A program made the position numbers and the translations under genes. The notes under the pieces were generated by a model that was given only the letters and a program-made list of their open reading frames with translations, was not told the origin of the DNA and searched no databases. From Clostridiales bacterium (GTDB lineage Bacteria; Bacillota; Clostridia; Christensenellales; CAG-314), in assembly GCA_022508375.1 (NCBI GenBank), contig JAFLVJ010000003.1, positions 62,001 through 126,000 of the forward strand: a stretch of 64,000 nt of DNA, read 5' to 3'. This document shows, one piece after another, positions 1 to 64,000 of the stretch; positions within the stretch are counted from its first letter, which is position 1, and each line of letters starts with the position of its first letter.

Positions 1-1280
1 TTGTAGTTGATTGTGCCGTTAGTTATAACGAGCTTACCGTTAACGTAGATACCGCCACCGCGTATAGCTCCCTTGTTACCATCATCTTTAGTTGTTTCTA
101 CATTAGAGCCACCGATTGTACTGTTGTTCAACGTGAACAAATCGGAACTTGCGCCGTAGTAAACGCCACCGCCGGAGTAACCGTCAGCAGTTGTGTTACG
201 TCTTACGACACAGTCATCCATAGTGAGAGGACCCTTAGCAACGTAAATACCGCCGCCGTCCATACTGGAGTTGTTGTCGCACACTTCGGTATTCTCAGCC
301 ATTGTGAAAGACTTACCGCTGAAGTAAATACCGCCGCCGTTACCGATAGCTATGTTTCCTAAACGACTTGCAACGTTTTCGGCAATAAGACCGTTGCGCA
401 GTTCAAGCGTGCTGCTATCACCGCCAACGTAAATACCGCCGCCGTCGCCAAATGCGAAGTTGTCGCAGATAGTACCCTTGTTCATAACGAAGGAGCTGTT
501 GTCAATGCATACGCCGCCACCGTTAGATGTGTAATATGTAGAAGTTGCGGTTACTGTTCTGTTGTATGCGATTGCTCCGCCGTTCATTGTAAACGATCCG
601 TTGGTAACATAAACGCCACCGCCGTGCTCGTTTGCTTTGTTTGTAGTTGTGTTACCGAATATTGTGCCGGCTTCCATTATCAATGTTCCGCCGCTTTGTA
701 CGTGAACACCGCCACCGCGTTCTGCCGATCTGGAACCGGTAATGACGCCACCGTAGATTGTACCGTCTTTACCATTGGTATCAAGTTTAGCCAGGGGTTC
801 GTCGCCGGTTACTTGCATAAGCGAAGGATATGTCAAGGAATAAGGATGCGCAGCGTTACCCCTACAGTCGTGAATAACCAACGTAGCTCCGGGAGTTACA
901 GTGATTACCGAACCGCCCGATCCTGCGCCGCCGTTTTTACCGACGATAACGTTACCGTTAAGACACATTTCAACGTAACCTTGAATTTCCAAGTTTGCGT
1001 CCAAGTTAACGAAGTTGTCTTTAAGGTAGTAACGATAAGCGTTATTCTTGTCTGTACCACCGGTAATTTTACCGCCCGACTGTCCAATGATGTAGTTATC
1101 ACTGTGCTCCCAGTCGTGAGTGCTCGTCGAAGGCTCAATCGGTTTAATGTCACCGATTGCCAAGAAGCCACCGCCATTTGACACGTCTGTTTTGCCAAAA
1201 GTCATGACTGCTGCTACAACAAGTGCCGAGCAAAGTATTGCAACCAGCAAGCCAAGCATTAGTTTCTTAGTTCTTGTCAT
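1..1280 (-). CDS. Large secreted beta-helix-like surface protein, N-terminal part (runs off left edge)
   Basis: An open frame of 426 codons runs from an ATG at 1280 to the window edge without a stop, so the protein is larger than seen. GAGGT lies about 9 nt before the start. Residues 1-30 form a signal peptide (basic MTRTKK, then a hydrophobic run ending AAVMTFG). From about residue 150 the motif GGG(I/V)Y recurs every 25-45 residues with T(M/L)xNG and (C/A)(D/E)N segments, as in right-handed parallel beta-helix or Pmp-like repeat proteins. Likely exported and cell-surface; adhesion or glycan contact is only a guess. Domains such as an anchor would lie outside the window. A near-consensus promoter lies about 160 nt upstream. 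Confidence 0.8.
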   Translation of the reverse strand, partial: MTRTKKLMLGLLVAILCSALVVAAVMTFGKTDVSNGGGFLAIGDIKPIEPSTSTHDWEHSDNYIIGQSGGKITGGTDKNNAYRYYLKDNFVNLDANLEIQGYVEMCLNGNVIVGKNGGAGSGGSVITVTPGATLVIHDCRGNAAHPYSLTYPSLMQVTGDEPLAKLDTNGKDGTIYGGVITGSRSAERGGGVHVQSGGTLIMEAGTIFGNTTTNKANEHGGGVYVTNGSFTMNGGAIAYNRTVTATSTYYTSNGGGVCIDNSSFVMNKGTICDNFAFGDGGGIYVGGDSSTLELRNGLIAENVASRLGNIAIGNGGGIYFSGKSFTMAENTEVCDNNSSMDGGGIYVAKGPLTMDDCVVRRNTTADGYSGGGVYYGASSDLFTLNNSTIGGSNVETTKDDGNKGAIRGGGIYVNGKLVITNGTINY

Positions 1281-1437
1281 TGTTATTTTACCTCGTAAAA
1301 TTCAAATTTAACTGAAACATGCAACAAAAGGACACACAACGCCCCTTGTGTTATCCCAAAATATCAAAATTACGCAACGCCTCTTGAGTAACCTTGATCT
1401 ATTCAACTCGTTGCACTCGTTCGTTCAGTGCAACCAC

Positions 1438-1466
1438 ACTATACTGCAAAAATTAACTTGTGTCAA
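1438..1466 (-). promoter_or_regulatory. Sigma-A promoter of the left-edge surface protein gene
   Basis: On the minus strand TTGACA (1461-1466), a 17-nt spacer and TATAGT (1438-1443). The transcript would start near 1431 and have a leader of about 150 nt that begins with a small hairpin (arms TGCACT/AGTGCA). Confidence 0.75.
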
Positions 1467-1837
1467 GTTTTTTTTGTAAAAAACTGTAAAAAATAGGAAA
1501 AATCCCAGTCATATTTATTTTTTCGCCCATATGTAAAAAAAATCGCACCCCATGTCAATATTGGCGCATACGCGCACACGTAGTATAAAATACACGCGCA
1601 AAAGTGGTCTTGTAATATATATACTGTATTCACGCGCGCGCATGTATATGCACTCATGAGATACACTTTCGCGCATATATAAGGATAATTACCACTCCGA
1701 CCTTGTCTCGAAGTCTTATCAATCCACGTTATTGCTATTTATCGAGCTGCCTACGCGTATGATTGACTAAAAAATACACCCACTTTACCATGAAATATCG
1801 ACTTGGGATACGAAAAACAGAAATATAATGCAAAATA
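1467..1837. other. AT-rich intergenic stretch with no supported gene
   Basis: Between the surface-gene promoter and the terminator of the NYN gene. It holds runs of alternating CGCG/CACG near 1565-1640, but no reading frame with a ribosome binding site and no structure I could assign. Confidence 0.5.
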
Positions 1838-1872
1838 AAACAAAAAATACCCTCCCGAAAAAGGAGGGTATT
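1838..1872 (-). terminator. Intrinsic terminator of the NYN-domain gene
   Basis: Ten-bp stem AATACCCTCC/GGAGGGTATT with a 7-nt loop; on the minus strand it is followed by a T-rich tail. Confidence 0.9.
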
Positions 1873-1907
1873 ATGTTGTTAAATTGACTGTGTTAGTTGT
1901 AGGTTTC

Positions 1908-2765
1908 TTATTCGAGACCGTCCAAAAGCTTGCGAATTTCGTCCACGAATTCGTCGTTGTCGCCTTGGCTGTTTTTACGTATTTCTTCGATGCGACGCAT
2001 CAAATCTCTCTCATTGGAGGGAGTATAGGAAGCGCGCGGTGTGGAAGTAGGTTCAGCTTGTTCGGGAGCTTCTTCCGATGCTTCGGGAGCTGCAACTTCT
2101 TCCTGAACAGGTTCTTCCTGAGCAGGCTCCTCTGCCTTAGCAGGTTCTTCAACTACGGGTGCGCTGGCAAGATTTCTCAGACGCTCAATCTCGCGAAGCA
2201 GTTCGTCCGTACGGTCCAAGTCATCGTTCTTGGCAGGAGCAGGTTGCTCAACAGGTTTATCCGCAACAGGTTGAGCGCGCTTTGCAGGAGCGGGTTTAGC
2301 TGCGACAGGCTTTTTAACAGGCTTGACATCACTCGCGTCCTTAATTTGCACTACTTCATCAATCAAAGCATTGCTTGCTTCGTCGCCGTTGTCCAAAGCA
2401 ATAATCTTTAGTCCGCGACCGTGAATATAGCTGTACAGGTGAACCAGATCCGTGGGCTGAGCAATGATACAAACTGCATCAATACCGGCAGCGTGCGAAA
2501 TGGTATCCACTACGTCCACGTATATACGTGCGTCGAAGTCCTTACGTCCGCGACGCTTTACGCGCATCGTTGAAGCCAGCGTATATCCGCAAGCTCTGGC
2601 GTTTTCGTAAATTTCCTTGTGTTTACGTTCGCCTGCGCCGTAAATCTTACCGGACATCACCGAACCCATAACGCTGAGTTGATCGATGATATCAGCGTAT
2701 TGTTCGTTATTGAGACCTACGTTATCCACGTCAATGAAAAAAGCGATGTTTTTATCTCGAAGCAT
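1908..2765 (-). CDS. NYN-domain (PIN-like) protein with Pro/Ala/Glu-rich tail
   Basis: 285 aa; GGAGG sits 8 nt before the ATG. Residues 1-135 match the NYN/LabA-like PIN fold: FFIDVDN near residue 10 and DFDARIYVDVVD near 75 supply the acidic residues expected to hold a metal, and the fold ends in a RGLKIIALD strand. Such domains are predicted RNases acting on structured RNA. Residues 145-260 are low complexity (Lys/Pro/Ala, then Glu/Pro/Ala), probably disordered, and a short basic/acidic helix (RRIEEIRKNSQ) closes the protein. It has its own promoter and terminator, so it is monocistronic. The RNA substrate is unknown. Confidence 0.8.
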   Translation of the reverse strand: MLRDKNIAFFIDVDNVGLNNEQYADIIDQLSVMGSVMSGKIYGAGERKHKEIYENARACGYTLASTMRVKRRGRKDFDARIYVDVVDTISHAAGIDAVCIIAQPTDLVHLYSYIHGRGLKIIALDNGDEASNALIDEVVQIKDASDVKPVKKPVAAKPAPAKRAQPVADKPVEQPAPAKNDDLDRTDELLREIERLRNLASAPVVEEPAKAEEPAQEEPVQEEVAAPEASEEAPEQAEPTSTPRASYTPSNERDLMRRIEEIRKNSQGDNDEFVDEIRKLLDGLE

Positions 2766-2795
2766 TGTTGTACCTCCAAATATTCAATTACCCTT

Positions 2796-2824
2796 ATTGT
2801 ACAATATTTTATTTGATTTGTCTA
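2796..2824 (-). promoter_or_regulatory. Promoter of the NYN-domain gene
   Basis: TAGACA (2819-2824), 17-nt spacer, TACAAT (2796-2801) on the minus strand. It overlaps the last codons of the upstream glycosylase gene. Confidence 0.65.
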
Positions 2825-3636
2825 TACTTTCTTTGAAAATAAAACAAATATTGTTGACATAATCCGGCGTCACAACCGAAAAGTTCACAAAAATAGCCTG
2901 ATATCTCGTTGTCCTTGTGTCCTTGTTCGAAATAATTGTGGTAAACTTTCTTGAGCCAGGTATCTACCGGAAAGACGTCGAAGCGCTTTAGTCCGAACAG
3001 CAATATGCAATCCGCCACCTTTGGTCCCACCCCCAAGAACTTGAGTAGTTCCTTGCGAGCAGCACCACTGTCCAGCCCCTTTAGCACGTCGAGGTCATAG
3101 CTCAACAGCATGCGAGCGGTCTCAAGCAAATACTTGTCGCGATAGCCTGCGCCCAAGCGAGAGTAAAACTCCACTGTCTGAGCCGCCATATCCTCTACCG
3201 TTGGAAACGCATATCCGTAATCGGTATGTTTGCCAAGCGCCGTACACAATCTGTCAATAATGAGCTGTATGCGTTTGATGTTGTTGTTGGCGGAAATGAT
3301 AAAGCTAAATATCATCTCCGTCAAGTCCTGATTGAGTATGCGTATGCCCTTGCCGAAGCTCGCTGCTTCCTCCATCAATGGGGAAATGGCGGATATCCGC
3401 TTAACCTTCTCGGCGTAGTCCGTATCCAAATCGAAAAAGCGCCAAAAGTAATCCTTGTCAGCTGTCCTTACAACGACTTTGTCGCCGACAGTTTCCAGCT
3501 CGGCATATTTATCCTGAGAGTAAACGGCGTAACTTTCACCGTCCAAATGTTTGTAGCGGAATATCTGTCCGCACTCAAGTGTGTCGCGGACGTTGAAATA
3601 TTCGCTCGGATATTTAAATGCAATTGGTAAATTCAT
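2809..3636 (-). CDS. 8-oxoguanine DNA glycosylase/AP lyase, HhH-GPD family
   Basis: 275 aa, the size of the clostridial OGG family. The N-terminal part carries the OGG entry motif ECGQIFRY near residue 21. The helix-hairpin-helix-GPD motif spans about 200-226: LGVGPKVADC holds the catalytic lysine (K206) and FPVDTW the catalytic aspartate (D225), matching the Lys/Asp pair of human OGG1. It would excise oxidised guanine from DNA and nick the abasic site. No clear Shine-Dalgarno precedes the ATG at 3636; only an A-rich run is seen. It lies downstream of rpmA but is separated from it by a terminator. Confidence 0.88.
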   Translation of the reverse strand: MNLPIAFKYPSEYFNVRDTLECGQIFRYKHLDGESYAVYSQDKYAELETVGDKVVVRTADKDYFWRFFDLDTDYAEKVKRISAISPLMEEAASFGKGIRILNQDLTEMIFSFIISANNNIKRIQLIIDRLCTALGKHTDYGYAFPTVEDMAAQTVEFYSRLGAGYRDKYLLETARMLLSYDLDVLKGLDSGAARKELLKFLGVGPKVADCILLFGLKRFDVFPVDTWLKKVYHNYFEQGHKDNEISGYFCELFGCDAGLCQQYLFYFQRKYRQIK

Positions 3637-3712
3637 ATTTTTTTTACATTAGTGTGCCATTCCAGGCGCAGTCGAGCTTCAACTGCACCACGGTGTACTT
3701 CATTATATAAAT

Positions 3713-3742
3713 GAAAAAGCCAAGACAATCGTATCTCGGCTT
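3713..3742 (-). terminator. Terminator of the rplU-prp-rpmA operon
   Basis: Nine-bp stem (AAGCCAAGA/TCTCGGCTT on the plus strand, one G-T pair) with a short T tract on the minus strand, 20 nt after the rpmA stop. Confidence 0.8.
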
Positions 3743-3761
3743 TATACATTATTGTACAATA

Positions 3762-4046
3762 TTACTTTGCAACGGGATATACGGAAACCTGACGTCTGGT
3801 CTTGTCCTTCTTTTCGAACTTTACAACACCGTCGATCAACGCAAACAATGTATCATCCTTGCCGATACCAACATTGTTACCGGGATGAAAATGTGTTCCG
3901 CGTTGTCTAACGAGAATGTTTCCGGCGTTGGCAAATTGACCGTCAGCGCGTTTTGCACCGAGGCGTTTGCTTTCGCTGTCACGACCGTTCTTCGTGCTGC
4001 CCATACCTTTCTTGTGGGCGAACAATTGTAACTTTATGAACATCAT
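3762..4046 (-). CDS. rpmA: 50S ribosomal protein L27 with cleavable N-terminal extension
   Basis: 94 aa. The mature core [15 protein letters not shown] onward is standard L27, whose N-terminus reaches the peptidyl-transferase centre. It is preceded by the nine-residue extension MMFIKLQLF. In Firmicutes this extension ends in an LQxF motif and is cut by the cysteine protease Prp before L27 can function; here the cut is expected between F9 and A10. The protease gene lies 1 nt upstream. Third gene of the rplU-prp-rpmA operon, followed by a terminator. Confidence 0.97.
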
Positions 4047-4047
4047 G

Positions 4048-4377
4048 TTAATTTACCTCCAAATTGATATAGTCGGAATACTCTGTGTAGAAATCCTTAA
4101 GTCCGCACAGCATCGTGTTGAGTATGACGTCGGCGTCGTGCCGTTCATCCGCTGTGAGATGCTCAGGGAGAGTAAACCTAAGTGAGCCATCTTCCTCGTT
4201 GACCTTAAACTTGACGTTGATCTTTGCCACTTGCAGCAGCCCCAACAAAGCTGACTGAATAAGAGTGGATACGCCCGCGCAGACAATGTCTTCGCCGCTT
4301 TCGCCGTAACCGGTGTGGCCGCTTGCAACCACTTCAACGATGGAATTGTTTTTGCGTGTTATGGTAATATCCGTCAT
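4048..4377 (-). CDS. prp: Ribosomal-processing cysteine protease Prp
   Basis: 109 aa, the usual length. The catalytic pair is visible as His21 in ASGHTGYG and Cys33 in DIVCAGVS, the Prp (YsxB) signature. It removes the N-terminal extension of L27. The start overlaps the rplU stop in a TAATG arrangement, and its stop is 1 nt before rpmA, so the three are translationally linked. Confidence 0.96.
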
Positions 4378-4685
4378 TAGCCTAGCGTGATGGAATTAAC
4401 CTTGAGCTTGGTGTAGGGTTGTCTGTGGCCTTGACGTTTGCGGATGTTTTTCTTCGCTTTGTACGTAAAGATGTTGATTTTCTTACCTCTACCGTGCTCT
4501 ACTACAGTTGCAGTAACCTTTGCGCCCTTGGCGTCTTCACCGGCCACTACCTTGTCGCCGTCTGCTGCCAGAACAACTTCCAGTTCTACTGTGGAGTCAA
4601 CTTCGGCGTTCAAGAGTTCCGTTTCGAAAACAAGACCTTCTGTAACCTTGTATTGCTTTCCACCTGTTTTTACGATTGCATACAT
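4377..4685 (-). CDS. rplU: 50S ribosomal protein L21
   Basis: 102 aa with the full family pattern: MYAIVKTGGKQYKV at the N-terminus and KKNIRKRQGHRQPYTKLKV at the C-terminus, which contacts 23S rRNA. AGGAGGT lies 8 nt before the ATG. First gene of the operon; a structured leader of about 100 nt precedes it. Confidence 0.98.
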   Translation of the reverse strand: MYAIVKTGGKQYKVTEGLVFETELLNAEVDSTVELEVVLAADGDKVVAGEDAKGAKVTATVVEHGRGKKINIFTYKAKKNIRKRQGHRQPYTKLKVNSITLG

Positions 4686-4782
4686 GTTTTTTTACCTCCT
4701 GATAAGTCTCGCTAAACAAGGGTGGCATATCTGCCTGTGGCAGTTTCTGCGCTTGACAAAATAAACCCTTTTTACGCGGCTA
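4686..4782 (-). ncRNA. L21-type ribosomal protein leader
   Basis: The 5' untranslated region between the promoter and rplU is about 97 nt and contains a compact hairpin CTGCC-ACA-GGCAG followed by a repeated TGCCACC and the ribosome binding site. Position and sequence style fit the Firmicutes L21 leader, an autoregulatory element. Assigned from memory and context, not by a covariance search. Confidence 0.6.
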
Positions 4783-4788
4783 AGGATA

Positions 4789-4817
4789 ATATTACACTTT
4801 TTCAACGGTTTTGTCAA
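4789..4817 (-). promoter_or_regulatory. Promoter of the rplU operon
   Basis: TTGACA (4812-4817), 17-nt spacer, TAATAT (4789-4794) on the minus strand. Confidence 0.8.
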
Positions 4818-4855
4818 ATAAATAGCTGATAATATTATTTATAATTTGCACGGTA

Positions 4856-6028
4856 CTAACTTCGGTATTCCGTATGCACGCATATTGTTTCCTTAGCGTT
4901 TACCATTTGCTTCAGCAGTTCCACGTCACCGGCGGAAGCGTGTCCGCTTGTGTGCAAATCGACGACTGTTACACCTAACGCTTGCAGTTCCGTCAAAAAC
5001 TCCCTCATACAATCTGTTTCTTTGTAACCCGACCACAGGGAGTAAATGAGTGTCGCCTCGTGAATATCCGCTTCAACCAACAACTTCTTCAAGTAGTTCA
5101 ACATAGTCGGACGAACAAGCATTGTAAAACGCTTCGTACCTTTTGCAATGCCTTTCAGTCCACGCTTGTTGTCAATTTCCAAAAACATATCCTTGCGTTT
5201 GCCTGCAACGGCACGCGGAGTAAACGCTACGACGTCGGGGAAAACATCCGGGCGCGGAACACGTCCGCCAACCGCAATTGCAATTTGCGAAACGTAGTTA
5301 TCCATATAGGTAATTCGTCCGCTGCGCTTGCTTGCGCGATATATACTCACAAGCCTGTCGATATTGGTACCTGACTGCAATACGAAAACAGGACTGTCTG
5401 TTGCGCGCATAATTTCCGTTGCCTTACGTTCCAGTTCGGCTTCCGTCATCGTACAGGAATTCTTCCCCAGGTTAGTTCCTTCGTGAATGAGCACATCTAC
5501 GTTTTTTGGCAGAGCAGCAAGTTGCATATCCTTATTCAGTCTGCCATGGAAACGGAAGTCGCCAGTATATAAGATGCTTGTTCCACCTGCCTCAAACAAT
5601 AACATATGACTGCCAAATGCCGAATGGTCGCAACGGTACGGAGTAACAGTTATCCCGCCTATTATGAGCGGTCGCCCATGGTAATACCGTTTTACGTTTG
5701 AGGCAAGCTCTTCGCCGTGGAAACTCATCATCGCTTCCAAAACGCGATACGCGCCCGCGCCGATATAAATGGGACAGTCACGCTTGTATTTAATAAGCCC
5801 GGCGTGGTCCTCGTGATAATGCGATACAACAACCGCCGAATATGGCGTACTCAAAACTGCCTGCTCGAACTCTTCGTCACCACCGTCCAAAGCCTTGCCA
5901 AGCTCTACTAATATTTTCGTACTGCCGTAGGTAATTTCAATCAGATTCTCGCCTATCTTGTCCCGCCCACGAAGTATATTATATTGCAACGTTGCGCTTT
6001 CTTCTCGATGTCGTTCAGTGTTAGCCAC
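4856..6028 (-). CDS. Metallo-beta-lactamase-fold hydrolase, RNase J-like
   Basis: 390 aa. GTG start with AGGAG 7 nt upstream. The zinc site is complete in the N-terminal half: HxHxDH at 70-75 (SHYHEDH), RCDHSAFGSH near 135 and LYTGDFRFHGR near 155. The C-terminal part ends with LHTSGHASAGD and ICVHTE, which resemble the beta-CASP/RMMBL segment of RNase J and related RNA-processing enzymes, although the protein is shorter than RNase J (about 555 aa). Probably a cytoplasmic phosphodiesterase; an RNA substrate is inferred. The HAD gene ends 50 nt upstream, so the two are likely co-transcribed. Confidence 0.8.
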   Translation of the reverse strand: MANTERHREESATLQYNILRGRDKIGENLIEITYGSTKILVELGKALDGGDEEFEQAVLSTPYSAVVVSHYHEDHAGLIKYKRDCPIYIGAGAYRVLEAMMSFHGEELASNVKRYYHGRPLIIGGITVTPYRCDHSAFGSHMLLFEAGGTSILYTGDFRFHGRLNKDMQLAALPKNVDVLIHEGTNLGKNSCTMTEAELERKATEIMRATDSPVFVLQSGTNIDRLVSIYRASKRSGRITYMDNYVSQIAIAVGGRVPRPDVFPDVVAFTPRAVAGKRKDMFLEIDNKRGLKGIAKGTKRFTMLVRPTMLNYLKKLLVEADIHEATLIYSLWSGYKETDCMREFLTELQALGVTVVDLHTSGHASAGDVELLKQMVNAKETICVHTEYRS

Positions 6029-6078
6029 AAGTTATCTCCTGTACTTTCAAATCAACCTTACAAAAGCGAGTTTCTTAT

Positions 6079-6789
6079 CTACATAACTTCCTTTAAATAC
6101 CTAACAAGGTCGTCGAAATTGCCGTGAGGGTATGCTGAAATATCCTTATTGTCAGGATTTAAAATGCAGTCGGTGACGAGGAACACCTTCATACCAAGTT
6201 GCTCCGCAATCATATCTTCGTTAACGTCGTTACCGACCATAAGACACTCGGCAGGGTTCAAACCCAAATTTGACACGATTTCCTCATAGTAACGGATGTT
6301 CGGCTTGCAGTAATGAGAGTTGTCGTAGTGAGTGATATATACAAAGTCACTTTCCGACAAGCCCGCCCAACCAACGCGCGCCAGTTGCGCAACAAGAGGA
6401 AACAGCGGATTGGTAGCCAATACTACCTGTACTCCGCATTTGTTAAGATTTTTTACAACTTGCACCGCTTTGGCATTGTATCCGCAGGCGCCCTTCGCCA
6501 CGACAAATTCGTTGCGATAATACTCGTCAAATACAGGTATATCCTTGTACGCTTTGTCTCCGAATATGTCGGAAAAAACTTTCCAAAAGGCGTCGGAATT
6601 TACTACGCTACCGTCGTTACGTATCATCGCTGCGGTTCCTGCCCACACACCGTCGATAAGCTTGCTCGCTTTATACCCATGCGGCGCAAGTTTTGTTGCC
6701 AGACCCTTAAAATACAGCTTTTCGAAAACTTTCACGTCATTCATAGGTAGTAACGTACCATCCATATCAAACAAGACAGTTTTTATCAT
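6079..6789 (-). CDS. HAD-superfamily phosphatase
   Basis: 236 aa. Motif I is LFDMDGTL (Asp8 nucleophile, Asp10 acid/base), motif II ATNP near 125, and motif IV GNDVNEDM near 190, where Asp residues bind Mg. The cap is helical and sits between motifs I and II (class I). Substrate unknown; small phosphorylated metabolites are usual. GGGGGA lies 6 nt before the ATG. First gene of a two-gene unit with the MBL hydrolase. Confidence 0.85.
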   Translation of the reverse strand: MIKTVLFDMDGTLLPMNDVKVFEKLYFKGLATKLAPHGYKASKLIDGVWAGTAAMIRNDGSVVNSDAFWKVFSDIFGDKAYKDIPVFDEYYRNEFVVAKGACGYNAKAVQVVKNLNKCGVQVVLATNPLFPLVAQLARVGWAGLSESDFVYITHYDNSHYCKPNIRYYEEIVSNLGLNPAECLMVGNDVNEDMIAEQLGMKVFLVTDCILNPDNKDISAYPHGNFDDLVRYLKEVM

Positions 6790-6815
6790 AATTTGTCCCC
6801 CATTTTATCAATTAA

Positions 6816-6845
6816 AATATACCACCCATATCCGACTATTGTCAA
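6816..6845 (-). promoter_or_regulatory. Promoter of the HAD-MBL unit
   Basis: TTGACA (6840-6845), 18-nt spacer, TATATT (6816-6821) on the minus strand. A candidate -10, TATACT at 6896-6901, serves the divergent plus-strand pair. Confidence 0.6.
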
Positions 6846-6923
6846 CAATAACGGATTACTGTTAAATAGCAATGGATAATTATTTGCAAGTTGCCTATAC
6901 TATCGACAAGCAGGAGGTAAGAT

Positions 6924-7073
6924 ATGGCAAAGAGCAAGCAAATTAACCATGAATACTACGCCAATTACGAAACGTGTCGTAACCGTCTGTTCGACATGTT
7001 CGATCCCGATTGGTTACAAATTGAGGACGCACATTTAAGCTACGAGGAGGCATTTGAGGACGACGATGAGTAA
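6924..7073 (+). CDS. Small acidic protein of unknown function
   Basis: 49 aa, with a perfect GGAGGT 7 nt before the ATG, so translation is likely despite the size. The sequence starts MAKSKQINHEYYANYE, has FDMFDPDWLQIED in the middle and ends in a strongly acidic EEAFEDDDE. No signal peptide or membrane segment. Its last 8 nt overlap the start of the next gene, so the two are probably coupled. I do not recognise the family. Confidence 0.7.
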   Translation: MAKSKQINHEYYANYETCRNRLFDMFDPDWLQIEDAHLSYEEAFEDDDE

Positions 7074-7578
7074 CAGCAAAAAACAAAACAAAAAGGAAGA
7101 AACTACACAAGCAACAACCGAGACGCCCGTTAATGAAAACAACTGCAACGTGGAAACAACCAAGCAGGTAATGAGCGACTTGTACAAAAACGTTACGATG
7201 GCGCAAAACTGCGTAAAGACATTGCTACCCTACGTTGAAAATCAGGATACAACCAAGGCGTTGCACAAGCAGGTGGAACAATACGACCACTACGTTGAAC
7301 AATTGGATGCGCTGTGCGAAAACTTAAACTTCGATCCAACGCCCGCGCCCAAGGCGCTGATATCCATGGCAAATATGGGAATCAGGGCAAAGATGCTAAC
7401 AGACAAAAGCATATCCCACGTTGCAAAAATAATGTTACAGGGTACGCTAAACGGTATAATCGACCTGTATCGTTTAATAAAAGAAAACGAGGATATTCAC
7501 CCCGAGGTGCATCTGCTGGAAAAACAAATTCTTCGTTATGAAGAAGGGTGCTTCGAGGAAATGAAAGGAATGCTGTAG
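7066..7578 (+). CDS. Helical protein of unknown function
   Basis: 170 aa from the ATG at 7066, which overlaps the preceding stop; GAGGAGG at 7044-7050 is the only good ribosome binding site, 15 nt away. A TTG at 7054 would be too close to it. Residues 1-30 are Lys/Gln/Thr/Glu-rich and probably disordered. Residues 35-170 look all-helical: an N-terminal helical hairpin (SDLYKNVTMAQNCVKTLLPYV), an amphipathic segment with DHYVEQLDALCENL, then NMGIRAKMLTD and a C-terminal helix pair. A four-helix bundle is plausible; the role is unknown. Confidence 0.7.
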   Translation: MSNSKKQNKKEETTQATTETPVNENNCNVETTKQVMSDLYKNVTMAQNCVKTLLPYVENQDTTKALHKQVEQYDHYVEQLDALCENLNFDPTPAPKALISMANMGIRAKMLTDKSISHVAKIMLQGTLNGIIDLYRLIKENEDIHPEVHLLEKQILRYEEGCFEEMKGML

Positions 7579-7600
7579 TATTCCGACCAAACGTGGGTGG

Positions 7601-7641
7601 TAAAAAAACGACAGGCTATGTGAGCCTGTCGTTGTGGTTTT
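7601..7641. terminator. Bidirectional terminator between convergent genes
   Basis: Ten-bp perfect stem (ACGACAGGCT at 7608-7617, AGCCTGTCGT at 7623-7632). Seven T residues follow on the minus strand and GGTTTT on the plus strand. Confidence 0.9.
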
Positions 7642-7659
7642 GTTAGGTTGTTTATTCGG

Positions 7660-8238
7660 CTAGGATTGATTTTTCCTCTTGTGTTTGTTGATAAGCCACG
7701 GTGTAGTAAGATATTCGCTGACAACGTCAACGGCAATTTTTAACTCCCTATCCGCCGCGTTACCGTCACACATAATAAACGCCAAGGCAATATCTCGAAT
7801 ACACTCGTACAGTTCCTTGCCGTAATTTACGCTGCTGTCCAGCATATCTATTTCGGCAAACAAATCGGAAAAAGCGCGAATATGTCCAATCGCAAGTTGA
7901 TCTATCTTGTCCAAAAGAAATATTACGTGTTCGAAGTTCAAATATGCGCCGACAAAGCTCCAATCGTAATCCGTGTCGTAATAGCTATCGAAAAGGTACA
8001 GCAGGTCGTAGCTATCGGTAATATTGTCCATGAACTCCCCTTCGATTTCGAGGAACTTTCCATCGGCAACGGCTATCTTTAGCAAGATGTACTGCACTAC
8101 TATATCCAATTGGTCGTACGCGTCTTTCAAGTTTACTTCAATGTTAGATTGAGTGGCGAAGTCCACCATCCGTGTTACTAACTCGCGGGCGTAAACGTAG
8201 CGATCCTGCGCATTGTCGAATAACTCTTGCGTATTCAT
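7660..8238 (-). CDS. TerB-like helical protein, paralogue 1
   Basis: 192 aa; AAGGAG lies 7 nt before the ATG. Two acidic motifs, VADGKFLEIEGEF near residue 60 and MCDGNAADRELKIA near 155, have the DGxxxxxE spacing of TerB/DjlA-type helical domains, where the acidic groups bind metal. About 35 percent identical by eye to the next upstream protein over its whole length, including QELFxxA at the N-terminus and EYLTTPWL near the C-terminus. Cytoplasmic, function unknown. Confidence 0.65.
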   Translation of the reverse strand: MNTQELFDNAQDRYVYARELVTRMVDFATQSNIEVNLKDAYDQLDIVVQYILLKIAVADGKFLEIEGEFMDNITDSYDLLYLFDSYYDTDYDWSFVGAYLNFEHVIFLLDKIDQLAIGHIRAFSDLFAEIDMLDSSVNYGKELYECIRDIALAFIMCDGNAADRELKIAVDVVSEYLTTPWLINKHKRKNQS

Positions 8239-8325
8239 TGTGTGCTCCTTGTGGATTTACTATTGTGGCAATATGGGGTAAAAAAATCAATACACCGATT
8301 GTACAAATTCAACCGGTCTTTACAT

Positions 8326-8356
8326 AGGCTCCCCTTGATACAAACAAAGGGAGCCT
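8326..8356 (-). terminator. Stem-loop after paralogue 2, probable weak terminator
   Basis: Eight-bp stem AGGCTCCC/GGGAGCCT between the two TerB-like genes. No clear T tract follows on either strand, so termination may be partial and let the downstream paralogue be read. Confidence 0.5.
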
Positions 8357-8405
8357 GTTGTGTTATACAATCAATCTCTATTTGAAAAGGTTAGATAATA
8401 TTAAA

Positions 8406-8975
8406 TTATTTTTTAACCTTATCCATCATTGCAAGCCAAGGCTTAGTAAGGAATTCAGTTACAACCGCTGTTGCTATTTCTACCTCGCGCTCGTCGTGGC
8501 TACCGTCAATACGTGTAAAGCAACCTGCAATCTCTCCGAGATAACCAAGCATTTCACCCAAGATATCGTAGTCTTCAAAAGCGGCATCTACAAGTGCAAA
8601 CATACTGGCGAAGTCTTGCATTTGTTCTTGAGCCATGCTTCTGAGTCTTACAATGGTATCCTTGATGTGGGAGTAATTTCTGTTAAGTGCAAACCATTTC
8701 CAGTTCATTCCCTGTGGAACATCTTTGAACAAATTGATAACGTCAAAGCTGTCCGTTATTTTGTCAATGAATTCGCCTTCAATGGGTAAAAATTTACCGT
8801 CTGCAAGAGCTGTTTCGAGCAACATATATTGAACTATAATATCCAACTTGAGGTAGCCTGCCTTGGGATTAAAATCTTTGCGAACGCTTGCCACAACTTC
8901 ATTCATCTTGGATACAAGTCCGCGAGCTTTTTGATAGCTTTCCGTTGCACAGTTAAAAAGTTCTTGTTGTGTCAT
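8406..8975 (-). CDS. TerB-like helical protein, paralogue 2
   Basis: 189 aa. The start is taken at 8975, where GGAGG precedes the ATG by 8 nt; a longer frame to 9032 lacks a binding site. LADGKFLPIEGEFID near residue 60 and RIDGSHDEREVEIA near 155 repeat the two DG-acidic motifs of paralogue 1, and the C-terminal TEFLTKPWL matches EYLTTPWL. The pair looks like an old tandem duplication. No transmembrane segment. Function unknown. Confidence 0.65.
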   Translation of the reverse strand: MTQQELFNCATESYQKARGLVSKMNEVVASVRKDFNPKAGYLKLDIIVQYMLLETALADGKFLPIEGEFIDKITDSFDVINLFKDVPQGMNWKWFALNRNYSHIKDTIVRLRSMAQEQMQDFASMFALVDAAFEDYDILGEMLGYLGEIAGCFTRIDGSHDEREVEIATAVVTEFLTKPWLAMMDKVKK

Positions 8976-9175
8976 AAAAAGTCCTCCTTCGTGAGATAAA
9001 TATAGCATACCAATTTGGCTGTTCAATGTCAATATTAAAACGACACATTTCTCGAAATTTTAACATCTAGCTGCAATCTATACTACGGCGCGCTATCGTC
9101 TATATGAGTCACAAGAAATATCGGATAAATATTTGAAACGGATACACAGGTCAAGGATAACAATAACCAACAGCT

Positions 9176-9233
9176 TACGTGACCGAGGTCAAACGTAAGT
9201 GCAACAATAGTTTTGCAACGTTTATAACGAGTG
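9176..9233 (+). repeat. Truncated copy of dispersed repeat family 1
   Basis: From TACGTGACCGAGG to the right end this stretch matches the right half of the copies at 26.0 and 33.0 kb (shared GACCGAGG, CAAACG, AAGTG, AACAA and GTTTATA). The left half and the left terminal arm are missing. It lies just before the terminator of the membrane protein gene. Confidence 0.6.
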
Positions 9234-9234
9234 C

Positions 9235-9260
9235 AAAAAAGGGCTACGTAAATGTAGCCC
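9235..9260 (-). terminator. Terminator of the 9.3-9.9 kb membrane protein gene
   Basis: Seven-bp stem GGGCTAC/GTAGCCC; on the minus strand six T residues follow. Confidence 0.88.
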
Positions 9261-9267
9261 CGAAAGC

Positions 9268-9897
9268 CTAATTGCCGGAAGTGTAGTTAATAAGAGCCTC
9301 GTTAAGCGCGTTTACACACGTGTCGATACTCTTTTCATCTATTATACCGCTCAGCAGTTTGGCAAGTTGGCAACGCTTGGAGTCCACACTGTCTTCCGAC
9401 TTGTATATACTCTCCGCATTTGCCGAAATAAGTTTTACCTGCTCGATAAAATCCTGTAAAGTCAATGTTTTGTCAACAAGTTGCTTGCGCACGTTGCCGA
9501 AATACAGCAACTGGGTGTAAAAAACGCCGAATATATCGTTCTTCATCAGACTACTTAGGCTTTGACCTCCAATAGACTTGACAAATCGAAACATCGTAGA
9601 GGAAAGTGCGCCAATGGAAACGCCCGATACAATTATACGAAGCGCAATGGACAGGTTAAACGTCCTTACGCCTTGTATCACGTAAACGTCAAATACCGCA
9701 AACACTAACCCTACGATAAATGGGAATATTACCGCAAGATCAAACTTATGCAAAATATCCACCTTCATTTTGTTGACAAATAGCCATTTCAACAACTGTG
9801 AAATCAAGCAGGTTGTTACTGCGTACAAAATAAAGTACGCGTTGTCACTGGTGGCAAAGTACTGCCTCAACAGCGACACAAATGTTGTAAAATCCAT
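9268..9897 (-). CDS. Membrane protein of unknown function
   Basis: 209 aa, AGGAG 9 nt before the ATG. Three hydrophobic segments lie in the first half (about residues 18-40, 52-74 and 82-105), followed by a soluble helical C-terminal half with QDFIEQVKLISANAESIY. The organisation suggests a small inner-membrane protein with a cytoplasmic helical domain. No family recognised; phage or holin origin is not supported by any neighbour. Its leader contains two unusual hairpins (9926-9986). Confidence 0.65.
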   Translation of the reverse strand: MDFTTFVSLLRQYFATSDNAYFILYAVTTCLISQLLKWLFVNKMKVDILHKFDLAVIFPFIVGLVFAVFDVYVIQGVRTFNLSIALRIIVSGVSIGALSSTMFRFVKSIGGQSLSSLMKNDIFGVFYTQLLYFGNVRKQLVDKTLTLQDFIEQVKLISANAESIYKSEDSVDSKRCQLAKLLSGIIDEKSIDTCVNALNEALINYTSGN

Positions 9898-9925
9898 AAT
9901 CTGTATTCTCCTTAATGATAAATTT

Positions 9926-9986
9926 GAAAAATACAGTCCCCTAGATTTTTCTTTGTAAGGCGGTTAGTCCCCACTACTGCCTTACA
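9926..9986 (-). ncRNA. Leader with twin GGGGACT-loop hairpins
   Basis: On the minus strand, hairpin 1 has perfect 8-bp arms TGTAAGGC/GCCTTACA (9954-9961, 9979-9986) and hairpin 2 has 7-bp arms GAAAAAT/ATTTTTC (9926-9932, 9945-9951). Both enclose an AG...GGGGACT sequence. Hairpin 1 would begin right at the predicted transcription start. Not assigned to a known class. Confidence 0.45.
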
Positions 9987-9991
9987 CCAAC

Positions 9992-10021
9992 ATTATACCA
10001 TGCGCTGATATCGAAAGGCAA
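9992..10021 (-). promoter_or_regulatory. Promoter of the membrane protein gene
   Basis: TTGCCT (10016-10021), 18-nt spacer, TATAAT (9992-9997) on the minus strand. Confidence 0.6.
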
Positions 10022-10029
10022 ATTTTGTG

Positions 10030-10812
10030 TCAGTTAATTGTTTGCTTGTATATTTCGTTCTTGGGTACGTTGCGGTCCTTGGCTACCGCCTTGACCGCTT
10101 CGCTCTTAGTCATTCCGCTCGTCACGTAGTAGTCAACGTGTTCGGCTACCGTTAGCTGACAAAGCGGGTTAGTTTCCTTTGCGCTGTTTACCACAAGCAC
10201 AAATTCGCCCTTGTCATCGTTAAAATTGTCCCCCAAGTGCCCAAAGCGAACTTTTTCGTGCGTCTTGGTAAGTTCTTTAACAAGGCAACACTCACGGTTG
10301 CCCAATCTGTCGTAAAGGTATGCAAGGTTCTCCTTAATGTCATGGACGCTTACGTAAAAGATGGAAACGCCCACTCTACCGTCCAACAATTTGTCGCGAT
10401 CGGACTTTTTGTCAGGAAGAAATCCGTAGTAGGTAAAGGGCGGCTCGTAACCGCTCAATACAAACGCATTAACAAATGCGCTTGCCCCACTTACAACAGT
10501 ATAAGGATAATTTTTTTCGATAAGAGCGTTGACGAGAATGTTTCCTGGGTCGTTGATTGATGGCATACCTGCGTCGGAAATTACCGCAATGTCCTCGCCC
10601 TTTTCACAAAAGGAAAGTACAAAGTCAAGCGACTTTCGTTCGTTGAACTTGTGATAGCTATATAACGGCTTGGTAATACCGTAGTGACTAAGCAGTATTT
10701 GCGAATGACGCGTGTCCTCACAAAATACGGCGGAAACATTTTTCAGTGTTTCCAATGCGCGATGTGTTATCTCAGATAAATTGCCTATAGGTGTAGCTAC
10801 TAAATAAACCAT
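10030..10812 (-). CDS. rsmI: 16S rRNA (cytidine-1402-2'-O)-methyltransferase
   Basis: 260 aa. Full RsmI pattern: LVATPIGNLSEITHRAL at the N-terminus, CEDTRHSQILL near residue 30, ISDAGMPSINDPG near 80 (SAM-binding), and FYGFLP near 125. It methylates the 2'-hydroxyl of C1402 in the decoding centre. AAGGA lies 9 nt before the ATG. The methyltransferase gene upstream (TrmN6-like) is its usual neighbour in Firmicutes, so the pair is probably one unit. Confidence 0.95.
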   Translation of the reverse strand: MVYLVATPIGNLSEITHRALETLKNVSAVFCEDTRHSQILLSHYGITKPLYSYHKFNERKSLDFVLSFCEKGEDIAVISDAGMPSINDPGNILVNALIEKNYPYTVVSGASAFVNAFVLSGYEPPFTYYGFLPDKKSDRDKLLDGRVGVSIFYVSVHDIKENLAYLYDRLGNRECCLVKELTKTHEKVRFGHLGDNFNDDKGEFVLVVNSAKETNPLCQLTVAEHVDYYVTSGMTKSEAVKAVAKDRNVPKNEIYKQTIN

Positions 10813-10940
10813 ATTTCAATTCCTTTCAACAGTACAAATTGATAACCGCAAAATTCACTGCGTACCGACACAATTGGTACGAGGATGTTCCACTCAAAAT
10901 AATCTGCAACGAGCGGTTGAATTTATAAAGTATATTCTTT

Positions 10941-11705
10941 CTAATCCAAAGCGAGCGAAGCCTTTTTGAGGGGAATGCCCTCGTACCACGCTTTTGCTTG
11001 TGGCGTATAGTTTCCCTGTTCGTCACATATATACATAGGCGCGTGCAATTTGCAGTCCTGTTCGCCTGCCTTTACTCCGCGAACGAGCACAAGGTTCGGC
11101 TGCTTTCCCGGTGCAGGACATACAGGTAAGATTTCCTTGACTGCAACATTGTTGTCGCGACACAGGGTGATAATTTCGCAAATTCTATCCGCTTGATGCA
11201 CCAAGTAAAAGTTACCGCGATTGTTAAGTACAGACGACGCCGACTGCACCACGTCACAAAGCGTTGCCTTGATTTCGTGACGGCATATAGCAATGTTTTC
11301 GCTGAGTTGCCGCTCACCGCTACCCACACGTCTGTAAGGCGGATTGCACACAACAACATCGACGTCCTTGACAATACTGCGCGCGTCCTTTAGGTCGCAG
11401 TTGTAAACGGATATCACATTTTGCAAGTCGTTTAACAGTACGCTCCTGTTCATCATATCGCACAGTTGGGACTGAATTTCCAACGCAACAATAGCCTTGG
11501 GGTGTTTTTTCTTGGCAACAAGCAGGCTTATTACACCGCTACCCGCGCCAAATTCCACGCAAGTTTTTCCGCGCATATCCCTGCAAAAATTGGCAAGCAA
11601 CACTGCGTCGGTGGTAAAGCGGTACTCACTACTTGACTGTATAAGTTGCAATCCGTCGCACTGCAAATCTTCTATTTTTTCGTTTGGTTTCAAGTCTATT
11701 TGCAT
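10941..11705 (-). CDS. TrmN6-like tRNA1(Val) adenine-N6-methyltransferase
   Basis: 254 aa from the ATG at 11705 (an in-frame TTG at 11732 would give 263 aa). The SAM site is VEFGAGSGVISLLVA near residue 55, and NPPY near 130 is the adenine-N6-methyltransferase motif IV. The N-terminal LQCDGLQLIQSSSEYRFTTDAVLLANF is typical of the YfiC/TrmN6 family adjoining rsmI in Firmicutes. It would methylate A37 of a tRNA. No Shine-Dalgarno precedes either start; the promoter geometry puts the transcript start at the ATG. Confidence 0.85.
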   Translation of the reverse strand: MQIDLKPNEKIEDLQCDGLQLIQSSSEYRFTTDAVLLANFCRDMRGKTCVEFGAGSGVISLLVAKKKHPKAIVALEIQSQLCDMMNRSVLLNDLQNVISVYNCDLKDARSIVKDVDVVVCNPPYRRVGSGERQLSENIAICRHEIKATLCDVVQSASSVLNNRGNFYLVHQADRICEIITLCRDNNVAVKEILPVCPAPGKQPNLVLVRGVKAGEQDCKLHAPMYICDEQGNYTPQAKAWYEGIPLKKASLALD

Positions 11706-11711
11706 ATAAGT

Positions 11712-11740
11712 ATTGTACAACAAGTCAAACAATTAGTAAA
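11712..11740 (-). promoter_or_regulatory. Promoter placing the transcript start at the TrmN6-like ATG
   Basis: TTTACT (11735-11740), 17-nt spacer, TACAAT (11712-11717) on the minus strand. The -10 box ends 7 nt before the A of the ATG. Confidence 0.45.
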
Positions 11741-11811
11741 GAGAATATAACGTAACACTCATCGTTACACTATCTAGTCCGTCTTTTTAAATATAGTCTT
11801 TACATATGACT

Positions 11812-11840
11812 ATAAAAAAAAGCCCACGCATCGCGTGGGC
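11812..11840 (-). terminator. Terminator of the ferredoxin gene
   Basis: Perfect 8-bp stem GCCCACGC/GCGTGGGC with a 3-nt loop; eight T residues follow on the minus strand. Confidence 0.93.
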
Positions 11841-11855
11841 GTCCAAAAGTTTGTG

Positions 11856-12026
11856 TTACGCTTCTTCAATAGCGCCAACAGGACATTGCGCTGCACAAGC
11901 ACCGCAATCTACGCAGAGATCAGCCGCAATTTCGAATTTGCCGTCGCCTTCGCTGATAGCTTCGCAAGGACAAACACTTTGGCAACCACCGCATGCAATA
12001 CATTCGTTACTGATTTTGTGAGCCAT
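11856..12026 (-). CDS. 2[4Fe-4S] ferredoxin
   Basis: 56 aa, the classic clostridial ferredoxin size. Two CxxCxxCxxxCP motifs use Cys 9, 12, 15, 19 and Cys 38, 41, 44, 48 and would bind two [4Fe-4S] clusters for low-potential electron transfer. AGGAG lies 9 nt before the ATG. It has its own promoter and terminator. Confidence 0.96.
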   Translation of the reverse strand: MAHKISNECIACGGCQSVCPCEAISEGDGKFEIAADLCVDCGACAAQCPVGAIEEA

Positions 12027-12056
12027 AACTGCTATTCTCCTTTTTAGGATACAATC

Positions 12057-12086
12057 ATTATACCATACTATGTAAAAAATTGTCTA
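12057..12086 (-). promoter_or_regulatory. Ferredoxin promoter
   Basis: TAGACA (12081-12086), 18-nt spacer, TATAAT (12057-12062) on the minus strand. Confidence 0.7.
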
Positions 12087-12091
12087 TTTAT

Positions 12092-13711
12092 TTACACCTG
12101 TTTTCCCAATATTTCTTCCAGTTCCTTGCGCGTTGCTGTTTCGTCAAAGGTTTGCGTGATGATAGTCAGAGTGTCACCTACGTGAATCTTCTTTTCTCCG
12201 TCGTCGTCCATACGCTTGACGTGATCGCTTGCTACAATTTCGCTTACCTTGGTATTTGAGGGCCACAGGATATCTCTTACCGCCTTACCTATCGCAAAAG
12301 CGCCGTCTTGTACGACAAATTCCATACGCAGTATTTGATGAGTCTTACCGTGATTTTGCTTGTGAATCATACGTTCGAGCAACACGTCGTACAACGGTTC
12401 GACGTTGACGATTTCGCAAATGAAGTAGGAAATAAATACCGTGATTGCAACGTAAAACAGGTTACTGAAACTCCAGGTACTTTCCACCATGAATACCAAT
12501 GCCGTTAACGGTGCACGCGTACATGCGCCCATAAACGCACACATACTTAGCATCACGACGGTTGAATACAGGCTTTCGTTCATACCCATCACTTTGAAAA
12601 GTTCGCCCAATAACGCGCCAAGCAAGGCGCCGATTGACAACATGGGGATAAAAACTCCGCCAGTTGCGCCCGATCCTGTACTAAACGCTATCATGAGGAA
12701 ACGAATGATAAGCAATACGAAAATTATCTTCCACGAAAAGTTTGCGTCGGCAAGCTTGACGATAAGTCCTCCACCGCCACCGAGAGCATCAGTACCTTGG
12801 AAGTTTCCAAATGCGAGCATGCCGATAACAGCCGTCAGCACAAACACGATAACCAGTCGCGCCCATTGGGGGATCTTCTTCAGCTTGGTATCGTAAACCT
12901 TACCTATTACAAAAACGAACAGATTGTATCCGCAAGCAACAGCTGCGATAACAACGCCCAAAACAAGCGGTATCCAAATATCCGACATGGCAAATTCGCC
13001 CATGATTGCGCCCAGTCTTACAACTTCGCCTGCTTCGTTGGTTAAAGCAAATAACGGCGCAGGCGCATGCCCTATCGCAAGCGTCCACAGGTTGGACGCA
13101 GTTACACCGAACAATACCGATGACATTGCCATCAGGAATATCATGGGAGTAAAGCGCTTGTGCGCCTCCTCCAAGGCGAATAAAATACCCGTAACGGGCG
13201 CTGCGGTTGCAACGGCAAAACCTGCGCACGCGCCACCCGTCATTATGTAGCGATCCCAACTGTTGTGCGACAACGGTAACTTGCACGTTCCGCCACCGAT
13301 TGACGTACCTAGCAGTACGCTGGGTCCTTCACTACCGAGAGGCAGTCCGGCAAAAAAGCTTATCCAGCTGTTAACGATAACGGCAATTGCGGTACGCAAC
13401 CAACGGAAAGTCAACAGTCCCCTCAAAACGCCTTCGGCTCTTGGAATACCGCCGCCCGCAGTTTCCGGCGCCCAGCGTTGCAAAAAGTACATTACAAACG
13501 CCAACGCTACCGCTCCCGCAATGATTACGGGAATCATCCAAAGATGCGCTTGCGCAAAGTGGTAGATTTCAACGGATTTTTCCGTTAAAAACTCCGCCAT
13601 CCATTTGAAAAAATACACCACCGTACCTACGAGCAAACCTGTAAAGGCGCCATAGACGAATACCGGTAAAATAACGTTTTTAAAATAACTTTTGTAGTCT
13701 TTTCTTTGCAT
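12092..13711 (-). CDS. ClC-family chloride channel/antiporter with C-terminal regulatory domain
   Basis: 539 aa from the ATG at 13711, which has GGAGG 6 nt upstream. The ClC signature segments appear in order: GGGIPRAEG near residue 87, GSEGPSV near 126 (the glutamate is the gate), GGVFIPMLSIGALLG near 360 and GACTRAPLTA near 400. Ten or more membrane helices. The last 80 residues, ending in IHVGDTLTIITQ, resemble a TrkA-C-like cytoplasmic domain. It moves Cl- across the membrane, possibly with H+. It lies 40 nt after the HAD gene, so it is probably part of the nrdR operon. Confidence 0.92.
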   Translation of the reverse strand: MQRKDYKSYFKNVILPVFVYGAFTGLLVGTVVYFFKWMAEFLTEKSVEIYHFAQAHLWMIPVIIAGAVALAFVMYFLQRWAPETAGGGIPRAEGVLRGLLTFRWLRTAIAVIVNSWISFFAGLPLGSEGPSVLLGTSIGGGTCKLPLSHNSWDRYIMTGGACAGFAVATAAPVTGILFALEEAHKRFTPMIFLMAMSSVLFGVTASNLWTLAIGHAPAPLFALTNEAGEVVRLGAIMGEFAMSDIWIPLVLGVVIAAVACGYNLFVFVIGKVYDTKLKKIPQWARLVIVFVLTAVIGMLAFGNFQGTDALGGGGGLIVKLADANFSWKIIFVLLIIRFLMIAFSTGSGATGGVFIPMLSIGALLGALLGELFKVMGMNESLYSTVVMLSMCAFMGACTRAPLTALVFMVESTWSFSNLFYVAITVFISYFICEIVNVEPLYDVLLERMIHKQNHGKTHQILRMEFVVQDGAFAIGKAVRDILWPSNTKVSEIVASDHVKRMDDDGEKKIHVGDTLTIITQTFDETATRKELEEILGKQV

Positions 13712-13751
13712 AATACCTCCGACCAAACACAACTAGTTGTCGGGATTTAAT

Positions 13752-14435
13752 TTACAGTAATAATTTCAGTATGTCCGACGGACGGTCACATAGCGCAATG
13801 GGGTGAGAATTTGCCAGCTCATCACGTTTGCCAAAGCCATAGGTAACCGCTACGACGTCTATTCCGTTAGCATGAGCGCCCTCTACGTCGTGTAGCGTAT
13901 CGCCAATCATCAGACACTGCGTTACGTCCCAACCGTTGTCCTCAACAAGCTGACGTAACACCTCCGCCTTGAAACCGCGTTTTTCCGTCTGTCCGTACAC
14001 GCAGTCAAAGTACTGCTCTATCCTGTGATATTTAAGCGACTCAACGGCGTGCGGTTCGTACTTACTGGAAGCTATAGCCATCGTAAACTTACCGCTTTGG
14101 CGCAGTGCTTTAAGTACATCGACAATTCCGTCGTACAGGTAGCTGTTTTCGGCGGCACGGTCGGCGGCAAAAACTCCCTTGTGCAGTTCGATTGCTTCAT
14201 CACACCGCTCGGCGCCAACAAGGTGAGTGTAACTGTCCGTTAACGGCGGACCGATATGTCGCGATAGGTCAACCGTTGCAGCGTCCACGCCAAAATGCGC
14301 AAGCACCTTGGTAAATGTAGCGTATATACCGGGCGAGGTGTTGTTTATTGTGCCGTCGAAGTCAAAAATAATGTATTTATATTGTTTAGTGAGTTTGTTC
14401 ATATATACAGTATTGCGAAGCTTATAACCGCTCAT
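13752..14435 (-). CDS. HAD hydrolase, phosphoglycolate phosphatase-like
   Basis: 227 aa from the ATG at 14435, which overlaps the CYTH stop as ATGA and suggests coupling; a second ATG at 14402 (216 aa) is possible and neither has a clear binding site. Motif I IFDFDGTINNT, motif II AIASSK, motif III KRGFKAE and motif IV MIGDTLHDVEGA are complete. The helical cap resembles PGP/PpaX phosphatases. Probably dephosphorylates a small metabolite. Confidence 0.85.
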   Translation of the reverse strand: MSGYKLRNTVYMNKLTKQYKYIIFDFDGTINNTSPGIYATFTKVLAHFGVDAATVDLSRHIGPPLTDSYTHLVGAERCDEAIELHKGVFAADRAAENSYLYDGIVDVLKALRQSGKFTMAIASSKYEPHAVESLKYHRIEQYFDCVYGQTEKRGFKAEVLRQLVEDNGWDVTQCLMIGDTLHDVEGAHANGIDVVAVTYGFGKRDELANSHPIALCDRPSDILKLLL

Positions 14436-14986
14436 GCGCGCGCTTCACGGAAGCGTTGCACCTTGGGATTAGCAGGTTTAATAACTACTCCGAACTTGTA
14501 GTATAGGTAATTTTTAAGTTTGCTGAGCGACACGACGTCACGGTCCTCGCATTCCAGTTCGTAGTCAACGCGACCGCAATAGACGTTTTTGTCTAGCTCC
14601 AACGTCCACTCGTTAAGCTGAAATTTGGCGCGAAACGTATCCATACTGCCCAGACAGTGCATATCCTCCAAATTTACGCCGAAAAGCTGTTTCATTACTT
14701 CTCCACGGATACCGTATCTAAGCAATTGACTTGCCTGTTGAGCAGTGAGCGCCTGCTCGCGTTCGTCGCTTACCATCACGCTTTCGATCTGCGACATGCG
14801 GCGCTTGTAGCACAAAGTAAAACTGTCGCCCTTTTGCCGTATGCGCACCATCGTTTCATTGTCCATGCGGGGATAGCCGAAGTAATAGTTGGTTTGCAAC
14901 TGCGGTACAACGTTTGCCTTTTCGTATATTATGTTGTATTCGCGTTCGTCTAAAGCTAATTTAAGTTCCTGTTCGATGTTTTTCAT
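14432..14986 (-). CDS. CYTH-domain phosphatase-like protein
   Basis: 184 aa. ExExK (E5, E7, K9 in IEQELKLAL) opens the CYTH tunnel fold, with RIRQKGDSFTLCYKRR near 50 and ELECEDRD near 150 supplying further phosphate and metal ligands. CYTH enzymes act on triphosphates or similar organophosphates; the substrate here is not evident. It starts 3 nt after the kinase stop and overlaps the HAD gene by 4 nt. Confidence 0.85.
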   Translation of the reverse strand: MKNIEQELKLALDEREYNIIYEKANVVPQLQTNYYFGYPRMDNETMVRIRQKGDSFTLCYKRRMSQIESVMVSDEREQALTAQQASQLLRYGIRGEVMKQLFGVNLEDMHCLGSMDTFRAKFQLNEWTLELDKNVYCGRVDYELECEDRDVVSLSKLKNYLYYKFGVVIKPANPKVQRFREARA

Positions 14987-14989
14987 AAT

Positions 14990-15607
14990 TTATTTACTTG
15001 TATCTATTACGACACAATCGCTTGTGTCCAGATTGGCAAAGTAGCGGTTTTCAAGAGGTATCCACTTGTTGACAAAGTTAGCCAGCCCTTGCTCGCCTTC
15101 ACGCGCAAGCAGTCGCTCGTGTTGTACTTGCTTATCAACCGTGAAAACGATTGCCAAGTCGTAAAACTCCCGCAAACTCGGATGCAACGCATAACTGCCT
15201 TCCACTATTACGACGTTTGTTTGCCTGAGCGTTACCTGTCGAAAGGTTTCCGTTGAGCAGTCATACGCAAGGTAGGTAAGTTGCTCGGCGCACTTGCCAT
15301 CCGAACGTGAAAGGTTGCTCCTCACCGTTGCAAGCACTTCGCGTAGCCGTTCGTAGTGAATATTTCCGCCCAGTTGAGCAATTCGCTCAGCTGTACGTAA
15401 CGACTTGGGCAAGAAGAAATGATCGCAATGAATAACCGCCGCGTCAAAGCAGGTTGCCAAACGGCTAGCGTAAAACGTCTTGCCCGATCCGCAGTTGCCG
15501 TCTATCGCTACTATTACACTCCGTTGACTGCCTGTGACGAGCTTGTTAATCTCGTCGCATAACGTTGTCATAACGGGGTTGGTAACTATTTCATCAACGT
15601 TTGACAT
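14990..15607 (-). CDS. Uridine kinase-like P-loop kinase
   Basis: 205 aa. Walker A is DGNCGSGKT (36-44), followed by VIHCDHFFLP near 68 and VIVEGSYALHP near 134, as in the uridine kinase/phosphoribulokinase group. Shorter than Udk and lacking some of its uridine-binding pattern, so the substrate may be another small alcohol. Its start overlaps the nrdR stop (TGATG), placing it in the nrdR-kinase-CYTH-HAD-ClC chain. Confidence 0.82.
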   Translation of the reverse strand: MSNVDEIVTNPVMTTLCDEINKLVTGSQRSVIVAIDGNCGSGKTFYASRLATCFDAAVIHCDHFFLPKSLRTAERIAQLGGNIHYERLREVLATVRSNLSRSDGKCAEQLTYLAYDCSTETFRQVTLRQTNVVIVEGSYALHPSLREFYDLAIVFTVDKQVQHERLLAREGEQGLANFVNKWIPLENRYFANLDTSDCVVIDTSK

Positions 15608-16083
15608 CAGTTCTTTTTGCGTCCCTTGGAACCTGTGTTGAAAATTTTGCTCATTTCTTCAAAGAAAGTTGCGCTGTCCTTGAACTGACGATATACTGCG
15701 GCAAATCGGATATATGCCACTTCGTCCACTTCCTTGAGCCGTTCCATAACCCAGTCGCCTATGGTTTGGGAGCTGATTTCCGACTCCATGCTGTTATACA
15801 GGTTCTTTTCGATACCGTCCACTATCTCGTCGATTTCCGACATGGAAATGGGACGTTTTTCACAGGCGCGAACGATGCCGTTTTTCAGTTTTACGCGGTC
15901 GTAAGCCTGACGGGTACCGTCACGCTTGATGACAAGAAACGGAACAACCTCGATGGTTTCGAAGGTGGTAAAACGCTTTCCGCAGGCAATACATTCCCTG
16001 CGACGGCGGATACTGTTGCCGTCATCGGTGGAACGGGAATCTATAACCTTGCTGTCTTCGCAACCGCAGTACATACATCTCAT
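15607..16083 (-). CDS. nrdR: Transcriptional repressor NrdR
   Basis: 158 aa. The zinc ribbon uses Cys3, Cys6, Cys31 and Cys34 (RCMYCG, ECIACGKRF), followed by the ATP-cone domain with VIKRDGTRQAYDRVKL. NrdR senses ATP/dATP and represses ribonucleotide reductase genes at NrdR boxes; no such target gene is in this window. AAGGAG lies 15 nt before the ATG. First gene of a five-gene chain with overlapping starts. Confidence 0.98.
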   Translation of the reverse strand: MRCMYCGCEDSKVIDSRSTDDGNSIRRRRECIACGKRFTTFETIEVVPFLVIKRDGTRQAYDRVKLKNGIVRACEKRPISMSEIDEIVDGIEKNLYNSMESEISSQTIGDWVMERLKEVDEVAYIRFAAVYRQFKDSATFFEEMSKIFNTGSKGRKKN

Positions 16084-16142
16084 AATTTTTTACAACTCCT
16101 TATTGTGAGTTTTTTCATACGTTTACAATTTAACTTTATACA

Positions 16143-16262
16143 GAAAGGCGCAGTCGCGCGCAAGAGAAGGCAACCGAGCGTCATCGCAGGGGAGTGTACT
16201 AGGCGTACATGACCCAAGCGACACGAAGGTTAACACACTATTGCGTGATGAATGTGGCTTTC
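16143..16262 (+). repeat. Dispersed repeat family 1, copy B
   Basis: About 120 nt between purC and nrdR. Terminal arms GAAAGGCGCA (16143) and TGTGGCTTTC (16253) pair with one mismatch and one G-T pair. The central hairpin is TGTAC-TAGGC-GTACA (16195-16209). The right arm lies within the last codons of purC. Confidence 0.75.
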
Positions 16263-16948
16263 AATCTTGTGAGTATTTCTTGATATTCCTGTTCCGGATT
16301 TTTGCCCTCGTTATCCAGACGGCGCAAAGTATCCTTATCCCAAAAACGGGCAACGTTGGGGGTGATTTCGTCGGCTACTACCAAGCGACCGCTTGTCCTG
16401 CCAAATTCGATCTTGAAGTCGGCTACGATTATCCCCACCTCTTTCATGAGGTCGGTCAATACCTTGTTGATACGCATGGCGTTATAGCACATGACGGACA
16501 TCTCTTCCTGCGTGCACAGTTCCATAGCGTAGGCGTGGTATTCGTTGATAACGGGGTCGCCTAGTGCGTCGTTTTTGTAGCAAAATTCCAAAACGGGAAA
16601 CTTGAGTTTTTTGTGATACTCCATGCCAAGTCTTTGTTGCATGGTGCCCGCCGAATAATTGCGTACTACTACTTCCATTGGAATCATTTCCGCAAGCTTG
16701 ACTACGCAATCGTTGTCGGAAAGTTTTTCAACGTAGTGGGTTGCAATATTGTTTTCCTCCAACACCTGCATCATGATGGCGTTTATTTCGTTGCTCAACT
16801 TGCCTTTGTTGGGGAAGTACATCTTGCGCTTGCCGTGATACATCATTGCGTCGTCCCTGAACTCGGCTATGGCGTGCGTTTTGCTTTCCGTAGCCCACAG
16901 GCGCTTGGTTTTACCTTCCGAAATAAGATTAAGCTTAGTCAGTTGCAT
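16238..16948 (-). CDS. purC: SAICAR synthetase (PurC)
   Basis: 236 aa, the usual bacterial length. The start is at 16948 (GAGGAGT upstream), giving MQLTKLNLISEGKTKRLW. Family motifs: GKxKxLW at the N-terminus, VVRNYSAGTMQQR near 95, and DFKIEFGRT near 200. It joins aspartate to CAIR in step 8 of purine synthesis. No other pur genes are nearby. It follows the GH95 gene by 58 nt and its 3' end overlaps a family 1 repeat. Confidence 0.97.
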   Translation of the reverse strand: MQLTKLNLISEGKTKRLWATESKTHAIAEFRDDAMMYHGKRKMYFPNKGKLSNEINAIMMQVLEENNIATHYVEKLSDNDCVVKLAEMIPMEVVVRNYSAGTMQQRLGMEYHKKLKFPVLEFCYKNDALGDPVINEYHAYAMELCTQEEMSVMCYNAMRINKVLTDLMKEVGIIVADFKIEFGRTSGRLVVADEITPNVARFWDKDTLRRLDNEGKNPEQEYQEILTRLKATFITQ

Positions 16949-17006
16949 AAATGTGACTCCTCGTAAAAAACTTTTGCCCGCATTACGCGATGAATGTACT
17001 TTCGAA

Positions 17007-19367
17007 CTATTTTGTTTTGTACACCAGTTCCACCGTACTACCGGCATAAACGGTAATTTCGAAATCTTTACCTTTGATTTTTTTCTTATCTACAGATGTT
17101 GCCTTGACAAGCTTCTTAACGTAGTCGGGCAGATACAAATGTATGTGCGCTTCCTTTTTGCTTTCCAGCTTGACTGTCAGTCTGCCCTTGTCGCTATCCT
17201 GTATTGCTGATACGACAACGTTGTTTTCCGCAACAAATTGACTGAACTTGATATTGCTCCATCCGTCGGGAATTGCAGGGAAAATCCTGACTATTTCGCC
17301 GCTTGAATACATAAGCATTTGCTGTACCACGTGCGTAAACGTCATATTGACGTTGAGTTGAATGGGAACTTCCGTTCCGCTACCGCATACGCCCATGTTT
17401 CGCCAGTCCTTATCGACGAAAGCGAGGTTATTCATCATGCAACCGCGCACCGCGCTTGTAAGACAGGAATATGCCCCGTTACCGTCGGCAAGTCGAGCAA
17501 AAACTGCACCCAGTACCGTCATATTGTAGCTATTTTGAGAGGAGGTTTCGTCCTTCTTTTTTTGCGCCGTGGTACGGTACTTATCTACAGTTTCGGCATC
17601 GGACAGCCAACTGACTTCGTCGCCGAAGTAAGCAGGATACAGCGTACCGTTGGATACGCCTGTGTAGTCAACGGATACTATGGAGTTGATAAATTCCTTA
17701 AAAGCTCCGTCGCTTGAGGTTTGCTTAACGGGCATAGCGTCCAGTAGCTTTTGCCAAGCGGCAACGTTGCCCTTAATATTGTGAATCTTGCAAGCTTCGA
17801 TGAGGTTAGTAAGTAAGTCCTTCGCCAAGTCGAAATCCAAGACGCTGTTTTTCGCAATCACAGGACGATCGGTAAAGTTGCTGTGCTCCGAAAGTCTCAA
17901 CGGTAACGCCGTGGGACTTATTTCCAACCCTTCGTCGCCGAACTTGATATAGTCAACGTAAAACGCCGCAACTTCCTTCATGAAGGGAATGAGCCTGTTT
18001 TTCAAAAACTTGGTGTTTTGACTGACTTTTGCGTACTTGTAGTACAAATTAGCCAAGAATGCCGCACAGCCGGAGTAATGCACCGCAAGCACGTCCGTAC
18101 TGCCCAGTCTTCCGGTATTGGGAGCGGCAACGACAGGCACCACTACGCCACGGCAACCGAATATACGCTGAGCGTTGTTGCGGTAATCGTCGAGGTTATT
18201 CCAAAAATACTCGAACGTGCGCTCCATGTAGGGGAGCATGTTACCCTGCAACATGTGCATATAATTCATTTGCATTTCACCACTTGCCGTTGCAAACGAC
18301 CTAGCGGGCAAGTAACTTCCGTTCCACAATCCGACGGGCGAAAATACTTCCGCTTTACCCTCGTCTGTCATGCAGGCAACGGACAGATATCTGCCGTACT
18401 TGTAAATCAACTCCGTAAGTTTGGAGGGCATCGAACCCGTTTCCGCTTCCAGTAGCATTTGTTCGATACTTTGCTCCTGCTCCTTGCCTAACTCGACAGT
18501 TGCGCTGTTGAACAGCTTGGAGTGAATTGACGCGTGCGGTTTGAAAAGCTTTTCGTAGCCGTCCTTAATGAGGGTCAGTTGCCCCTTGAGCTCGGAAATT
18601 TCGCGATCGCGAATACTGTTGACAAAAGTTTTGACAAGTATCAACAGTGACTGCGCGCGAGATATTTCAACGTGGTCGCTTTCCGCGCGAATACTTCCAC
18701 CCAATATATACACTTTCGCCACCGCGCCGAAATCGGCACCGTTATCGGGATTGCGCGCGGCAAAAGTAACGAACTGTCTGTCATATTTGGCTTCGACAGC
18801 TTCAAGTTGGTTGACAGCTTCAATGCTTTCGGGTAACGACACGCTGAGTTTAAGCGAAATGAAACCGCCGCCCTGTTTCGTCACGCGGTAAGCCACAAGA
18901 CCGTCCGCACGTGACACGAAAACACTGCGCTTGTACTTGGTGTCTGCTACAGCATACGACACCGTTGCTTCGCCGTTTTCCATATCCAGACAGCGCATAT
19001 AATCCTGCGTTTGTCCCGATTGCGAAAAAGTCATGTTAAACTGACAGACGGGTAAGGGATACTCCACGTGCGGTCGAAAGTTCCTTTGCAAAAGCGCCTT
19101 GGGCAATACGTCCTGCGCCCCCAAAAAGTCACCATCTTCGATACGCTGTTTCGTTTCCTCGATTCTGTCGGAAATGTCAGGTACTACCGTGGTATGACCC
19201 TTCCAGGATAGCGCTACGTCGTTGAGAAGTATTTTTTCCTCACAAGCTCCGCCAAATACGTTTGCTCCCAATTTGCCGTTGCCTAGATACAGCCCTTCGC
19301 GCCATAACTCCGTCCACCAACGTGAAGGCGTGTTAAATTTTAAAACGTTTGCGTTCTTTTCAGCCAT
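17007..19367 (-). CDS. Glycoside hydrolase family 95-like enzyme (alpha-fucosidase/galactosidase type)
   Basis: 786 aa; AAAGGTG lies 6 nt before the ATG. The N-terminus (RWWTELWREGLYLGNGKLGANVFGG, EEKILLNDVALSWKG) is the GH95 N-terminal beta-sandwich pattern, the middle is an alpha/alpha toroid with FGCRGVVVPV and STDVLAVHYSG, and the C-terminus ends in SGEIVRIFPAIPDGW followed by a beta domain. Family members release alpha-1,2-fucose or L-galactose from host or plant glycans. No signal peptide, so it would act on imported oligosaccharides. Several expected active-site residues cannot be checked by eye, and the sequence is divergent. Confidence 0.78.
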   Translation of the reverse strand: MAEKNANVLKFNTPSRWWTELWREGLYLGNGKLGANVFGGACEEKILLNDVALSWKGHTTVVPDISDRIEETKQRIEDGDFLGAQDVLPKALLQRNFRPHVEYPLPVCQFNMTFSQSGQTQDYMRCLDMENGEATVSYAVADTKYKRSVFVSRADGLVAYRVTKQGGGFISLKLSVSLPESIEAVNQLEAVEAKYDRQFVTFAARNPDNGADFGAVAKVYILGGSIRAESDHVEISRAQSLLILVKTFVNSIRDREISELKGQLTLIKDGYEKLFKPHASIHSKLFNSATVELGKEQEQSIEQMLLEAETGSMPSKLTELIYKYGRYLSVACMTDEGKAEVFSPVGLWNGSYLPARSFATASGEMQMNYMHMLQGNMLPYMERTFEYFWNNLDDYRNNAQRIFGCRGVVVPVVAAPNTGRLGSTDVLAVHYSGCAAFLANLYYKYAKVSQNTKFLKNRLIPFMKEVAAFYVDYIKFGDEGLEISPTALPLRLSEHSNFTDRPVIAKNSVLDFDLAKDLLTNLIEACKIHNIKGNVAAWQKLLDAMPVKQTSSDGAFKEFINSIVSVDYTGVSNGTLYPAYFGDEVSWLSDAETVDKYRTTAQKKKDETSSQNSYNMTVLGAVFARLADGNGAYSCLTSAVRGCMMNNLAFVDKDWRNMGVCGSGTEVPIQLNVNMTFTHVVQQMLMYSSGEIVRIFPAIPDGWSNIKFSQFVAENNVVVSAIQDSDKGRLTVKLESKKEAHIHLYLPDYVKKLVKATSVDKKKIKGKDFEITVYAGSTVELVYKTK

Positions 19368-19434
19368 AATTCACCTTTCTTGTAAAAACTCCGCAATTAC
19401 TGCGCAGTCCTTGCAAACAAATTTTCCCATATAC

Positions 19435-19463
19435 ATTCTAGCAAAAAATTGACAACGTGTCTA
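19435..19463 (-). promoter_or_regulatory. Promoter of the GH95-purC unit
   Basis: TAGACA (19458-19463), 17-nt spacer, TAGAAT (19435-19440) on the minus strand. Confidence 0.55.
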
Positions 19464-19538
19464 TAAAGTTTATCAAGTAAAATATAATTTATTAAAAGAA
19501 TAAATAGCCACACTACCGTTCACTATTGCAACAGTGCA

Positions 19539-19569
19539 TAAAAAAGGATTTGCGATTAGTCGCAAATCC
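19539..19569 (-). terminator. Terminator of the glgC-glgD-glgA-pdp-S51 operon
   Basis: Nine-bp perfect stem GGATTTGCG/CGCAAATCC with a 6-nt loop and six T residues after it on the minus strand. Confidence 0.93.
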
Positions 19570-19593
19570 CGTGCGTTTTAGTGAAATGGGTGC

Positions 19594-20247
19594 TTATTTC
19601 ACCACTTCCACATTACCCATAACGGTAACCTTACCATCTTCAATTAGCAGACCGCCCTCGTGCCACATTTGATAAACGGGCAAAGCCAATTGTTTTACCG
19701 CGCGCGCAGTACACTGCTTTTGCACGTCCGTTGCAAGGTAATGAACCTCCAAGTCCAATCCTTTTACAAGCGCCAAGCCTTGCCATATACCGTAACTGTC
19801 GTAGTCTTCATCCGGCGTTATGTGATACGTTTCAAGCTGTAACATTGCGCCTGCCGACGCGCCCATAACCGTGCCGTTGAAGCTCTTGACAGCGTCAACT
19901 ATTCCCAATTGACGCATACGCGCAATGGCTTTTTCCGGCATGCCACCGGTAAAGAACAGCATGTCGGCATTGCGAATTAAAGCAAGGTGATTGCCACCGT
20001 CGTACGGATTGAGCCAAGCTATATCTTTTTCGTCGTAACCGTAGGACAAAAATGGTCGCAAGATATTGTCGTACTTTTCGCCGCCCTTGCCGTAGATGGA
20101 CAGGAAACTGTCGTTATCCCACGCTTGCGTTTCTCGATATGCCAACGGAAGTATCAAAACGCGCGGCTTGGGTGCAAAAATCCTGTTCAAATGCGGTCGC
20201 GCCCAGTCGCCGTCAAAGTTGTAGTAATTGAGTAAAACGTTTATCAT
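19594..20247 (-). CDS. Peptidase S51-family protein
   Basis: 217 aa from the ATG at 20247, which overlaps the pdp stop (TGATG). GASAGAM holds the nucleophilic serine (about residue 131) in the elbow typical of dipeptidase E and cyanophycinase, and FFTGGMP near 100 is the second family motif. Expected to cut dipeptides, often with an N-terminal aspartate. Last gene of the glycogen synthesis operon; a link to that pathway is not obvious. Confidence 0.82.
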   Translation of the reverse strand: MINVLLNYYNFDGDWARPHLNRIFAPKPRVLILPLAYRETQAWDNDSFLSIYGKGGEKYDNILRPFLSYGYDEKDIAWLNPYDGGNHLALIRNADMLFFTGGMPEKAIARMRQLGIVDAVKSFNGTVMGASAGAMLQLETYHITPDEDYDSYGIWQGLALVKGLDLEVHYLATDVQKQCTARAVKQLALPVYQMWHEGGLLIEDGKVTVMGNVEVVK

Positions 20248-21560
20248 CAATATAACTCCACGCCGTCCTTGTGTACGTAGGCGTATGCAATCTTATGTTC
20301 GGGAATCGGCTTTCTGCCAATGGTTATGGCATTTGCAATAAGGCTCTTGGCTTCGTCCAATCCTTTGCCGTTGTGATACACTTCGCACAGCACGTCGCCC
20401 TTATTAACCTTGCTACCAAGTTGCACTTTCATAATTACGCCAACGGAGAAGTCGATACTGTCGGTTTTTTGCATGCGACCGCCACCCATGTGCGTAACCG
20501 CCCTACCGATATCGGCTGCAACCATGTGTGTGACGTAACCGCTCTTGTCCGCTACAACCACGTCCTTGGTTCCTATAACGAACTTTTCGGGGTGCAGTAT
20601 GTAACTTGCGTCACCGTGTTGCGCCTCCACCATTTCGGCGAATTTATTAAGCGCCTTGCCACTGTCGATAGCGTCCTGAAATGCAACTTCGGCGGATGCT
20701 AACGTGTATTTGCCCGTCAAGGCAAGCAGGCGCAACGCCACTTCCTTTATTTCGTAATAAAGACGGTTTTTCTTTCCGTTCAACACTTCCACTATGCCTA
20801 TAATTTCCAGACTGTTACCGACGTGGTCGGACAACGGCTGTTGCATATCGGTAATTAACGCCCCAATGCGTTTGCCTGCAAGAGTTCCGATTGTTACCAT
20901 CTTCTTGGCAAGCTCCAACGCGCTCTTGGGGTTGGGCATGAATGCTCCGCTACCGTACTTGACGTCAAGTAGTATTGTGTCGGAGCCGGAAGCAAGTTTT
21001 TTGCTCATGATGCTTGCACAAATTAACGGAATGGAATTGACCGTACCCGTCACATCACGCAAAGCATAAAACTTTTTGTCGGCGGGAGCAAGGTTGGCTG
21101 TTTGACCGATTACCGCGCATCCCACGGATTTAACTACGTTAAAAAATTCTTCTTCCGAAAGTGCCGTATCGAAGTTGGGGATACTTTCCAACTTGTCGAT
21201 TGTTCCACCCGTAAAGCCCAATCCTCTACCGCTCATCTTAGCGACGTAAACGCCACAGCATGCCAGTATCGGAGCAAGCGCAAGCGTCGTGCTGTCGCCG
21301 ATTCCACCTGTGGAATGTTTGTCAACAACCGTACCGCCCAATGCAGACATATCTACAACGTCGCCACTGTGTAACATTGCGTTTGTCATGGCGAAGGTTT
21401 CGTTATCCGTCATGCCGTTTAGCAATATTGCCATCAAGAGGGGCGATATCTGATAGTCGGGAATCGAACCGTCAGTAAAGCCGTTAACGAAAAAGTTTAT
21501 TTCCTCAACGGTAAGTTCTTGCTTGTTCTTTTTCTTCTCGATTATATCAATGATTGTCAT
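20247..21560 (-). CDS. pdp: Pyrimidine-nucleoside phosphorylase
   Basis: 437 aa. The glycosyltransferase family 3 signature is complete: VVDKHSTGGIGDSTTLALAP near residue 80, KMSGRGLGFTGGTIDKLES near 105, and the C-terminal PYNP domain with VGVIMKVQLGSKVNKGDVL. It splits uridine, thymidine or deoxyuridine with phosphate, giving (deoxy)ribose-1-phosphate. AGGAG lies 6 nt before the ATG, inside the end of glgA, which it overlaps by 14 nt. Fourth gene of the glgC operon. Confidence 0.95.
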   Translation of the reverse strand: MTIIDIIEKKKNKQELTVEEINFFVNGFTDGSIPDYQISPLLMAILLNGMTDNETFAMTNAMLHSGDVVDMSALGGTVVDKHSTGGIGDSTTLALAPILACCGVYVAKMSGRGLGFTGGTIDKLESIPNFDTALSEEEFFNVVKSVGCAVIGQTANLAPADKKFYALRDVTGTVNSIPLICASIMSKKLASGSDTILLDVKYGSGAFMPNPKSALELAKKMVTIGTLAGKRIGALITDMQQPLSDHVGNSLEIIGIVEVLNGKKNRLYYEIKEVALRLLALTGKYTLASAEVAFQDAIDSGKALNKFAEMVEAQHGDASYILHPEKFVIGTKDVVVADKSGYVTHMVAADIGRAVTHMGGGRMQKTDSIDFSVGVIMKVQLGSKVNKGDVLCEVYHNGKGLDEAKSLIANAITIGRKPIPEHKIAYAYVHKDGVELY

Positions 21561-22986
21561 ATATTCTCCTGTAAAGTTCCTCGTACTGCTGAGCGGACTT
21601 GTTCCAACTGAAATCCGTTGTGGCGGCCTTCAATGCAAGTGCGCTCCACTCCTTTTCGTTGCGGTAAAGATTCAGGGCTTGATTGAGTACGTAAAGCATG
21701 TCGTGCGCGTTGTAGTTGGCAAAGGTAAATCCGTTGCCCTCTGCACCGTACGCCTTAATACTGTCCTTAAGTCCGCCCGTTTCGCGAACGATAGCAACCG
21801 TTGCGTAACGTGAGGCTATCATCTGCGACAGTCCGCAAGGCTCGCTCTTGGAGGGCATCAAGAACATATCCGCTCCGGAGTATATCTTGCGCGAAAGGTC
21901 GGAGTTAAAGGTAATTGCCGAAGCAACCTTGTCGGGATACCTCTTGGCAAGCTCACTAAAATACTGCTCGTACTCCCATTCGCCCGTGCCAAGCAAAACA
22001 AATTGCATATCCTGTTGCAATGCTTCCTCTATTACCGTCTTAACCAGATCAAATCCCTTGTGTTGAGCAAGACGTGAAATCATCGCAACAATGGGAGTCT
22101 TGGAATTGACGGGCAGATTGAGCATTTTTTGCAACCCAGCCTTACAAACTGCCTTGTTTGTCAGATCCTCTGCCGAATAGTTGGCAAATAATGCGCTATC
22201 AGTTGCGGGGTCGTAGTAGTCGGTGTCGATTCCGTTGAGTATTCCGCAAAGCTTGTGCTCGTTGCGACGCACGATAAGGTCCAGTCCGTGCGAATAGTAG
22301 TCGTACTTGATTTCCTGCGCGTAGGACGGGGATACTGTCGAAAAATAATCGCACAGTTCTATTGCGCCCTTCATGAGGTTTAGCGCGCCCTGATACTCGA
22401 CGTAGTTGCTGTAATTGCGTGAAATACCGAACAGGCTTTCAAGTAATCCCAGGTCGTACTTGCCTTGATACTCGATGTTGTGAATAGTAAACAGCGCCTT
22501 GATATCTTGGTAGTTTACGTAGTGGCAGTACTCTGTCTTAAGATACAGTAGCGCCAACGCCGCTTGCCAATCGTGACAGTGCATTACATCTGGGTAGAAA
22601 TTAACAAACCCCATTGTATCCAACGCCGCCTTACCGAAGAATGCAAATCGCTCGCCGTCGTCGTAGTACCCGTAAAGCCCGTGGCGCTTGAAATAGTACT
22701 CGTTGTCAACAAAGTAGTAGGTAACGCCCTCCAGCACGTAGCGGAAAATCCCGCAGTACTGCTTACGCCAAGAAAAACTGACGGAAAAGTTACCCATGTA
22801 TTCCATTTTGTCGCGGTACACCTGCTTGATATCCTGATACAGGGGCAATATTACCCGCACATCGTAACGCTTGGTCTTGACAAGCGCCTTGGATAAGGAA
22901 CCCACCACTTCGGCAAGACCGCCCGTTGCAATAAAGGGAGCCGCCTCGCTTGCCACAAACAAAATTTTCTTTTTCGCAACTCTCAT
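21547..22986 (-). CDS. glgA: Glycogen synthase (ADP-glucose type), GT5
   Basis: 479 aa from the ATG at 22986 (AGAGGA upstream). KILFVASEAAPFIATGGLAEVVGSL holds the KxGGL-like ADP-glucose loop (here TGGL). HDWQAAL near 140, FTIHNIEYQG near 165, LNGIDTDYYDP near 240 and MPSKSEPCGLSQMIASRYATVAIVRETGGL near 375 (the catalytic E-x7-E region) complete the family pattern. It extends alpha-1,4-glucan chains. Third gene of the operon, 10 nt after glgD. Confidence 0.95.
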   Translation of the reverse strand: MRVAKKKILFVASEAAPFIATGGLAEVVGSLSKALVKTKRYDVRVILPLYQDIKQVYRDKMEYMGNFSVSFSWRKQYCGIFRYVLEGVTYYFVDNEYYFKRHGLYGYYDDGERFAFFGKAALDTMGFVNFYPDVMHCHDWQAALALLYLKTEYCHYVNYQDIKALFTIHNIEYQGKYDLGLLESLFGISRNYSNYVEYQGALNLMKGAIELCDYFSTVSPSYAQEIKYDYYSHGLDLIVRRNEHKLCGILNGIDTDYYDPATDSALFANYSAEDLTNKAVCKAGLQKMLNLPVNSKTPIVAMISRLAQHKGFDLVKTVIEEALQQDMQFVLLGTGEWEYEQYFSELAKRYPDKVASAITFNSDLSRKIYSGADMFLMPSKSEPCGLSQMIASRYATVAIVRETGGLKDSIKAYGAEGNGFTFANYNAHDMLYVLNQALNLYRNEKEWSALALKAATTDFSWNKSAQQYEELYRRIYDNH

Positions 22987-22996
22987 AATTATCCTC

Positions 22997-24112
22997 TTAT
23001 AACATTGTACCCTTCGCAATGAAGTAGGGAAGTTCGGCGCAACCGGAAAGCGTACGCCTGTCGCTGATTACTACGTTTTTGTCGGTAATGACTGCGTCCA
23101 ACTTGACGTTGGAGCCAATGATTGTCTTTTGCATGACGACGGAGTTTTTAATAACGCTACCCTTGCCCACCTTGACGCCACGGAACAGAATACTGTTTTC
23201 CACCGTTCCTTCGATGGTACAACCGTCAGCAATTAGGGAGTTGTTGACAACGGCGCCCTCAAGATATCTTGTAGGAGCGGAGTCGCCCACTTTGGTGTAG
23301 ATATCGCGCGCTCCGTACAACTCGTCGCGAACCTTTTTGTCCAGTTGCTCCATGCTGTGCTTATAGTAGCCCTGCAATGAGTCGATTGCTGCGTAGTACC
23401 CGTTGAACTTATAACCGAAGATACGCATATCTTCCACATTCTTTGCCAGTATGTCTCTGCTAAAGCTGGTGTGGCCGTGCTCTAGCGCGCGTTGCATGAG
23501 ATCCAACAGATATTCGCGCTTAATAATCATGACGTTGATGTACAGGTTAACCTTCGTCTTGCCGTTGAGTTTGGGAGTAATGTTAATATGTTTTACCCTA
23601 CTTTTCTTGTCCGTGTCCAGCGTGATATAGTAGTGAGCGTCGATACTTTTTTGCTCGCTGTACGCCATAGTTATATCGGCGTCGTTTTCCTCATGGAAGC
23701 GCAACATATCCGCAATGTCCATGCGCGCAACGCCGTCGCAGTCATAAATAACCACGTATTCCTCGCGACGACTTGCCAAAAATCCCGATACAGCCATCAG
23801 CGCTTCCAGACGCGTCGTGTAGGGTTTTTCCATGTCGTTACTGTAGGGTGGGAGCAAAATTATACCGCCGCCCTTACGCGCAAGATCCCAATCCTTACCG
23901 CTACCGAGGTGGTCGATAAGCGATTGATAGTTGCTCTTGGTGCTGATGCCAACTGCGGTTATCCCCGCATTGACCATGTTGGAAAGAGCAAAGTCAACAA
24001 GACGGTAACGTCCTGCAAAAGGAATAGACGCCATGGTCCTGCGCTTTGAAAGTTCGGGTATGTTTTTTTCCTGTATATTAGAGAAAATGATTCCTAACGT
24101 CGAATTAGCCAT
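22997..24112 (-). CDS. glgD: GlgD, regulatory-type ADP-glucose pyrophosphorylase subunit
   Basis: 371 aa. The nucleotidyltransferase-like N-terminal domain starts LGIIFSNIQEKNIPELSKRRTMASIPFAGRYRLVDFALSN, where the GGxGxRL loop of GlgC is replaced, as in GlgD proteins of Firmicutes. The C-terminal part is a left-handed beta-helix (TVENSILFRGVKVGKGSVIKNSVV). GlgD pairs with GlgC and raises its activity. It starts 3 nt after glgC. Confidence 0.94.
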   Translation of the reverse strand: MANSTLGIIFSNIQEKNIPELSKRRTMASIPFAGRYRLVDFALSNMVNAGITAVGISTKSNYQSLIDHLGSGKDWDLARKGGGIILLPPYSNDMEKPYTTRLEALMAVSGFLASRREEYVVIYDCDGVARMDIADMLRFHEENDADITMAYSEQKSIDAHYYITLDTDKKSRVKHINITPKLNGKTKVNLYINVMIIKREYLLDLMQRALEHGHTSFSRDILAKNVEDMRIFGYKFNGYYAAIDSLQGYYKHSMEQLDKKVRDELYGARDIYTKVGDSAPTRYLEGAVVNNSLIADGCTIEGTVENSILFRGVKVGKGSVIKNSVVMQKTIIGSNVKLDAVITDKNVVISDRRTLSGCAELPYFIAKGTML

Positions 24113-24115
24113 TTT

Positions 24116-25309
24116 TTATTCCCCCTTTACGTCACTGTCAAGCATTGCTCCGCCCTTTACATTAGCGCCTGCGCCGATTTTTATACCTGCGCCAAGCACG
24201 GCAATACCTGTTGCTTTGGACCTTTCTTCGCCGACGGTGGCGGCTTCTATTACGACGTTTTCGTCAACGATGGAGTAGTTGACCGTAGCTCCCGCCTTGA
24301 TTACCGTGTTAGCCATTATTACGCTGTCGCGCACTACTGCGCCTTTTTCCACCACCACGTTGCAGCTTAGCACCGAACGTTCTACCAGACCGTCAATTTC
24401 GCAACCCGGCGCCATAAGTGAATTGACAACCTTTCCCGTGTTGCCTACGTACACAGGGGGAGCAAGCGCGCTACGCGAGTGAATCTTCCAATCGGGGTCG
24501 GCAACATCGAAAACAGGCTCCGCGCCAAGTAAATCCATGTTGGACTCCCACAGAGAGGATATCGTTCCAACGTCTTTCCAGTAGCCCTTGAAAATGTAAC
24601 TGTACATTTTTTCACCGGCGTTGAGCATTGCAGGCAAAACGTCCTTACCGAAATCCTTGCTGGATGATGGGTTTTTCTCGTCCGCCTCCAGATAGCTGAA
24701 CAGCTTGTCCGCGGTGAATATGTATATACCCATCGACGCAAGATTGCTCTTGGGTATCTTGGGTTTTTCCTCAAATTGATATATCGAACCGTCGTCCTTA
24801 ACGTTGAGTATGCCGAAACGCGACGCTTCTTCGATGGGGACTTCGATTGCGGCAATGGTACACGCTGCACCCGTCTTTTTGTGAGTGGCAAGCATCTTGG
24901 CGTAATCCATCTTGTAAATGTGATCGCCCGAAAGTATCAGCACGTAATCGGGATTGTACTTGCGCATGAAACTCATGTTTTGGTAAATTGCGTTTGCCGT
25001 GCCTTCAAACCAGGATGACTTTTTCTTGGCTTGATATGGCGACAAAATGTGTACACCGCCAAACGCGCGGTCCAAATCCCACGGCTGTCCGTTACCGACG
25101 TATTCGTTGAGTTCCAAAGGTTCGTATTGCGTCAAAACGCCCACCGTGTCAATTCCCGAGTTGATACAGTTGCTAAGCGGGAAATCGATAATACGGTACT
25201 TTCCGCCAAATGGAACTGCAGGCTTTGCAATGTTGTTGGTGAGTGCGTACAGCCTACTGCCCTGTCCGCCTGCAAGAAGCATTGCAACACATTCCTTTTT
25301 TCTTTGCAT
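24116..25309 (-). CDS. glgC: Glucose-1-phosphate adenylyltransferase (ADP-glucose pyrophosphorylase)
   Basis: 397 aa from the ATG at 25309 with GGAGGA upstream. [33 protein letters not shown] is the catalytic GGxGxRL loop and sugar-phosphate pattern; [11 protein letters not shown] near 130 holds the catalytic Asp; FEEKP near 200 binds glucose-1-phosphate. The C-terminal beta-helix runs from about 300. It makes ADP-glucose, the committed step of glycogen synthesis. First gene of the operon. Confidence 0.96.
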
Positions 25310-25361
25310 AAACGTCCTCCTGTAATTAACTACTTCTTGTACAATATTTACATACGCAATG

Positions 25362-25390
25362 AGTATATCACAATATTTCATATATTTCCA
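25362..25390 (-). promoter_or_regulatory. Extended -10 promoter of the glgC operon
   Basis: TGATATACT (25362-25370) gives an extended -10 on the minus strand; a weak -35, TGGAAA (25385-25390), is 17 nt upstream. The leader is about 50 nt. Confidence 0.5.
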
Positions 25391-25422
25391 TAGGATATTG
25401 AAAATTTTACGCAAGTAATACA

Positions 25423-25455
25423 ACAAAAAAAGCTCTCTTTTTATTCAAAGAGAGC
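25423..25455 (-). terminator. Terminator of the dinB-yolD unit
   Basis: Nine-bp perfect stem GCTCTCTTT/AAAGAGAGC with a 6-nt loop and seven T residues on the minus strand. The stem includes the stop codon of the YolD-like gene. Confidence 0.92.
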
Positions 25456-25858
25456 CGTTAGGTAAAGATATATCGTAAACGTCGTCAAATGAAACGGTAA
25501 GATTGTTGTCCAAGATAAGCTTGCGCTCGATTTCGGAAAGTTTTTTCAGGCGCGCTTCTACCGTAAGATACGCACCGCCTGCCTTTTTGCCGTCGGGAAC
25601 AAAGTACACTATTTTTACAAGCGGACGTTCGCCAACAGTTTCCTTTAGCAACAGCAGTTTTTCGTTGATTTCTTCCACGCGCGTCCCTTCAAGCAAATAT
25701 TTCTCGTCTGTAAGGCGCGCCACTTCCTCTATTTCATCGTCGTAGCCCTTCAATGCGGCAAAGGGTGAAAACTGCGCCGCTCGGTCGTAGTTGGACATAT
25801 GGGGGCGATTTTTTGACACGTGATGAGGTAAATTTATGATATCGTCGTAATTGTTCAT
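25445..25858 (-). CDS. YolD-like protein
   Basis: 137 aa. DIINLPHHVSKNRPHMSNYDRAAQFSPFAALKGYDDEI is the conserved N-terminus of a YolD-like family that commonly sits next to Y-family polymerases in Clostridia, with a C-terminal beta domain (KIVYFVPDGKKAGGAYLTVEA). It may assist or control translesion synthesis. Downstream of the polymerase gene; a family 1 repeat lies between them. The stop codon is inside the terminator stem. Confidence 0.8.
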   Translation of the reverse strand: MNNYDDIINLPHHVSKNRPHMSNYDRAAQFSPFAALKGYDDEIEEVARLTDEKYLLEGTRVEEINEKLLLLKETVGERPLVKIVYFVPDGKKAGGAYLTVEARLKKLSEIERKLILDNNLTVSFDDVYDISLPNGSL

Positions 25859-25994
25859 GTCACTCCTTTATTTGTAACTTGTAATTACGTGAAGTTTCTC
25901 GCATTTGCTTGGAGTTGAGATAAGTCTAGTTGGGCAGTTGGTTAAGCGTACTGAGGTTATGATGCGTAATAATCAAAATATAATATATTTTCAC

Positions 25995-26119
25995 AGTGAG
26001 TGGCTAGAAGCGAGGTAGGCGAGGCGCACGCGGCCTGACCGAAGGGAGCGTACTAGGCGTACGTGACCGAGGGCAAACGCAAGTGGAACAAAGCATACCG
26101 AAGTTTATAGCCGCTCACT
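25995..26119 (+). repeat. Dispersed repeat family 1, copy C
   Basis: About 125 nt. Terminal arms AGTGAGTGGCTA (25995-26006) and TAGCCGCTCACT (26108-26119) pair over 12 positions with one G-T pair. Central hairpin CGTAC-TAGGC-GTACG. Flanked by two TGACCGA-type direct motifs. The right arm contains the stop codon of the Y-family polymerase gene. Confidence 0.8.
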
Positions 26120-27611
26120 TGCGATGTCCGCCGATCTGGTTATTACGCTCCATTGTCGTCGCGCCCTCCTCAAGATTCATTCCCTTGACAAGGGCATTTT
26201 TGCCGTACTTTTTGTGCACCTTCAACACTGTCTCTTGCAATGCTTCTTCCTTTTGCAGTTGTTCGGTTTCTTTATCCTTTTGCTTTTGCGCCCGGTCATA
26301 GTCGGTAAATATATCCATCTGAATATATTGCTCATGAGGTACTCTACCGCAATCCAACACGTGATTTGCAACGACGTACATGCGCCGTACAAGTAGCTTC
26401 GGGTCCACTATCCTGTCGTACAGTTCCATTACCGCTTGCGTTATCTGTTTGGTCGAGGACGTGTATCCTTTCAGATTGATGGAACCGTGCGCACTCTTGG
26501 GAATTTTCCTCCCATAGTGGTCAATTACCACTTCTCCCTTATATTGGGAACGGATTTCCTCGTTTGTAAGGTTTTCGATATCGTAGCCGACAGTCAGCAC
26601 CATTTGATTTGTTTTGAGGTGCTTATCTACCAAGTCCAGCACGAGCAAATCCGTCATTTCCTTGACTATCAACCTGCCCTTATCGAAAGTATAAGGCTCA
26701 CTCAGCACCTGTCCCGAACTTATGCTGTTGGTACTTGGTTTATAGCTCTTAATATCCGCCATAGTACAAGGCTCATAACCCCAAGCATGGTCGATGAGCA
26801 ACTCGGCATTGATCCCGAATAGTTTGTACAGTAGCTGTTCGTTGGTGAGCGAACAACGCGCAACGTCACCCATGGTAAACAATCCGTATTGGTTGAGTTT
26901 CCTCGCATATCCGCTACCCACGCGCCAAAAGTCGGTCAAAGGCGTATGCGACCACAACAGCTTGCGGTAACTCAGCTCGTCCAGTTCGGCAATACGTACC
27001 CCGTCTTTATCTTCGGGGCTGTGCTTGGCAACGATATCCATTGCCACCTTACATAGATACAAATTGGTACCTATACCTGCCGTTGCCGTAATGCCCGTCT
27101 CCGTCAAAACGTCCTTGATAATCTTAGAGGTCAACTCACGCGCGGTTAATTTGTATAGCTTAAGGTATTGCGTTGCATCAATAAATACTTCGTCTATCGA
27201 GTAAACGTGAATGTCCTCGGGCGCGACGTATTTTTGATATATCTTGAATATGCGCGTGCTGTATTCGACGTACAACCCCATACGGGGCGGCGCCACAACG
27301 TAATCCAATGCCAACTTGGGGTTAGATTTTAACTCGGTCGCGCTGTACGACTTGCCTTCCAAAGCCTTGTTAGGCGAATAAAACTTGCGCGTTGCGTTTA
27401 TACTGTTTACCTTTTGTATAACTTCGAACAGTCTTGCTCTACCCGGTAAGCCGTAGGCTTTCAATGATGGCGAAACAGCAAGGCAGATGGTCTTAGCCGT
27501 CCTGCTCTCGTCGGCAACTACAAGGTGGGTTGTCAATGGGTCAAGTCCGCGTTCCCTGCACTCGACAGACGCGTAAAACGATTTTAAATCTATCGCGATA
27601 TATTGACGCAC
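26115..27611 (-). CDS. Y-family DNA polymerase (translesion synthesis)
   Basis: 498 aa from a GTG at 27611 preceded by AAGGAGGT 9 nt away; this start puts YIAIDLKSFYASVE at the N-terminus as the family requires, whereas a longer frame to 27761 crosses the promoter. Catalytic acidic residues are seen in IDLKSFYASVE and YSIDEVFID near residue 108. TAGIGTNLYLCKVAMDI, an HhH region (WRVGSGYARKLNQYGLFTMGDVA) and a little-finger domain follow. The C-terminus is Lys/Gln/Glu-rich. It copies past damaged bases. A LexA-type box covers the predicted transcription start. Confidence 0.93.
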   Translation of the reverse strand: MRQYIAIDLKSFYASVECRERGLDPLTTHLVVADESRTAKTICLAVSPSLKAYGLPGRARLFEVIQKVNSINATRKFYSPNKALEGKSYSATELKSNPKLALDYVVAPPRMGLYVEYSTRIFKIYQKYVAPEDIHVYSIDEVFIDATQYLKLYKLTARELTSKIIKDVLTETGITATAGIGTNLYLCKVAMDIVAKHSPEDKDGVRIAELDELSYRKLLWSHTPLTDFWRVGSGYARKLNQYGLFTMGDVARCSLTNEQLLYKLFGINAELLIDHAWGYEPCTMADIKSYKPSTNSISSGQVLSEPYTFDKGRLIVKEMTDLLVLDLVDKHLKTNQMVLTVGYDIENLTNEEIRSQYKGEVVIDHYGRKIPKSAHGSINLKGYTSSTKQITQAVMELYDRIVDPKLLVRRMYVVANHVLDCGRVPHEQYIQMDIFTDYDRAQKQKDKETEQLQKEEALQETVLKVHKKYGKNALVKGMNLEEGATTMERNNQIGGHRK

Positions 27612-27700
27612 TGCTACCACCTCCTTTTCCGTTGCATTGTAGGTTACATGTTCTCTCCGCAATGACTTATTTCGAGCTTGCGCATAGCTCACAGCTATTG

Positions 27701-27714
27701 CGAACATAAGTTCT
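27701..27714. promoter_or_regulatory. LexA (SOS) box at the Y-polymerase promoter
   Basis: GAAC-ATAA-GTTC (27702-27713) matches the Gram-positive LexA core GAAC-N4-GTTC. It lies just downstream of the -10 box, over the expected transcription start, which is a good place for repression. Confidence 0.85.
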
Positions 27715-27719
27715 AATTT

Positions 27720-27748
27720 ATTATATATCAAACAAAAGTATTTGTCAA
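27720..27748 (-). promoter_or_regulatory. Consensus promoter of the dinB-yolD unit
   Basis: TTGACA (27743-27748), 17-nt spacer, TATAAT (27720-27725) on the minus strand: a perfect match to the sigma-A consensus. Confidence 0.88.
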
Positions 27749-27769
27749 AACTTATTGTCAACTTTTTTG

Positions 27770-27812
27770 AAAAAATTACACCCCACCATGATAAAACTTC
27801 ACGATGGGGTGT
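27770..27812 (-). terminator. Terminator of the CvpA-like gene
   Basis: Eight-bp stem ACACCCCA/TGGGGTGT with further imperfect pairing inside; six T residues follow on the minus strand. Confidence 0.85.
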
Positions 27813-27839
27813 GAAATTGCTTACTTTACAGCGTCCTTA

Positions 27840-29231
27840 TTAAACTGCGTAACTATATGTCAATGTTACTGCTTCAGTGTTTTCGGAGTCGATGTTGTTC
27901 AATCCGAAGATTTTGCGCAACGCATCAATCTTTTCGGGAGTGAGCGTGTCGCCTTGTTCCATTTGGTCAATCTTGGCGGAAACTGCATCAAGCTGTTCCT
28001 CGCTCAATTTGGAAGCAACGCCAATGTCCTGATTCTTCATCACGCCGAGAACAATATCGCTTTCAGCAAGTTTCTCGACAATCTCGTCCGCGTCTTCCAC
28101 CGTCAATTCGTCCTTTTGCGTGTATGCGTACAAATCGGCTACTATTTGACCTTCTTGATGGAAGTCGATTTCCGTCAGTTTGACGTCGCCCAGGTCAATA
28201 CCTATGTTTCCCGCAAGGGACGCAACCAAATCGTCTATTACCGCCTTGGTGTCACTACTCAACTCGTTCATAACTGCGCCAATTCGGTCAAACAAATCTT
28301 GCAAATCATCTACGTTGCCCTCCTCGAGCAAAGCGGAAAAGTCGAAGTTTTGCAAGCCGTTAAATTCCTTCACAAGCTTACCTACGTCGGTTAGGACGTT
28401 GCATATCACGTCAATTTGAGAGGATAGGTTGATGACCTGTTTGTCGTCAACCTTTACGCTACTGACCCACTCGAAAGGCTTGGCTCCCAAGGAACTGTAC
28501 ATCTTGCAGATTGGCGACTGAACGTACTCATCCAGCATTGTTACGTAATCACCCAAGACTTCTTCTATTAACTCACCGAAGGAACCTTTTTGTCCATTGT
28601 CATCAGGGTTGGTGTAACCTTCGTCCTCGTCGTAGTCTATTTCGTCATCGTACTCAACAGGGTATCCCTCGCTGGCTTTAGCGCTTGACGTCACTTCGCC
28701 TAGCGTGTCGTTCAAGTTAACCATAGCGTTGGTAACCTTGTCCGCCTGTACGAACAATCCGGTAAATACGATACAAACTACCAATGCAACCACTATTCCC
28801 TGAACTGCGCCTATCGCAAGACCTATCAGGCGGCGCGGCTTTGCGCCTTTCTTTACGAACAGCTTGCATAAGGGATATGCAATTGCCCAAGTGAGCAGTA
28901 ACATCACGAAGAACAAAAGCAAAAACATTATTACCTTGATGAGACTCTGCGATAGCGGAATGGCGAAATCTGCCATGGATTCGGGTAATTGACTTGTTAT
29001 CAACTGCTTAATGTAGTCTTGCAAACTGGTGTTTTCGCCATCAATTGGCACTTCCACTGTCATAACGGCGTTGGCAACCACTCCACACAGGGCAAACGCC
29101 ACAATTACGCTTAGCATTATCAGGACAAGCCGCAACAGTGCGCGACGTGATCCACGCAACAGCCCCAACAGCAACCCAAACACAACGGGTAAGGCTGTAA
29201 ACGCAACCATTGCATACACAATGTAGTTCAT
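27840..29231 (-). CDS. CvpA-like membrane protein with long C-terminal domain
   Basis: 463 aa. Four hydrophobic segments (about residues 3-27, 33-60, 95-125 and 140-165) carry CvpA-like features, including GLLLGLLRGSRRALLRL after the first helix and AIGAVQGIVVALVV. Residues 170-460 are soluble and acidic, with predicted helices (LVKEFNGLQNFDFSALLEEGNVDDLQDLFDRIG). CvpA proteins are needed for colicin V export in E. coli and for envelope integrity elsewhere. The acidic extension is not part of the standard family. Monocistronic, with AGGAG upstream and a terminator. Confidence 0.65.
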   Translation of the reverse strand: MNYIVYAMVAFTALPVVFGLLLGLLRGSRRALLRLVLIMLSVIVAFALCGVVANAVMTVEVPIDGENTSLQDYIKQLITSQLPESMADFAIPLSQSLIKVIMFLLLFFVMLLLTWAIAYPLCKLFVKKGAKPRRLIGLAIGAVQGIVVALVVCIVFTGLFVQADKVTNAMVNLNDTLGEVTSSAKASEGYPVEYDDEIDYDEDEGYTNPDDNGQKGSFGELIEEVLGDYVTMLDEYVQSPICKMYSSLGAKPFEWVSSVKVDDKQVINLSSQIDVICNVLTDVGKLVKEFNGLQNFDFSALLEEGNVDDLQDLFDRIGAVMNELSSDTKAVIDDLVASLAGNIGIDLGDVKLTEIDFHQEGQIVADLYAYTQKDELTVEDADEIVEKLAESDIVLGVMKNQDIGVASKLSEEQLDAVSAKIDQMEQGDTLTPEKIDALRKIFGLNNIDSENTEAVTLTYSYAV

Positions 29232-29340
29232 AAATAATCTCCTTTTATAACTATATTATTGTGATTTTGTGCACGAAATAATCTCAATTTTGCACCCCAT
29301 TATACTATCACAGTGTAAAGTTGTCAACAACAGCAAACAA

Positions 29341-29372
29341 AAAGAAAAAAGCTGACGCATAAGCGCCAGCTT
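29341..29372 (-). terminator. Terminator of gap
   Basis: Nine-bp stem AGCTGACGC/GCGCCAGCT (one mismatch) and six T residues on the minus strand. Confidence 0.88.
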
Positions 29373-29387
29373 AATTTCACAATGTGA

Positions 29388-30458
29388 TTACTCTTCAACG
29401 AGGGTTGCGAAGTACTTGATTGTACGAACCATTTGCGTTGTGTAGCTGTTTTCGTTGTCGTACCAAGCAACAACTTGTACTTGATAAGTATCGTCGTCGA
29501 TCTTAGCAACCATGGTTTGTGTTGCATCGAACAGACTGCCGTAGCTCATTCCGATAACGTCGCTGCTTACGATGGGATCTTCGTTGTAGCCATAGGACTC
29601 GGTAGCTACGCTTTGCATGTGAGCGTTGATAGCTTCCTTAGTGATGTCGTGACCCTTTACTACTGCTACAAGGATTGTGGTTGAACCCGTGCAGGTGGGA
29701 ACGCGTTGAGCGGAACCGATGAGTTTCTTGTCCAGTTCGGGGATTACAAGGCCGATAGCCTTTGCTGCACCGGTGGAGTTGGGAACGATATTTTGAGCGG
29801 CTGCACGAGCACGGCGAAGGTCACCCTTGCGGTGAGGTCCGTCAAGCACCATTTGGTCGCCTGTATAAGCGTGAACGGTTGTCATGATACCGGACTTGAT
29901 GGGAGCGAAATCGTTCAAAGCCTTAGCCATGGGAGCAAGACAGTTTGTCGTGCAGCTTGCAGCGGAAATGATTGTGTCGCTAGCCTTCAAGATTCCTTCG
30001 TTTACGCCGTAAACAACTGTGGGAAGATCGTTGCCTGCAGGTGCGGAAATGATAACCTTCTTAGCGCCGGCGTTGATGTGAGCCTGGCTCTTTTCCTTGG
30101 AGCAGTAGAAACCTGTGCATTCAAGCACTACATCTACTCTGTGCTTTTTCCAGGGAAGTTTTTCCGCCTTGGGTTCTGCGTATATGATGATCTTTTTGCC
30201 GTCAACCGTGATGGAGCCGGGAGTCAATACTTTCTTACCGTCTTCGCTGAGTACGGGTTCTTCGCTGGTGATCTTGTGACCCATAGCCACATAGTTACCT
30301 TGCGCTGTGTCGTACTTCAACAGGTGAGCAAGCATCTTGGGGCTTGTCAAGTCGTTGATAGCTACGATTTCGTATCCCTTTGCGCCAAACATTTGACGGA
30401 AAGCAAGACGACCGATACGTCCGAAACCATTGATTGCAACTCTTACGTTTTTTGCCAT
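29388..30458 (-). CDS. gap: Glyceraldehyde-3-phosphate dehydrogenase
   Basis: 356 aa from the ATG at 30458 (GGAGGT 9 nt upstream). The NAD site is [18 protein letters not shown]; the catalytic cysteine is Cys169 in [47 protein letters not shown] and [13 protein letters not shown] complete the family pattern. Slightly longer than the usual 335 aa because of a short insertion around residues 62-85 ([18 protein letters not shown]). It oxidises glyceraldehyde-3-phosphate in glycolysis. Divergent from fba. Confidence 0.97.
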
Positions 30459-30542
30459 TGTGAGTTTACCTCCAAAAAAAATTATCGTTAAGTTTAACAA
30501 TACTTTACTTACGCCAAGTATTGTGGTACAATACCAATTGTC

Positions 30543-30571
30543 ATTATACCATACGCTAAATTGTTTGACAA
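30543..30571 (-). promoter_or_regulatory. Promoter of gap
   Basis: TTGTCA (30566-30571), 17-nt spacer, TATAAT (30543-30548) on the minus strand. The opposite strand reads TTGACA at 30565-30570, a possible -35 for the divergent fba, but no -10 stands at normal spacing from it. Confidence 0.78.
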
Positions 30572-30653
30572 CACTTAGCAATAAATTTTGGTTATAAAAT
30601 TCCGTTACGGATAACATAAAATCTATCTATAAATATCTATTGGAGGTACTACA

Positions 30654-31589
30654 ATGCCACTTGTTACAACGAAAGAAATGTTTGCAAAAGCCTACAAGGG
30701 CGGCTACGCTATCGGAGCGTTTAACGTAAACGATATGGAAATGGTTCAGGCCATAGTCGAGGCGGCAAACGAATGCCGTTCGCCCGTTATACTTCAGGTA
30801 TCGGCAGGCGCAAGAAAATACGCAAATCCCGTATATCTCAAGCACCTTGTACAGGCCGCTGTGGAAACGACGGATATCCCCATTGCTTTGCACTTGGACC
30901 ACGGCGCAGATTTCGATATATGCAAATCCAGCATTGACGGCGGATTTACTTCAGTAATGATTGACGCGTCTTCTAAACCCTGGGAGGAAAATATTGCCAT
31001 TACCAAGAGTGTTGTTGAATATGCTCACGCTCACGGCGTCGTTGTAGAAGCCGAACTAGGCAAACTTGCCGGCGTTGAGGACGACGTAAAGGTGGACGCT
31101 AAGGACGCAATGTTTACAAGCCCCGACGAAGTAGAAGAATTTACCGCCCGCACAGGCATTGACAGCCTTGCTATCGCTATCGGAACAAGCCACGGCGCTT
31201 ACAAGTTTAAGCCGGGACAAGACCCCAAGTTGCGTTTGGACATCTTGGAAGAAATCGGCAAACGTCTGCCCAACTTCCCCATTGTTTTGCACGGAGCAAG
31301 CAGCGTTCCTCAAGACAAGGTTGCAATTGTAAATCAATACGGCGGCTCCATGCCTAACGCAATCGGTATCCCCGAAAGCGAACTGAGCAAGGCTGCAAAG
31401 ATGGCAGTATGCAAGATCAATATTGACAGTGACCTGCGCGTCGCTTTCACCGCTGCCGTTCGTAAACACTTTGCCGAGAATCCCTCGCACTTCGATCCCA
31501 GACAATACCTTGGTGACGCTCGCGCCATGATGAAGGAAATGGTAAAGCACAAGATCATTAACGTTTTGGGAAGCGCCAATAAGGCATAA
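30654..31589 (+). CDS. fba: Class II fructose-1,6-bisphosphate aldolase
   Basis: 311 aa; GGAGGT lies 7 nt before the ATG. LHLDHGADFD carries the catalytic Asp82 and zinc ligand His83; further ligands are in VEAELGKLAG, GTSHGAYKF and VLHGASSVP; NIDSDLR binds the phosphate. It splits fructose-1,6-bisphosphate. One of the few plus-strand genes, divergent from gap, so two glycolytic genes share one control region. Confidence 0.97.
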   Translation: MPLVTTKEMFAKAYKGGYAIGAFNVNDMEMVQAIVEAANECRSPVILQVSAGARKYANPVYLKHLVQAAVETTDIPIALHLDHGADFDICKSSIDGGFTSVMIDASSKPWEENIAITKSVVEYAHAHGVVVEAELGKLAGVEDDVKVDAKDAMFTSPDEVEEFTARTGIDSLAIAIGTSHGAYKFKPGQDPKLRLDILEEIGKRLPNFPIVLHGASSVPQDKVAIVNQYGGSMPNAIGIPESELSKAAKMAVCKINIDSDLRVAFTAAVRKHFAENPSHFDPRQYLGDARAMMKEMVKHKIINVLGSANKA

Positions 31590-31610
31590 TAACCAAACAC
31601 ATTAAACAAA

Positions 31611-31645
31611 GCAAAAGGCAACCGAAGTTCGGTTGCCTTTGTTGA
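31611..31645. terminator. Bidirectional terminator between fba and pepT
   Basis: Perfect stem of at least 10 bp (GGCAACCGAA/TTCGGTTGCC), flanked by A3/T3 so that a T tract follows on both strands. Confidence 0.9.
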
Positions 31646-31710
31646 TATTGATCTACATTTGATTTTGACCAAGTAAATATCGCGCTAGTTTGAGACGGTG
31701 ATATTGATTG

Positions 31711-32931
31711 TTACCTGTCTTTATATAAGTCCACAAGGTTCAGCAGAACCTCAAGGCACTGCTCCATTTCTTCGAGGACGGCGTATTCGTATCTGCCGTG
31801 ACAGTTGTAACCACCTGTAAACAGATTAGGACAGGGCAAACCTTCATAGCTGAGACGCGCTCCGTCCGTACCGCCACGAATGGGGACCACCTTGGGTGTA
31901 ACGCCTGCTTTTTCCATTGCGATAATTGCATTATCCACAAGGTGAATATGGGGTAAAATTTTCTCCTTCATGTTGTAGTAGCTGTCGGTAATTTCCACCT
32001 CTACTACGCCGTCACCGTACTTTTTGTTGAGTAGCGCAACTATCTCGGCGAAGAGCTTTTTCTTTGCTTCGAACTTTGTTCTGTCATGGTCGCGGATAAT
32101 GTAGTCGCCCGAAGCGGCGTCGCACGTACCTTGCATATTATCCAGATGGAAAAAGCCTTCGTAACCGCTGGTATAACGGGGGTTCTGTTCGACGGGTAAC
32201 ATTGATTGAAGTTCCATAAGCACCAGGCTGGCGTTGAGCATAACGTTCTTAGCCGTGCCGGGATGTACCGACATACCGTGCACAGTCACCTTTGCCGAGG
32301 CTGCGTTGAAGTTTTCGTATTCCAATTCGCCAACACCACCGCCGTCAACGGTATATGCGCCGTCTGCTCCAAAGCCCTTAACGTTGAAGAAATCCGTACC
32401 GCGCCCCACTTCTTCGTCAGGCGTAAAGGCTATTTTTATCACCCCATGCTTGATTTCGGGGTGCGTAACAAGCGTCTCAACAAGTTGCATTATAGTTGCA
32501 ACGCCCGCCTTGTCGTCGGCACCCAGTAACGTCGTACCGTCGCTACATATTATCGTCTTACCTACCTTATCCGCCAATTCGGGGAAGTCGCTAGGTGAAA
32601 GCACTCGACCCTCTGCCAATGCAATGTCGCCGCCCTTGTAGGCCTCGGTAACGATAGGCTTTACGTCCTTACCGGTAACTGCCGAGGACGTATCCACGTG
32701 GGCGATGAAACCAAGCGTGTAACCGCCCTTGGTGTTGGCAGGGATTGTTACGTACACGTAACCGTACTTATTGTCCATACGTGCCTGCACTCCCATATCG
32801 TTTAGTTCCTTGAGTAATAGTTTCAACAAATCCTTTTGCTTAGCGCTACTTGGAAATTGCTCCACGTCCGGCACCGACTCGGTGTCAATCTTTACGTATT
32901 TAATAAATCTATCTAACAGTTGTTTATTCAT
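31711..32931 (-). CDS. pepT: Peptidase T (aminotripeptidase)
   Basis: 406 aa, the usual PepT length. M20 metal ligands are visible: His78 and Asp80 in AHVDTS, Asp140 in GADDKAG, and catalytic/bridging Glu173-Glu174 in TPDEEVGRG. The lid domain follows (SAKVTVHGMSVHPGTAKNVM), and GGTDGARLS near 360 completes the site. It releases the N-terminal residue from tripeptides in the cytoplasm. AAGGA lies 7 nt before the ATG. Confidence 0.96.
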   Translation of the reverse strand: MNKQLLDRFIKYVKIDTESVPDVEQFPSSAKQKDLLKLLLKELNDMGVQARMDNKYGYVYVTIPANTKGGYTLGFIAHVDTSSAVTGKDVKPIVTEAYKGGDIALAEGRVLSPSDFPELADKVGKTIICSDGTTLLGADDKAGVATIMQLVETLVTHPEIKHGVIKIAFTPDEEVGRGTDFFNVKGFGADGAYTVDGGGVGELEYENFNAASAKVTVHGMSVHPGTAKNVMLNASLVLMELQSMLPVEQNPRYTSGYEGFFHLDNMQGTCDAASGDYIIRDHDRTKFEAKKKLFAEIVALLNKKYGDGVVEVEITDSYYNMKEKILPHIHLVDNAIIAMEKAGVTPKVVPIRGGTDGARLSYEGLPCPNLFTGGYNCHGRYEYAVLEEMEQCLEVLLNLVDLYKDR

Positions 32932-33019
32932 AATTCGTCCTTTATATCTATTTTTTTACCCCATTCTCGCTTAGCACACACATATTTCGAAAACAATGCT
33001 TTTTACGTTATTCATCCGT

Positions 33020-33142
33020 TGAAGGCGTTAGAAGCAAGTAAGACGAGGCGACCGCGGCTTGACCGACAGGAGCGTACTATACGTACGTAACTGAGGGCAA
33101 ACGTATGGGCAACAATGCATTACGATGCTTATTACGCCTTCA
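33020..33142 (+). repeat. Dispersed repeat family 1, copy D
   Basis: About 123 nt. Terminal arms TGAAGGCGT (33020-33028) and ACGCCTTCA (33134-33142) pair perfectly over 9 bp. Central hairpin CGTAC-TATAC-GTACG. Very similar to copy C between the arms (GACGAGGCGACCGCGG, TTGACCGA, GAGGGCAAACG). The right arm contains the stop codon of the HD-domain gene. Confidence 0.8.
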
Positions 33143-33734
33143 CCCCTCTGTCTTCGTCTAAATAGGTTGCCTCAAGATCCGCAATGTGTATAAGCAAAGC
33201 CAACTTGTACTTGGCAAGCGCTTCGCTTAATGCGTAACTACCACCTTTTACTCTTTCGTCAAAACCGCCCATGTGCCAGTTGATTGCCATAGCCTCCTCG
33301 ACGGTCAACTTCATATACTGGGTGATAATAAATACGGATTTTTCACCGTGTCCGTAAGGAAACTTTTCCTCCACCTTGTAAAACGGTTTTTTAACCCATT
33401 CGTAACCTTCCTTGACGTTGCGCAACTCAGTGACGTAGTAATTTATCTTGCACACATCATGCAGCAACCCGCATATTGCAATGCTTTCGTCCGAAATGAC
33501 ACTACTGTAATTGTCGCCGAATTCATTTCGAACCAGACTAAGCAAACGCTTATAGACGTTTAGCGAGTGTTGACACAAACCGCCCTGTTCGGCAAGATGA
33601 AACCGAGCAGACGCCGGTGCTGTGAAAAAGTCGCTGTTATTGATGTACTCCATCAAGGCTGACGCGCCATCGCGAGTTATATACTTGGTGTATATGTCGA
33701 TAAATTCCGCTTTGACAATATTTATATCAGGCAT
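33132..33734 (-). CDS. HD-domain hydrolase
   Basis: 200 aa; AAGGAG 8 nt before the ATG. HD-type ligands are in GGLCQHSLNVYKRLL near residue 51 and LLHDVCKI near 90, with HGEKS and NWHMGGFD giving the later metal contacts. The layout resembles the HD domain of YhaM-type exonucleases and related phosphohydrolases. A nucleotide or nucleic acid substrate is likely but unproven. It follows the hypoxanthine-DNA glycosylase gene by 32 nt and ends inside a family 1 repeat. Confidence 0.8.
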   Translation of the reverse strand: MPDINIVKAEFIDIYTKYITRDGASALMEYINNSDFFTAPASARFHLAEQGGLCQHSLNVYKRLLSLVRNEFGDNYSSVISDESIAICGLLHDVCKINYYVTELRNVKEGYEWVKKPFYKVEEKFPYGHGEKSVFIITQYMKLTVEEAMAINWHMGGFDERVKGGSYALSEALAKYKLALLIHIADLEATYLDEDRGVKA

Positions 33735-33766
33735 AAAAATACTCCTTAATTTGCATTTAATAATAA

Positions 33767-34231
33767 CTAGAACCGAAGATGCTCAAGCCACTCAGTTTTG
33801 TTAAATCGGGGATTGGCAGGACTTGTGGAACTCAACTTATATACGGGGATTTGACCGCTGTAAACCGACTTGGTGAGCTTGTATGCAGTTGAACCGTTGC
33901 AAAGAATTTTTGCTATCTTGCATTTGTTCAATACGCGCGACAAATCCACAAGTGTGTAGTCGGTAATATCCGCGTCCATTGAACCGCGTATTTGGCAACT
34001 TTCCACTATATCCCACAATGCAACACCGTTGTTTAAACACAGATTTTTTTTCTCTTGCACAGTTGTTACAGGCTGTTCATTGAATGCCTCACTGAGCATA
34101 GTCCAAAATCTGTTACACCTGTTGCCGTAGTAGAAATCCGTCTCACGCGACTTGACGCTTGGGAAACTTCCCAAGATAAGCACCCTACTGTTGCTGTCAA
34201 AAACAGGCTCAAAGCCGTGAAATTTACACAT
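33767..34231 (-). CDS. DNA-deoxyinosine (hypoxanthine) glycosylase, UDG superfamily
   Basis: 154 aa. RVLILGSFPSVKSRETDFYYGNRCNRFW is the signature of the HDG branch of uracil-DNA glycosylases, and STSPANPRFN near the C-terminus corresponds to motif 2 (family SPSPAN). It would remove hypoxanthine produced by adenine deamination. It starts 12 nt after the MATE gene stop, so the MATE, HDG and HD genes form one unit. Confidence 0.88.
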   Translation of the reverse strand: MCKFHGFEPVFDSNSRVLILGSFPSVKSRETDFYYGNRCNRFWTMLSEAFNEQPVTTVQEKKNLCLNNGVALWDIVESCQIRGSMDADITDYTLVDLSRVLNKCKIAKILCNGSTAYKLTKSVYSGQIPVYKLSSTSPANPRFNKTEWLEHLRF

Positions 34232-34243
34232 ACCTACATTATA

Positions 34244-35593
34244 CTACACTTTTTGCTTGAGAGCAATATATCCGTAACGTTTGTTGTTTACGGCAAACAT
34301 CGTAAAACTCAGCGCCACGGATAGCAATTCGGCAACTGGGGTGGAAATCCATATACCGTCGAGCCCCAAGATAAGTGGCAAAACGAATATGCACACTATC
34401 TGAAAAACAAGCGTACGGCCAAAGGACACGATTGCGGAAATCAAGCCGTTGTTGAGCGCGGTAAAAAATGAAGAACAGAACATACAAAAGCCGCTGAACA
34501 AAAAGCATATTGAATACAGTCGCATTGCCCGAGCGGTCATTGTCATCAGTTCGGGGTTGTTGCGAACGAATATCCAGGCAATGGGTGTGGCAAGCGCAAC
34601 GCTTAGTCCGCACATAATAACCCCCGTGACCGCTATTACTATCATAGACTTGCGGAAGATGTTTTGCAGTTCAAGTCGGTTTTGCGCTCCGTAGTTGTAT
34701 CCCACAATCGGCGCAACGCCAAGGCAGTAACCGATGAATATTGCGACAAACACAAATGACACATACATTATAACACCGTACGCCGCAACTCCGTCGTTAC
34801 CGGAAAGTTTTAACAGTTGCCAGTTGTAAATAATGGACACAAGCGACATTGCAATGTTACCGAGCAGTTCGCTTGAGCCGTTAAAGCAGGATTTCAATAT
34901 TGCCCTGCCGTACCACTTAGTCTTGACAAAACGGAGCAGACTGCTGTTTTTGCAAGCGAAGTAAATTACGGGCAACAACCCGCCCACGAACTGCGAAAGC
35001 GCCGTTGCAACAGCCGCGCCCACTACTCCCCATTTAAAGACAGCAATAAACAGCGCGTCCAATACCATGTTGGTTACGCCGCTACATACGGTAAAAACAA
35101 ACCCCAATGTAGGTTTTTCCGCCGTAATGAAGAAACTTTGAAACAAGTTTTGCAACATGAAAAAGGGCATTGCGCAAATAAGTATCTGCGAATAGGTAAC
35201 GGCGTGCTCCAACACTTGCCCTTCGGCGCCAATTAAACTGGCAATGGGACGTAGCAAAAAGAAAAAGCCCGTGCCCAAAACAACGCCCAAAACAAAGGTT
35301 ACAATTACCACCAACGTAAAGTACTCGTTGGCGCGTTTCTTGTCCCCTTCGCCTAACGTTTTGGATACTATTGCCGTACCGCCTGCGCCGAACATAAAGC
35401 CCACGGCGCCCAGTATCATGATTATCGGCCAAATGAGATTGATTGCAACAAAAGGTTCCTCTCCTGCAAAGTTGGACACGAAAATACCATCCACTACCGA
35501 ATATATGGAAGTGAATATCATCATGAATATCGGCCCCATACAAAAGCGTAGGAGCTTACGATATGTGAAGTTGTCGGAGAGTTGAATTTTCAC
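34244..35593 (-). CDS. MATE-family efflux transporter
   Basis: 449 aa, twelve membrane helices. MKIQLSDNFTYRKLLRFCMGPIFMMIFTSIYSVVDGIFVSNFAG is the conserved N-terminus, which fixes the GTG start at 35593; PIVGYNYGAQNR near 270 opens the second half. It exports drugs or metabolites using a cation gradient. No Shine-Dalgarno is present; a good promoter ends 7 nt upstream, so the mRNA may be leaderless. First gene of the MATE-HDG-HD unit. Confidence 0.92.
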   Translation of the reverse strand: MKIQLSDNFTYRKLLRFCMGPIFMMIFTSIYSVVDGIFVSNFAGEEPFVAINLIWPIIMILGAVGFMFGAGGTAIVSKTLGEGDKKRANEYFTLVVIVTFVLGVVLGTGFFFLLRPIASLIGAEGQVLEHAVTYSQILICAMPFFMLQNLFQSFFITAEKPTLGFVFTVCSGVTNMVLDALFIAVFKWGVVGAAVATALSQFVGGLLPVIYFACKNSSLLRFVKTKWYGRAILKSCFNGSSELLGNIAMSLVSIIYNWQLLKLSGNDGVAAYGVIMYVSFVFVAIFIGYCLGVAPIVGYNYGAQNRLELQNIFRKSMIVIAVTGVIMCGLSVALATPIAWIFVRNNPELMTMTARAMRLYSICFLFSGFCMFCSSFFTALNNGLISAIVSFGRTLVFQIVCIFVLPLILGLDGIWISTPVAELLSVALSFTMFAVNNKRYGYIALKQKV

Positions 35594-35599
35594 ACAAAT

Positions 35600-35628
35600 A
35601 TCTTATCGTAACAACTGTTAAAAGTCAA
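35600..35628 (-). promoter_or_regulatory. Promoter placing the transcript start at the MATE GTG codon
   Basis: TTGACT (35623-35628), 17-nt spacer, TAAGAT (35600-35605) on the minus strand; the start codon begins 7 nt after the -10 box. Confidence 0.6.
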
Positions 35629-35701
35629 TTTATTACGCTTAATTGCGCAGTTTAGATAAGTAACATATTTTTTTGTAAAAACATATTGTGAAACAGACGA
35701 G

Positions 35702-35741
35702 TCACGCGTGATTTGTCACTGTGTGACAAGTCAAATACTAA
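35702..35741 (+). promoter_or_regulatory. Double-palindrome operator and promoter of the Gly/Cys-rich protein gene
   Basis: TCACGCGTGA (35702-35711) is a perfect palindrome; next to it TTGTCAC-TGT-GTGACAA (35713-35729) has perfect 7-bp arms. The second overlaps a possible -35, TTGTCA (35713-35718), 17 nt before TACTAA (35736-35741). A dimeric repressor or activator probably binds here. Confidence 0.55.
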
Positions 35742-35776
35742 AGTCAAGGTGAAATCTTGGCGAAATGGAGGTAGAA

Positions 35777-36028
35777 ATGTTCAACGGAATGTTTAACGAC
35801 GGTGGCTGTGAAGGCGGCAACTACGGCGGCGGCAACAATGGCGGCTGTGGCGGTGGATTCGGTGGCGGTTGCAACTGCACCTGGATACTGCTCATCATCT
35901 TGTTCCTGAGCTGTTGCGGTGGAAAACTAAAGAACTTTAGCCTGTGCGTAAATCCCTGCTGTTTGATTCTCTTGATTGCGTTGCTGTTCTGCAGTGGCGG
36001 AATGAAGCTCGGCCCGGAATGCAAATAG
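35777..36028 (+). CDS. Small Gly/Cys-rich membrane protein
   Basis: 83 aa from the ATG at 35777, with GGAGGT 5 nt upstream (an ATG at 35765 contains the binding site itself and is unlikely). Residues 8-35 are Gly/Cys/Asn-rich (GGNNGGCGGG, FGGGCNCT); two short hydrophobic stretches follow (WILLIILFLSCC and CLILLIALLFCSGG). It has ten cysteines. Similar small proteins occur in Clostridia, sometimes linked to spores, but the function is unknown. Probable operator upstream, terminator downstream. Confidence 0.7.
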   Translation: MFNGMFNDGGCEGGNYGGGNNGGCGGGFGGGCNCTWILLIILFLSCCGGKLKNFSLCVNPCCLILLIALLFCSGGMKLGPECK

Positions 36029-36068
36029 TTAGCTAAACAAAACTCAACTTGTACATAACAAATGACGA

Positions 36069-36103
36069 AAGGCTACGTCGATTGACGTAGCCTTAATTAT
36101 TTT
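36069..36103. terminator. Terminator between convergent Gly/Cys-rich and YitT genes
   Basis: Ten-bp stem (AGGCTACGTC/GACGTAGCCT) with a 4-nt loop; an AT-rich tail follows on the plus strand and TTT on the minus strand. The tail includes the stop codon of the YitT gene. Confidence 0.85.
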
Positions 36104-37058
36104 CCTCATCTTCCATTTCAATTTCCTTATTGGCAAAGCCCTTGCCGATAACTTCCTTGACGTTTTCGACGTAAGCAAATGCCGTCGGGTCCACCTTGTT
36201 GATAATACGGCGCGCCTTGACAAGTTGCGAGCGGTTGATAACGCACAGCACCATTGTTTTTTCCTGATGGGAGTAACCGCCCATAACCTTGATTGTGGTT
36301 ACGCCGTGTTTTAGTCCGGCTGAGAGCGCCTCCGCCATTTCCACGGGTTTGTCCGTTGTAACTTCCAGCTCGATTGCGGAAGAAAATCCTTTGAAAATAG
36401 CTTCCTGCACTATTTCGCAAATGAACAGCGCCGATATGGAATAAATAAACATATTTACCGCATCAGTGGCGCTCTTGGATACAGCCCAATATACAAGTGA
36501 CGAAATGCCGATGACTGTTGCGTTAGCAACAAGTATAAAGCGCATAGCCAAACTACTGCTCTTTTTCGAATGGCGTTGAATGATAAGTCCTACGATATCC
36601 GTACCGCCGGTAGAAGCGTTAACGGCTAACAATAGGGGCAACGACAAACCGTGCAAAGCTCCGCCCAATACGACGTACAGTACCTTGTCACTGGTGTCAC
36701 CCGAGTTCATTACCTGCTTTACCATATCCGCAACGTTAAGTACGCGCAGAACAATCAACTCCACAGCCAACAACAATAAGTACACAAGCGTCTTGACTGT
36801 GAAACGTGTACGGAAACGGAAAAAGCAGTAAATAATGATGGGTATGTTGATAGCCACAATCCAAATGCCTGCGGACAAATACCACTTAGACGCGTCCAGT
36901 CCCGTCAGCAAAATATCCAATATGGACGACACACCAAGTACACCGCCGATAATAGCATTAGTCGGAAGCAAAAAAACTTCGACAGAGACGGCGGTGGCTA
37001 AACTTGCACCCAATATATACAAAAACTGCTTAAGATTGTATATAAATGTTTTTTTCAT
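36093..37058 (-). CDS. YitT-family membrane protein (DUF161 + DUF2179), copy 1
   Basis: 321 aa from MKKTFIYNLKQF at 37058; an ATG at 37079 contains the GGAGGT and is less likely. Five to six membrane helices make up residues 15-210, with GGVLGVSSILDILLTGLDAS, GGALHGLSLPLLLAVNASTGGTDIVGLIIQ and LVYWAVSK. The C-terminal 90 residues are a DUF2179 domain (KHGVTTIKVMGGYSHQEKTMVLCVINRSQLVKARRIINKVDPTAFAYVENVKEVIGKGF), which in relatives binds small ligands. Transport role suspected, substrate unknown. Paralogue of the next upstream gene. Confidence 0.88.
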   Translation of the reverse strand: MKKTFIYNLKQFLYILGASLATAVSVEVFLLPTNAIIGGVLGVSSILDILLTGLDASKWYLSAGIWIVAINIPIIIYCFFRFRTRFTVKTLVYLLLLAVELIVLRVLNVADMVKQVMNSGDTSDKVLYVVLGGALHGLSLPLLLAVNASTGGTDIVGLIIQRHSKKSSSLAMRFILVANATVIGISSLVYWAVSKSATDAVNMFIYSISALFICEIVQEAIFKGFSSAIELEVTTDKPVEMAEALSAGLKHGVTTIKVMGGYSHQEKTMVLCVINRSQLVKARRIINKVDPTAFAYVENVKEVIGKGFANKEIEMEDEENN

Positions 37059-37088
37059 TGGAATGGTAATTACCTCCATAATACATTT

Positions 37089-37214
37089 CTTTGAGAGCGT
37101 AGTCGCAGCTCAGACAGGCAACCGGTGGCAACTGACCGAAGTGTGTACTAGATGTACACGGCTGAGGCAGTTGACACACATAGCCTGTAATAGACGATGA
37201 ATGTGCTTTCAAAG
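37089..37214 (+). repeat. Dispersed repeat family 1, copy E
   Basis: About 126 nt between the two YitT genes. Terminal arms CTTTGAGAGCGTA (37089-37101) and TGTGCTTTCAAAG (37202-37214) pair over all 13 positions with three G-T pairs. Central hairpin GTGTAC-TAGAT-GTACAC. More like copy B than C and D in its left half (AGTCGC, GGCAACCG). The right arm contains the stop codon of YitT copy 2. Confidence 0.75.
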
Positions 37215-38132
37215 CTTGTAGCTCCTGTTAAATGTAGGACGGGAAAATATGTCGTTGACGTCCTTGACAAAGGTAAAAGCGTGTGGGTCGCGGTTTTTGA
37301 TAAGCGCCCTAAGATGCTTGCGTTGTCGGTACTGGATGATTACCATAACGACCTTCCTCGGCGGTGCGTTAGGGTCGGAGTTGACCACATCCATGCAGGT
37401 ACAACCGCGCTTGAAGTACCGAGTAATATCGGAAGCGATTTGTTCGTACTCGGTGGTAACAATCATGAACTTTTGGGGATGATTGAAACCGCGCTTGAGC
37501 ATACCCATACTGGTTGAACCTATAATGACGTACGTTATCGAGTATATAACAATGGCAATGTCCGCTCCAACTTTCCACATGACTATTATGCTACCACCGA
37601 AGGTGATGATAAAGTTAGAAATTAACAGCACCTTAGATAAGTCTATTTCGGGATGATACTTGGAAACTATCCTTGCAATAATTTCCGTACCGCCGTTACT
37701 GCCGTTTTGCTCGTAGGCGATATACATTGCCAAACCGATAAGGATACCGCCGAATATTATTGCAATCAATCGCGAATGATCGAATTTCAAATCGGGCAGA
37801 TACGCCAACACGGCAAGCGCAGCCGTACACACTATTGTTGACCATATCGTCTTGAATGTGAAATCGCCACGCAAAAAGATGAGTGAACAAATCAGCAAGG
37901 GAATATTGATTATTATGTACACAATGGACATAAGTTCGTCGTAACCCATGCTTGGAATAAGCGGATCGACAATGTAGGTTAAAGCGGAAGAAAGTCCGCT
38001 AAAACCGCCTGCAATCAAGTGATTGGGGTTGACAAACGTGTACAGTGATATAGCGTTTAATATCGCTGCGAACGTTACCAGTGCATATTCTTTGAGCTTA
38101 ATCAAAAAGCCTTTTGCCGTGATTTTTTTCAA
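37209..38132 (-). CDS. YitT-family membrane protein (DUF161 + DUF2179), copy 2
   Basis: 307 aa from a TTG at 38132 with GAGGA 8 nt upstream; the longer frame to 38216 crosses the leader terminator. Layout as in copy 1: N-terminal helices with GGFSGLSSALTYIVD, GGILIGLAMYIAYEQNGSNGGTEIIARIVSK, then a DUF2179 domain (RGCTCMDVVNSDPNAPPRKVVMVIIQYRQRKHLRALIKNRDPHAFTFVKDVNDIFSRPTF). Identity to copy 1 is modest, so the duplication is old. Preceded by a strong promoter and an intrinsic terminator in its leader. Confidence 0.85.
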   Translation of the reverse strand: MKKITAKGFLIKLKEYALVTFAAILNAISLYTFVNPNHLIAGGFSGLSSALTYIVDPLIPSMGYDELMSIVYIIINIPLLICSLIFLRGDFTFKTIWSTIVCTAALAVLAYLPDLKFDHSRLIAIIFGGILIGLAMYIAYEQNGSNGGTEIIARIVSKYHPEIDLSKVLLISNFIITFGGSIIVMWKVGADIAIVIYSITYVIIGSTSMGMLKRGFNHPQKFMIVTTEYEQIASDITRYFKRGCTCMDVVNSDPNAPPRKVVMVIIQYRQRKHLRALIKNRDPHAFTFVKDVNDIFSRPTFNRSYKL

Positions 38133-38153
38133 AGTTAAATCCTCGCGTGAAAA

Positions 38154-38189
38154 AGAGATTTTGCATCGTGATTTGCATACAAAATCTCT
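38154..38189 (-). terminator. Intrinsic terminator inside the YitT copy 2 leader (attenuator candidate)
   Basis: On the minus strand perfect 10-bp arms AGAGATTTTG/CAAAATCTCT, a 16-nt loop with an inner TGCA/TGCA pairing, then five T residues. It stands between the promoter and the start codon of YitT copy 2. Confidence 0.7.
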
Positions 38190-38197
38190 GTAAATTA

Positions 38198-38226
38198 AAT
38201 ATAATATTTCCACCAAAATATGTCAA
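38198..38226 (-). promoter_or_regulatory. Promoter of YitT copy 2
   Basis: TTGACA (38221-38226), 17-nt spacer, TATATT (38198-38203) on the minus strand. Confidence 0.75.
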
Positions 38227-38298
38227 TTATTTGACAAAAAAATATCTGCAAAAATTGGTCGGTCTTATGCGTGCAATCGCAAAATTTAACAAATGTCC

Positions 38299-38365
38299 GA
38301 CAAGTACGGGCGTGTACCGAACTTGTCGTCATTGCGGGGGATGCTGGGGTATGCGGCTCCCCAGC
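38299..38365. other. Two consecutive hairpins upstream of the YitT promoter
   Basis: Hairpin a: GACAAGT/ACTTGTC (38299-38305, 38321-38327) enclosing GTAC-GGGCGT-GTAC. Hairpin b: GCTGGGG/CCCCAGC (38343-38349, 38359-38365). No reading frame with a binding site here; role unknown. Confidence 0.5.
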
Positions 38366-38374
38366 GAAAGTCTA

Positions 38375-38402
38375 ATCAAATAAGGGCGTGCGTCACGCCC
38401 TT
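38375..38402 (-). terminator. Terminator of the malQ-glgB-glgP-GH13 operon
   Basis: Perfect 9-bp stem AAGGGCGTG/CACGCCCTT with a 3-nt loop, followed on the minus strand by ATTTGATT. Confidence 0.8.
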
Positions 38403-38411
38403 CCTTGTTAG

Positions 38412-38497
38412 TCCGACCGCGTGGATGCGTAGCACACGAAGTGCAAGGTTGCAAGGCGTATGCCGCCGTCAACCAAGTCCACGCGCGTTTGGTCGGA
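38412..38497. repeat. Inverted-repeat element (family 2) after the GH13 gene
   Basis: Arms TCCGACC-GCGTGGA (38412-38425) and TCCACGC-GCGTTT-GGTCGGA (38478-38497) pair perfectly in two 7-bp blocks. Inside are GCAC/GTGC and GGTTG/CAACC helices, so the whole folds as a multi-branch structure. It starts just after the GH13 stop codon. Confidence 0.65.
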
Positions 38498-38498
38498 A

Positions 38499-40343
38499 CT
38501 ATGCGTGCGGTCGTATAAGTATCACGTAGCCGTTTCGTTGCAGGTGACACGTATTGTTATACTTGCGCCCGGTCAGCGCGTCTTCGTAAACGTCTCCCAA
38601 ATACAGGTTGTATCCATCACTTCCACGGTTGACGGCTACTATCACTTGTGTTTGCGTGTCGGTATCCACGCGTTCGAATGCGTAAACTCCCTTTTCCGCT
38701 ACGAGCTGATGGAAGTGTCCGTCGGCAAAGACGGATAGCTTGCGCAGCTCTCCCAGCCTGCGGTAAAAGTCCAACATAAGTTTATTTTCTTCACCCCAGG
38801 GGTAGCAACAACGGCAAAATGGGTCTTTGTAACCTTCCATTGCTACTTCGTCACCGTAGTAAACGCAGGGGAAACCGAACATAGTATATTGAAGCACCGC
38901 GGCAATCTTTAATAGCTTGCAACCCTCTTTGTACTGTTGGTCGGTTAATTTAGTATGCGCCATGACTTCCTTACTTGCATTGTCCAGACGGTTGCCTGCA
39001 AGGTTGGTAAGTATGCGAATTGTGTCGTGAGTGCCGAGTATATTCATTAAATTATTGCGAATATATCCCGGATAGTTATTTACAAGGTCGAACACAACGT
39101 GGGACAACGCGCTTTCGTTGCCGTCGCGTACAAACGCGATTATTGCATTCATCAGCGGATAGTTCATGACGGAATCAAGTTGACTCCCGTCTAAGTAATG
39201 ACGGCGCACGCCGTAGTCCACCTTGTTGGAGGCATCCTCCCACACTTCGCCAATGATGACCGCGTCGGGTTTTTCTTTCTTGGCGGCGGTTACTATCTTG
39301 TCTAACATTTCGTCGGCGATTTCATCCACCACGTCCAAACGCCAACCTGACGCACCCGCTTTAAGCCATTGACGAACGATGCCGTTTTTACCTGTAAAGT
39401 ACTTTTGCGCGTCGGCGTTAAATGCGTTAACACGCGGTAAGCTTTGAAAGTTCCACCAACACTCGTAACTACCGTCAGGATAGATATTAAACCAATCACG
39501 GTATGGGGAATTTACGTCATTGTACGCTCCGCCATCGCCGTACTTGCGGTCGCGGTTGAAATACTTGGAGCTCGCACCAACGTGATTGAACACACCGTCA
39601 AGTATCACCTTGATACCGTATTTATCTGCCTGTTCGATAAGCTCGGTAAAATCCTCGAGAGTTCCGAACATGGGGTCAATAATTTCGTAATCTTCGGTGT
39701 CATACTTGTGATTGCTGTACGCTTTGAATATGGGGTTGAGATAGATGGTCTTGACATTAAGAGAAGCCAGATATGGAAGTTTGCTTGTTACGCCCTTGAT
39801 ATTACCGCCGAAAAAGTCGCGGTTGCGTACCACGCCGTCCTCCTCGCGGAAAAATGGCTGTTCGCCCCAATGCCGCAATATCTTGTCTTCGTTGGCGACC
39901 GTGTCGCCCGTAGCGCAAAAACGGTCCACCATTATCTGATACATAACGCCACCATTCAACCATGTTGGCGTATCATACTGTTTTTTGTAAACGGAAAGTT
40001 GCCATGGGCGTACACTGTCGTAGTACATACACGCACGCTGATTGTCGTCAATGCCGATGTACCGCTCAAACGTTACTCCGTCCATTACAAAGTAGTACCA
40101 GTACAGTCCCTTTTTCAGCTTGACGTCGGCAACGAAATTATCGTAGCCGTCGCCACTGTGGTCAAGGTACATTGTGTACTCCTTGTAAAATCCGTTACTG
40201 TCGCCATATATCACAAGTCTTACACAGGTGGGGGCAACTTTTTGATGAATTTGCAGACGAATTCCAAATTGCACATTTTCCGCTACAGCGCCAACAATGC
40301 TTTTGTGAAATTCGTCCGTAGGGTTATATCTGACGTAGTCCAT
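38499..40343 (-). CDS. GH13 alpha-amylase family enzyme (neopullulanase/maltogenic amylase type)
   Basis: 614 aa from the ATG at 40343, overlapping the glgP stop (TAATG). An N-terminal beta-sandwich (about 1-125, CBM34-like) precedes the barrel. Catalytic residues: GWRLDVVDE (nucleophile Asp), IIGEVWE (acid/base Glu) and LGTHDT (transition-state Asp); conserved region I is DGVFNHVG. No signal peptide, so it acts in the cytoplasm on branched or linear maltodextrins. Last gene of the glycogen breakdown operon, where it could debranch or shorten GlgP limit dextrins. Confidence 0.92.
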   Translation of the reverse strand: MDYVRYNPTDEFHKSIVGAVAENVQFGIRLQIHQKVAPTCVRLVIYGDSNGFYKEYTMYLDHSGDGYDNFVADVKLKKGLYWYYFVMDGVTFERYIGIDDNQRACMYYDSVRPWQLSVYKKQYDTPTWLNGGVMYQIMVDRFCATGDTVANEDKILRHWGEQPFFREEDGVVRNRDFFGGNIKGVTSKLPYLASLNVKTIYLNPIFKAYSNHKYDTEDYEIIDPMFGTLEDFTELIEQADKYGIKVILDGVFNHVGASSKYFNRDRKYGDGGAYNDVNSPYRDWFNIYPDGSYECWWNFQSLPRVNAFNADAQKYFTGKNGIVRQWLKAGASGWRLDVVDEIADEMLDKIVTAAKKEKPDAVIIGEVWEDASNKVDYGVRRHYLDGSQLDSVMNYPLMNAIIAFVRDGNESALSHVVFDLVNNYPGYIRNNLMNILGTHDTIRILTNLAGNRLDNASKEVMAHTKLTDQQYKEGCKLLKIAAVLQYTMFGFPCVYYGDEVAMEGYKDPFCRCCYPWGEENKLMLDFYRRLGELRKLSVFADGHFHQLVAEKGVYAFERVDTDTQTQVIVAVNRGSDGYNLYLGDVYEDALTGRKYNNTCHLQRNGYVILIRPHA

Positions 40344-42760
40344 TACATTCTCCAAATCTTGGTTGCGTATTCCTTTACTGCACGGTCGGCGGCAAATCTG
40401 CCTGCTTCGGCAATGTTTTTCAAGGACATGCGGTTCCATTTGTTAACGTCCTGGTACGCTTCGTCCATTTTTTCGTAAACTGCCATATAGTCGCTAAAAT
40501 CGGCAAAACACATATATGGGTCGGCAATAGGATAGTTTCTCAACAGATAGTTGCTGATACTTTCGAACGTTTCGCCTGCAAAGCCGTTGTTGAGTTCTTC
40601 CACTATTACACGAAGCTTGGGTAACTTGAAATAGTAGTTCGTGGAGTTGTATCCCGCTTCCCACATTTCAGCAACTTCCTTAGCGTTCATGCCGAATATA
40701 AAGATGTTGTCGTCGCCTACCGCCTCGCTCATTTCCACGTTTGCACCGTCCAGTGTTCCCACTGTCAATGCGCCGTTAATCATGAACTTCATATTACCGG
40801 TACCGCTTGCTTCCTTGCCCGCAAGAGAAATCTGTTCGGAAATTTCCGCCGCGGGGATAAGTTCTTCTGCCATGGTTACGCAATAGTTTTCCATGAATAC
40901 AACGTTTAACTTTTCGCGGATTTTGGGTTTAGATTCCAGTTCCTTTTGAATACAGCAAATAAGCTTGATAACTTCCTTAGCGGCATAGTAGCTGGGCGCC
41001 GCTTTCGCTCCGAAAATAAACGTCTGAGGAGTAACATCCAAGTCGGGGTTTTCCTTCAAATCGTGATAAAGAGAAATAATCTTGAGCACGTTGAGCAGTT
41101 GACGCTTGTATTCGTGCAGACGTTTTACCTGTACGTCGAAACGTGTAGCGGGGTCAATTTGCACCCCAAGTCGTTGCATTGCGCGATTAGCGAAGCGGTC
41201 TTTGTTTACACGCTTGATAGCAGCCATCTTTTCGTGGACAGCCTTGTCGTCGAGGAAATCATTGAGCTTTTTGAGTTCACTTGCGTCGGAAACAAACTTG
41301 TCACCGATAAGCTCCTTGATCAATCCCGTAAGTCCCGGGTTGGACTGACAAAGCCATCTTCGGTGAGCAATGCCGTTTGTGACGTTGGTAAACTTGGAAG
41401 GTTCCAGCTCGTAGAAGTTACGGAACAGGTCCTTTTTCAAAATATCGCTGTGCAGTTCACTTACGCCGTTGACGTTGTGCGAAGTCAGTATGGACAGGTT
41501 AGCCATACGAACCTGACCGTAAGCAATAACGGCAAGGTCACTGACCTTTTTCCAATCTTGCGTTTTGTCGAAATATTCACGACAGGCGCGTTCGTTAATT
41601 TCCACTACTATCTGGTAAATACGGGGCAGTAACTTTTGGAAAATATATTCCGGCCAGCACTCCAAAGCCTCCGCCATGACGGTATGGTTGGTGTAGGCAG
41701 TTACGCTCTTGACCAAGCTCCACGCGTAATCCCAATCGAGGTGATATTCGTCAATGAATATACGCATAAGCTCGGGTCCGCACAAAGCAGGGTGCGTGTC
41801 GTTGATGTGAACGGCGACAAGGGATGAAAATTTGTCAAAGTTTCCGTAACGCTTGTAGTGGTCGGAAACAATATTTTGCATTGCGGCAGACACGAGGAAG
41901 TACTCCTGCTTCAAACGCAAAGTTTTGCCTTCTTCGTGATTGTCGTTGGGGTACAGCACCTTAGTAATCATTTCCGCTTGGGATTGTTCCTCAAGTGCAC
42001 GCAAATACTCCCCTTGACCGAAAGTGCGGAAGTCAAACGGCTTATTATTGCGTGCAGCCCACAATCTAAGCACGCCCACTGCCGTTGCGTCGTAGCCTTC
42101 CACCACCATGTCGTATGGAAAAGCCGTTACCTCCTGACAATCCACTTGCTGGTAGATGGGACCTTGATCCGTCCAGATTTCCCTGACTTCACCGCCGAAG
42201 CGTACTACTTGTACCTTGTCGGCACGCTCCTTGAGCCACACGTCGCCACCGGGCAACCAGTTTTCCGGTAATTCCGTCTGCCAACCATCTACAATCTTTT
42301 GTTGGAAAAATCCGTACTCAAACCTCAACGAGTGACCCATAACGGGGTAGTTTTCCTTAGCAAGACAGTCAAGATAGCAGGCTGCAAGTCTGCCTAAGCC
42401 GCCGTTGCCCAAGCCTGCGTCCGGTTCGCAATCGTACAGTTCGTTCAAGTCAACGTAGTAGTATTTTTGTAACGTGTCGGCGAATAAAGATTCCAACTCC
42501 ATGTTGAAAAGATTGTTTTTGAGACTGCGTCCCATCAAAAATTCCATTGACAGGTAATGCACTCTTTTTCTGTCTCTTGCCTTGTGCTGTTTGTTGAAAG
42601 CTGCGCGTTTGTCCAGTAGCATTTCCCTAACGACGCTTGCAACACAACGATACAGTTGTTGGTTGGTCAATTCCGTTGCCGATACGCCGTAGGATTTATT
42701 GGACGCACTTTCTATCATGTCTTTTAATTGCGCTTTGGTAATAGTTGTAGATGATGCCAT
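40343..42760 (-). CDS. glgP: Glycogen/alpha-glucan phosphorylase
   Basis: 805 aa. GNGGLGRLAACYLDCLA near residue 112 and the pyridoxal-phosphate lysine site EASGTGNMKFMINGALTVGTLDGANVEM near 640 identify the enzyme. It releases glucose-1-phosphate from non-reducing ends of glycogen and maltodextrins. Its start overlaps the glgB stop and its stop overlaps the GH13 start (TAATG both times), so the genes are tightly coupled. Confidence 0.97.
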   Translation of the reverse strand: MASSTTITKAQLKDMIESASNKSYGVSATELTNQQLYRCVASVVREMLLDKRAAFNKQHKARDRKRVHYLSMEFLMGRSLKNNLFNMELESLFADTLQKYYYVDLNELYDCEPDAGLGNGGLGRLAACYLDCLAKENYPVMGHSLRFEYGFFQQKIVDGWQTELPENWLPGGDVWLKERADKVQVVRFGGEVREIWTDQGPIYQQVDCQEVTAFPYDMVVEGYDATAVGVLRLWAARNNKPFDFRTFGQGEYLRALEEQSQAEMITKVLYPNDNHEEGKTLRLKQEYFLVSAAMQNIVSDHYKRYGNFDKFSSLVAVHINDTHPALCGPELMRIFIDEYHLDWDYAWSLVKSVTAYTNHTVMAEALECWPEYIFQKLLPRIYQIVVEINERACREYFDKTQDWKKVSDLAVIAYGQVRMANLSILTSHNVNGVSELHSDILKKDLFRNFYELEPSKFTNVTNGIAHRRWLCQSNPGLTGLIKELIGDKFVSDASELKKLNDFLDDKAVHEKMAAIKRVNKDRFANRAMQRLGVQIDPATRFDVQVKRLHEYKRQLLNVLKIISLYHDLKENPDLDVTPQTFIFGAKAAPSYYAAKEVIKLICCIQKELESKPKIREKLNVVFMENYCVTMAEELIPAAEISEQISLAGKEASGTGNMKFMINGALTVGTLDGANVEMSEAVGDDNIFIFGMNAKEVAEMWEAGYNSTNYYFKLPKLRVIVEELNNGFAGETFESISNYLLRNYPIADPYMCFADFSDYMAVYEKMDEAYQDVNKWNRMSLKNIAEAGRFAADRAVKEYATKIWRM

Positions 42761-44625
42761 TATTTTGTCCCCTTGTTTTTTACTTGTTTTGTAGCGGGTT
42801 TGTAGTAGTACATCACGGACGATGCCGGTATGGTAAACTCGGCGTAACCTTCGTTATTCGTCGTGACTGTTTCCACTACTTCTACACCCCTTCCGCTGTA
42901 ACGGTATTCGTCACTGTTCAACACCAACTTATACTGTCCTTGATCCATGTAAAAACCGTACTTGTAGTAGTCGGACAGACTGAAGTTGATGATGACAAGT
43001 ACGGTATTACCCTTCTTGTCCAAGCGCTCGAATGCCAATACGCTATTTTGACTGTCGTCAGCCAGTAGCCACTTGAATCCTTCCCAATTGGTGTCGTTTT
43101 GGTAGAGTGGCTTGTATTTTTTGTATGCCTTATTAAGATTTTGAACAAATAACTTGTGGCTGTCGTGCTTGGGATATGTCAACAGCATCCAGTCCAATTC
43201 CCTATCCTCGTTCCACTCGTTCCATTGCGCAAGCTCGGTGCCCATGAAGTTGAGTTTCTTGCCCGGATGCGAAAATTGATAACCGAGCAACGCTTTGAGT
43301 TGAGCAAATTTAGTGTCGTAGTCGCCGAACATCTTATTGATAAGGCTGCCCTTCAGATGTACCACTTCGTCATGTGACAGTGGCAACATATAGTTTTCAC
43401 TGTACGCATAGCACATGGAGAAAGTCAGCTTATTGTGATGGTCTGCACGCCACAAAGTATCCGTCTGCGCGTAAGACAGCACGTCGTTCATCCAACCCAT
43501 ATTCCACTTGAAATTGAACCCCAGTCCGCCAACATAGGTGGGATGAGTAACCTTGGGGAAAGCCGTGGATTCTTCCGCAACGAACAATGCGTACGGACAA
43601 GCTTCAAACACTTTGCAGGATAATTCACGCAAAAAGTCGATTGCTTCGAGGTTTTCCTTTCCTCCCCACTTGTTGGGACGCCACTCGCCGTCATGCCTGT
43701 CGTAGTCGAGGTAAAGCATGCTTGCCACCGCGTCAACGCGCAATCCGTCGAAGTGGAATTCTTTAAGCCAATACGTCGCGTTGGAAATAAGAAAACTTTT
43801 TACTTCAAAGCGGGAGTAGTCAAATATACGCGTTCCCCAGCTTTTGTGTTCCTTCTTAAATTCGTCCGCCGATTCGTAACAGCACGTACCGTCGAATTCG
43901 TACAGCCCGTGTGCGTCTTTACAGAAATGCGCGGGAACCCAGTCCAACAGTACGCCTATACCTGCCTTGTGAAATTGATTGACAAGATACTTCAAGTCAT
44001 CGGGAGTACCGTACCTGCTTGTAGGCGCGTAGAAACCCGTTACTTGGTAACCCCACGAACCGTCGTAAGGATGCTCCATAAGAGGCATAAATTCCACGTG
44101 CGTGTAGCCCATTTTTTTGACGTAGGGCACCAAGTACTTTGCTAGGTCGCGGTAGCTGTACAATCTTCCGTCCGGATGACGGCGCCATGAACCTGCATGT
44201 ACTTCGTAAACGCTGACGGGACTTTTGTATATGTCCTTTTTGTTTTGTTTTTCCACCCATTTTTCGTCCGTCCATTCAAACGGCTCATCTGGGTCGTAAA
44301 TTATGCTTGCAGTCTTGGGACGAACCTCCGCGTAACGTGCGTAGGGATCCGCCTTGTAAAGGATATTGCCGGCTTGTGTCGTGATTGCGAATTTGTAACA
44401 ATCGCCCGCACGCGCCTCCACTGTAATTTGCCATATACCGTCGATAAGCGTTAGCTTGTCGTGCGCAAATAGCCAGTTATTGAAGTCACCTACAATACTT
44501 ACTTCCTTGGCGTTTGGCGCCCACACTGCAAAGTGATACTGTCCCGAAGCCACCTTGTGGCATCCAAGCAATTCGTATGCATTGCAACTTTTACCGTTAT
44601 AAAACTCTGTAAATTTGTTAGACAT
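42760..44625 (-). CDS. glgB: 1,4-alpha-glucan branching enzyme
   Basis: 621 aa from the ATG at 44625 (GAGGTG 3-8 nt upstream). The N-terminal CBM48 is visible as FAVWAPNAKEVSIVGDFNNW. Barrel motifs: DWVPAHFCKDAHGLYEFDGT, GLRVDAVASMLYLDYDR (nucleophile Asp), FVAEESTAFP (acid/base Glu) and LPLSHDEVVHLKGSL. It adds alpha-1,6 branches. The 3-nt gap to malQ and the TAATG overlap with glgP put it in the second position of the operon. Confidence 0.97.
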   Translation of the reverse strand: MSNKFTEFYNGKSCNAYELLGCHKVASGQYHFAVWAPNAKEVSIVGDFNNWLFAHDKLTLIDGIWQITVEARAGDCYKFAITTQAGNILYKADPYARYAEVRPKTASIIYDPDEPFEWTDEKWVEKQNKKDIYKSPVSVYEVHAGSWRRHPDGRLYSYRDLAKYLVPYVKKMGYTHVEFMPLMEHPYDGSWGYQVTGFYAPTSRYGTPDDLKYLVNQFHKAGIGVLLDWVPAHFCKDAHGLYEFDGTCCYESADEFKKEHKSWGTRIFDYSRFEVKSFLISNATYWLKEFHFDGLRVDAVASMLYLDYDRHDGEWRPNKWGGKENLEAIDFLRELSCKVFEACPYALFVAEESTAFPKVTHPTYVGGLGFNFKWNMGWMNDVLSYAQTDTLWRADHHNKLTFSMCYAYSENYMLPLSHDEVVHLKGSLINKMFGDYDTKFAQLKALLGYQFSHPGKKLNFMGTELAQWNEWNEDRELDWMLLTYPKHDSHKLFVQNLNKAYKKYKPLYQNDTNWEGFKWLLADDSQNSVLAFERLDKKGNTVLVIINFSLSDYYKYGFYMDQGQYKLVLNSDEYRYSGRGVEVVETVTTNNEGYAEFTIPASSVMYYYKPATKQVKNKGTK

Positions 44626-44627
44626 GT

Positions 44628-46100
44628 TCACCTCTGGTTTCGATTTGCGGTTACCGTCAAAGCCGCTAACCACTTGGCGTTTTTGTGAGAAAAGTCACCG
44701 CGTTTTGCCATATATTTCCAACATCCGAGAGTACCCGGAATATTCATTCTGCTTGTTGTGTCGTTTTCCACCAGATCCTGCATGGAATACACTACCAATT
44801 CGGCGCGGCTCATTGCAAGCTGCTTGACTAGTTCCAAACTTATGTGCTCGCTGTTTTCGATTGCGCTTATATTTTTCACCGTCTGACGTTGCCAGTCGTT
44901 TAAACTGTTCCACCAACCTACCGTCGTATCGTTATCGTGAGTGCCGAGGTACGCTACGCAATGCTCATCGAAGTTTTGCGGAAGGAAAGAGTTATTGGGA
45001 TTACCGTCATAGGCAAACTGCACTATTTTCATACCGGGTAATCCACACTTGTCGCGCAAATCCAGTACACTTTGAGGAATGTCGCCAAGATCCTCCGCTA
45101 TTATCGAAAGATTAGGGAAACTGTCCTGAATGTGTTTCAAAAATCCGTATCCTATACCTTTGCGCCAATGACCTTTGCGAGCGGTCAGTTCGCCGTACTT
45201 GATTGCGTAGTAACTGTCGAAAGCGCGGAAATGGTCAATACGCAATACGTCGAACATCTCGGCGCACTTGCCCACGCGACGCGTCCACCAGTCAAAGTTA
45301 TCCTTCTTCATGGAGTCCCAATCGTATAGGGGGTTACCCCACAATTGACCGTCTTCCGAAAAGTAATCGGGCGGGACTCCGGCGACCCAGTTGGGGCGAC
45401 GGTCGGAAGTCAAATCGAACAGTTCGGGGTGCGACCACACGTCTGACGAGTCATACGACACGTAGATTGGTATATCCCCGATAAGTTTTATCCCCGCAGC
45501 GTCAAGCTTTGCGCGGAACTTCGTCCATTGCTTGTAGAATATATACTGGCAAAATACGACGTAATCGATTTCGTCCGAAAGTTGCTCACGGTAAAATTTC
45601 AACGTGTCGGGGATACGCATGCGGGCTTTTTCGTCCTCCCACTCCAACCATGATTTACCGTCGAAGTTCTTCTTGAGTGCGCAAAACAGTCCGTAATCAT
45701 TGAGCCAGTATGCGTTGTCGTCACAAAAGTCATCGTAATCCCTTGGCGGATTGTTCTTGATGAAATTTGCAAACGCTTCGCGCAATATTTTTTCCTTGTT
45801 GGCAATTGCATATCCGTAGTCGTTTCCACGCGCATGCTTGGAGCTGAGCAACGTTTCTTCACTGATAAGTCCGTCGCGAGCCAGTTCGTCCGCGTCGATA
45901 ACCAACGTGTTGCCTGCAAAAGCCGACGGCGATGCGTAAGGCGAATTGACGAAATCGGTAGGAGTTATAGGCAATATCTGCCAGTAACTCTGCTTGGATT
46001 CGTGCAAAAATTCGATAAATCTATCTACGTCTGCAAGCGTACCAACCCCGCTCGAACTGGGTAACGACGTGATGTGTAACAATATTCCGCTTGATTTCAT
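44628..46100 (-). CDS. malQ: 4-alpha-glucanotransferase (amylomaltase, GH77)
   Basis: 490 aa; AAGGAG lies 7 nt before the ATG. SSGILLHITSLPSSSGVGTL at the N-terminus, SYWQILPITPTDFVNSPYASPSAFAGN, VLRIDHFRAFDSYYAI (nucleophile Asp), IIAEDLGDIP (acid/base Glu) and YLGTHDNDTTVGW are the GH77 motifs. It transfers maltooligosyl groups between chains, making substrates for GlgP. First gene of malQ-glgB-glgP-GH13. A TATACT -10 lies near 46130, but I find no good -35. Confidence 0.97.
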   Translation of the reverse strand: MKSSGILLHITSLPSSSGVGTLADVDRFIEFLHESKQSYWQILPITPTDFVNSPYASPSAFAGNTLVIDADELARDGLISEETLLSSKHARGNDYGYAIANKEKILREAFANFIKNNPPRDYDDFCDDNAYWLNDYGLFCALKKNFDGKSWLEWEDEKARMRIPDTLKFYREQLSDEIDYVVFCQYIFYKQWTKFRAKLDAAGIKLIGDIPIYVSYDSSDVWSHPELFDLTSDRRPNWVAGVPPDYFSEDGQLWGNPLYDWDSMKKDNFDWWTRRVGKCAEMFDVLRIDHFRAFDSYYAIKYGELTARKGHWRKGIGYGFLKHIQDSFPNLSIIAEDLGDIPQSVLDLRDKCGLPGMKIVQFAYDGNPNNSFLPQNFDEHCVAYLGTHDNDTTVGWWNSLNDWQRQTVKNISAIENSEHISLELVKQLAMSRAELVVYSMQDLVENDTTSRMNIPGTLGCWKYMAKRGDFSHKNAKWLAALTVTANRNQR

Positions 46101-46198
46101 AAAGTATCTCCTTGATATACTGCAAGAGTATAACCCATACGGATATTATTTTATCACTATATATACTATAAAGCAATTATTTGAAATAAAGTTTTTAC

Positions 46199-46259
46199 TC
46201 CGACCAAACGCAATACCGACACACTCAATACTGCCCAAACGCACGTGGACAGGGTTGAC
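46199..46259 (+). repeat. Partial relative of family 2
   Basis: TCCGACCAAACGC (46199-46211) and CGTGGACAGGGTTGAC (46244-46259) match the right part of the element at 38.5 kb, read on its other strand, but are separated by about 30 extra nt and lack the second arm. It lies in the malQ/EamA divergent region (46101-46434). Confidence 0.45.
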
Positions 46260-46283
46260 TCACAAGATATTGTTTTGCGGTAG

Positions 46284-46312
46284 TTGACAAATTTCAAATA
46301 ATTGCATATACT
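46284..46312 (+). promoter_or_regulatory. Promoter of the EamA transporter gene
   Basis: TTGACA (46284-46289), 17-nt spacer, TATACT (46307-46312). The leader to the ATG at 46435 is about 115 nt. Confidence 0.82.
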
Positions 46313-46338
46313 ACAATTGAAATCAAACTGAATAGCCG

Positions 46339-46401
46339 ATGGAAATGTGGGAGAAATCCCGTGTCCATTCACTTCGGTTTTACTCAACAACGACAGACTA
46401 A
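46339..46401 (+). CDS. Possible 20-residue leader peptide (attenuation)
   Basis: ATG at 46339, stop TAA at 46399-46401, inside the first arm of the terminator hairpin. The peptide is MEMWEKSRVHSLRFYSTTTD, with three consecutive threonine codons just before the hairpin. The arrangement resembles leader-peptide attenuation, but there is no convincing Shine-Dalgarno, so translation is uncertain. Confidence 0.3.
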   Translation: MEMWEKSRVHSLRFYSTTTD

Positions 46402-46427
46402 TATTTTTTAGTGTGTCGTTATTTTTT
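46389..46427 (+). terminator. Intrinsic terminator in the EamA leader (attenuator candidate)
   Basis: Arms AACGACAGACTAA (46389-46401) and TTAGTGTGTCGTT (46408-46420) pair over 13 positions with one G-G mismatch; ATTTTTT follows. It ends 7 nt before the ATG. Upstream in the leader is another hairpin, ATGGA/TCCAT around GGGA-GAAA-TCCC (46339-46369). Confidence 0.8.
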
Positions 46428-46434
46428 AGAAGAT

Positions 46435-47445
46435 ATGGTAAAAACAAACAAGCAACACTCAATAGGCGTGATCTTGCTGTCCATGACGGCAATCTTTTGG
46501 GGAGCGGGCTTCGTGCTCAATGCCGAACTGCTAAAAGAAACCTTTTTTAAAACGCCGGCACTACTCAATGCGTTCCGATTTGTATTCGCAACGCTGTGTC
46601 TTCTTGCTGTCTTCAACAAAAAAATACGGTTTAACAAACAGGTATTACTGTACGGCGGATTGGGTGGCGTAGTTCTCTTTGTAGCATTCCTGTTGCAAGC
46701 AACCGGGCAAAAATACACTACCCCGTCGCACAGTGGATTTTTTACAGCGTCGTACGTTATGTTTGTTCCATTTATTGCATGGATAGCATACAAAAAACGT
46801 CCAAGTTGGATCAGTTTCATCGGTGTTGCCGTAGCCATCGCGGGACTTATCGTACTAAACTTCGACAACGACGACATGGGGTTTAAAAATATATGGCTTG
46901 GTGACGTCTTGACGGTATCTTCCGCTGTTCTGTTCGCAATACAGATATTTTGGACGGACTTTTCACTCAAAAGAAAAAAGATAGATTTTGTTCAGATGAC
47001 GTTTTGGCAGGTTGCAGTTGCCGCAGTTCTTTTCGTTGTATATTCGGCAATATTCGAAGGCAAACATTACAGTTCGATGACGTTTGATTTAAGTTACTGT
47101 TGGTGGCGACTGCTAATCGTTATATTTGGCGGAACAGCGTTTGCTTACTACTCCCAGACTTACGCGCAAATACATCTTGCCGCTACTGAAACGTCACTTA
47201 TATTAGCGTGCGAATCTCCCATTGGAGCGTTTCTGTCAATGATACTGCTAATAGAGTCTTTCAGTTGGCAGACGGTAATTGGCGGAGGATTGGTAGTTGT
47301 GGCGGTAATACTGGTCGAAGTTATTCCCGGCATTGTTAACCGTCGCAAACAGTTGAATGTTACAACTGATAACGCTTCCACTACCGACGGCACCGAAGAT
47401 ACGACTGAGAGCGCCAGCGAAAGTGATACGGACGAATTAACATAA
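46435..47445 (+). CDS. EamA/DMT-family transporter
   Basis: 336 aa from the ATG at 46435; only AGAAG stands before it. Ten membrane helices in two EamA repeats: ILLSMTAIFWGAGFVLNAELL at the N-terminus, FTASYVMFVPFIAWIAYKKRP near 105 and HLAATETSLILACESPIGAFLSM near 250. The last 30 residues are Thr/Ser/Asp/Glu-rich and probably cytoplasmic. DMT exporters move amino acids, sugars or other metabolites. A promoter and a terminator hairpin lie in the leader, so readthrough control is likely. Confidence 0.9.
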   Translation: MVKTNKQHSIGVILLSMTAIFWGAGFVLNAELLKETFFKTPALLNAFRFVFATLCLLAVFNKKIRFNKQVLLYGGLGGVVLFVAFLLQATGQKYTTPSHSGFFTASYVMFVPFIAWIAYKKRPSWISFIGVAVAIAGLIVLNFDNDDMGFKNIWLGDVLTVSSAVLFAIQIFWTDFSLKRKKIDFVQMTFWQVAVAAVLFVVYSAIFEGKHYSSMTFDLSYCWWRLLIVIFGGTAFAYYSQTYAQIHLAATETSLILACESPIGAFLSMILLIESFSWQTVIGGGLVVVAVILVEVIPGIVNRRKQLNVTTDNASTTDGTEDTTESASESDTDELT

Positions 47446-47464
47446 CGGTTTACTAAACACATTA

Positions 47465-47502
47465 ACAAAAAAACGGCGGAGGATTAACTCCGTCGTTTTT
47501 GT
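47465..47502. terminator. Bidirectional terminator between EamA and MATE genes
   Basis: Ten-bp stem AACGGCGGAG/CTCCGTCGTT (one G-T pair) with T tracts on both strands. Confidence 0.92.
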
Positions 47503-47546
47503 TACCTTTTTTTTCAATTAGCAACGCGCAGTAAAGCTATTTCATG

Positions 47547-48995
47547 TTACGCAACCTGTTCCTGTTCTTCGTCGGATACAGTTTCGTTGCTTTCACTGTC
47601 ACTGCCTGTTTCAACGTTTTTCAAAGTTCTCATAAATGTGATGGTTAGCACGGCTGCCACTATTAACGCTAGCAAGTCCGCTATCGGAGCCGCACATAAA
47701 ATACCTTCGATTCCAAAGAAAATGGGTAACACGACAATAAGCGGTATGAAACAAACGATATCCCTAATCAACGAGGCAACTGCTGCATGAATTGGCTTAC
47801 CTACTGCCTGGAAGAAAATAGAAGTCATTTTTATCGTGCAGGTAAACGTTACAAGACTGAGGAATATGCGGAAGGTTTTTTCGCCGAATTCCCAATAGTA
47901 TTCGGGGTTAACCTCATTGGGATCGGGCGCACCGAACATTGCCACGATTGAATGCGGAATAAGTTCAAATAACAACGTGGAAACTACCCCTATTACTACG
48001 GTACACAGCAAAATATTGCGGTACAGTTTTTTTACACGGTGGTATTTTTTCGCCCCCATATTGTAACTTATGATGGGTTGACAGCCTAGTACAATGCCCA
48101 CCACTATGTTTATCACAACCGTAAACACCTTGCTTTCAATACCTATGATTGCAATGGGAATATCTTCGCCATACTTGGATATTGCGCCGTATTTGGCTAA
48201 CATGATATTGCAAACCAAAGATATTACAACAATAGTCATCTGCGTAATGAAGGACGAAGCGCCAAGCTTTAGTGCATTTTTGAACTCCTTGATATTCGGC
48301 ACAAGGCTCTTGAACGTGAGCTTGAAGGTTTTGGTGCGGAAAAAGTAAACTAACGATACGGCAAATGAAACCGCCTGACCTATGACAGTTGCAACTGCTG
48401 CGCCCGTCATACCCCATTTGCACCCGAAGATAAACACGGGATCCAATGCAATGTTGGTGATAGCGCCCGCAAGCATGGAAATCATAGACACGGCAGGGCT
48501 GCCGTCTGCACGAATGACGGCGTTCATCATATTGGATAGCATATAAATGGGAAAGAACGCCAAGATCCAATTGAAGTACTCCACGGCATAGCCGATACTG
48601 TTTTCCGATGCGCCAAACAACGTGAGCAATTTAGTTTTGAGAGGAAAAAACACCGCCATAAGAACGACACTCACTGCGAACGTAGCCACAATACCGGTAC
48701 CTATTGCTTTGTGCGCATTTTGCGCGTCGCGTCGCCCTTGGCAAATATTGAGATATGCCGCACAGCCGTCACCGATACACCACGCAAATGCTTGAGCAAT
48801 TATAAATATGGGAAATACAACACCCGTTGCTGCGTTTCCCAATACGCTAAGTTCGCTGTTGCCGACAAAAATTTGATCCACAATGTTGTACAGTGCGCTT
48901 ACCAATAACGAAAGAACGCAAGGTATTGAAAATTTCAGCATCAGCTTGGAAATCTTAGCTTCACCTAAAAATATAGACTTTTCACTTTGTTCCAT
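47547..48995 (-). CDS. MATE-family efflux transporter (second)
   Basis: 482 aa, AAGGAGG 6 nt before the ATG. Twelve helices; ISKLMLKFSIPCVLSLLVSALYNIVDQIFVGNS is the conserved N-terminus and QPIISYNMGAKKYHRVKKLYR opens the second half. The C-terminal 25 residues are acidic (SDSESNETVSDEEQEQ), recalling the tail of the convergent EamA protein. Not closely related to the MATE at 34.2 kb. Its leader holds a structured RNA and a terminator before the start codon. Confidence 0.92.
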   Translation of the reverse strand: MEQSEKSIFLGEAKISKLMLKFSIPCVLSLLVSALYNIVDQIFVGNSELSVLGNAATGVVFPIFIIAQAFAWCIGDGCAAYLNICQGRRDAQNAHKAIGTGIVATFAVSVVLMAVFFPLKTKLLTLFGASENSIGYAVEYFNWILAFFPIYMLSNMMNAVIRADGSPAVSMISMLAGAITNIALDPVFIFGCKWGMTGAAVATVIGQAVSFAVSLVYFFRTKTFKLTFKSLVPNIKEFKNALKLGASSFITQMTIVVISLVCNIMLAKYGAISKYGEDIPIAIIGIESKVFTVVINIVVGIVLGCQPIISYNMGAKKYHRVKKLYRNILLCTVVIGVVSTLLFELIPHSIVAMFGAPDPNEVNPEYYWEFGEKTFRIFLSLVTFTCTIKMTSIFFQAVGKPIHAAVASLIRDIVCFIPLIVVLPIFFGIEGILCAAPIADLLALIVAAVLTITFMRTLKNVETGSDSESNETVSDEEQEQVA

Positions 48996-49040
48996 ATAAT
49001 CCTCCTTTAGTCACTTGATATTTATTCACATGACAAAACA

Positions 49041-49071
49041 AAAAAAACGACACAAAGTTGTCCGTGTCGTT
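49041..49071 (-). terminator. Intrinsic terminator in the MATE leader (attenuator candidate)
   Basis: Perfect 8-bp arms AACGACAC (49046-49053) and GTGTCGTT (49064-49071); seven or eight T residues follow on the minus strand. It stands between a strong promoter and the MATE start, about 45 nt before the ATG. Confidence 0.8.
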
Positions 49072-49083
49072 TACATAAAAACA

Positions 49084-49150
49084 GACACATGTTCGCTCGC
49101 GTACCGTAATCAGATTTACGCGCAAATGCGCCACATGTGTCGTTAAGCTT
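49084..49150 (-). ncRNA. Structured leader RNA upstream of the MATE gene
   Basis: On the minus strand a 9-bp closing stem GACACATGT/ACATGTGTC (49133-49141 with 49084-49092) holds hairpins GCGC-ATTT-GCGC and CGTAA-ATCTGA-TTACG, or alternatively CGCGTA/TACGCG. The 5' strand AACGACACA just before and within the stem could instead pair with the last arm of the terminator, giving mutually exclusive folds. I could not assign it to a riboswitch class I know. Confidence 0.55.
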
Positions 49151-49168
49151 GTATTAAATTACGTTGTT

Positions 49169-49197
49169 ATTGTAGCAAATTTAAGCCCAAAAGTCAA
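49169..49197 (-). promoter_or_regulatory. Promoter of the MATE leader
   Basis: TTGACT (49192-49197), 17-nt spacer, TACAAT (49169-49174) on the minus strand, between the aldo/keto reductase stop and the leader RNA. Confidence 0.78.
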
Positions 49198-49223
49198 TTA
49201 AAAAGTTGCATGCTTCAGCAGTG

Positions 49224-50345
49224 TTATTCCAGATGCTTTACACATTCGGTCAGCAACTCGGTTATCTTGAGTTGTTGCGGACAAACGCCTTCGCACTGTC
49301 CGCACTGCACACAGTCAGAGGCTTTTCCCACCCCATCTGTTGCTTTTTTGTAGTCGTGTTTTGCACCGCTGGCTTTCAGTTCACGCAAATGCTTGTTGCG
49401 CGCGGCAAATATTTCCGGAATGGGAATACGTTTGGGGCAACCACCTGTGCAGTAATGACATGCCGTACAAGGTATTGTCGGTATATTTGCAATAGCCTGT
49501 TGAACCTGCTTTATTACCTCCTGTTCGCTTGCCGAAAGTGGCTTGAAGTTCGTCATATAGGACAAGTTGTCCTCCATCTGAGCGACGTTGGACATACCGG
49601 ACAGCACCGTTATAATGCCATCCAACGAAGCCGCATAGCGTATTGCCCAGCTAGCGCAGGACGCCTTGGGGTTGGCGGATTTTAATATATCTTCCACACT
49701 CTTGGGTGGATTGGCAAGCGCACCACCCTTGACCGGCTCCATGATGACAATGGACTTGCCGTGTTTACGCACAATCTCGTGACACTCACGCGAAGCAACT
49801 TCGGGGTTTTGCCAGTCGGCGTAGTTTATCTGCAACTGAACGAAGTCCACTTCGGGATGATCGGTCAAAAGCTGTTCCAACAGTTGGGGCGTTGCGTGAA
49901 AAGAAAAACCGAAATATTTTACAAGTCCCTTTGCCTTGAGTTCCTTTACAAAGTCCCATATGCGATATTTTTCGTAATCAAGGTAGTTGCCGACTTGCAA
50001 GGCGTGCAACAGATAATAATCGAAATATCCCGCACCGGTGCGTTCCAAGCTTGTGTAAAACTGTTGTCTGGCACTTTCTTCATCGGTTGCCTTCCATGAA
50101 CATATCTTTGTGGCAAGCGTAAACTTATTGCGCGGATACCTTTCCACCAACGCTTTCCTTGCAGCTATTTCCGACTCGCCGTCGCCGTAAACGTAGGCAG
50201 TATCGAAGTACGTTCCGCCTGCGGCAATAAACTTGTCCACCATCGTACAAGTTTCCTCGATATTTATGCTTCCGTCCTCATTTTGCGGAAGACGCATAAG
50301 TCCAAATCCAAGTTTGAAAACATCTTTTCCAAAGTAATCTGACAT
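49224..50345 (-). CDS. Aldo/keto reductase with C-terminal [4Fe-4S] ferredoxin domain
   Basis: 373 aa; AAGGAG 8 nt before the ATG. Residues 1-285 are the AKR barrel: FGLMRLPQ, DTAYVYGDGESE (catalytic Asp and Tyr), TKICSW (Lys) and DYYLLHAL (His). The C-terminal part has CTACHYCTGGCPKRIP near 300 and CVQCGQCEGVCPQQL near 350, which bind two iron-sulfur clusters. Such fused enzymes probably take electrons from ferredoxin to reduce carbonyl compounds. Downstream of another AKR gene by 44 nt, so probably co-transcribed. Confidence 0.93.
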   Translation of the reverse strand: MSDYFGKDVFKLGFGLMRLPQNEDGSINIEETCTMVDKFIAAGGTYFDTAYVYGDGESEIAARKALVERYPRNKFTLATKICSWKATDEESARQQFYTSLERTGAGYFDYYLLHALQVGNYLDYEKYRIWDFVKELKAKGLVKYFGFSFHATPQLLEQLLTDHPEVDFVQLQINYADWQNPEVASRECHEIVRKHGKSIVIMEPVKGGALANPPKSVEDILKSANPKASCASWAIRYAASLDGIITVLSGMSNVAQMEDNLSYMTNFKPLSASEQEVIKQVQQAIANIPTIPCTACHYCTGGCPKRIPIPEIFAARNKHLRELKASGAKHDYKKATDGVGKASDCVQCGQCEGVCPQQLKITELLTECVKHLE

Positions 50346-50389
50346 AGTTATCTCCTTTTTGTTCGGGTGTTAAGTTATACTCCCGCCTA

Positions 50390-51202
50390 TTAAAAACCGT
50401 GATTGTCCGGATCGCGGTACTGTCGCGCGTTTTGATCGACAAGTTGAATTGCTTGCATATCTTCCTTAGATATTTCGAAACGGAATATATCGATATTTTC
50501 CGCCATTCTTCCCTTATTGGTTGTCTTGGGTATGGTGGTTATACCTTGCTGAATATCCCATCGCAATATAAGTTGCGCGACGCTGACGTTGTATTTATCT
50601 GCTAGTTGAGTAAGTGTGTCTATCGTCAGCGCTTTGTTTCGCATAAGAGGCGACCACGCCTGAAGCTGAATTCGGTTGGCTTTGCAGTACCGTTGCAGCT
50701 CTGCCTGCTGAAATATGGGGTGAAATTCAACCTGATTGACGGCGGGTGTCACACCGCAGGCTTGTACTATTTCATCGATATGATGTTCCTTGAAGTTGGA
50801 GGTTCCAACCGACTTGACTATACCTTGACGTTGCAGTTCCAGCATTGTTTGCCACACTACTACGTTAGCGGGCGTCGGCCAATGTATCAATAACAAATCA
50901 AGGTAGTCGGTTTTGAGTTTTTTCAGCGAGTCGTCAACGGACTTGAGCGTCTTATCCCTGGTGTCGATATCCGTCCAAAGCTTGGTAGTAACAAAAAGCT
51001 CCTTCCGTGCTACTCCGCAACAACATATTGCGTCACCTATTTCCGCCTCGTTGTGATAAAAGGTTGCGGTATCAATGAGTCGGTATCCAACCTCCAACGC
51101 ATCCGCAAGACACCTCCTTGTTTCGTTGCGTTCGGTAATTTTGTAGGTGCCGTATCCGATGATGGGCATTTTGTTGCCGTCATTCAGCGTTACAAATTGC
51201 AT
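50390..51202 (-). CDS. Aldo/keto reductase
   Basis: 270 aa. NDGNKMPIIGYGTYKI at the N-terminus, DTATFYHNEAEIG (catalytic Asp and Tyr; the usual YxNE tyrosine is kept as FYHNE), TTKLW (Lys), LLIHWP (His), GTSNF and IPKTTNKGRMAENI (NADPH phosphate site) are present. NADPH-dependent carbonyl reduction; substrate unknown. First gene of a two-gene AKR operon with its own promoter; CGGAG stands 7 nt before the ATG. Confidence 0.93.
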   Translation of the reverse strand: MQFVTLNDGNKMPIIGYGTYKITERNETRRCLADALEVGYRLIDTATFYHNEAEIGDAICCCGVARKELFVTTKLWTDIDTRDKTLKSVDDSLKKLKTDYLDLLLIHWPTPANVVVWQTMLELQRQGIVKSVGTSNFKEHHIDEIVQACGVTPAVNQVEFHPIFQQAELQRYCKANRIQLQAWSPLMRNKALTIDTLTQLADKYNVSVAQLILRWDIQQGITTIPKTTNKGRMAENIDIFRFEISKEDMQAIQLVDQNARQYRDPDNHGF

Positions 51203-51229
51203 ATAAATTCTCCGAATATGATATTAGAT

Positions 51230-51258
51230 AATATACCACAAATCGGGAAGTTTTTCAA
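51230..51258 (-). promoter_or_regulatory. Promoter of the aldo/keto reductase operon
   Basis: TTGAAA (51253-51258), 17-nt spacer, TATATT (51230-51235) on the minus strand. Confidence 0.7.
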
Positions 51259-51401
51259 CACATTGCAGTTTAATTACGCTTGTAAATCCTTGGCGTTTTC
51301 ACATTATGTTGTGTGATAGTATTGGAATGGTACAATAACGTGCAATATGCTCTATTTGGGTGCAAAGCAGTTTCGACGAATGAAAGGGACTGCAGCTTTT
51401 G

Positions 51402-51430
51402 TTGACCGATATGACATCGTGTGATAAAAT
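51402..51430 (+). promoter_or_regulatory. Promoter of nagA
   Basis: TTGACC (51402-51407), 17-nt spacer, TAAAAT (51425-51430). The leader is only about 10-12 nt and consists mainly of the ribosome binding site AAGGTGAG. Confidence 0.7.
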
Positions 51431-51447
51431 ATTAAAAAGGTGAGATT

Positions 51448-52533
51448 ATGATACTTTACAAAAACGGACACGCATTGATAAACGGTAAACTCGTCAAAAC
51501 CGACATTGTGGCAAACCATGGCAGGATTATCGAAATTGCTCAGGACGTGGTTGCAGACGAACAGACGGAAGTTATCGATTGCAGTCATCGTTACATATTG
51601 CCTGCGCTTGTTGACATCCACACGCACGGTGCAAACGGTTACGACTTCAACACCGCCGATATCGACGGAATGAAAAAGATTATTGAGTTTTACGTTGCTC
51701 ACGGCGTAGGGACTGTTTTCCCTACCGTTATGACGGACAGCGATGAAAATATCTGCCGACAGCTATCCTTGATTGCAACGCTTGCCAAGGAATATCCCGA
51801 AATAAAGGGTATCCACCTTGAAGGTCCGTTCTTGTCCAAGGAGTACTGCGGCGCCATGCCCGTACAATATTTGCAAAAGCCCTCAATGGACAAATTTGTG
51901 ACATATCAAAAAGTAGCAGAAGGAAAAATCAAGCTTGTCACCGTTGCGCCCGAGCTTCCCGACGCATTGGCGTTCATTTCGGAAGTGTCCGACGCTAAAG
52001 TTACCGTATCCTTGGGACACAGCGGCGCCGACGGCGAAACGGTACAAAAAGCATTGAAAGCCGGCGCAAAGTGCTTTACGCACTGGGGCAACGCCATGAG
52101 TCAACTGGACAGACACAACCTCAACATGGCAGGTTGCGCGTTGCTATCCGATGCTTACTGCGAGGTAATATGCGACGGTAAACACGTAGATAAAGACGTG
52201 TTGCGACTGCTATTGAAAACAAAAGGAATCAATAAAGTAATTGGCGTTACCGATAGTATAATGGCAACGGGACTGGGGGACGGTAACTATACTCTATCCG
52301 GAATTAAAGTAACGGTAAAAAACGGCGACGCGCGCCTGACTGCTTCAAACGTACGCGCAGGAAGTACACTTGACGCCTATCAAGGGCTTGCAAACGTCGT
52401 AACGTTTACCGGACTTCCACTGCCCGAAGCAATTAAACTGTGGACGGTAAATCCCGCCAAGCTTGTGGGACTGTCCGACAGAATAGGCACCATCGAAATT
52501 GGCAAGGACGCGGACTTTATAATCTTCGGGTGA
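51448..52533 (+). CDS. nagA: N-acetylglucosamine-6-phosphate deacetylase
   Basis: 361 aa; AAGGTGAG upstream. LPALVDIHTHGANGYDFN holds the HxH metal site, KGIHLEGPFLS the metal-binding Glu, SLGHSGADG and FTHWGNAMS the substrate-binding histidines, and GVTDSIMATGL the catalytic Asp. It removes acetate from GlcNAc-6-phosphate. Convergent with nagB across a shared terminator, so the two steps of amino-sugar use are separately controlled. Confidence 0.96.
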   Translation: MILYKNGHALINGKLVKTDIVANHGRIIEIAQDVVADEQTEVIDCSHRYILPALVDIHTHGANGYDFNTADIDGMKKIIEFYVAHGVGTVFPTVMTDSDENICRQLSLIATLAKEYPEIKGIHLEGPFLSKEYCGAMPVQYLQKPSMDKFVTYQKVAEGKIKLVTVAPELPDALAFISEVSDAKVTVSLGHSGADGETVQKALKAGAKCFTHWGNAMSQLDRHNLNMAGCALLSDAYCEVICDGKHVDKDVLRLLLKTKGINKVIGVTDSIMATGLGDGNYTLSGIKVTVKNGDARLTASNVRAGSTLDAYQGLANVVTFTGLPLPEAIKLWTVNPAKLVGLSDRIGTIEIGKDADFIIFG

Positions 52534-52584
52534 GGTTCGGTCTGCGATTGTGCAATATGTAAATAAAATATCCGTACATAGTAA

Positions 52585-52615
52585 AACGGCGAGAACAAAT
52601 CTCGCCGTTTTTGCT
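52585..52615. terminator. Bidirectional terminator between nagA and nagB
   Basis: Perfect 11-bp stem (AAACGGCGAGA/TCTCGCCGTTT) with a 5-nt loop and T residues on both strands. Confidence 0.93.
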
Positions 52616-52637
52616 GTTTATTGAATTTACGTTTACT

Positions 52638-53360
52638 TTACAGCAAGGACGCAGCCTGCTTGTCCAGTATTACGGTTACGTCAGTGTGCGTTTGTAATAT
52701 ACTTGCAGGACAGCACGTATCCACTGCGCCCTGCAACATTGCTTTGACAGCTTTCGCTTTGTTAAGTCCGCTTGCAAGCAGTAACAACTTCTTAGCGCAC
52801 ATGATATCAGCAATACCCACGGTAATCGCCCTTGTGGGGACATCCTCGATACGCGAAAACAGACGCGAATTGTCCTTGATGGTACTTGTCGCCAATTGCA
52901 CTACCCGAGTGCGACTGTCAAACGGAGAACCGGGCTCGTTAAACGCTATGTGTCCGTCGCTACCAATTCCCAGCAGTTGAATATCGCGCGGTAACTTGGC
53001 GAGTAAGTCGCCGTAACGCTGGCATTCAGCCTCAAGATCCGTTGCGTCTCCGCGCGGGATAAAGGTATTTGCCCTGTCAATATCTATGTGATCGAACAAG
53101 TTGCTAAGCATATAGTACGCGTAGCTATGTTCATGGTCGCATCCCAATCCAACGTACTCGTCGAGGTTGATTGTCCTGATATCCTTAAAGGACAGCTGTC
53201 CGCTTGCGTACGCTTGGCGCAGATTTGCATACGTACCCAATACGGTACTTCCCGTTGCCAATCCCAGCGTTGCCGTGGGGTTGCTTTGCACCGATTGTCC
53301 GATAATCTTTGCCGCAAGCGCGCTCATTTCCTCGTAGTTTTCAACTGTAACAATTTTCAT
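52638..53360 (-). CDS. nagB: Glucosamine-6-phosphate deaminase
   Basis: 240 aa. LGLATGSTVLGTYANL, INLDEYVGL (catalytic Asp), IQLLGIGSDGHIAFNEPGSPFDSRTR (active-site loop with Asp-His) and GIADIM are the family motifs. It converts glucosamine-6-phosphate to fructose-6-phosphate and ammonia. The gene starts only 42 nt after the surface protease gene, with no terminator or clear Shine-Dalgarno between, so it may be read from the same transcript. Confidence 0.96.
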   Translation of the reverse strand: MKIVTVENYEEMSALAAKIIGQSVQSNPTATLGLATGSTVLGTYANLRQAYASGQLSFKDIRTINLDEYVGLGCDHEHSYAYYMLSNLFDHIDIDRANTFIPRGDATDLEAECQRYGDLLAKLPRDIQLLGIGSDGHIAFNEPGSPFDSRTRVVQLATSTIKDNSRLFSRIEDVPTRAITVGIADIMCAKKLLLLASGLNKAKAVKAMLQGAVDTCCPASILQTHTDVTVILDKQAASLL

Positions 53361-53402
53361 ATTATTTTTCGGGTGTAGTAGTCTAAAGTTCGAACCTGTA
53401 TT

Positions 53403-56400
53403 TTACTTTTTCTTATACTTGCACACCAAGACAATCGCAGCTGTCAAAGCTAATGCGATGATGATAAGTACGAATATCCACAAGTTCCTTAAAATAAACT
53501 CTCCTACTTTGTTACCGTTATCAGTTGGCGGTTCTTTTTCGGACGGAATGGAAGGTGTTGGATTGTACGTTGTATTTTCGGAAAAGGTTGCAGTAATCGT
53601 ATGATCACGTTGAACAGCGGTTAAAATATACGTTTGAGAGCCATTAACCACCCTACCGTCAATTACAATGACCCATAGGTAGTATCCCTCGTCGGGAGTA
53701 AATGTTATCAAAACATCTTCCATATAGTTAACCACAAGCTTTTCCGCTTGGATTGTTCCGTGCGCACTTTGCACTATTGTAATTGTAAAGGTCTTGATTT
53801 TCGCAAATGCTGTCAGCGTTAAGTCACTGCTGGGCATGGTAATCGTCATACTTTCCTTGTCAAGATTATATATGCCATCTACCGAACTTTTCCAGTATGC
53901 GAAGTTGTATCCAACATCGATTGTTACCGTCACGGTAACTTCCGATCCGTATAGGTACGTCCCTGCGCCATTTACCGACGATATACCGTCTGTCATTATC
54001 AGCGTTAACACGTAAGACTGCCGTGTGTAATATATATCTACCGAAGTATTGCCACTTGCGTCAATTTTTACTTGTTTTATCTTCAAGTTAGTAAATCCGG
54101 CGTAAGTATTGGCCTTTGCTTCGGTTTTGGAGTCTGTTTTACCTTGCAAATTTTGCGTTTCATACAGTGTATAATACCTGCCATCTACAAGCGTTGCACC
54201 TTCCTGAGTTAGCGATTCCTGCCAGTGATTTACCGTATAGTTCAAATTAAGTGCCACAAACACCGCTGTAAACGTGTGATTATCCGTTACCCTGCTGAAC
54301 TTGTAAGTTGACATGTTTTCGGTTACTACGTCACTACCGTCAATTATAAGCTTTGCTATGGTGTAACCTTTATCGGCGGTAATAGTTATTGAAACTTGCG
54401 AACCGTATCTTACAATTGTTTCGCCTGCCGGACTTATACTTCCATGCTCGCTTTGCGTGACAGTTATTGATAATAACCTGACGTCAGCGTATGCCGTAAG
54501 CGTTATTTCGCAGCTCGGCATAGTAAACGTAATACTGCTGATATTGAGGTATTCAAGTCCGTCGTATGAACTTGTCCACTTTGTAAAGACGTACCCTTGT
54601 TCAGCTGTAGCGGATACTATTACCGACGAACCGTATTTGTAACTTCCCTCTCCCGAAACTGAATAGATGCCGTTGGTTTTCACCAACTTCACCTCGTAGC
54701 TGTTTCGGGTGTAATAAATATTTACAACCGTTTTACCGTCATACGAAATTGTCAATTGCTCAAATGCTTGAGCCGTGAACCCTTCGTACTCATTGGCTTG
54801 CGCGTTTGTCTGTTCGTCCGTTTCTCCGACTAACGTCTCGGATTGACACAAAGTATAATACTTGCCTTCCACAAGCGTTGCGCCTTCCTGAGTTAGCGAT
54901 TCCTGCCAGTGATTTACAGTGTAAGTCGTCCCCACTGCCTCAAACTTCGCGCTAAAGGTGTGGTCGTCTGTTACTTCGTAAAACGTGTAGCTTGTCAAGT
55001 CGCCATCCGTTATTTCAATACCGTCAACAATTAACTTTGCAATGGCGTATCCTGCGTTTGCCGAAATTGTCAACGCAATCTGCGAGCCGTAGTTTGCTTG
55101 TACTTCGTCGCAAGGACTTATACTGCCGTTTAAAGTTTGCACAACGGTTATTGTAAACTTCTTGACTGTTGCATATGCCGTTAAAGTAAGTTCGCTACTG
55201 GGCATTGTAAACGTACAACTAACGTCGTTTAAAAGGGTAACTGTTGATACTGAACTTATCCAGTATGCAAAGTTATAACCTTGCTGCATAACCGCCGTCA
55301 CTGTTACCGTCTCACCGTAGAGGTAGTATCCTTCGCCGTCGATTCGAGCAATACCTTCCGTCGTTACCGACTTCAATTGGTACAAATTCCTAACGTAATA
55401 TACGTTGACTACGGTATCACCATACGCTGATATCCTTTGCTGTTCAATAGCTAGCGCGGAAAAACCGTCGTATTGATTTGCCTCGGCGTTTGTCAGGTTG
55501 CCCGTTTTGCCCATCAAAGCTTGCTCATTACTCAACGTGTAATACTTGCCGTCGTAGTAGGTTGCACCCTCTTGTGACAGTGACTCCTGCCAGTGTTTTA
55601 CAGTGTAAGTTACTCCAACCTCCTCAAACTCCGCACTAAAGGTATGATTGCTCGTTATGTCGTAAAACGTATAGCTAGTCAGGTCGCCGTCTGTTATTTG
55701 ACGACCGTCCACTATTAACTTTACAATGAAGTATCCCTTGTTTGCCGTAACCGTAAGTGTAACTTGCGAACCGTAATTTGCATTTATTTCGCCGCTTGGA
55801 CTTATACTGCCGTTTGAAGCTTGCGTGACGGTTACCGTATAGACGTTTATTTCAAATGTAACGTAAATGGAATGATCGGCGTTAACGTTAAGGAATTTGT
55901 AACCGTTTGCAATTGCATATTCCTTTTCTTCTTCATTTAGTGGAAAATTATCCACATAGATTTGCGACACGTGATAACCTGTGCTCGGTTCAAAGGTGTA
56001 AATAACGGTATCCCCTCCTACCACCGAGTTGCTTCCTTCAGACGATATTGTTCCGTTATCGCCTGCCGTGGCGGTAATGGTAAATATCTTGATTACCTTT
56101 ACCGTGCAGATATCCGATACAATTACCTGTCCGTCCCAATTAGTAACGACAACGTAATACTTGAACGTACCTTGTTCAGATGTGTCTATTGTCAGTATCG
56201 GTGAAGTCTCACCGTCAATTACTGTGCCGTCAACCGTTGAGCCATGCGTTGCGTACCACTCGTATTTAAGTTCGAAACCGTCAACTTTTACCGACAAATT
56301 GATTGCGTCGCCTACTGTCGCTTCAATAAATGAAGGCAAGTTTTGTTGCAAAACAAATTCGTCAATAGCTACAAATGGATTTCCATTGGAATCCGCATAC

Positions 56401-58985
56401 GCTTGAGCCGTCGAATTAGCGTAGCCGTAAATCGTTACGGAGGAATCGATTGTAAAGTCGATACTGTTTTGAGACAGTGATTTACCTATAATCAGCCTGT
56501 CTAAATAAGAACCGACAAAGGAATTTGAAAAAATCGTAACGATACCGGGCAAATACAGGCTTTTTAACGAATTGCAACCTTGAAAAACGTTGGACTCTAT
56601 CAGCCACACTTTGGGTATATTTATATTCGACAGATTCACACATTCGGCAAACGCCAACTCGCCGATTTGCGATACGTTGGGAAGATTGACATCGGTTAAA
56701 CGTGCAGATTCAACGTCTTCCATGTCGAAAGCGCGCGCCTGAATAGTATAAACTGCGCTTAGCGATACCGACTGTAATGATACGCATTGGTAAAAAGCGT
56801 AACTGCCGATTATTTGAAGGTTGGGAAAGTTTTCATCCGTTAAAGACTGCAACGATACGCATTGGCTAAACGCAGAATATTCCACCGAAGTTACGCCCGG
56901 CGCGTAAATTTGACGTAAATTTCCACAACCGGTAAACGCATATTGCTGTATCAAGGTTACGGTGGAAGGCAGGGTAATACTTGTCATATCGCTATAGGCA
57001 AAGGCACCTTCGCCAATAGCTATGACTGTTACTCCGTTCACCTTTTCGGGGACGACAACGTCCGTTTTCGAACCGCGGTAAGCCGTCAATACACCATTCG
57101 GATCAACGATATATATTCCTTCAACGTAATCGCCGTTGAAACTGTAAACCATTTGAGACGTTTTACTGCACTGCTGAACCTGTCCGCTTGACAATACGAA
57201 TGCCTTAGCCTTTACTATCTGTGTTTTGTCAATCAGTATCGGACTTGAGTAAACTTGTCCGTTGATTAAGCTTGGTTCGGTTCCGTCAAGCGTATAGACG
57301 ACGGTCGCATTGGGCGCTTCGCTGCACGATAGCGACAGGCTAAAGGGCGCCAAACAATCGGAAGCAGTATTGCTAAAGGTTACGCTCGGTAATAACTCAG
57401 CATAGGCGTAACATAAATTCACCATTCCCACGCCATAATACCTGTCCCAACCTTCGTCGCCAAGATCGATTGCGTTGGCGTACAAAGTTTCTTCCAACTG
57501 TGCTATATTGTAGCCTTTGCTTACATCACTGGCAAGCAATGCCACTGCTGCCGACACGTGAGGCGTAGCCATTGACGTTCCGCTTTTCGTATTTGTTCCC
57601 GATCCAACCCACGCGCTTGTAATGTAAGACCCGGGCGCGCAGATATCGACATATTCGCCGTAATTGGAGTAGGGCGCATATTCGTACGATATACCAACTT
57701 GTTCAACCGCGCCAACGGTGATTGCGACGTCAACATTAGCAGGTGAAATGTCAGACACATCAACGCTGTCGTTTCCCGAGGCGACAACGGACAATATCCC
57801 CTCGTCGTAAGCACCTTTCAACGCCGTGTAAAAGTAATTGAATTCCTCACTGCCAACCTCTACGCCGGAGGACGTCAAGCTCATGTTGATTGCGCAAATA
57901 TTGAGACCGTCCATCTTGAGTTGACGCGCGTAATTTATGCCGAGAATCAATGCCAAACCGGAACTTTTGCCTTGATTATTAAATACCTTGATGGGAAGAA
58001 TCTTGACGTTGCTAAGCGTTAAATCGCAAATGATTCCCGATACGTGCGTACCGTGCCCGTGTCCGTCTTCGTACTCGTATTGAGTGGCGCTTGAGGAGGA
58101 TGAGTAATTTACTCCACCGTCTGCAATTCTGCCGTCAAACCAAGGGTGGTCGGTGTCAATACCCGTATCCAGCACTGCAACGACGACTTCGGGCAAGTTT
58201 AACGTTCCCACAGTGTTCACAAGATACTGCGAATAACTTTCTACGTCCATTGCCTCGGCACCCCAACTCGTGTAGGAGTATGAGTCACCCACTCCTGCAA
58301 CCCGAACATCGTCCATATCTTGTACGGTGAATACAGAATCCACCTTGTAGCCGTCTATTCCTTGCAAAGTATCGAAATACTTGCAAGCCTGTTTGGTTGC
58401 TTTTTCCGTTGCGTATTGGAAAATGTGTAAGTTTTGACCTTCAACGGAAGCTATCGCGCCGCAACTGTCCACGTCCGCTTTGGACGATACGATAATACGC
58501 TTGGTAGCGTACGGTCTTGTAAGGAGTAACTGTTCGTCGCTAAACTTCAAGTCGTATCCAAGCGATCTTGAAATAACTTCTATCGGCAACACTAAATCAC
58601 CGCCGACAATTTGTGCAGGCGTATTTGTAATAAATATTTCGTCGTCAACTCTCAGACGGTAATCTTCGAGGTTGAATTGCACCGTTGTTTCGTCGTTTCG
58701 AATAGTATATGAATCTACGTTGTCCTGCAACATAGACGCACCAACGACGTTTACGTAAACATCACTATTTACCATGTAAGTGTTGTTTACCTTTGTTAAA
58801 CTGTCTAAGTCAAACGATATTTCTTGATAGCCGTCCGCGTCGTATTCGCTTATCAGTTGCCGAATGTCCGCAGCAAAGTCAACAAATGCGACCCGCTGTC
58901 TTGAAACAAAGGCAACTGACGCAAAACACGCAAACACTAATACAAGCGTTAACGTCAACAGTATAACGTTTCGTGTTTTTTTCAT
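53403..58985 (-). CDS. Giant modular surface protease: subtilisin + BspA-type LRR + Ig + InlB-like repeats
   Basis: 1860 aa from the ATG at 58985 (GGGAGG 5 nt upstream). Order: signal peptide (1-30); a copper-amine-oxidase-N-like domain (about 40-170); S8 subtilase with Asp in VAVLDTGIDTDH (about 274), His in GHGHGTHVSG (about 313) and Ser in GTSMATPH (about 467); a chitobiase-C-like domain (YTLDGTEPSLINGQVY); BspA-type leucine-rich repeats (about 648-850); an Ig-like domain (880-962); then divergent InlB-B repeats alternating with MucBP-like units (TYTVNHWQESL), about 967-1790; and a C-terminal membrane helix followed by KYKKK (1838-1860). No LPxTG motif. The catalytic triad is complete, so it is probably an active cell-anchored protease that binds host or dietary matter. 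Confidence 0.9.
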   Translation of the reverse strand: MKKTRNVILLTLTLVLVFACFASVAFVSRQRVAFVDFAADIRQLISEYDADGYQEISFDLDSLTKVNNTYMVNSDVYVNVVGASMLQDNVDSYTIRNDETTVQFNLEDYRLRVDDEIFITNTPAQIVGGDLVLPIEVISRSLGYDLKFSDEQLLLTRPYATKRIIVSSKADVDSCGAIASVEGQNLHIFQYATEKATKQACKYFDTLQGIDGYKVDSVFTVQDMDDVRVAGVGDSYSYTSWGAEAMDVESYSQYLVNTVGTLNLPEVVVAVLDTGIDTDHPWFDGRIADGGVNYSSSSSATQYEYEDGHGHGTHVSGIICDLTLSNVKILPIKVFNNQGKSSGLALILGINYARQLKMDGLNICAINMSLTSSGVEVGSEEFNYFYTALKGAYDEGILSVVASGNDSVDVSDISPANVDVAITVGAVEQVGISYEYAPYSNYGEYVDICAPGSYITSAWVGSGTNTKSGTSMATPHVSAAVALLASDVSKGYNIAQLEETLYANAIDLGDEGWDRYYGVGMVNLCYAYAELLPSVTFSNTASDCLAPFSLSLSCSEAPNATVVYTLDGTEPSLINGQVYSSPILIDKTQIVKAKAFVLSSGQVQQCSKTSQMVYSFNGDYVEGIYIVDPNGVLTAYRGSKTDVVVPEKVNGVTVIAIGEGAFAYSDMTSITLPSTVTLIQQYAFTGCGNLRQIYAPGVTSVEYSAFSQCVSLQSLTDENFPNLQIIGSYAFYQCVSLQSVSLSAVYTIQARAFDMEDVESARLTDVNLPNVSQIGELAFAECVNLSNINIPKVWLIESNVFQGCNSLKSLYLPGIVTIFSNSFVGSYLDRLIIGKSLSQNSIDFTIDSSVTIYGYANSTAQAYADSNGNPFVAIDEFVLQQNLPSFIEATVGDAINLSVKVDGFELKYEWYATHGSTVDGTVIDGETSPILTIDTSEQGTFKYYVVVTNWDGQVIVSDICTVKVIKIFTITATAGDNGTISSEGSNSVVGGDTVIYTFEPSTGYHVSQIYVDNFPLNEEEKEYAIANGYKFLNVNADHSIYVTFEINVYTVTVTQASNGSISPSGEINANYGSQVTLTVTANKGYFIVKLIVDGRQITDGDLTSYTFYDITSNHTFSAEFEEVGVTYTVKHWQESLSQEGATYYDGKYYTLSNEQALMGKTGNLTNAEANQYDGFSALAIEQQRISAYGDTVVNVYYVRNLYQLKSVTTEGIARIDGEGYYLYGETVTVTAVMQQGYNFAYWISSVSTVTLLNDVSCTFTMPSSELTLTAYATVKKFTITVVQTLNGSISPCDEVQANYGSQIALTISANAGYAIAKLIVDGIEITDGDLTSYTFYEVTDDHTFSAKFEAVGTTYTVNHWQESLTQEGATLVEGKYYTLCQSETLVGETDEQTNAQANEYEGFTAQAFEQLTISYDGKTVVNIYYTRNSYEVKLVKTNGIYSVSGEGSYKYGSSVIVSATAEQGYVFTKWTSSYDGLEYLNISSITFTMPSCEITLTAYADVRLLSITVTQSEHGSISPAGETIVRYGSQVSITITADKGYTIAKLIIDGSDVVTENMSTYKFSRVTDNHTFTAVFVALNLNYTVNHWQESLTQEGATLVDGRYYTLYETQNLQGKTDSKTEAKANTYAGFTNLKIKQVKIDASGNTSVDIYYTRQSYVLTLIMTDGISSVNGAGTYLYGSEVTVTVTIDVGYNFAYWKSSVDGIYNLDKESMTITMPSSDLTLTAFAKIKTFTITIVQSAHGTIQAEKLVVNYMEDVLITFTPDEGYYLWVIVIDGRVVNGSQTYILTAVQRDHTITATFSENTTYNPTPSIPSEKEPPTDNGNKVGEFILRNLWIFVLIIIALALTAAIVLVCKYKKK
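53783..55840 (-). repeat. Three tandem repeat units of about 684 nt inside the surface protease gene
   Basis: Each unit encodes one InlB-B-type repeat, one MucBP-like repeat and one more InlB-B-type repeat. Segments at 54187-54233 and 54871-54917 differ at one base in 47, an offset of exactly 684 nt (228 codons). The third unit, near 55.6 kb, is more diverged. Boundaries are approximate. Confidence 0.8.
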
Positions 58986-59062
58986 TTTTCCTCCCAAATA
59001 CACCGTTTAATTGTTGCGTTACAATACAATAAAGCGTATTTGTAGCCATTATATTATTTGTA

Positions 59063-59091
59063 ATTATATCACAGTATATAGCTTTTTTCAA
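59063..59091 (-). promoter_or_regulatory. Promoter of the surface protease gene
   Basis: TTGAAA (59086-59091), 17-nt spacer, TATAAT (59063-59068) with an upstream TGxx-type extension, on the minus strand. Confidence 0.72.
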
Positions 59092-59123
59092 CTAGATAAT
59101 ATATTGTGTATAATAAGCAACGT

Positions 59124-59153
59124 AAAAGGCAACCTGCTTATGCAGATTGCCTT
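59124..59153 (-). terminator. Terminator of the GH5 gene
   Basis: Twelve-position stem AAGGCAACCTGC/GCAGATTGCCTT (one mismatch) with a 4-nt loop and four T residues on the minus strand. Confidence 0.85.
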
Positions 59154-59159
59154 GGTTAA

Positions 59160-61472
59160 TTAGTTCAACGCTTGCTTGATGATAGCACTAAGCGTTTTAC
59201 CTGAACCGAACGTCGCTTCATGCGCGTACGTCGTGCTAGTGCCCCTAAACTTATCCTTGATGTCGTAGATAGAATCGCTTGAGAGGTTGGGAGAACTTGC
59301 CCAAGTGTAATATATTCCCCATCCGCCCATATTGTTGTTGGTCTTGTACGTCCAATTTGTCCAATGCCAACCGTATTCCTTGAGCAGCTCCAGCGTTCTC
59401 ACCCAAGCATCCTCGTTGCCGTATGCGGTAAACTCACCCATATAGACGGGAATACCGAAATTTCTATTTTTAACTTCTACCAGTCTTTCTTCAAATTTGC
59501 GGTTGTGTGCCTGAGCGTTGCTCTCGTTCGTGTAGTGATGGAAAGAATACATGCAATTTTGCCAACCGTATTCGGATGGATGCGGCATATCCGAACCTGC
59601 CCAACAAGACTCGAATATGATAATACGGTCTTTGTCTATTGCGCGAATTGCCACGTATAGCTCGTTGTAGAAATCCCACTGTGTGCGCCCCGTCAATCCG
59701 CCCTTTATGCTCGGTTCGTTTAGCAGGTCAAATCCCGCAATGGCGGGGTTGCCCTTGTAGTGTGTTGCAAGCGCTTTCCACAAAGCGACGGTTTTCGCTT
59801 TCTTTTCGGTGTTGGTATAAAAATCTACTTGCCAATCGTTTTCTATTACTTGTCCGCTGTGATCCTGTCCGTTTTGCGAACCGTATGCGCCGTGAAGGTC
59901 AAGAACGGTATATATACCGTATTTCGCCGCGCCTCTCACGAAGTCATCCAGCGCTGAAAAGTCGTAATTACCGTTAAAGTCAACGTTCATATACGTGAAC
60001 GGAAGTCTTAGCACGGTCATTCCCATATCTGAGCAATTTTTGAAGTCCGCGTCAGTCCAAAAGTAACTGCGGTAGTAAGCCCAAAGATCACGCGCCCTTT
60101 CCTCATCGAAACGGTTAATCAATATTTCGTTAGCCGTCTTGTAGTCCTTGTAATTTATTGCAGTCATCCACTGCTCGCTTACCATTAAACCGCCGGCATT
60201 TGTACCGCGCAACATTACGGTATCGCCCTGTCCGTAATTTTTCCTTACATCTGCGCCGTTGACCTTAAGGTAGTCATTTTGCCTCAATTGTCCGCTTTGG
60301 GCAACAACTACGAGCTTCATTATAAAAGCGTCGTCACCCCAACCGACATAGTCGGACCTGAGTTTGTATATTTTGTTATCATCCGTTGCCGTCGTTTCAA
60401 CAATCCAAGGGTCAGAACCGCTCGCAACGTTTACCGAAACACCGTCAACAATCAAATGAATGGAATAAAATTGTCCGCTACTATTTGCAACTGCATCGCT
60501 GATATCCATCTTAACAGTAAATAGGTTATCTTTGAGGTTAACGGTGACGTCTTTTGCATAGGTAGTCCAAGGAGCGGATTGCAATTGTATATCAATATCA
60601 AAATCCTGCTCGGAGTATCCCGAATAAGTACCGGATACACTCAAGTAAACGCGTCCATTGTGCCCTGCTCTCACCGTAACGCTTGACATATCAAGCTCGT
60701 AGGACAAATTAACGTAATTTACGGCAATACCTTCGTAGTACTCCCACTTATACCTGCGGCCACCATAGTTGTAGGTTTCATTGTGATTGTATTTAGTGTA
60801 TTCAACTTTATTTTTAGCACCACCGTTTACGGATATCATCAGATAATACCAGTTTCCGGGTGACGCCGTGAGCTGCGCAAGTTTTATACGAACGGTAAAA
60901 GTACGATCCGAGCCGATATTTGCCGTAGCCTTGTAGGATTCGATTTTTTCATTAGTATCGTACAAATAAGCGACAAGATTTGTCACTCCTCCGCCCGCAG
61001 TACCTTTAAATACAATGTTACCGTTTTCGAATTTAACTTCCGTAGCCGTAACGTTACAAGATGTGTCATCAGGCTTCTTGTCGTCGTCAGGTGGCGTAGA
61101 TGGATTGTCGTCAGGCGGGTTAGAGGGTTTAGATTGATCCTCGTTCGGTTCCCACTGCGCAGTGAACATTACGTCGCGCGCAGGCATTTTAATAACTGCC
61201 CCCGCTTCGTAAGTCGCGTTGCCATCGCTCCATGCCTTAAAGGTATAACCTTCACGCGCATATGTGGTAGCCGCTTTCAAAGTAACCTTGGCGCCTTCTT
61301 TGTAAAATTCCACGCTTGGGGGTTCGCCGCTTGCGTCATCTGCTCCGCGCGCATACCTAACCATATACTTTTCAGGTTCTTCAAACAAAGAACATGCGCC
61401 AAGTGTCAGCATTAAACACAACATTGCAATCAGCACCAAGCATATTGTATAAATACAATATTTTGTTTTCAC
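59160..61472 (-). CDS. Lipoprotein glycoside hydrolase family 5 (endoglucanase-like)
   Basis: 770 aa from a GTG at 61472 with AAGGAG 9 nt upstream. Lipobox LTLGACS near residue 26 marks a membrane-anchored lipoprotein. Next come a Listeria-Bacteroides repeat (YTFKAWSDGNATYEAGAVIKMPARDVMFTAQW), a Pro/Asp linker (NPPDDNPSTPPDDDKKPDD), two beta-sandwich modules (about 105-390), and the GH5 barrel: GTNAGGLMVSEQWM, LRLPFTYMN, VLDLHGAYGSQNG, FDLLNEPS (acid/base Glu, about 585) and VYMGEFTAYG (nucleophile Glu, about 679). It probably cuts beta-glucan or mannan outside the cell. The remnant of a lipoprotein gene directly precedes it. Confidence 0.9.
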   Translation of the reverse strand: MKTKYCIYTICLVLIAMLCLMLTLGACSLFEEPEKYMVRYARGADDASGEPPSVEFYKEGAKVTLKAATTYAREGYTFKAWSDGNATYEAGAVIKMPARDVMFTAQWEPNEDQSKPSNPPDDNPSTPPDDDKKPDDTSCNVTATEVKFENGNIVFKGTAGGGVTNLVAYLYDTNEKIESYKATANIGSDRTFTVRIKLAQLTASPGNWYYLMISVNGGAKNKVEYTKYNHNETYNYGGRRYKWEYYEGIAVNYVNLSYELDMSSVTVRAGHNGRVYLSVSGTYSGYSEQDFDIDIQLQSAPWTTYAKDVTVNLKDNLFTVKMDISDAVANSSGQFYSIHLIVDGVSVNVASGSDPWIVETTATDDNKIYKLRSDYVGWGDDAFIMKLVVVAQSGQLRQNDYLKVNGADVRKNYGQGDTVMLRGTNAGGLMVSEQWMTAINYKDYKTANEILINRFDEERARDLWAYYRSYFWTDADFKNCSDMGMTVLRLPFTYMNVDFNGNYDFSALDDFVRGAAKYGIYTVLDLHGAYGSQNGQDHSGQVIENDWQVDFYTNTEKKAKTVALWKALATHYKGNPAIAGFDLLNEPSIKGGLTGRTQWDFYNELYVAIRAIDKDRIIIFESCWAGSDMPHPSEYGWQNCMYSFHHYTNESNAQAHNRKFEERLVEVKNRNFGIPVYMGEFTAYGNEDAWVRTLELLKEYGWHWTNWTYKTNNNMGGWGIYYTWASSPNLSSDSIYDIKDKFRGTSTTYAHEATFGSGKTLSAIIKQALN

Positions 61473-62063
61473 TATATAATTCTCCTTCTCCTACGACGGA
61501 CCAAATAGCAAGTTAGCCCAAACAATACAGTAACGTCATTAAACCCGCTTACTTTGGCGGAAATTGCACGTGTTTTGCCGTTGTAAACGACCTTGAAAAC
61601 TCCTTCCACAAGTTCCGCACCGTTAACAGTGAACTCAATGTATTCGCTGATATCTAACTTAGCAATAGTGATACTTCCTTACTACCGCTATATTCGCCTG
61701 CGCCTGTGACAGTAACCGTCGCTACGCCTGCGTTGATATTATTAGAATAAGTAAGTACGTAATCAATTTCATCTTGCAACACTATTTATCTCATCCTTGT
61801 AAGCTGCTTCCGCCTTGTTCGAGCCAACGTTTAGTGTCATTGATTCGTCTGCCCAATGCCAATCCTTGGACAATTTGTCAGCAACGTCTTTTAACGTTGC
61901 TTTACGTGAATCGACGGTAAAATCAGTGGGTACATTGGTAAGAGTAGCCTTGGAAATGCTAAACTGCGCGTACGCCACCGTTCACGTTATTACAAGCCGT
62001 CATACACAAGACAGTTGCAAGCATAAGCAACAGTATTAAATATATATTTCCCAAATTTTTCAT
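61472..62063 (-). pseudogene. Decayed lipoprotein gene with Ig/MBG-like repeats
   Basis: An ATG at 62063 (AAAGGAAAT upstream) opens a lipoprotein signal peptide, MKNLGNIYLILLLMLATVLC then MTACNN, which stops at a TAG after 34 codons. The coding signal continues in another frame (AYAQFSISKATLTNVPTDFTVDSRK, 61769-61978), again in a third (DYVLTYSNNINAGVATVTVTGAGEYSG, about 61675-61765) and in another to a TAG at 61472-61474 (LDISEYIEFTVNGAELVEGVFKVVYNGKTRA, ending in a hydrophobic stretch and RRRRRR). At least three frame breaks are needed to read the whole, so the gene is inactive, or the sequence has errors here. The final TAG overlaps the GH5 GTG start. Confidence 0.75.
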
Positions 62064-62205
62064 CAATAATATTTCCTTTCGTTGTTAGTGCATGCAACAA
62101 GTTTACAAATATATTTTACCTTATTTAACAAGTGAAGTCAACAACCCTTAGAATTGATAGCTTTAACACCTATACTACAACCATTTACTATTTATGCAAC
62201 TTTAA

Positions 62206-62241
62206 CAAAAAAGGCAATTTGCCATTTGCAAATTGCCTTTT
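62206..62241 (-). terminator. Terminator of the membrane protein gene at 62.3-63.5 kb
   Basis: Perfect 12-bp stem AAAGGCAATTTG/CAAATTGCCTTT with a 7-nt loop and six T residues on the minus strand. Confidence 0.9.
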
Positions 62242-62336
62242 GATTGTTTAGATTTTACCATATGTGGTTCTGGATGTTAGTTTGTGCTAATTTACTACTT
62301 CTGTGTTTGATTTACCACTTTTTTATAAATGAACGC

Positions 62337-63470
62337 TTAGTCCTTTTTAGTGACAAATACACCGGGAGCAATCTCTTGCGGTTCAAAGTCATCATCAGTC
62401 GCTACGTTTTCAGTAGTATTTCCCTGCAAAAAATCCGGTTCTTCATCGACTGATTTAAGCAGACGCTTGATTAGTCCCTTGTTGATAAGTTCTACAATTC
62501 CTTCGTAAGGTACATAGAAATCCTCAGTAATATAATCTTCATCACGCGTCAATTCAAGCCTTTCCGTTACCATAGCAATCAAGTCGGCCGCATACTTAAC
62601 TCGCCTTGCGTTCTTCATACGGTACATCATAGGTGTATCGGCATTGGCCATTACATCGGAAACATCTTCAACGTGATACTTGGTCTCTGCAAAGTCCGCG
62701 GCATTTAACGGAAGATACAGACACATCGTCTTTCCACGGAAGGAAATCTTTGCTACAACTTCCTTACCTGCCCTAAACGTTTCACGCTTCCAACTTTTAC
62801 GAGATTTAATCTTTTTGTAAGAAAGCAGTTCGTTCTTGAGTTCGGTGTACCATTGCTTTGTTTCGTCATCCGATTGAATGAGCCGCGCGCTAAAACTCTT
62901 GTCGTAATGCATTCTTCCTTCAAAGGACTCTTCTTCGTAAACAACCGGTATGCTCACAATATGTTCTTCAACAACAGGGGTTACTACCGAAGCAACCGTT
63001 GGCTCTTCTACCGGCTGGGCTACACTTTCTTCAACAGGTTCGGCAATCGCAATTGAATAGCATGAAATCTTGTCTTGATATACTACTGTGATTGTTTTTT
63101 TGCCTGCTTCGTTCATGTCAGGCTTTACAACATAACAACCGTTTAGATTATCTTGCGATTTAATATGGTTTAGTTCCTCCTCGGTCAGCACAACGTAATC
63201 TACGATGTTTTCCGACGTAGGTTCAAGGTTATAGATTGCCTGAACGACCAAACCGTCACATTCAAACTCGTCGCCAACCGTAAATTCGCGTCGTACGCTT
63301 ACCGTATCCAATACTATACCGCTAAGCCTGCGCACCTCACTTTGTCTGCGCCTGATAAGCACAAGCAATACCGCAAATGCAAAGATTTCTATTATTACCA
63401 AGATTCCTAAAAAAACAATCAACCAATATGTTGAGTTATTAGGAGAGATTGCATTAAGTGAATCCAACAT
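62337..63470 (-). CDS. Single-pass membrane protein of unknown function
   Basis: 377 aa; GAGGT 9 nt before the ATG. One membrane helix (about residues 15-39, ending RRRQSEVRRL) puts the rest in the cytoplasm if the positive-inside rule holds. Residues 50-140 look like a beta domain (FTVGDEFECDGLVVQAIYNLEPTSE), 140-190 are Pro/Glu/Val-rich, and 190-330 contain a conserved-looking block (SARLIQSDDETKQWYTELKNELLSYKKIKSRKSWKRETF, then GKTMCLYLPLNAADF and DTPMMYRMKNARRVKYAADLIAMV). I cannot name the family. It follows the signal peptidase gene by 60 nt, suggesting a role with secretion or the envelope. Confidence 0.6.
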   Translation of the reverse strand: MLDSLNAISPNNSTYWLIVFLGILVIIEIFAFAVLLVLIRRRQSEVRRLSGIVLDTVSVRREFTVGDEFECDGLVVQAIYNLEPTSENIVDYVVLTEEELNHIKSQDNLNGCYVVKPDMNEAGKKTITVVYQDKISCYSIAIAEPVEESVAQPVEEPTVASVVTPVVEEHIVSIPVVYEEESFEGRMHYDKSFSARLIQSDDETKQWYTELKNELLSYKKIKSRKSWKRETFRAGKEVVAKISFRGKTMCLYLPLNAADFAETKYHVEDVSDVMANADTPMMYRMKNARRVKYAADLIAMVTERLELTRDEDYITEDFYVPYEGIVELINKGLIKRLLKSVDEEPDFLQGNTTENVATDDDFEPQEIAPGVFVTKKD

Positions 63471-63530
63471 TTTTGTTACCTCGCTTTATTGTCACGCACT
63501 CATAATTTACACAATCACAAGTAAAGAAAT

Positions 63531-64000
63531 TTATTCTTGTGATTCGTTGTTATCCTGTGTAGGATTAGTATTTGTATCCGGCTCTGGCTTAGTCAAATTC
63601 CAAAAATACACGCCGGCAATCGCTATTGCAACCATCGCAATAATGTAAACTATGCCACCGCCATGTATAAACCAGTCGAAAAATATACCTACCTTGGGGA
63701 TTACAACTACAACTTCCCCAGCGACCTGCTCAACCGAAACGGGATTTACATCCGCCGTGGGGTTGGCATCACCCTTGGTAATAAACATACCTTCTTCGGG
63801 ACCGTAATTGATGATGCGATGAGTAACCGGCAGATTTCCATCCGTCTCGACATACGTAACAATATCACCCAGCGAATAATCATCGGTCTTCTTTACAATG
63901 ACCATATCGCCTTGGTTAATGGTTCCGTTCATACTGCCGGTAGCAACAATCAAAAAGGCGTAACCCATAAACATAGGCACCGACGCCTTTTTGATGTATT
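63531..64000 (-). CDS. SipW/ER-type signal peptidase I, N-terminus missing at window edge
   Basis: The frame is open to the right edge (at least 156 codons; YIKKASVPMFMGY precedes the GTG at 63980), so the 5' end lies outside. ATGSMNGTINQGDMVIVKK is the nucleophile-serine box and VTHRI the catalytic histidine, the Ser/His arrangement of the SipW/ER-type (S26B) enzymes rather than the Ser/Lys bacterial type. A C-terminal membrane helix (IVYIIAMVAIAIAGVYFW) and a polar tail (PDTNTNPTQDNNESQE) follow. It would cleave signal peptides of exported proteins. Confidence 0.85.
   Translation of the reverse strand, partial: YIKKASVPMFMGYAFLIVATGSMNGTINQGDMVIVKKTDDYSLGDIVTYVETDGNLPVTHRIINYGPEEGMFITKGDANPTADVNPVSVEQVAGEVVVVIPKVGIFFDWFIHGGGIVYIIAMVAIAIAGVYFWNLTKPEPDTNTNPTQDNNESQE

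Follow-up and report, generated by a model that had tools for sequence, protein, structure and literature searches.

ERIC-related imperfect palindromes of a Clostridiales genome: conserved folding, movement and position at gene ends

ERIC repeats of Yersinia that lie beside stop codons reportedly have one common orientation, as De Gregorio is said to have described in 2005, and the YPAL palindromes of the same genus, reportedly described by De Gregorio in 2006, are said to occur just downstream of stop codons. Integron attC sites are kept more in structure than in sequence, and their folded strand is the one opposite to the coding strand, behind the stop codon. We know of no answer to the question of how ERIC is moved. 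Published accounts (PMC2229807, PMC10969869, PMC2267715 and PMC3110155) give the length and TA ends of ERIC in a review table, name Enterobacteriaceae and Vibrionaceae as its hosts and report an effect on transcript level where ERIC follows Yersinia genes at their 3' end (both in a 2024 review), describe orientation as crucial for this effect on mRNA (reviews), and treat the movement of ERIC and similar small repeats as a future question (2007 review). The REP unit measures 20–40 bp according to the abstract of PMC3733652.

The repeats described here came to notice in a window, the whole 64,000-nt stretch of a Clostridiales genome that was analysed, in which the original prediction placed four full copies with one shared order of motifs. 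Two covariance models were used, R1, built from 20 aligned copies of the host genome only, and R2, built from 92 matches with the Rahnella locus and any ERIC left out. A search with R2 recovered all four copies near the predicted coordinates, each on the plus strand; it gave no further match in the window at E≤1. Copies C (25994..26122, E=4.2e-28) and D (33018..33146, E=4.6e-24) are complete elements of a first subfamily, while the complete copies B (16140..16267, E=1.1e-16) and E (37089..37216, E=1.8e-4) look like a second subfamily, with copy E divergent (R1 E=0.0088 in the whole genome). Each copy folds better than its own shuffles (z of -4.00, -3.64, -2.53 and -4.87 for B, C, D and E, respectively), and the motif order is common to all four. 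By eye, the pair flanking GTAC in the central hairpin reads C-G in copies C and D but T-A in B and E; for the pair after it, B, C and D have G-T and copy E alone has G-C, as had been claimed. The terminal arms also carry many compensated changes, but the claim that they differ completely between copies was too strong, because they are variants of one consensus near TTTGA-GGCGG ... CCGCC-TCAAA. On the minus strand, the right arm of each copy contains the stop codon of an open reading frame. In copy C the arm supplies the TGA (26115..26117) of frame 26115-27761, which resembles a Y-family DNA polymerase below the curated cut-off; in the ORF list, the corresponding codons are 16238..16240 in copy B (frame 16238-17047), 33132..33134 in copy D (frame 33132-33734) and 37209..37211 in copy E (frame 37209-38216). 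A probable fragment reaching from core to middle lies at 9173..9207 on the plus strand (G000:C18:71173-71207; blastn against copy C, E=2.2e-6), and was not recovered by R2.

Covariation was tested by shuffles and by sliding one strand against its partner columns in alignment A2, which holds 20 of the 25 extracted host copies, second-subfamily and truncated copies being left out. Results demonstrated that 26 of the 42 pairs change on both sides (0 of 500 shuffles were as high), with two-sided changes in 162 cells compared to a shuffled mean of 59, and that the covariation score of 0.499 fell to 0.177 after shuffling and to 0.108 or less when the strand was slid by 1–3 columns. RNAalifold alone gave two-sided changes in 24 of 34 predicted pairs. 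The alignment spanning phyla had such changes in 39 of its 42 pairs (score 0.685 versus 0.166 shuffled), and a second, partly overlapping one had them in 40 of 42 (0.667 versus 0.173), both alignments having been fitted to the structure and thus leaning towards it. The suggestion that selection acts on a folded structure, originally made from covariation seen by eye, is therefore strongly supported by the shuffle, slid-partner and cross-phylum tests, and compensatory changes have preserved a long imperfect hairpin across a range from Clostridia to Proteobacteria and Bacteroidales.

The consensus fold is a single rod, one long imperfect hairpin with a unit of about 125 nt, and most copies match over 124–133 nt. 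Its outer helix of 17 pairs, with 90.9% of cells paired in A2, forms terminal inverted repeats, as in ERIC. Read by eye on the plus strand, the rod runs from variable outer arms through a conserved TAGAAGCGAG / CGA-GCTTATA step and further helices to the core; the helix inside the TAGAAGCGAG step alternates between GGTA/TACC and GCAA/TTGC, the middle helix is of several types, and the internal loops resemble tandem G-A mismatches. The core, GGAGY-NTAC-loop-GTAN-RTGACCGAG, is conserved in A2, A6 and A7, and one of its pairs is nearly fixed as G-U (17/20 copies; 97/100 in the cross-phylum set). Since the opposite strand would give U-C and A-C mismatches, the plus strand appears to be the folded face. 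In the outer arms, minus the three terminal pairs, G-U exceeded A-C at 20:9 (p 0.06), 71:35, 51:19 and 51:21 in four partly overlapping alignments. Against this, over all stems there was no strand preference in A2 (29:30) or A4 (158:151), though the ratio was 132:74 in A6, and in the inner stems of A2 the bias was reversed (7:18). The model to which A4, A6 and A7 were fitted favours G-U. Because the asymmetry is consistent in the outer arms only, we give it little weight, and our confidence that the plus strand is the one that folds is moderate.

Several copies depart from this plan. An extra left-half module with CGACCCCCAGCG is found in L099:1501-1676 of the window genome and in L018:2722-2870, and L107, at 176 nt, resembles the L099 copy in being equal to it in length. 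Short copies of 77–91 nt (L108:1501-1577, L109:1501-1583, L103:1501-1591 and L087:1501-1577) are probably internal deletions, since they match the model from end to end; L087 has lost the core and kept the arms. Double cores in the same orientation, 122–125 nt apart in L263, L196, L206 and L211 and 175 nt apart in L195, represent tandem or nested copies.

The family extends well beyond the window. The host genome (G000; 1.63 Mb in 24 contigs, 89% complete, with Firmicutes-like genes) gave 58 R1 matches at E≤1, and 53 when the cut-off was tightened to E≤0.001; 26 of the 61 genomes in a search of relatives, its own included, had a match at E≤0.01. Copy number within the genus is uneven, ranging from 0 to 58, with 38 matches in the sister species G023, 12 and 10 in two other members and none in five, and two genomes of other families had 26 and 12. 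The core pattern matched at least 119 stretches in a sequence collection, for which we estimate about 1.4 chance matches by our own arithmetic. Many phyla appear among the titles; those of the 80 stretches listed include Clostridia, Bacteroidales, Deltaproteobacteria, Desulfobacterales, Lysobacterales, Lentisphaerae, Gracilibacteria, Sporosarcina, Seleniivibrio, Rahnella and others. The host-trained R1 gave 82 matches at E≤0.001 on these 80 loci. R2 found copies in 18/18 genomes, all preselected for a core-pattern match and all except Rahnella having a locus among the sources of alignment A6. Counts in these genomes are lower bounds, with 150 candidates scored in each: at least 66 copies in Porphyromonas somerae, at least 141 in a Desulfobacterales bin, at least 10 in Rahnella, 1 to 3 in each of five others, and, in a Deltaproteobacteria bin, an R2 match for every one of the 150 candidates scored. 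Viral carriage was considered and rejected, the single IMG/VR match lying inside an open frame and being judged a chance match.

Examination of the flanking genes revealed a marked asymmetry. We counted copies whose right end had, between -15 and +25 nt, the stop codon of an opposite-strand frame 100 codons or longer, and compared them with copies at whose left arm a gene on the same strand ended; these counts avoid greedy gene calls, which misassign some neighbours. Among copies of at least 100 nt in four genomes, a stop codon lay in or beside the right arm in 38/49 and at the left arm in 0/49 in G000, with corresponding values of 20/24 and 1/24 in G023, 5/10 and 0/10 in G050, and 1/13 and 0/13 within the tested range in G041, where the gene stop is often about 78 nt out and copies sit in a longer composite. 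Other genomes pooled, with 85 of 102 matches used, gave 38/85 right and 7/85 left, 4.6 being expected from random positions. Individual values were 16/23 and 3/23 in the Deltaproteobacteria bin, 8/24 and 0/24 in Desulfobacterales and 2/9 and 1/9 in RA.bin91, with no right-arm stop codon in Sporosarcina (0/3) or Seleniivibrio (0/2). Core-pattern loci, of which 61 of 87 were counted after removal of duplicates and the requirement of 400 nt on both sides, gave 25/61 right and 3/61 left, with 2.3 expected. Copies tend to sit at the 3' end of an opposite-strand gene, whose stop codon the right arm often supplies, and this rule is uneven among genomes. By eye, the composite of G041 (copies L147-L157) is rather uniform, with a conserved left extension and, on its right side, a hairpin that resembles a terminator and has runs of T on both strands. 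Also by eye, a copy in L065, near 1460-1650, lies in sense orientation between a promoter-like TTGACA/TATAAT and a ribosome binding site with ATG.

Comparison with G023, which is syntenic at 75–83% identity, demonstrates that the element is mobile, as seen from occupied and empty sites. At window position 25994, G000 has the element (copy C) and the matching G023 place lacks it, the protein ending in QIGGHRK plus the arm TGA in the former and in QIGGHKK plus TAA in the latter. At 31589 the element is present in G023 and absent in G000, with ANKA followed by the arm TGA in G023 and by TAA and a terminator in G000. In a further pair, L119/L047, the occupied copy ends in SKS and the empty one in QNTQKK (all protein ends read by eye). 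The pair L120/L042 was dropped as an empty site because G000 seems to keep an element remnant there; this decayed copy, at about 527-574 of L042, seemingly retains only the start of the right arm, behind the stop codon. Copy D also occurs at the matching G023 place, with different but compensated arms. When 24 G023 elements were compared, 6 had an element at the matching G000 site, several of them with different, compensated arms, and many others had no counterpart in the G000 sequence compared.

The search for a mobiliser covered 29 genomes, in which Y1_Tnp, RVT_1 and DDE_3 were found in 7, 7 and 3, respectively, and in neither G000 nor G023. None of the three tracks element copy number: Y1_Tnp was not found in the many-copy genomes G000, G023, G050 and G066, and is present in G018 and G021, where the element has no copy. 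Because these genomes are drafts, such absences are no proof. A search of G041 for an autonomous parent with a 291-nt composite gave 65 matches (40/87 candidates scored), among which no end pair flanked a gene-sized insert. No constant direct repeat of the TA-duplication kind was found at the boundaries of 73 copies from G000 and G023, whose ends are uncertain by a few bases, and none was seen by eye at the compared occupied and empty sites; weak direct-repeat peaks in 95 other copies fell inside the element or at unmatched offsets. Since no target duplication was detected, we call the repeats ERIC-related, and not ERIC.

The original prediction did not recognise the family, and this holds for Rfam, where it matches none of the described families (no match in the window at the gathering threshold, and none at E≤10 for one typical copy), but the family is related to a described repeat, ERIC. 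R2 matches a Rahnella repeat at E=1.3e-10, with every one of the 129 model positions aligned. It also finds two ERIC loci of E. coli, with E-values of 2.8e-7 and 6.2e-7 in 20 kb, and a 2-kb E. coli stretch lacking ERIC, used as a control, gave nothing; the E. coli alignment rests mainly on the core, and R1 scored the Rahnella repeat at E=0.055 only. Because a model free of ERIC finds both, the window repeats are best read as a Clostridia branch of an ERIC-type superfamily. A direct match to a described repeat, which had been named in advance as evidence against the prediction, thus exists at the level of this superfamily and is not a plain copy, the window family differing from ERIC in hosts, most of its sequence, arms and breadth.

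Like ERIC (also IRU or RU-1), which is about 127 bp long, the repeats are intergenic and dispersed, and form a single long imperfect hairpin with terminal inverted repeats, here the 17-pair outer helix. The core GGAGC-hairpin-GTGAC is common to the window family, Rahnella and E. coli, and the one orientation beside stop codons (38/49 right versus 0/49 left in G000) is a further likeness. Ten E. coli ERIC places that we examined represent five distinct loci; at cusC, ybhI and narK, opposite-strand gene ends lie 44–49 nt past the ERIC core, in the same geometry, and the pgk-fbaA and mobH-ardC loci are without it. On the other side, the window family is hosted in other phyla, has other arms and middle helices, and shows no detected TA duplication, its ends being uncertain by a few bases. 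Compared by description, YPAL resembles it as a palindrome just past stop codons. The attC sites resemble it in that structure is conserved above sequence and that the folded strand is complementary to the coding strand and follows a stop codon, but the window copies are dispersed singly behind ordinary genes, and no attC R-box motifs were seen in the family by eye. The family works like ERIC and is probably its kin.

Taken together, these observations are best explained by a non-autonomous mobile element, an imperfect ERIC-type palindrome of about 125 bp, a reading to which we assign a probability of roughly 0.7 jointly with the steps that follow. The folded plus strand, whether single-stranded DNA or RNA, would be recognised by the mobilising machinery through its GGAGY-hairpin-RTGACCGAG face, and the element would be actively targeted to gene ends, where it would be inserted between the last codons and the terminator. 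Stop codons in the right arm may make insertion in one orientation nearly harmless, which would partly explain the orientation bias. Once inserted, the element would form part of the transcribed 3' UTR, where it may influence the decay of the mRNA, an effect that has been reported for ERIC in Yersinia; we take this to be a probable side effect and not the reason for the shape of the element.

Other explanations can be set against the same observations. The covariation could arise from the mutation process without selection, through template switching or gene conversion in which one arm serves as the template for correcting the other. It is in keeping with this that outer arms differ between matching sites and are nevertheless perfectly compensated, and that A2 and A4 show no wobble preference over all stems, but inner helices covary too, conservation extends to the bases of the internal loops and core that are unpaired or mismatched, and the fixed G-U pair stays uncorrected in 97/100 sequences; we consider this account a serious one, if unlikely. 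A chance resemblance to ERIC, in which an unrelated family converged on a short hairpin core, would fit the fact that the shared part is mainly the core and that R1 alone gives the Rahnella repeat E=0.055. The R2 alignment of that repeat over all 129 positions (E=1.3e-10) and the stop-codon geometry common to 3/5 distinct E. coli ERIC loci argue against convergence, which we regard as unlikely, and homology is the simpler reading.

It is also conceivable that the hairpin is a 3' UTR element kept for the host, stabilising or destabilising mRNA or aiding termination, with its spread incidental. At the sites read, copies do lie after the stop codon and ahead of the terminator, and the 2024 review passage on transcript level in Yersinia concerns just such 3'-end ERICs. 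However, it is the strand complementary to the mRNA that shows more wobble pairs in the outer arms, members of a single genus hold anything from 0 to 58 copies, and many different genes precede the copies, which makes a host function of this kind quite improbable. A structured plus-strand non-coding RNA, antisense to the gene next to it, could account for the plus-strand wobble bias, the G-A loops (seen by eye) and the sense-oriented L065 copy between promoter-like sequence and start codon (by eye); as Rfam gives no match, no constant promoter was seen in the left flanks and locations vary between species, we think it very improbable. The proposal that a Y1 transposase of the RAYT type moves a REP-like palindrome draws on the high copy number and intergenic position that the family shares with REP/RAYT systems, and on GTAG within some arms (by eye). 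It is largely refuted and hardly credible, in view of a unit of about 125 nt compared to the 20–40 bp of REP and the lack of co-occurrence with Y1_Tnp, which was found in 7/29 draft genomes, including the copy-free G018 and G021, and in none of G000, G023, G050 and G066.

Beyond the preferred reading of a mobile ERIC-type palindrome, we tentatively suggest a wider one, on balance doubtful: an ancient superfamily of mobile hairpins, pan-bacterial in range, would include ERIC as one of its branches. Its members would move through a folded single-stranded plus-strand intermediate, by means of machinery other than Y1, IS630-type or reverse transcriptase, and would be delivered to gene ends, where right-arm stop codons would render insertion nearly harmless. 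No description of a wider ERIC-type family was recognised in the open-access literature searched. A covariance model is now available to annotate such repeats. Placing ERIC within a superfamily of many phyla, with more than 100 copies in some genomes, would allow co-occurrence genomics to be applied to the enzyme, and the results suggest that one-orientation targeting of stop codons is a trait of the superfamily, extending beyond Yersinia or the enterobacteria.
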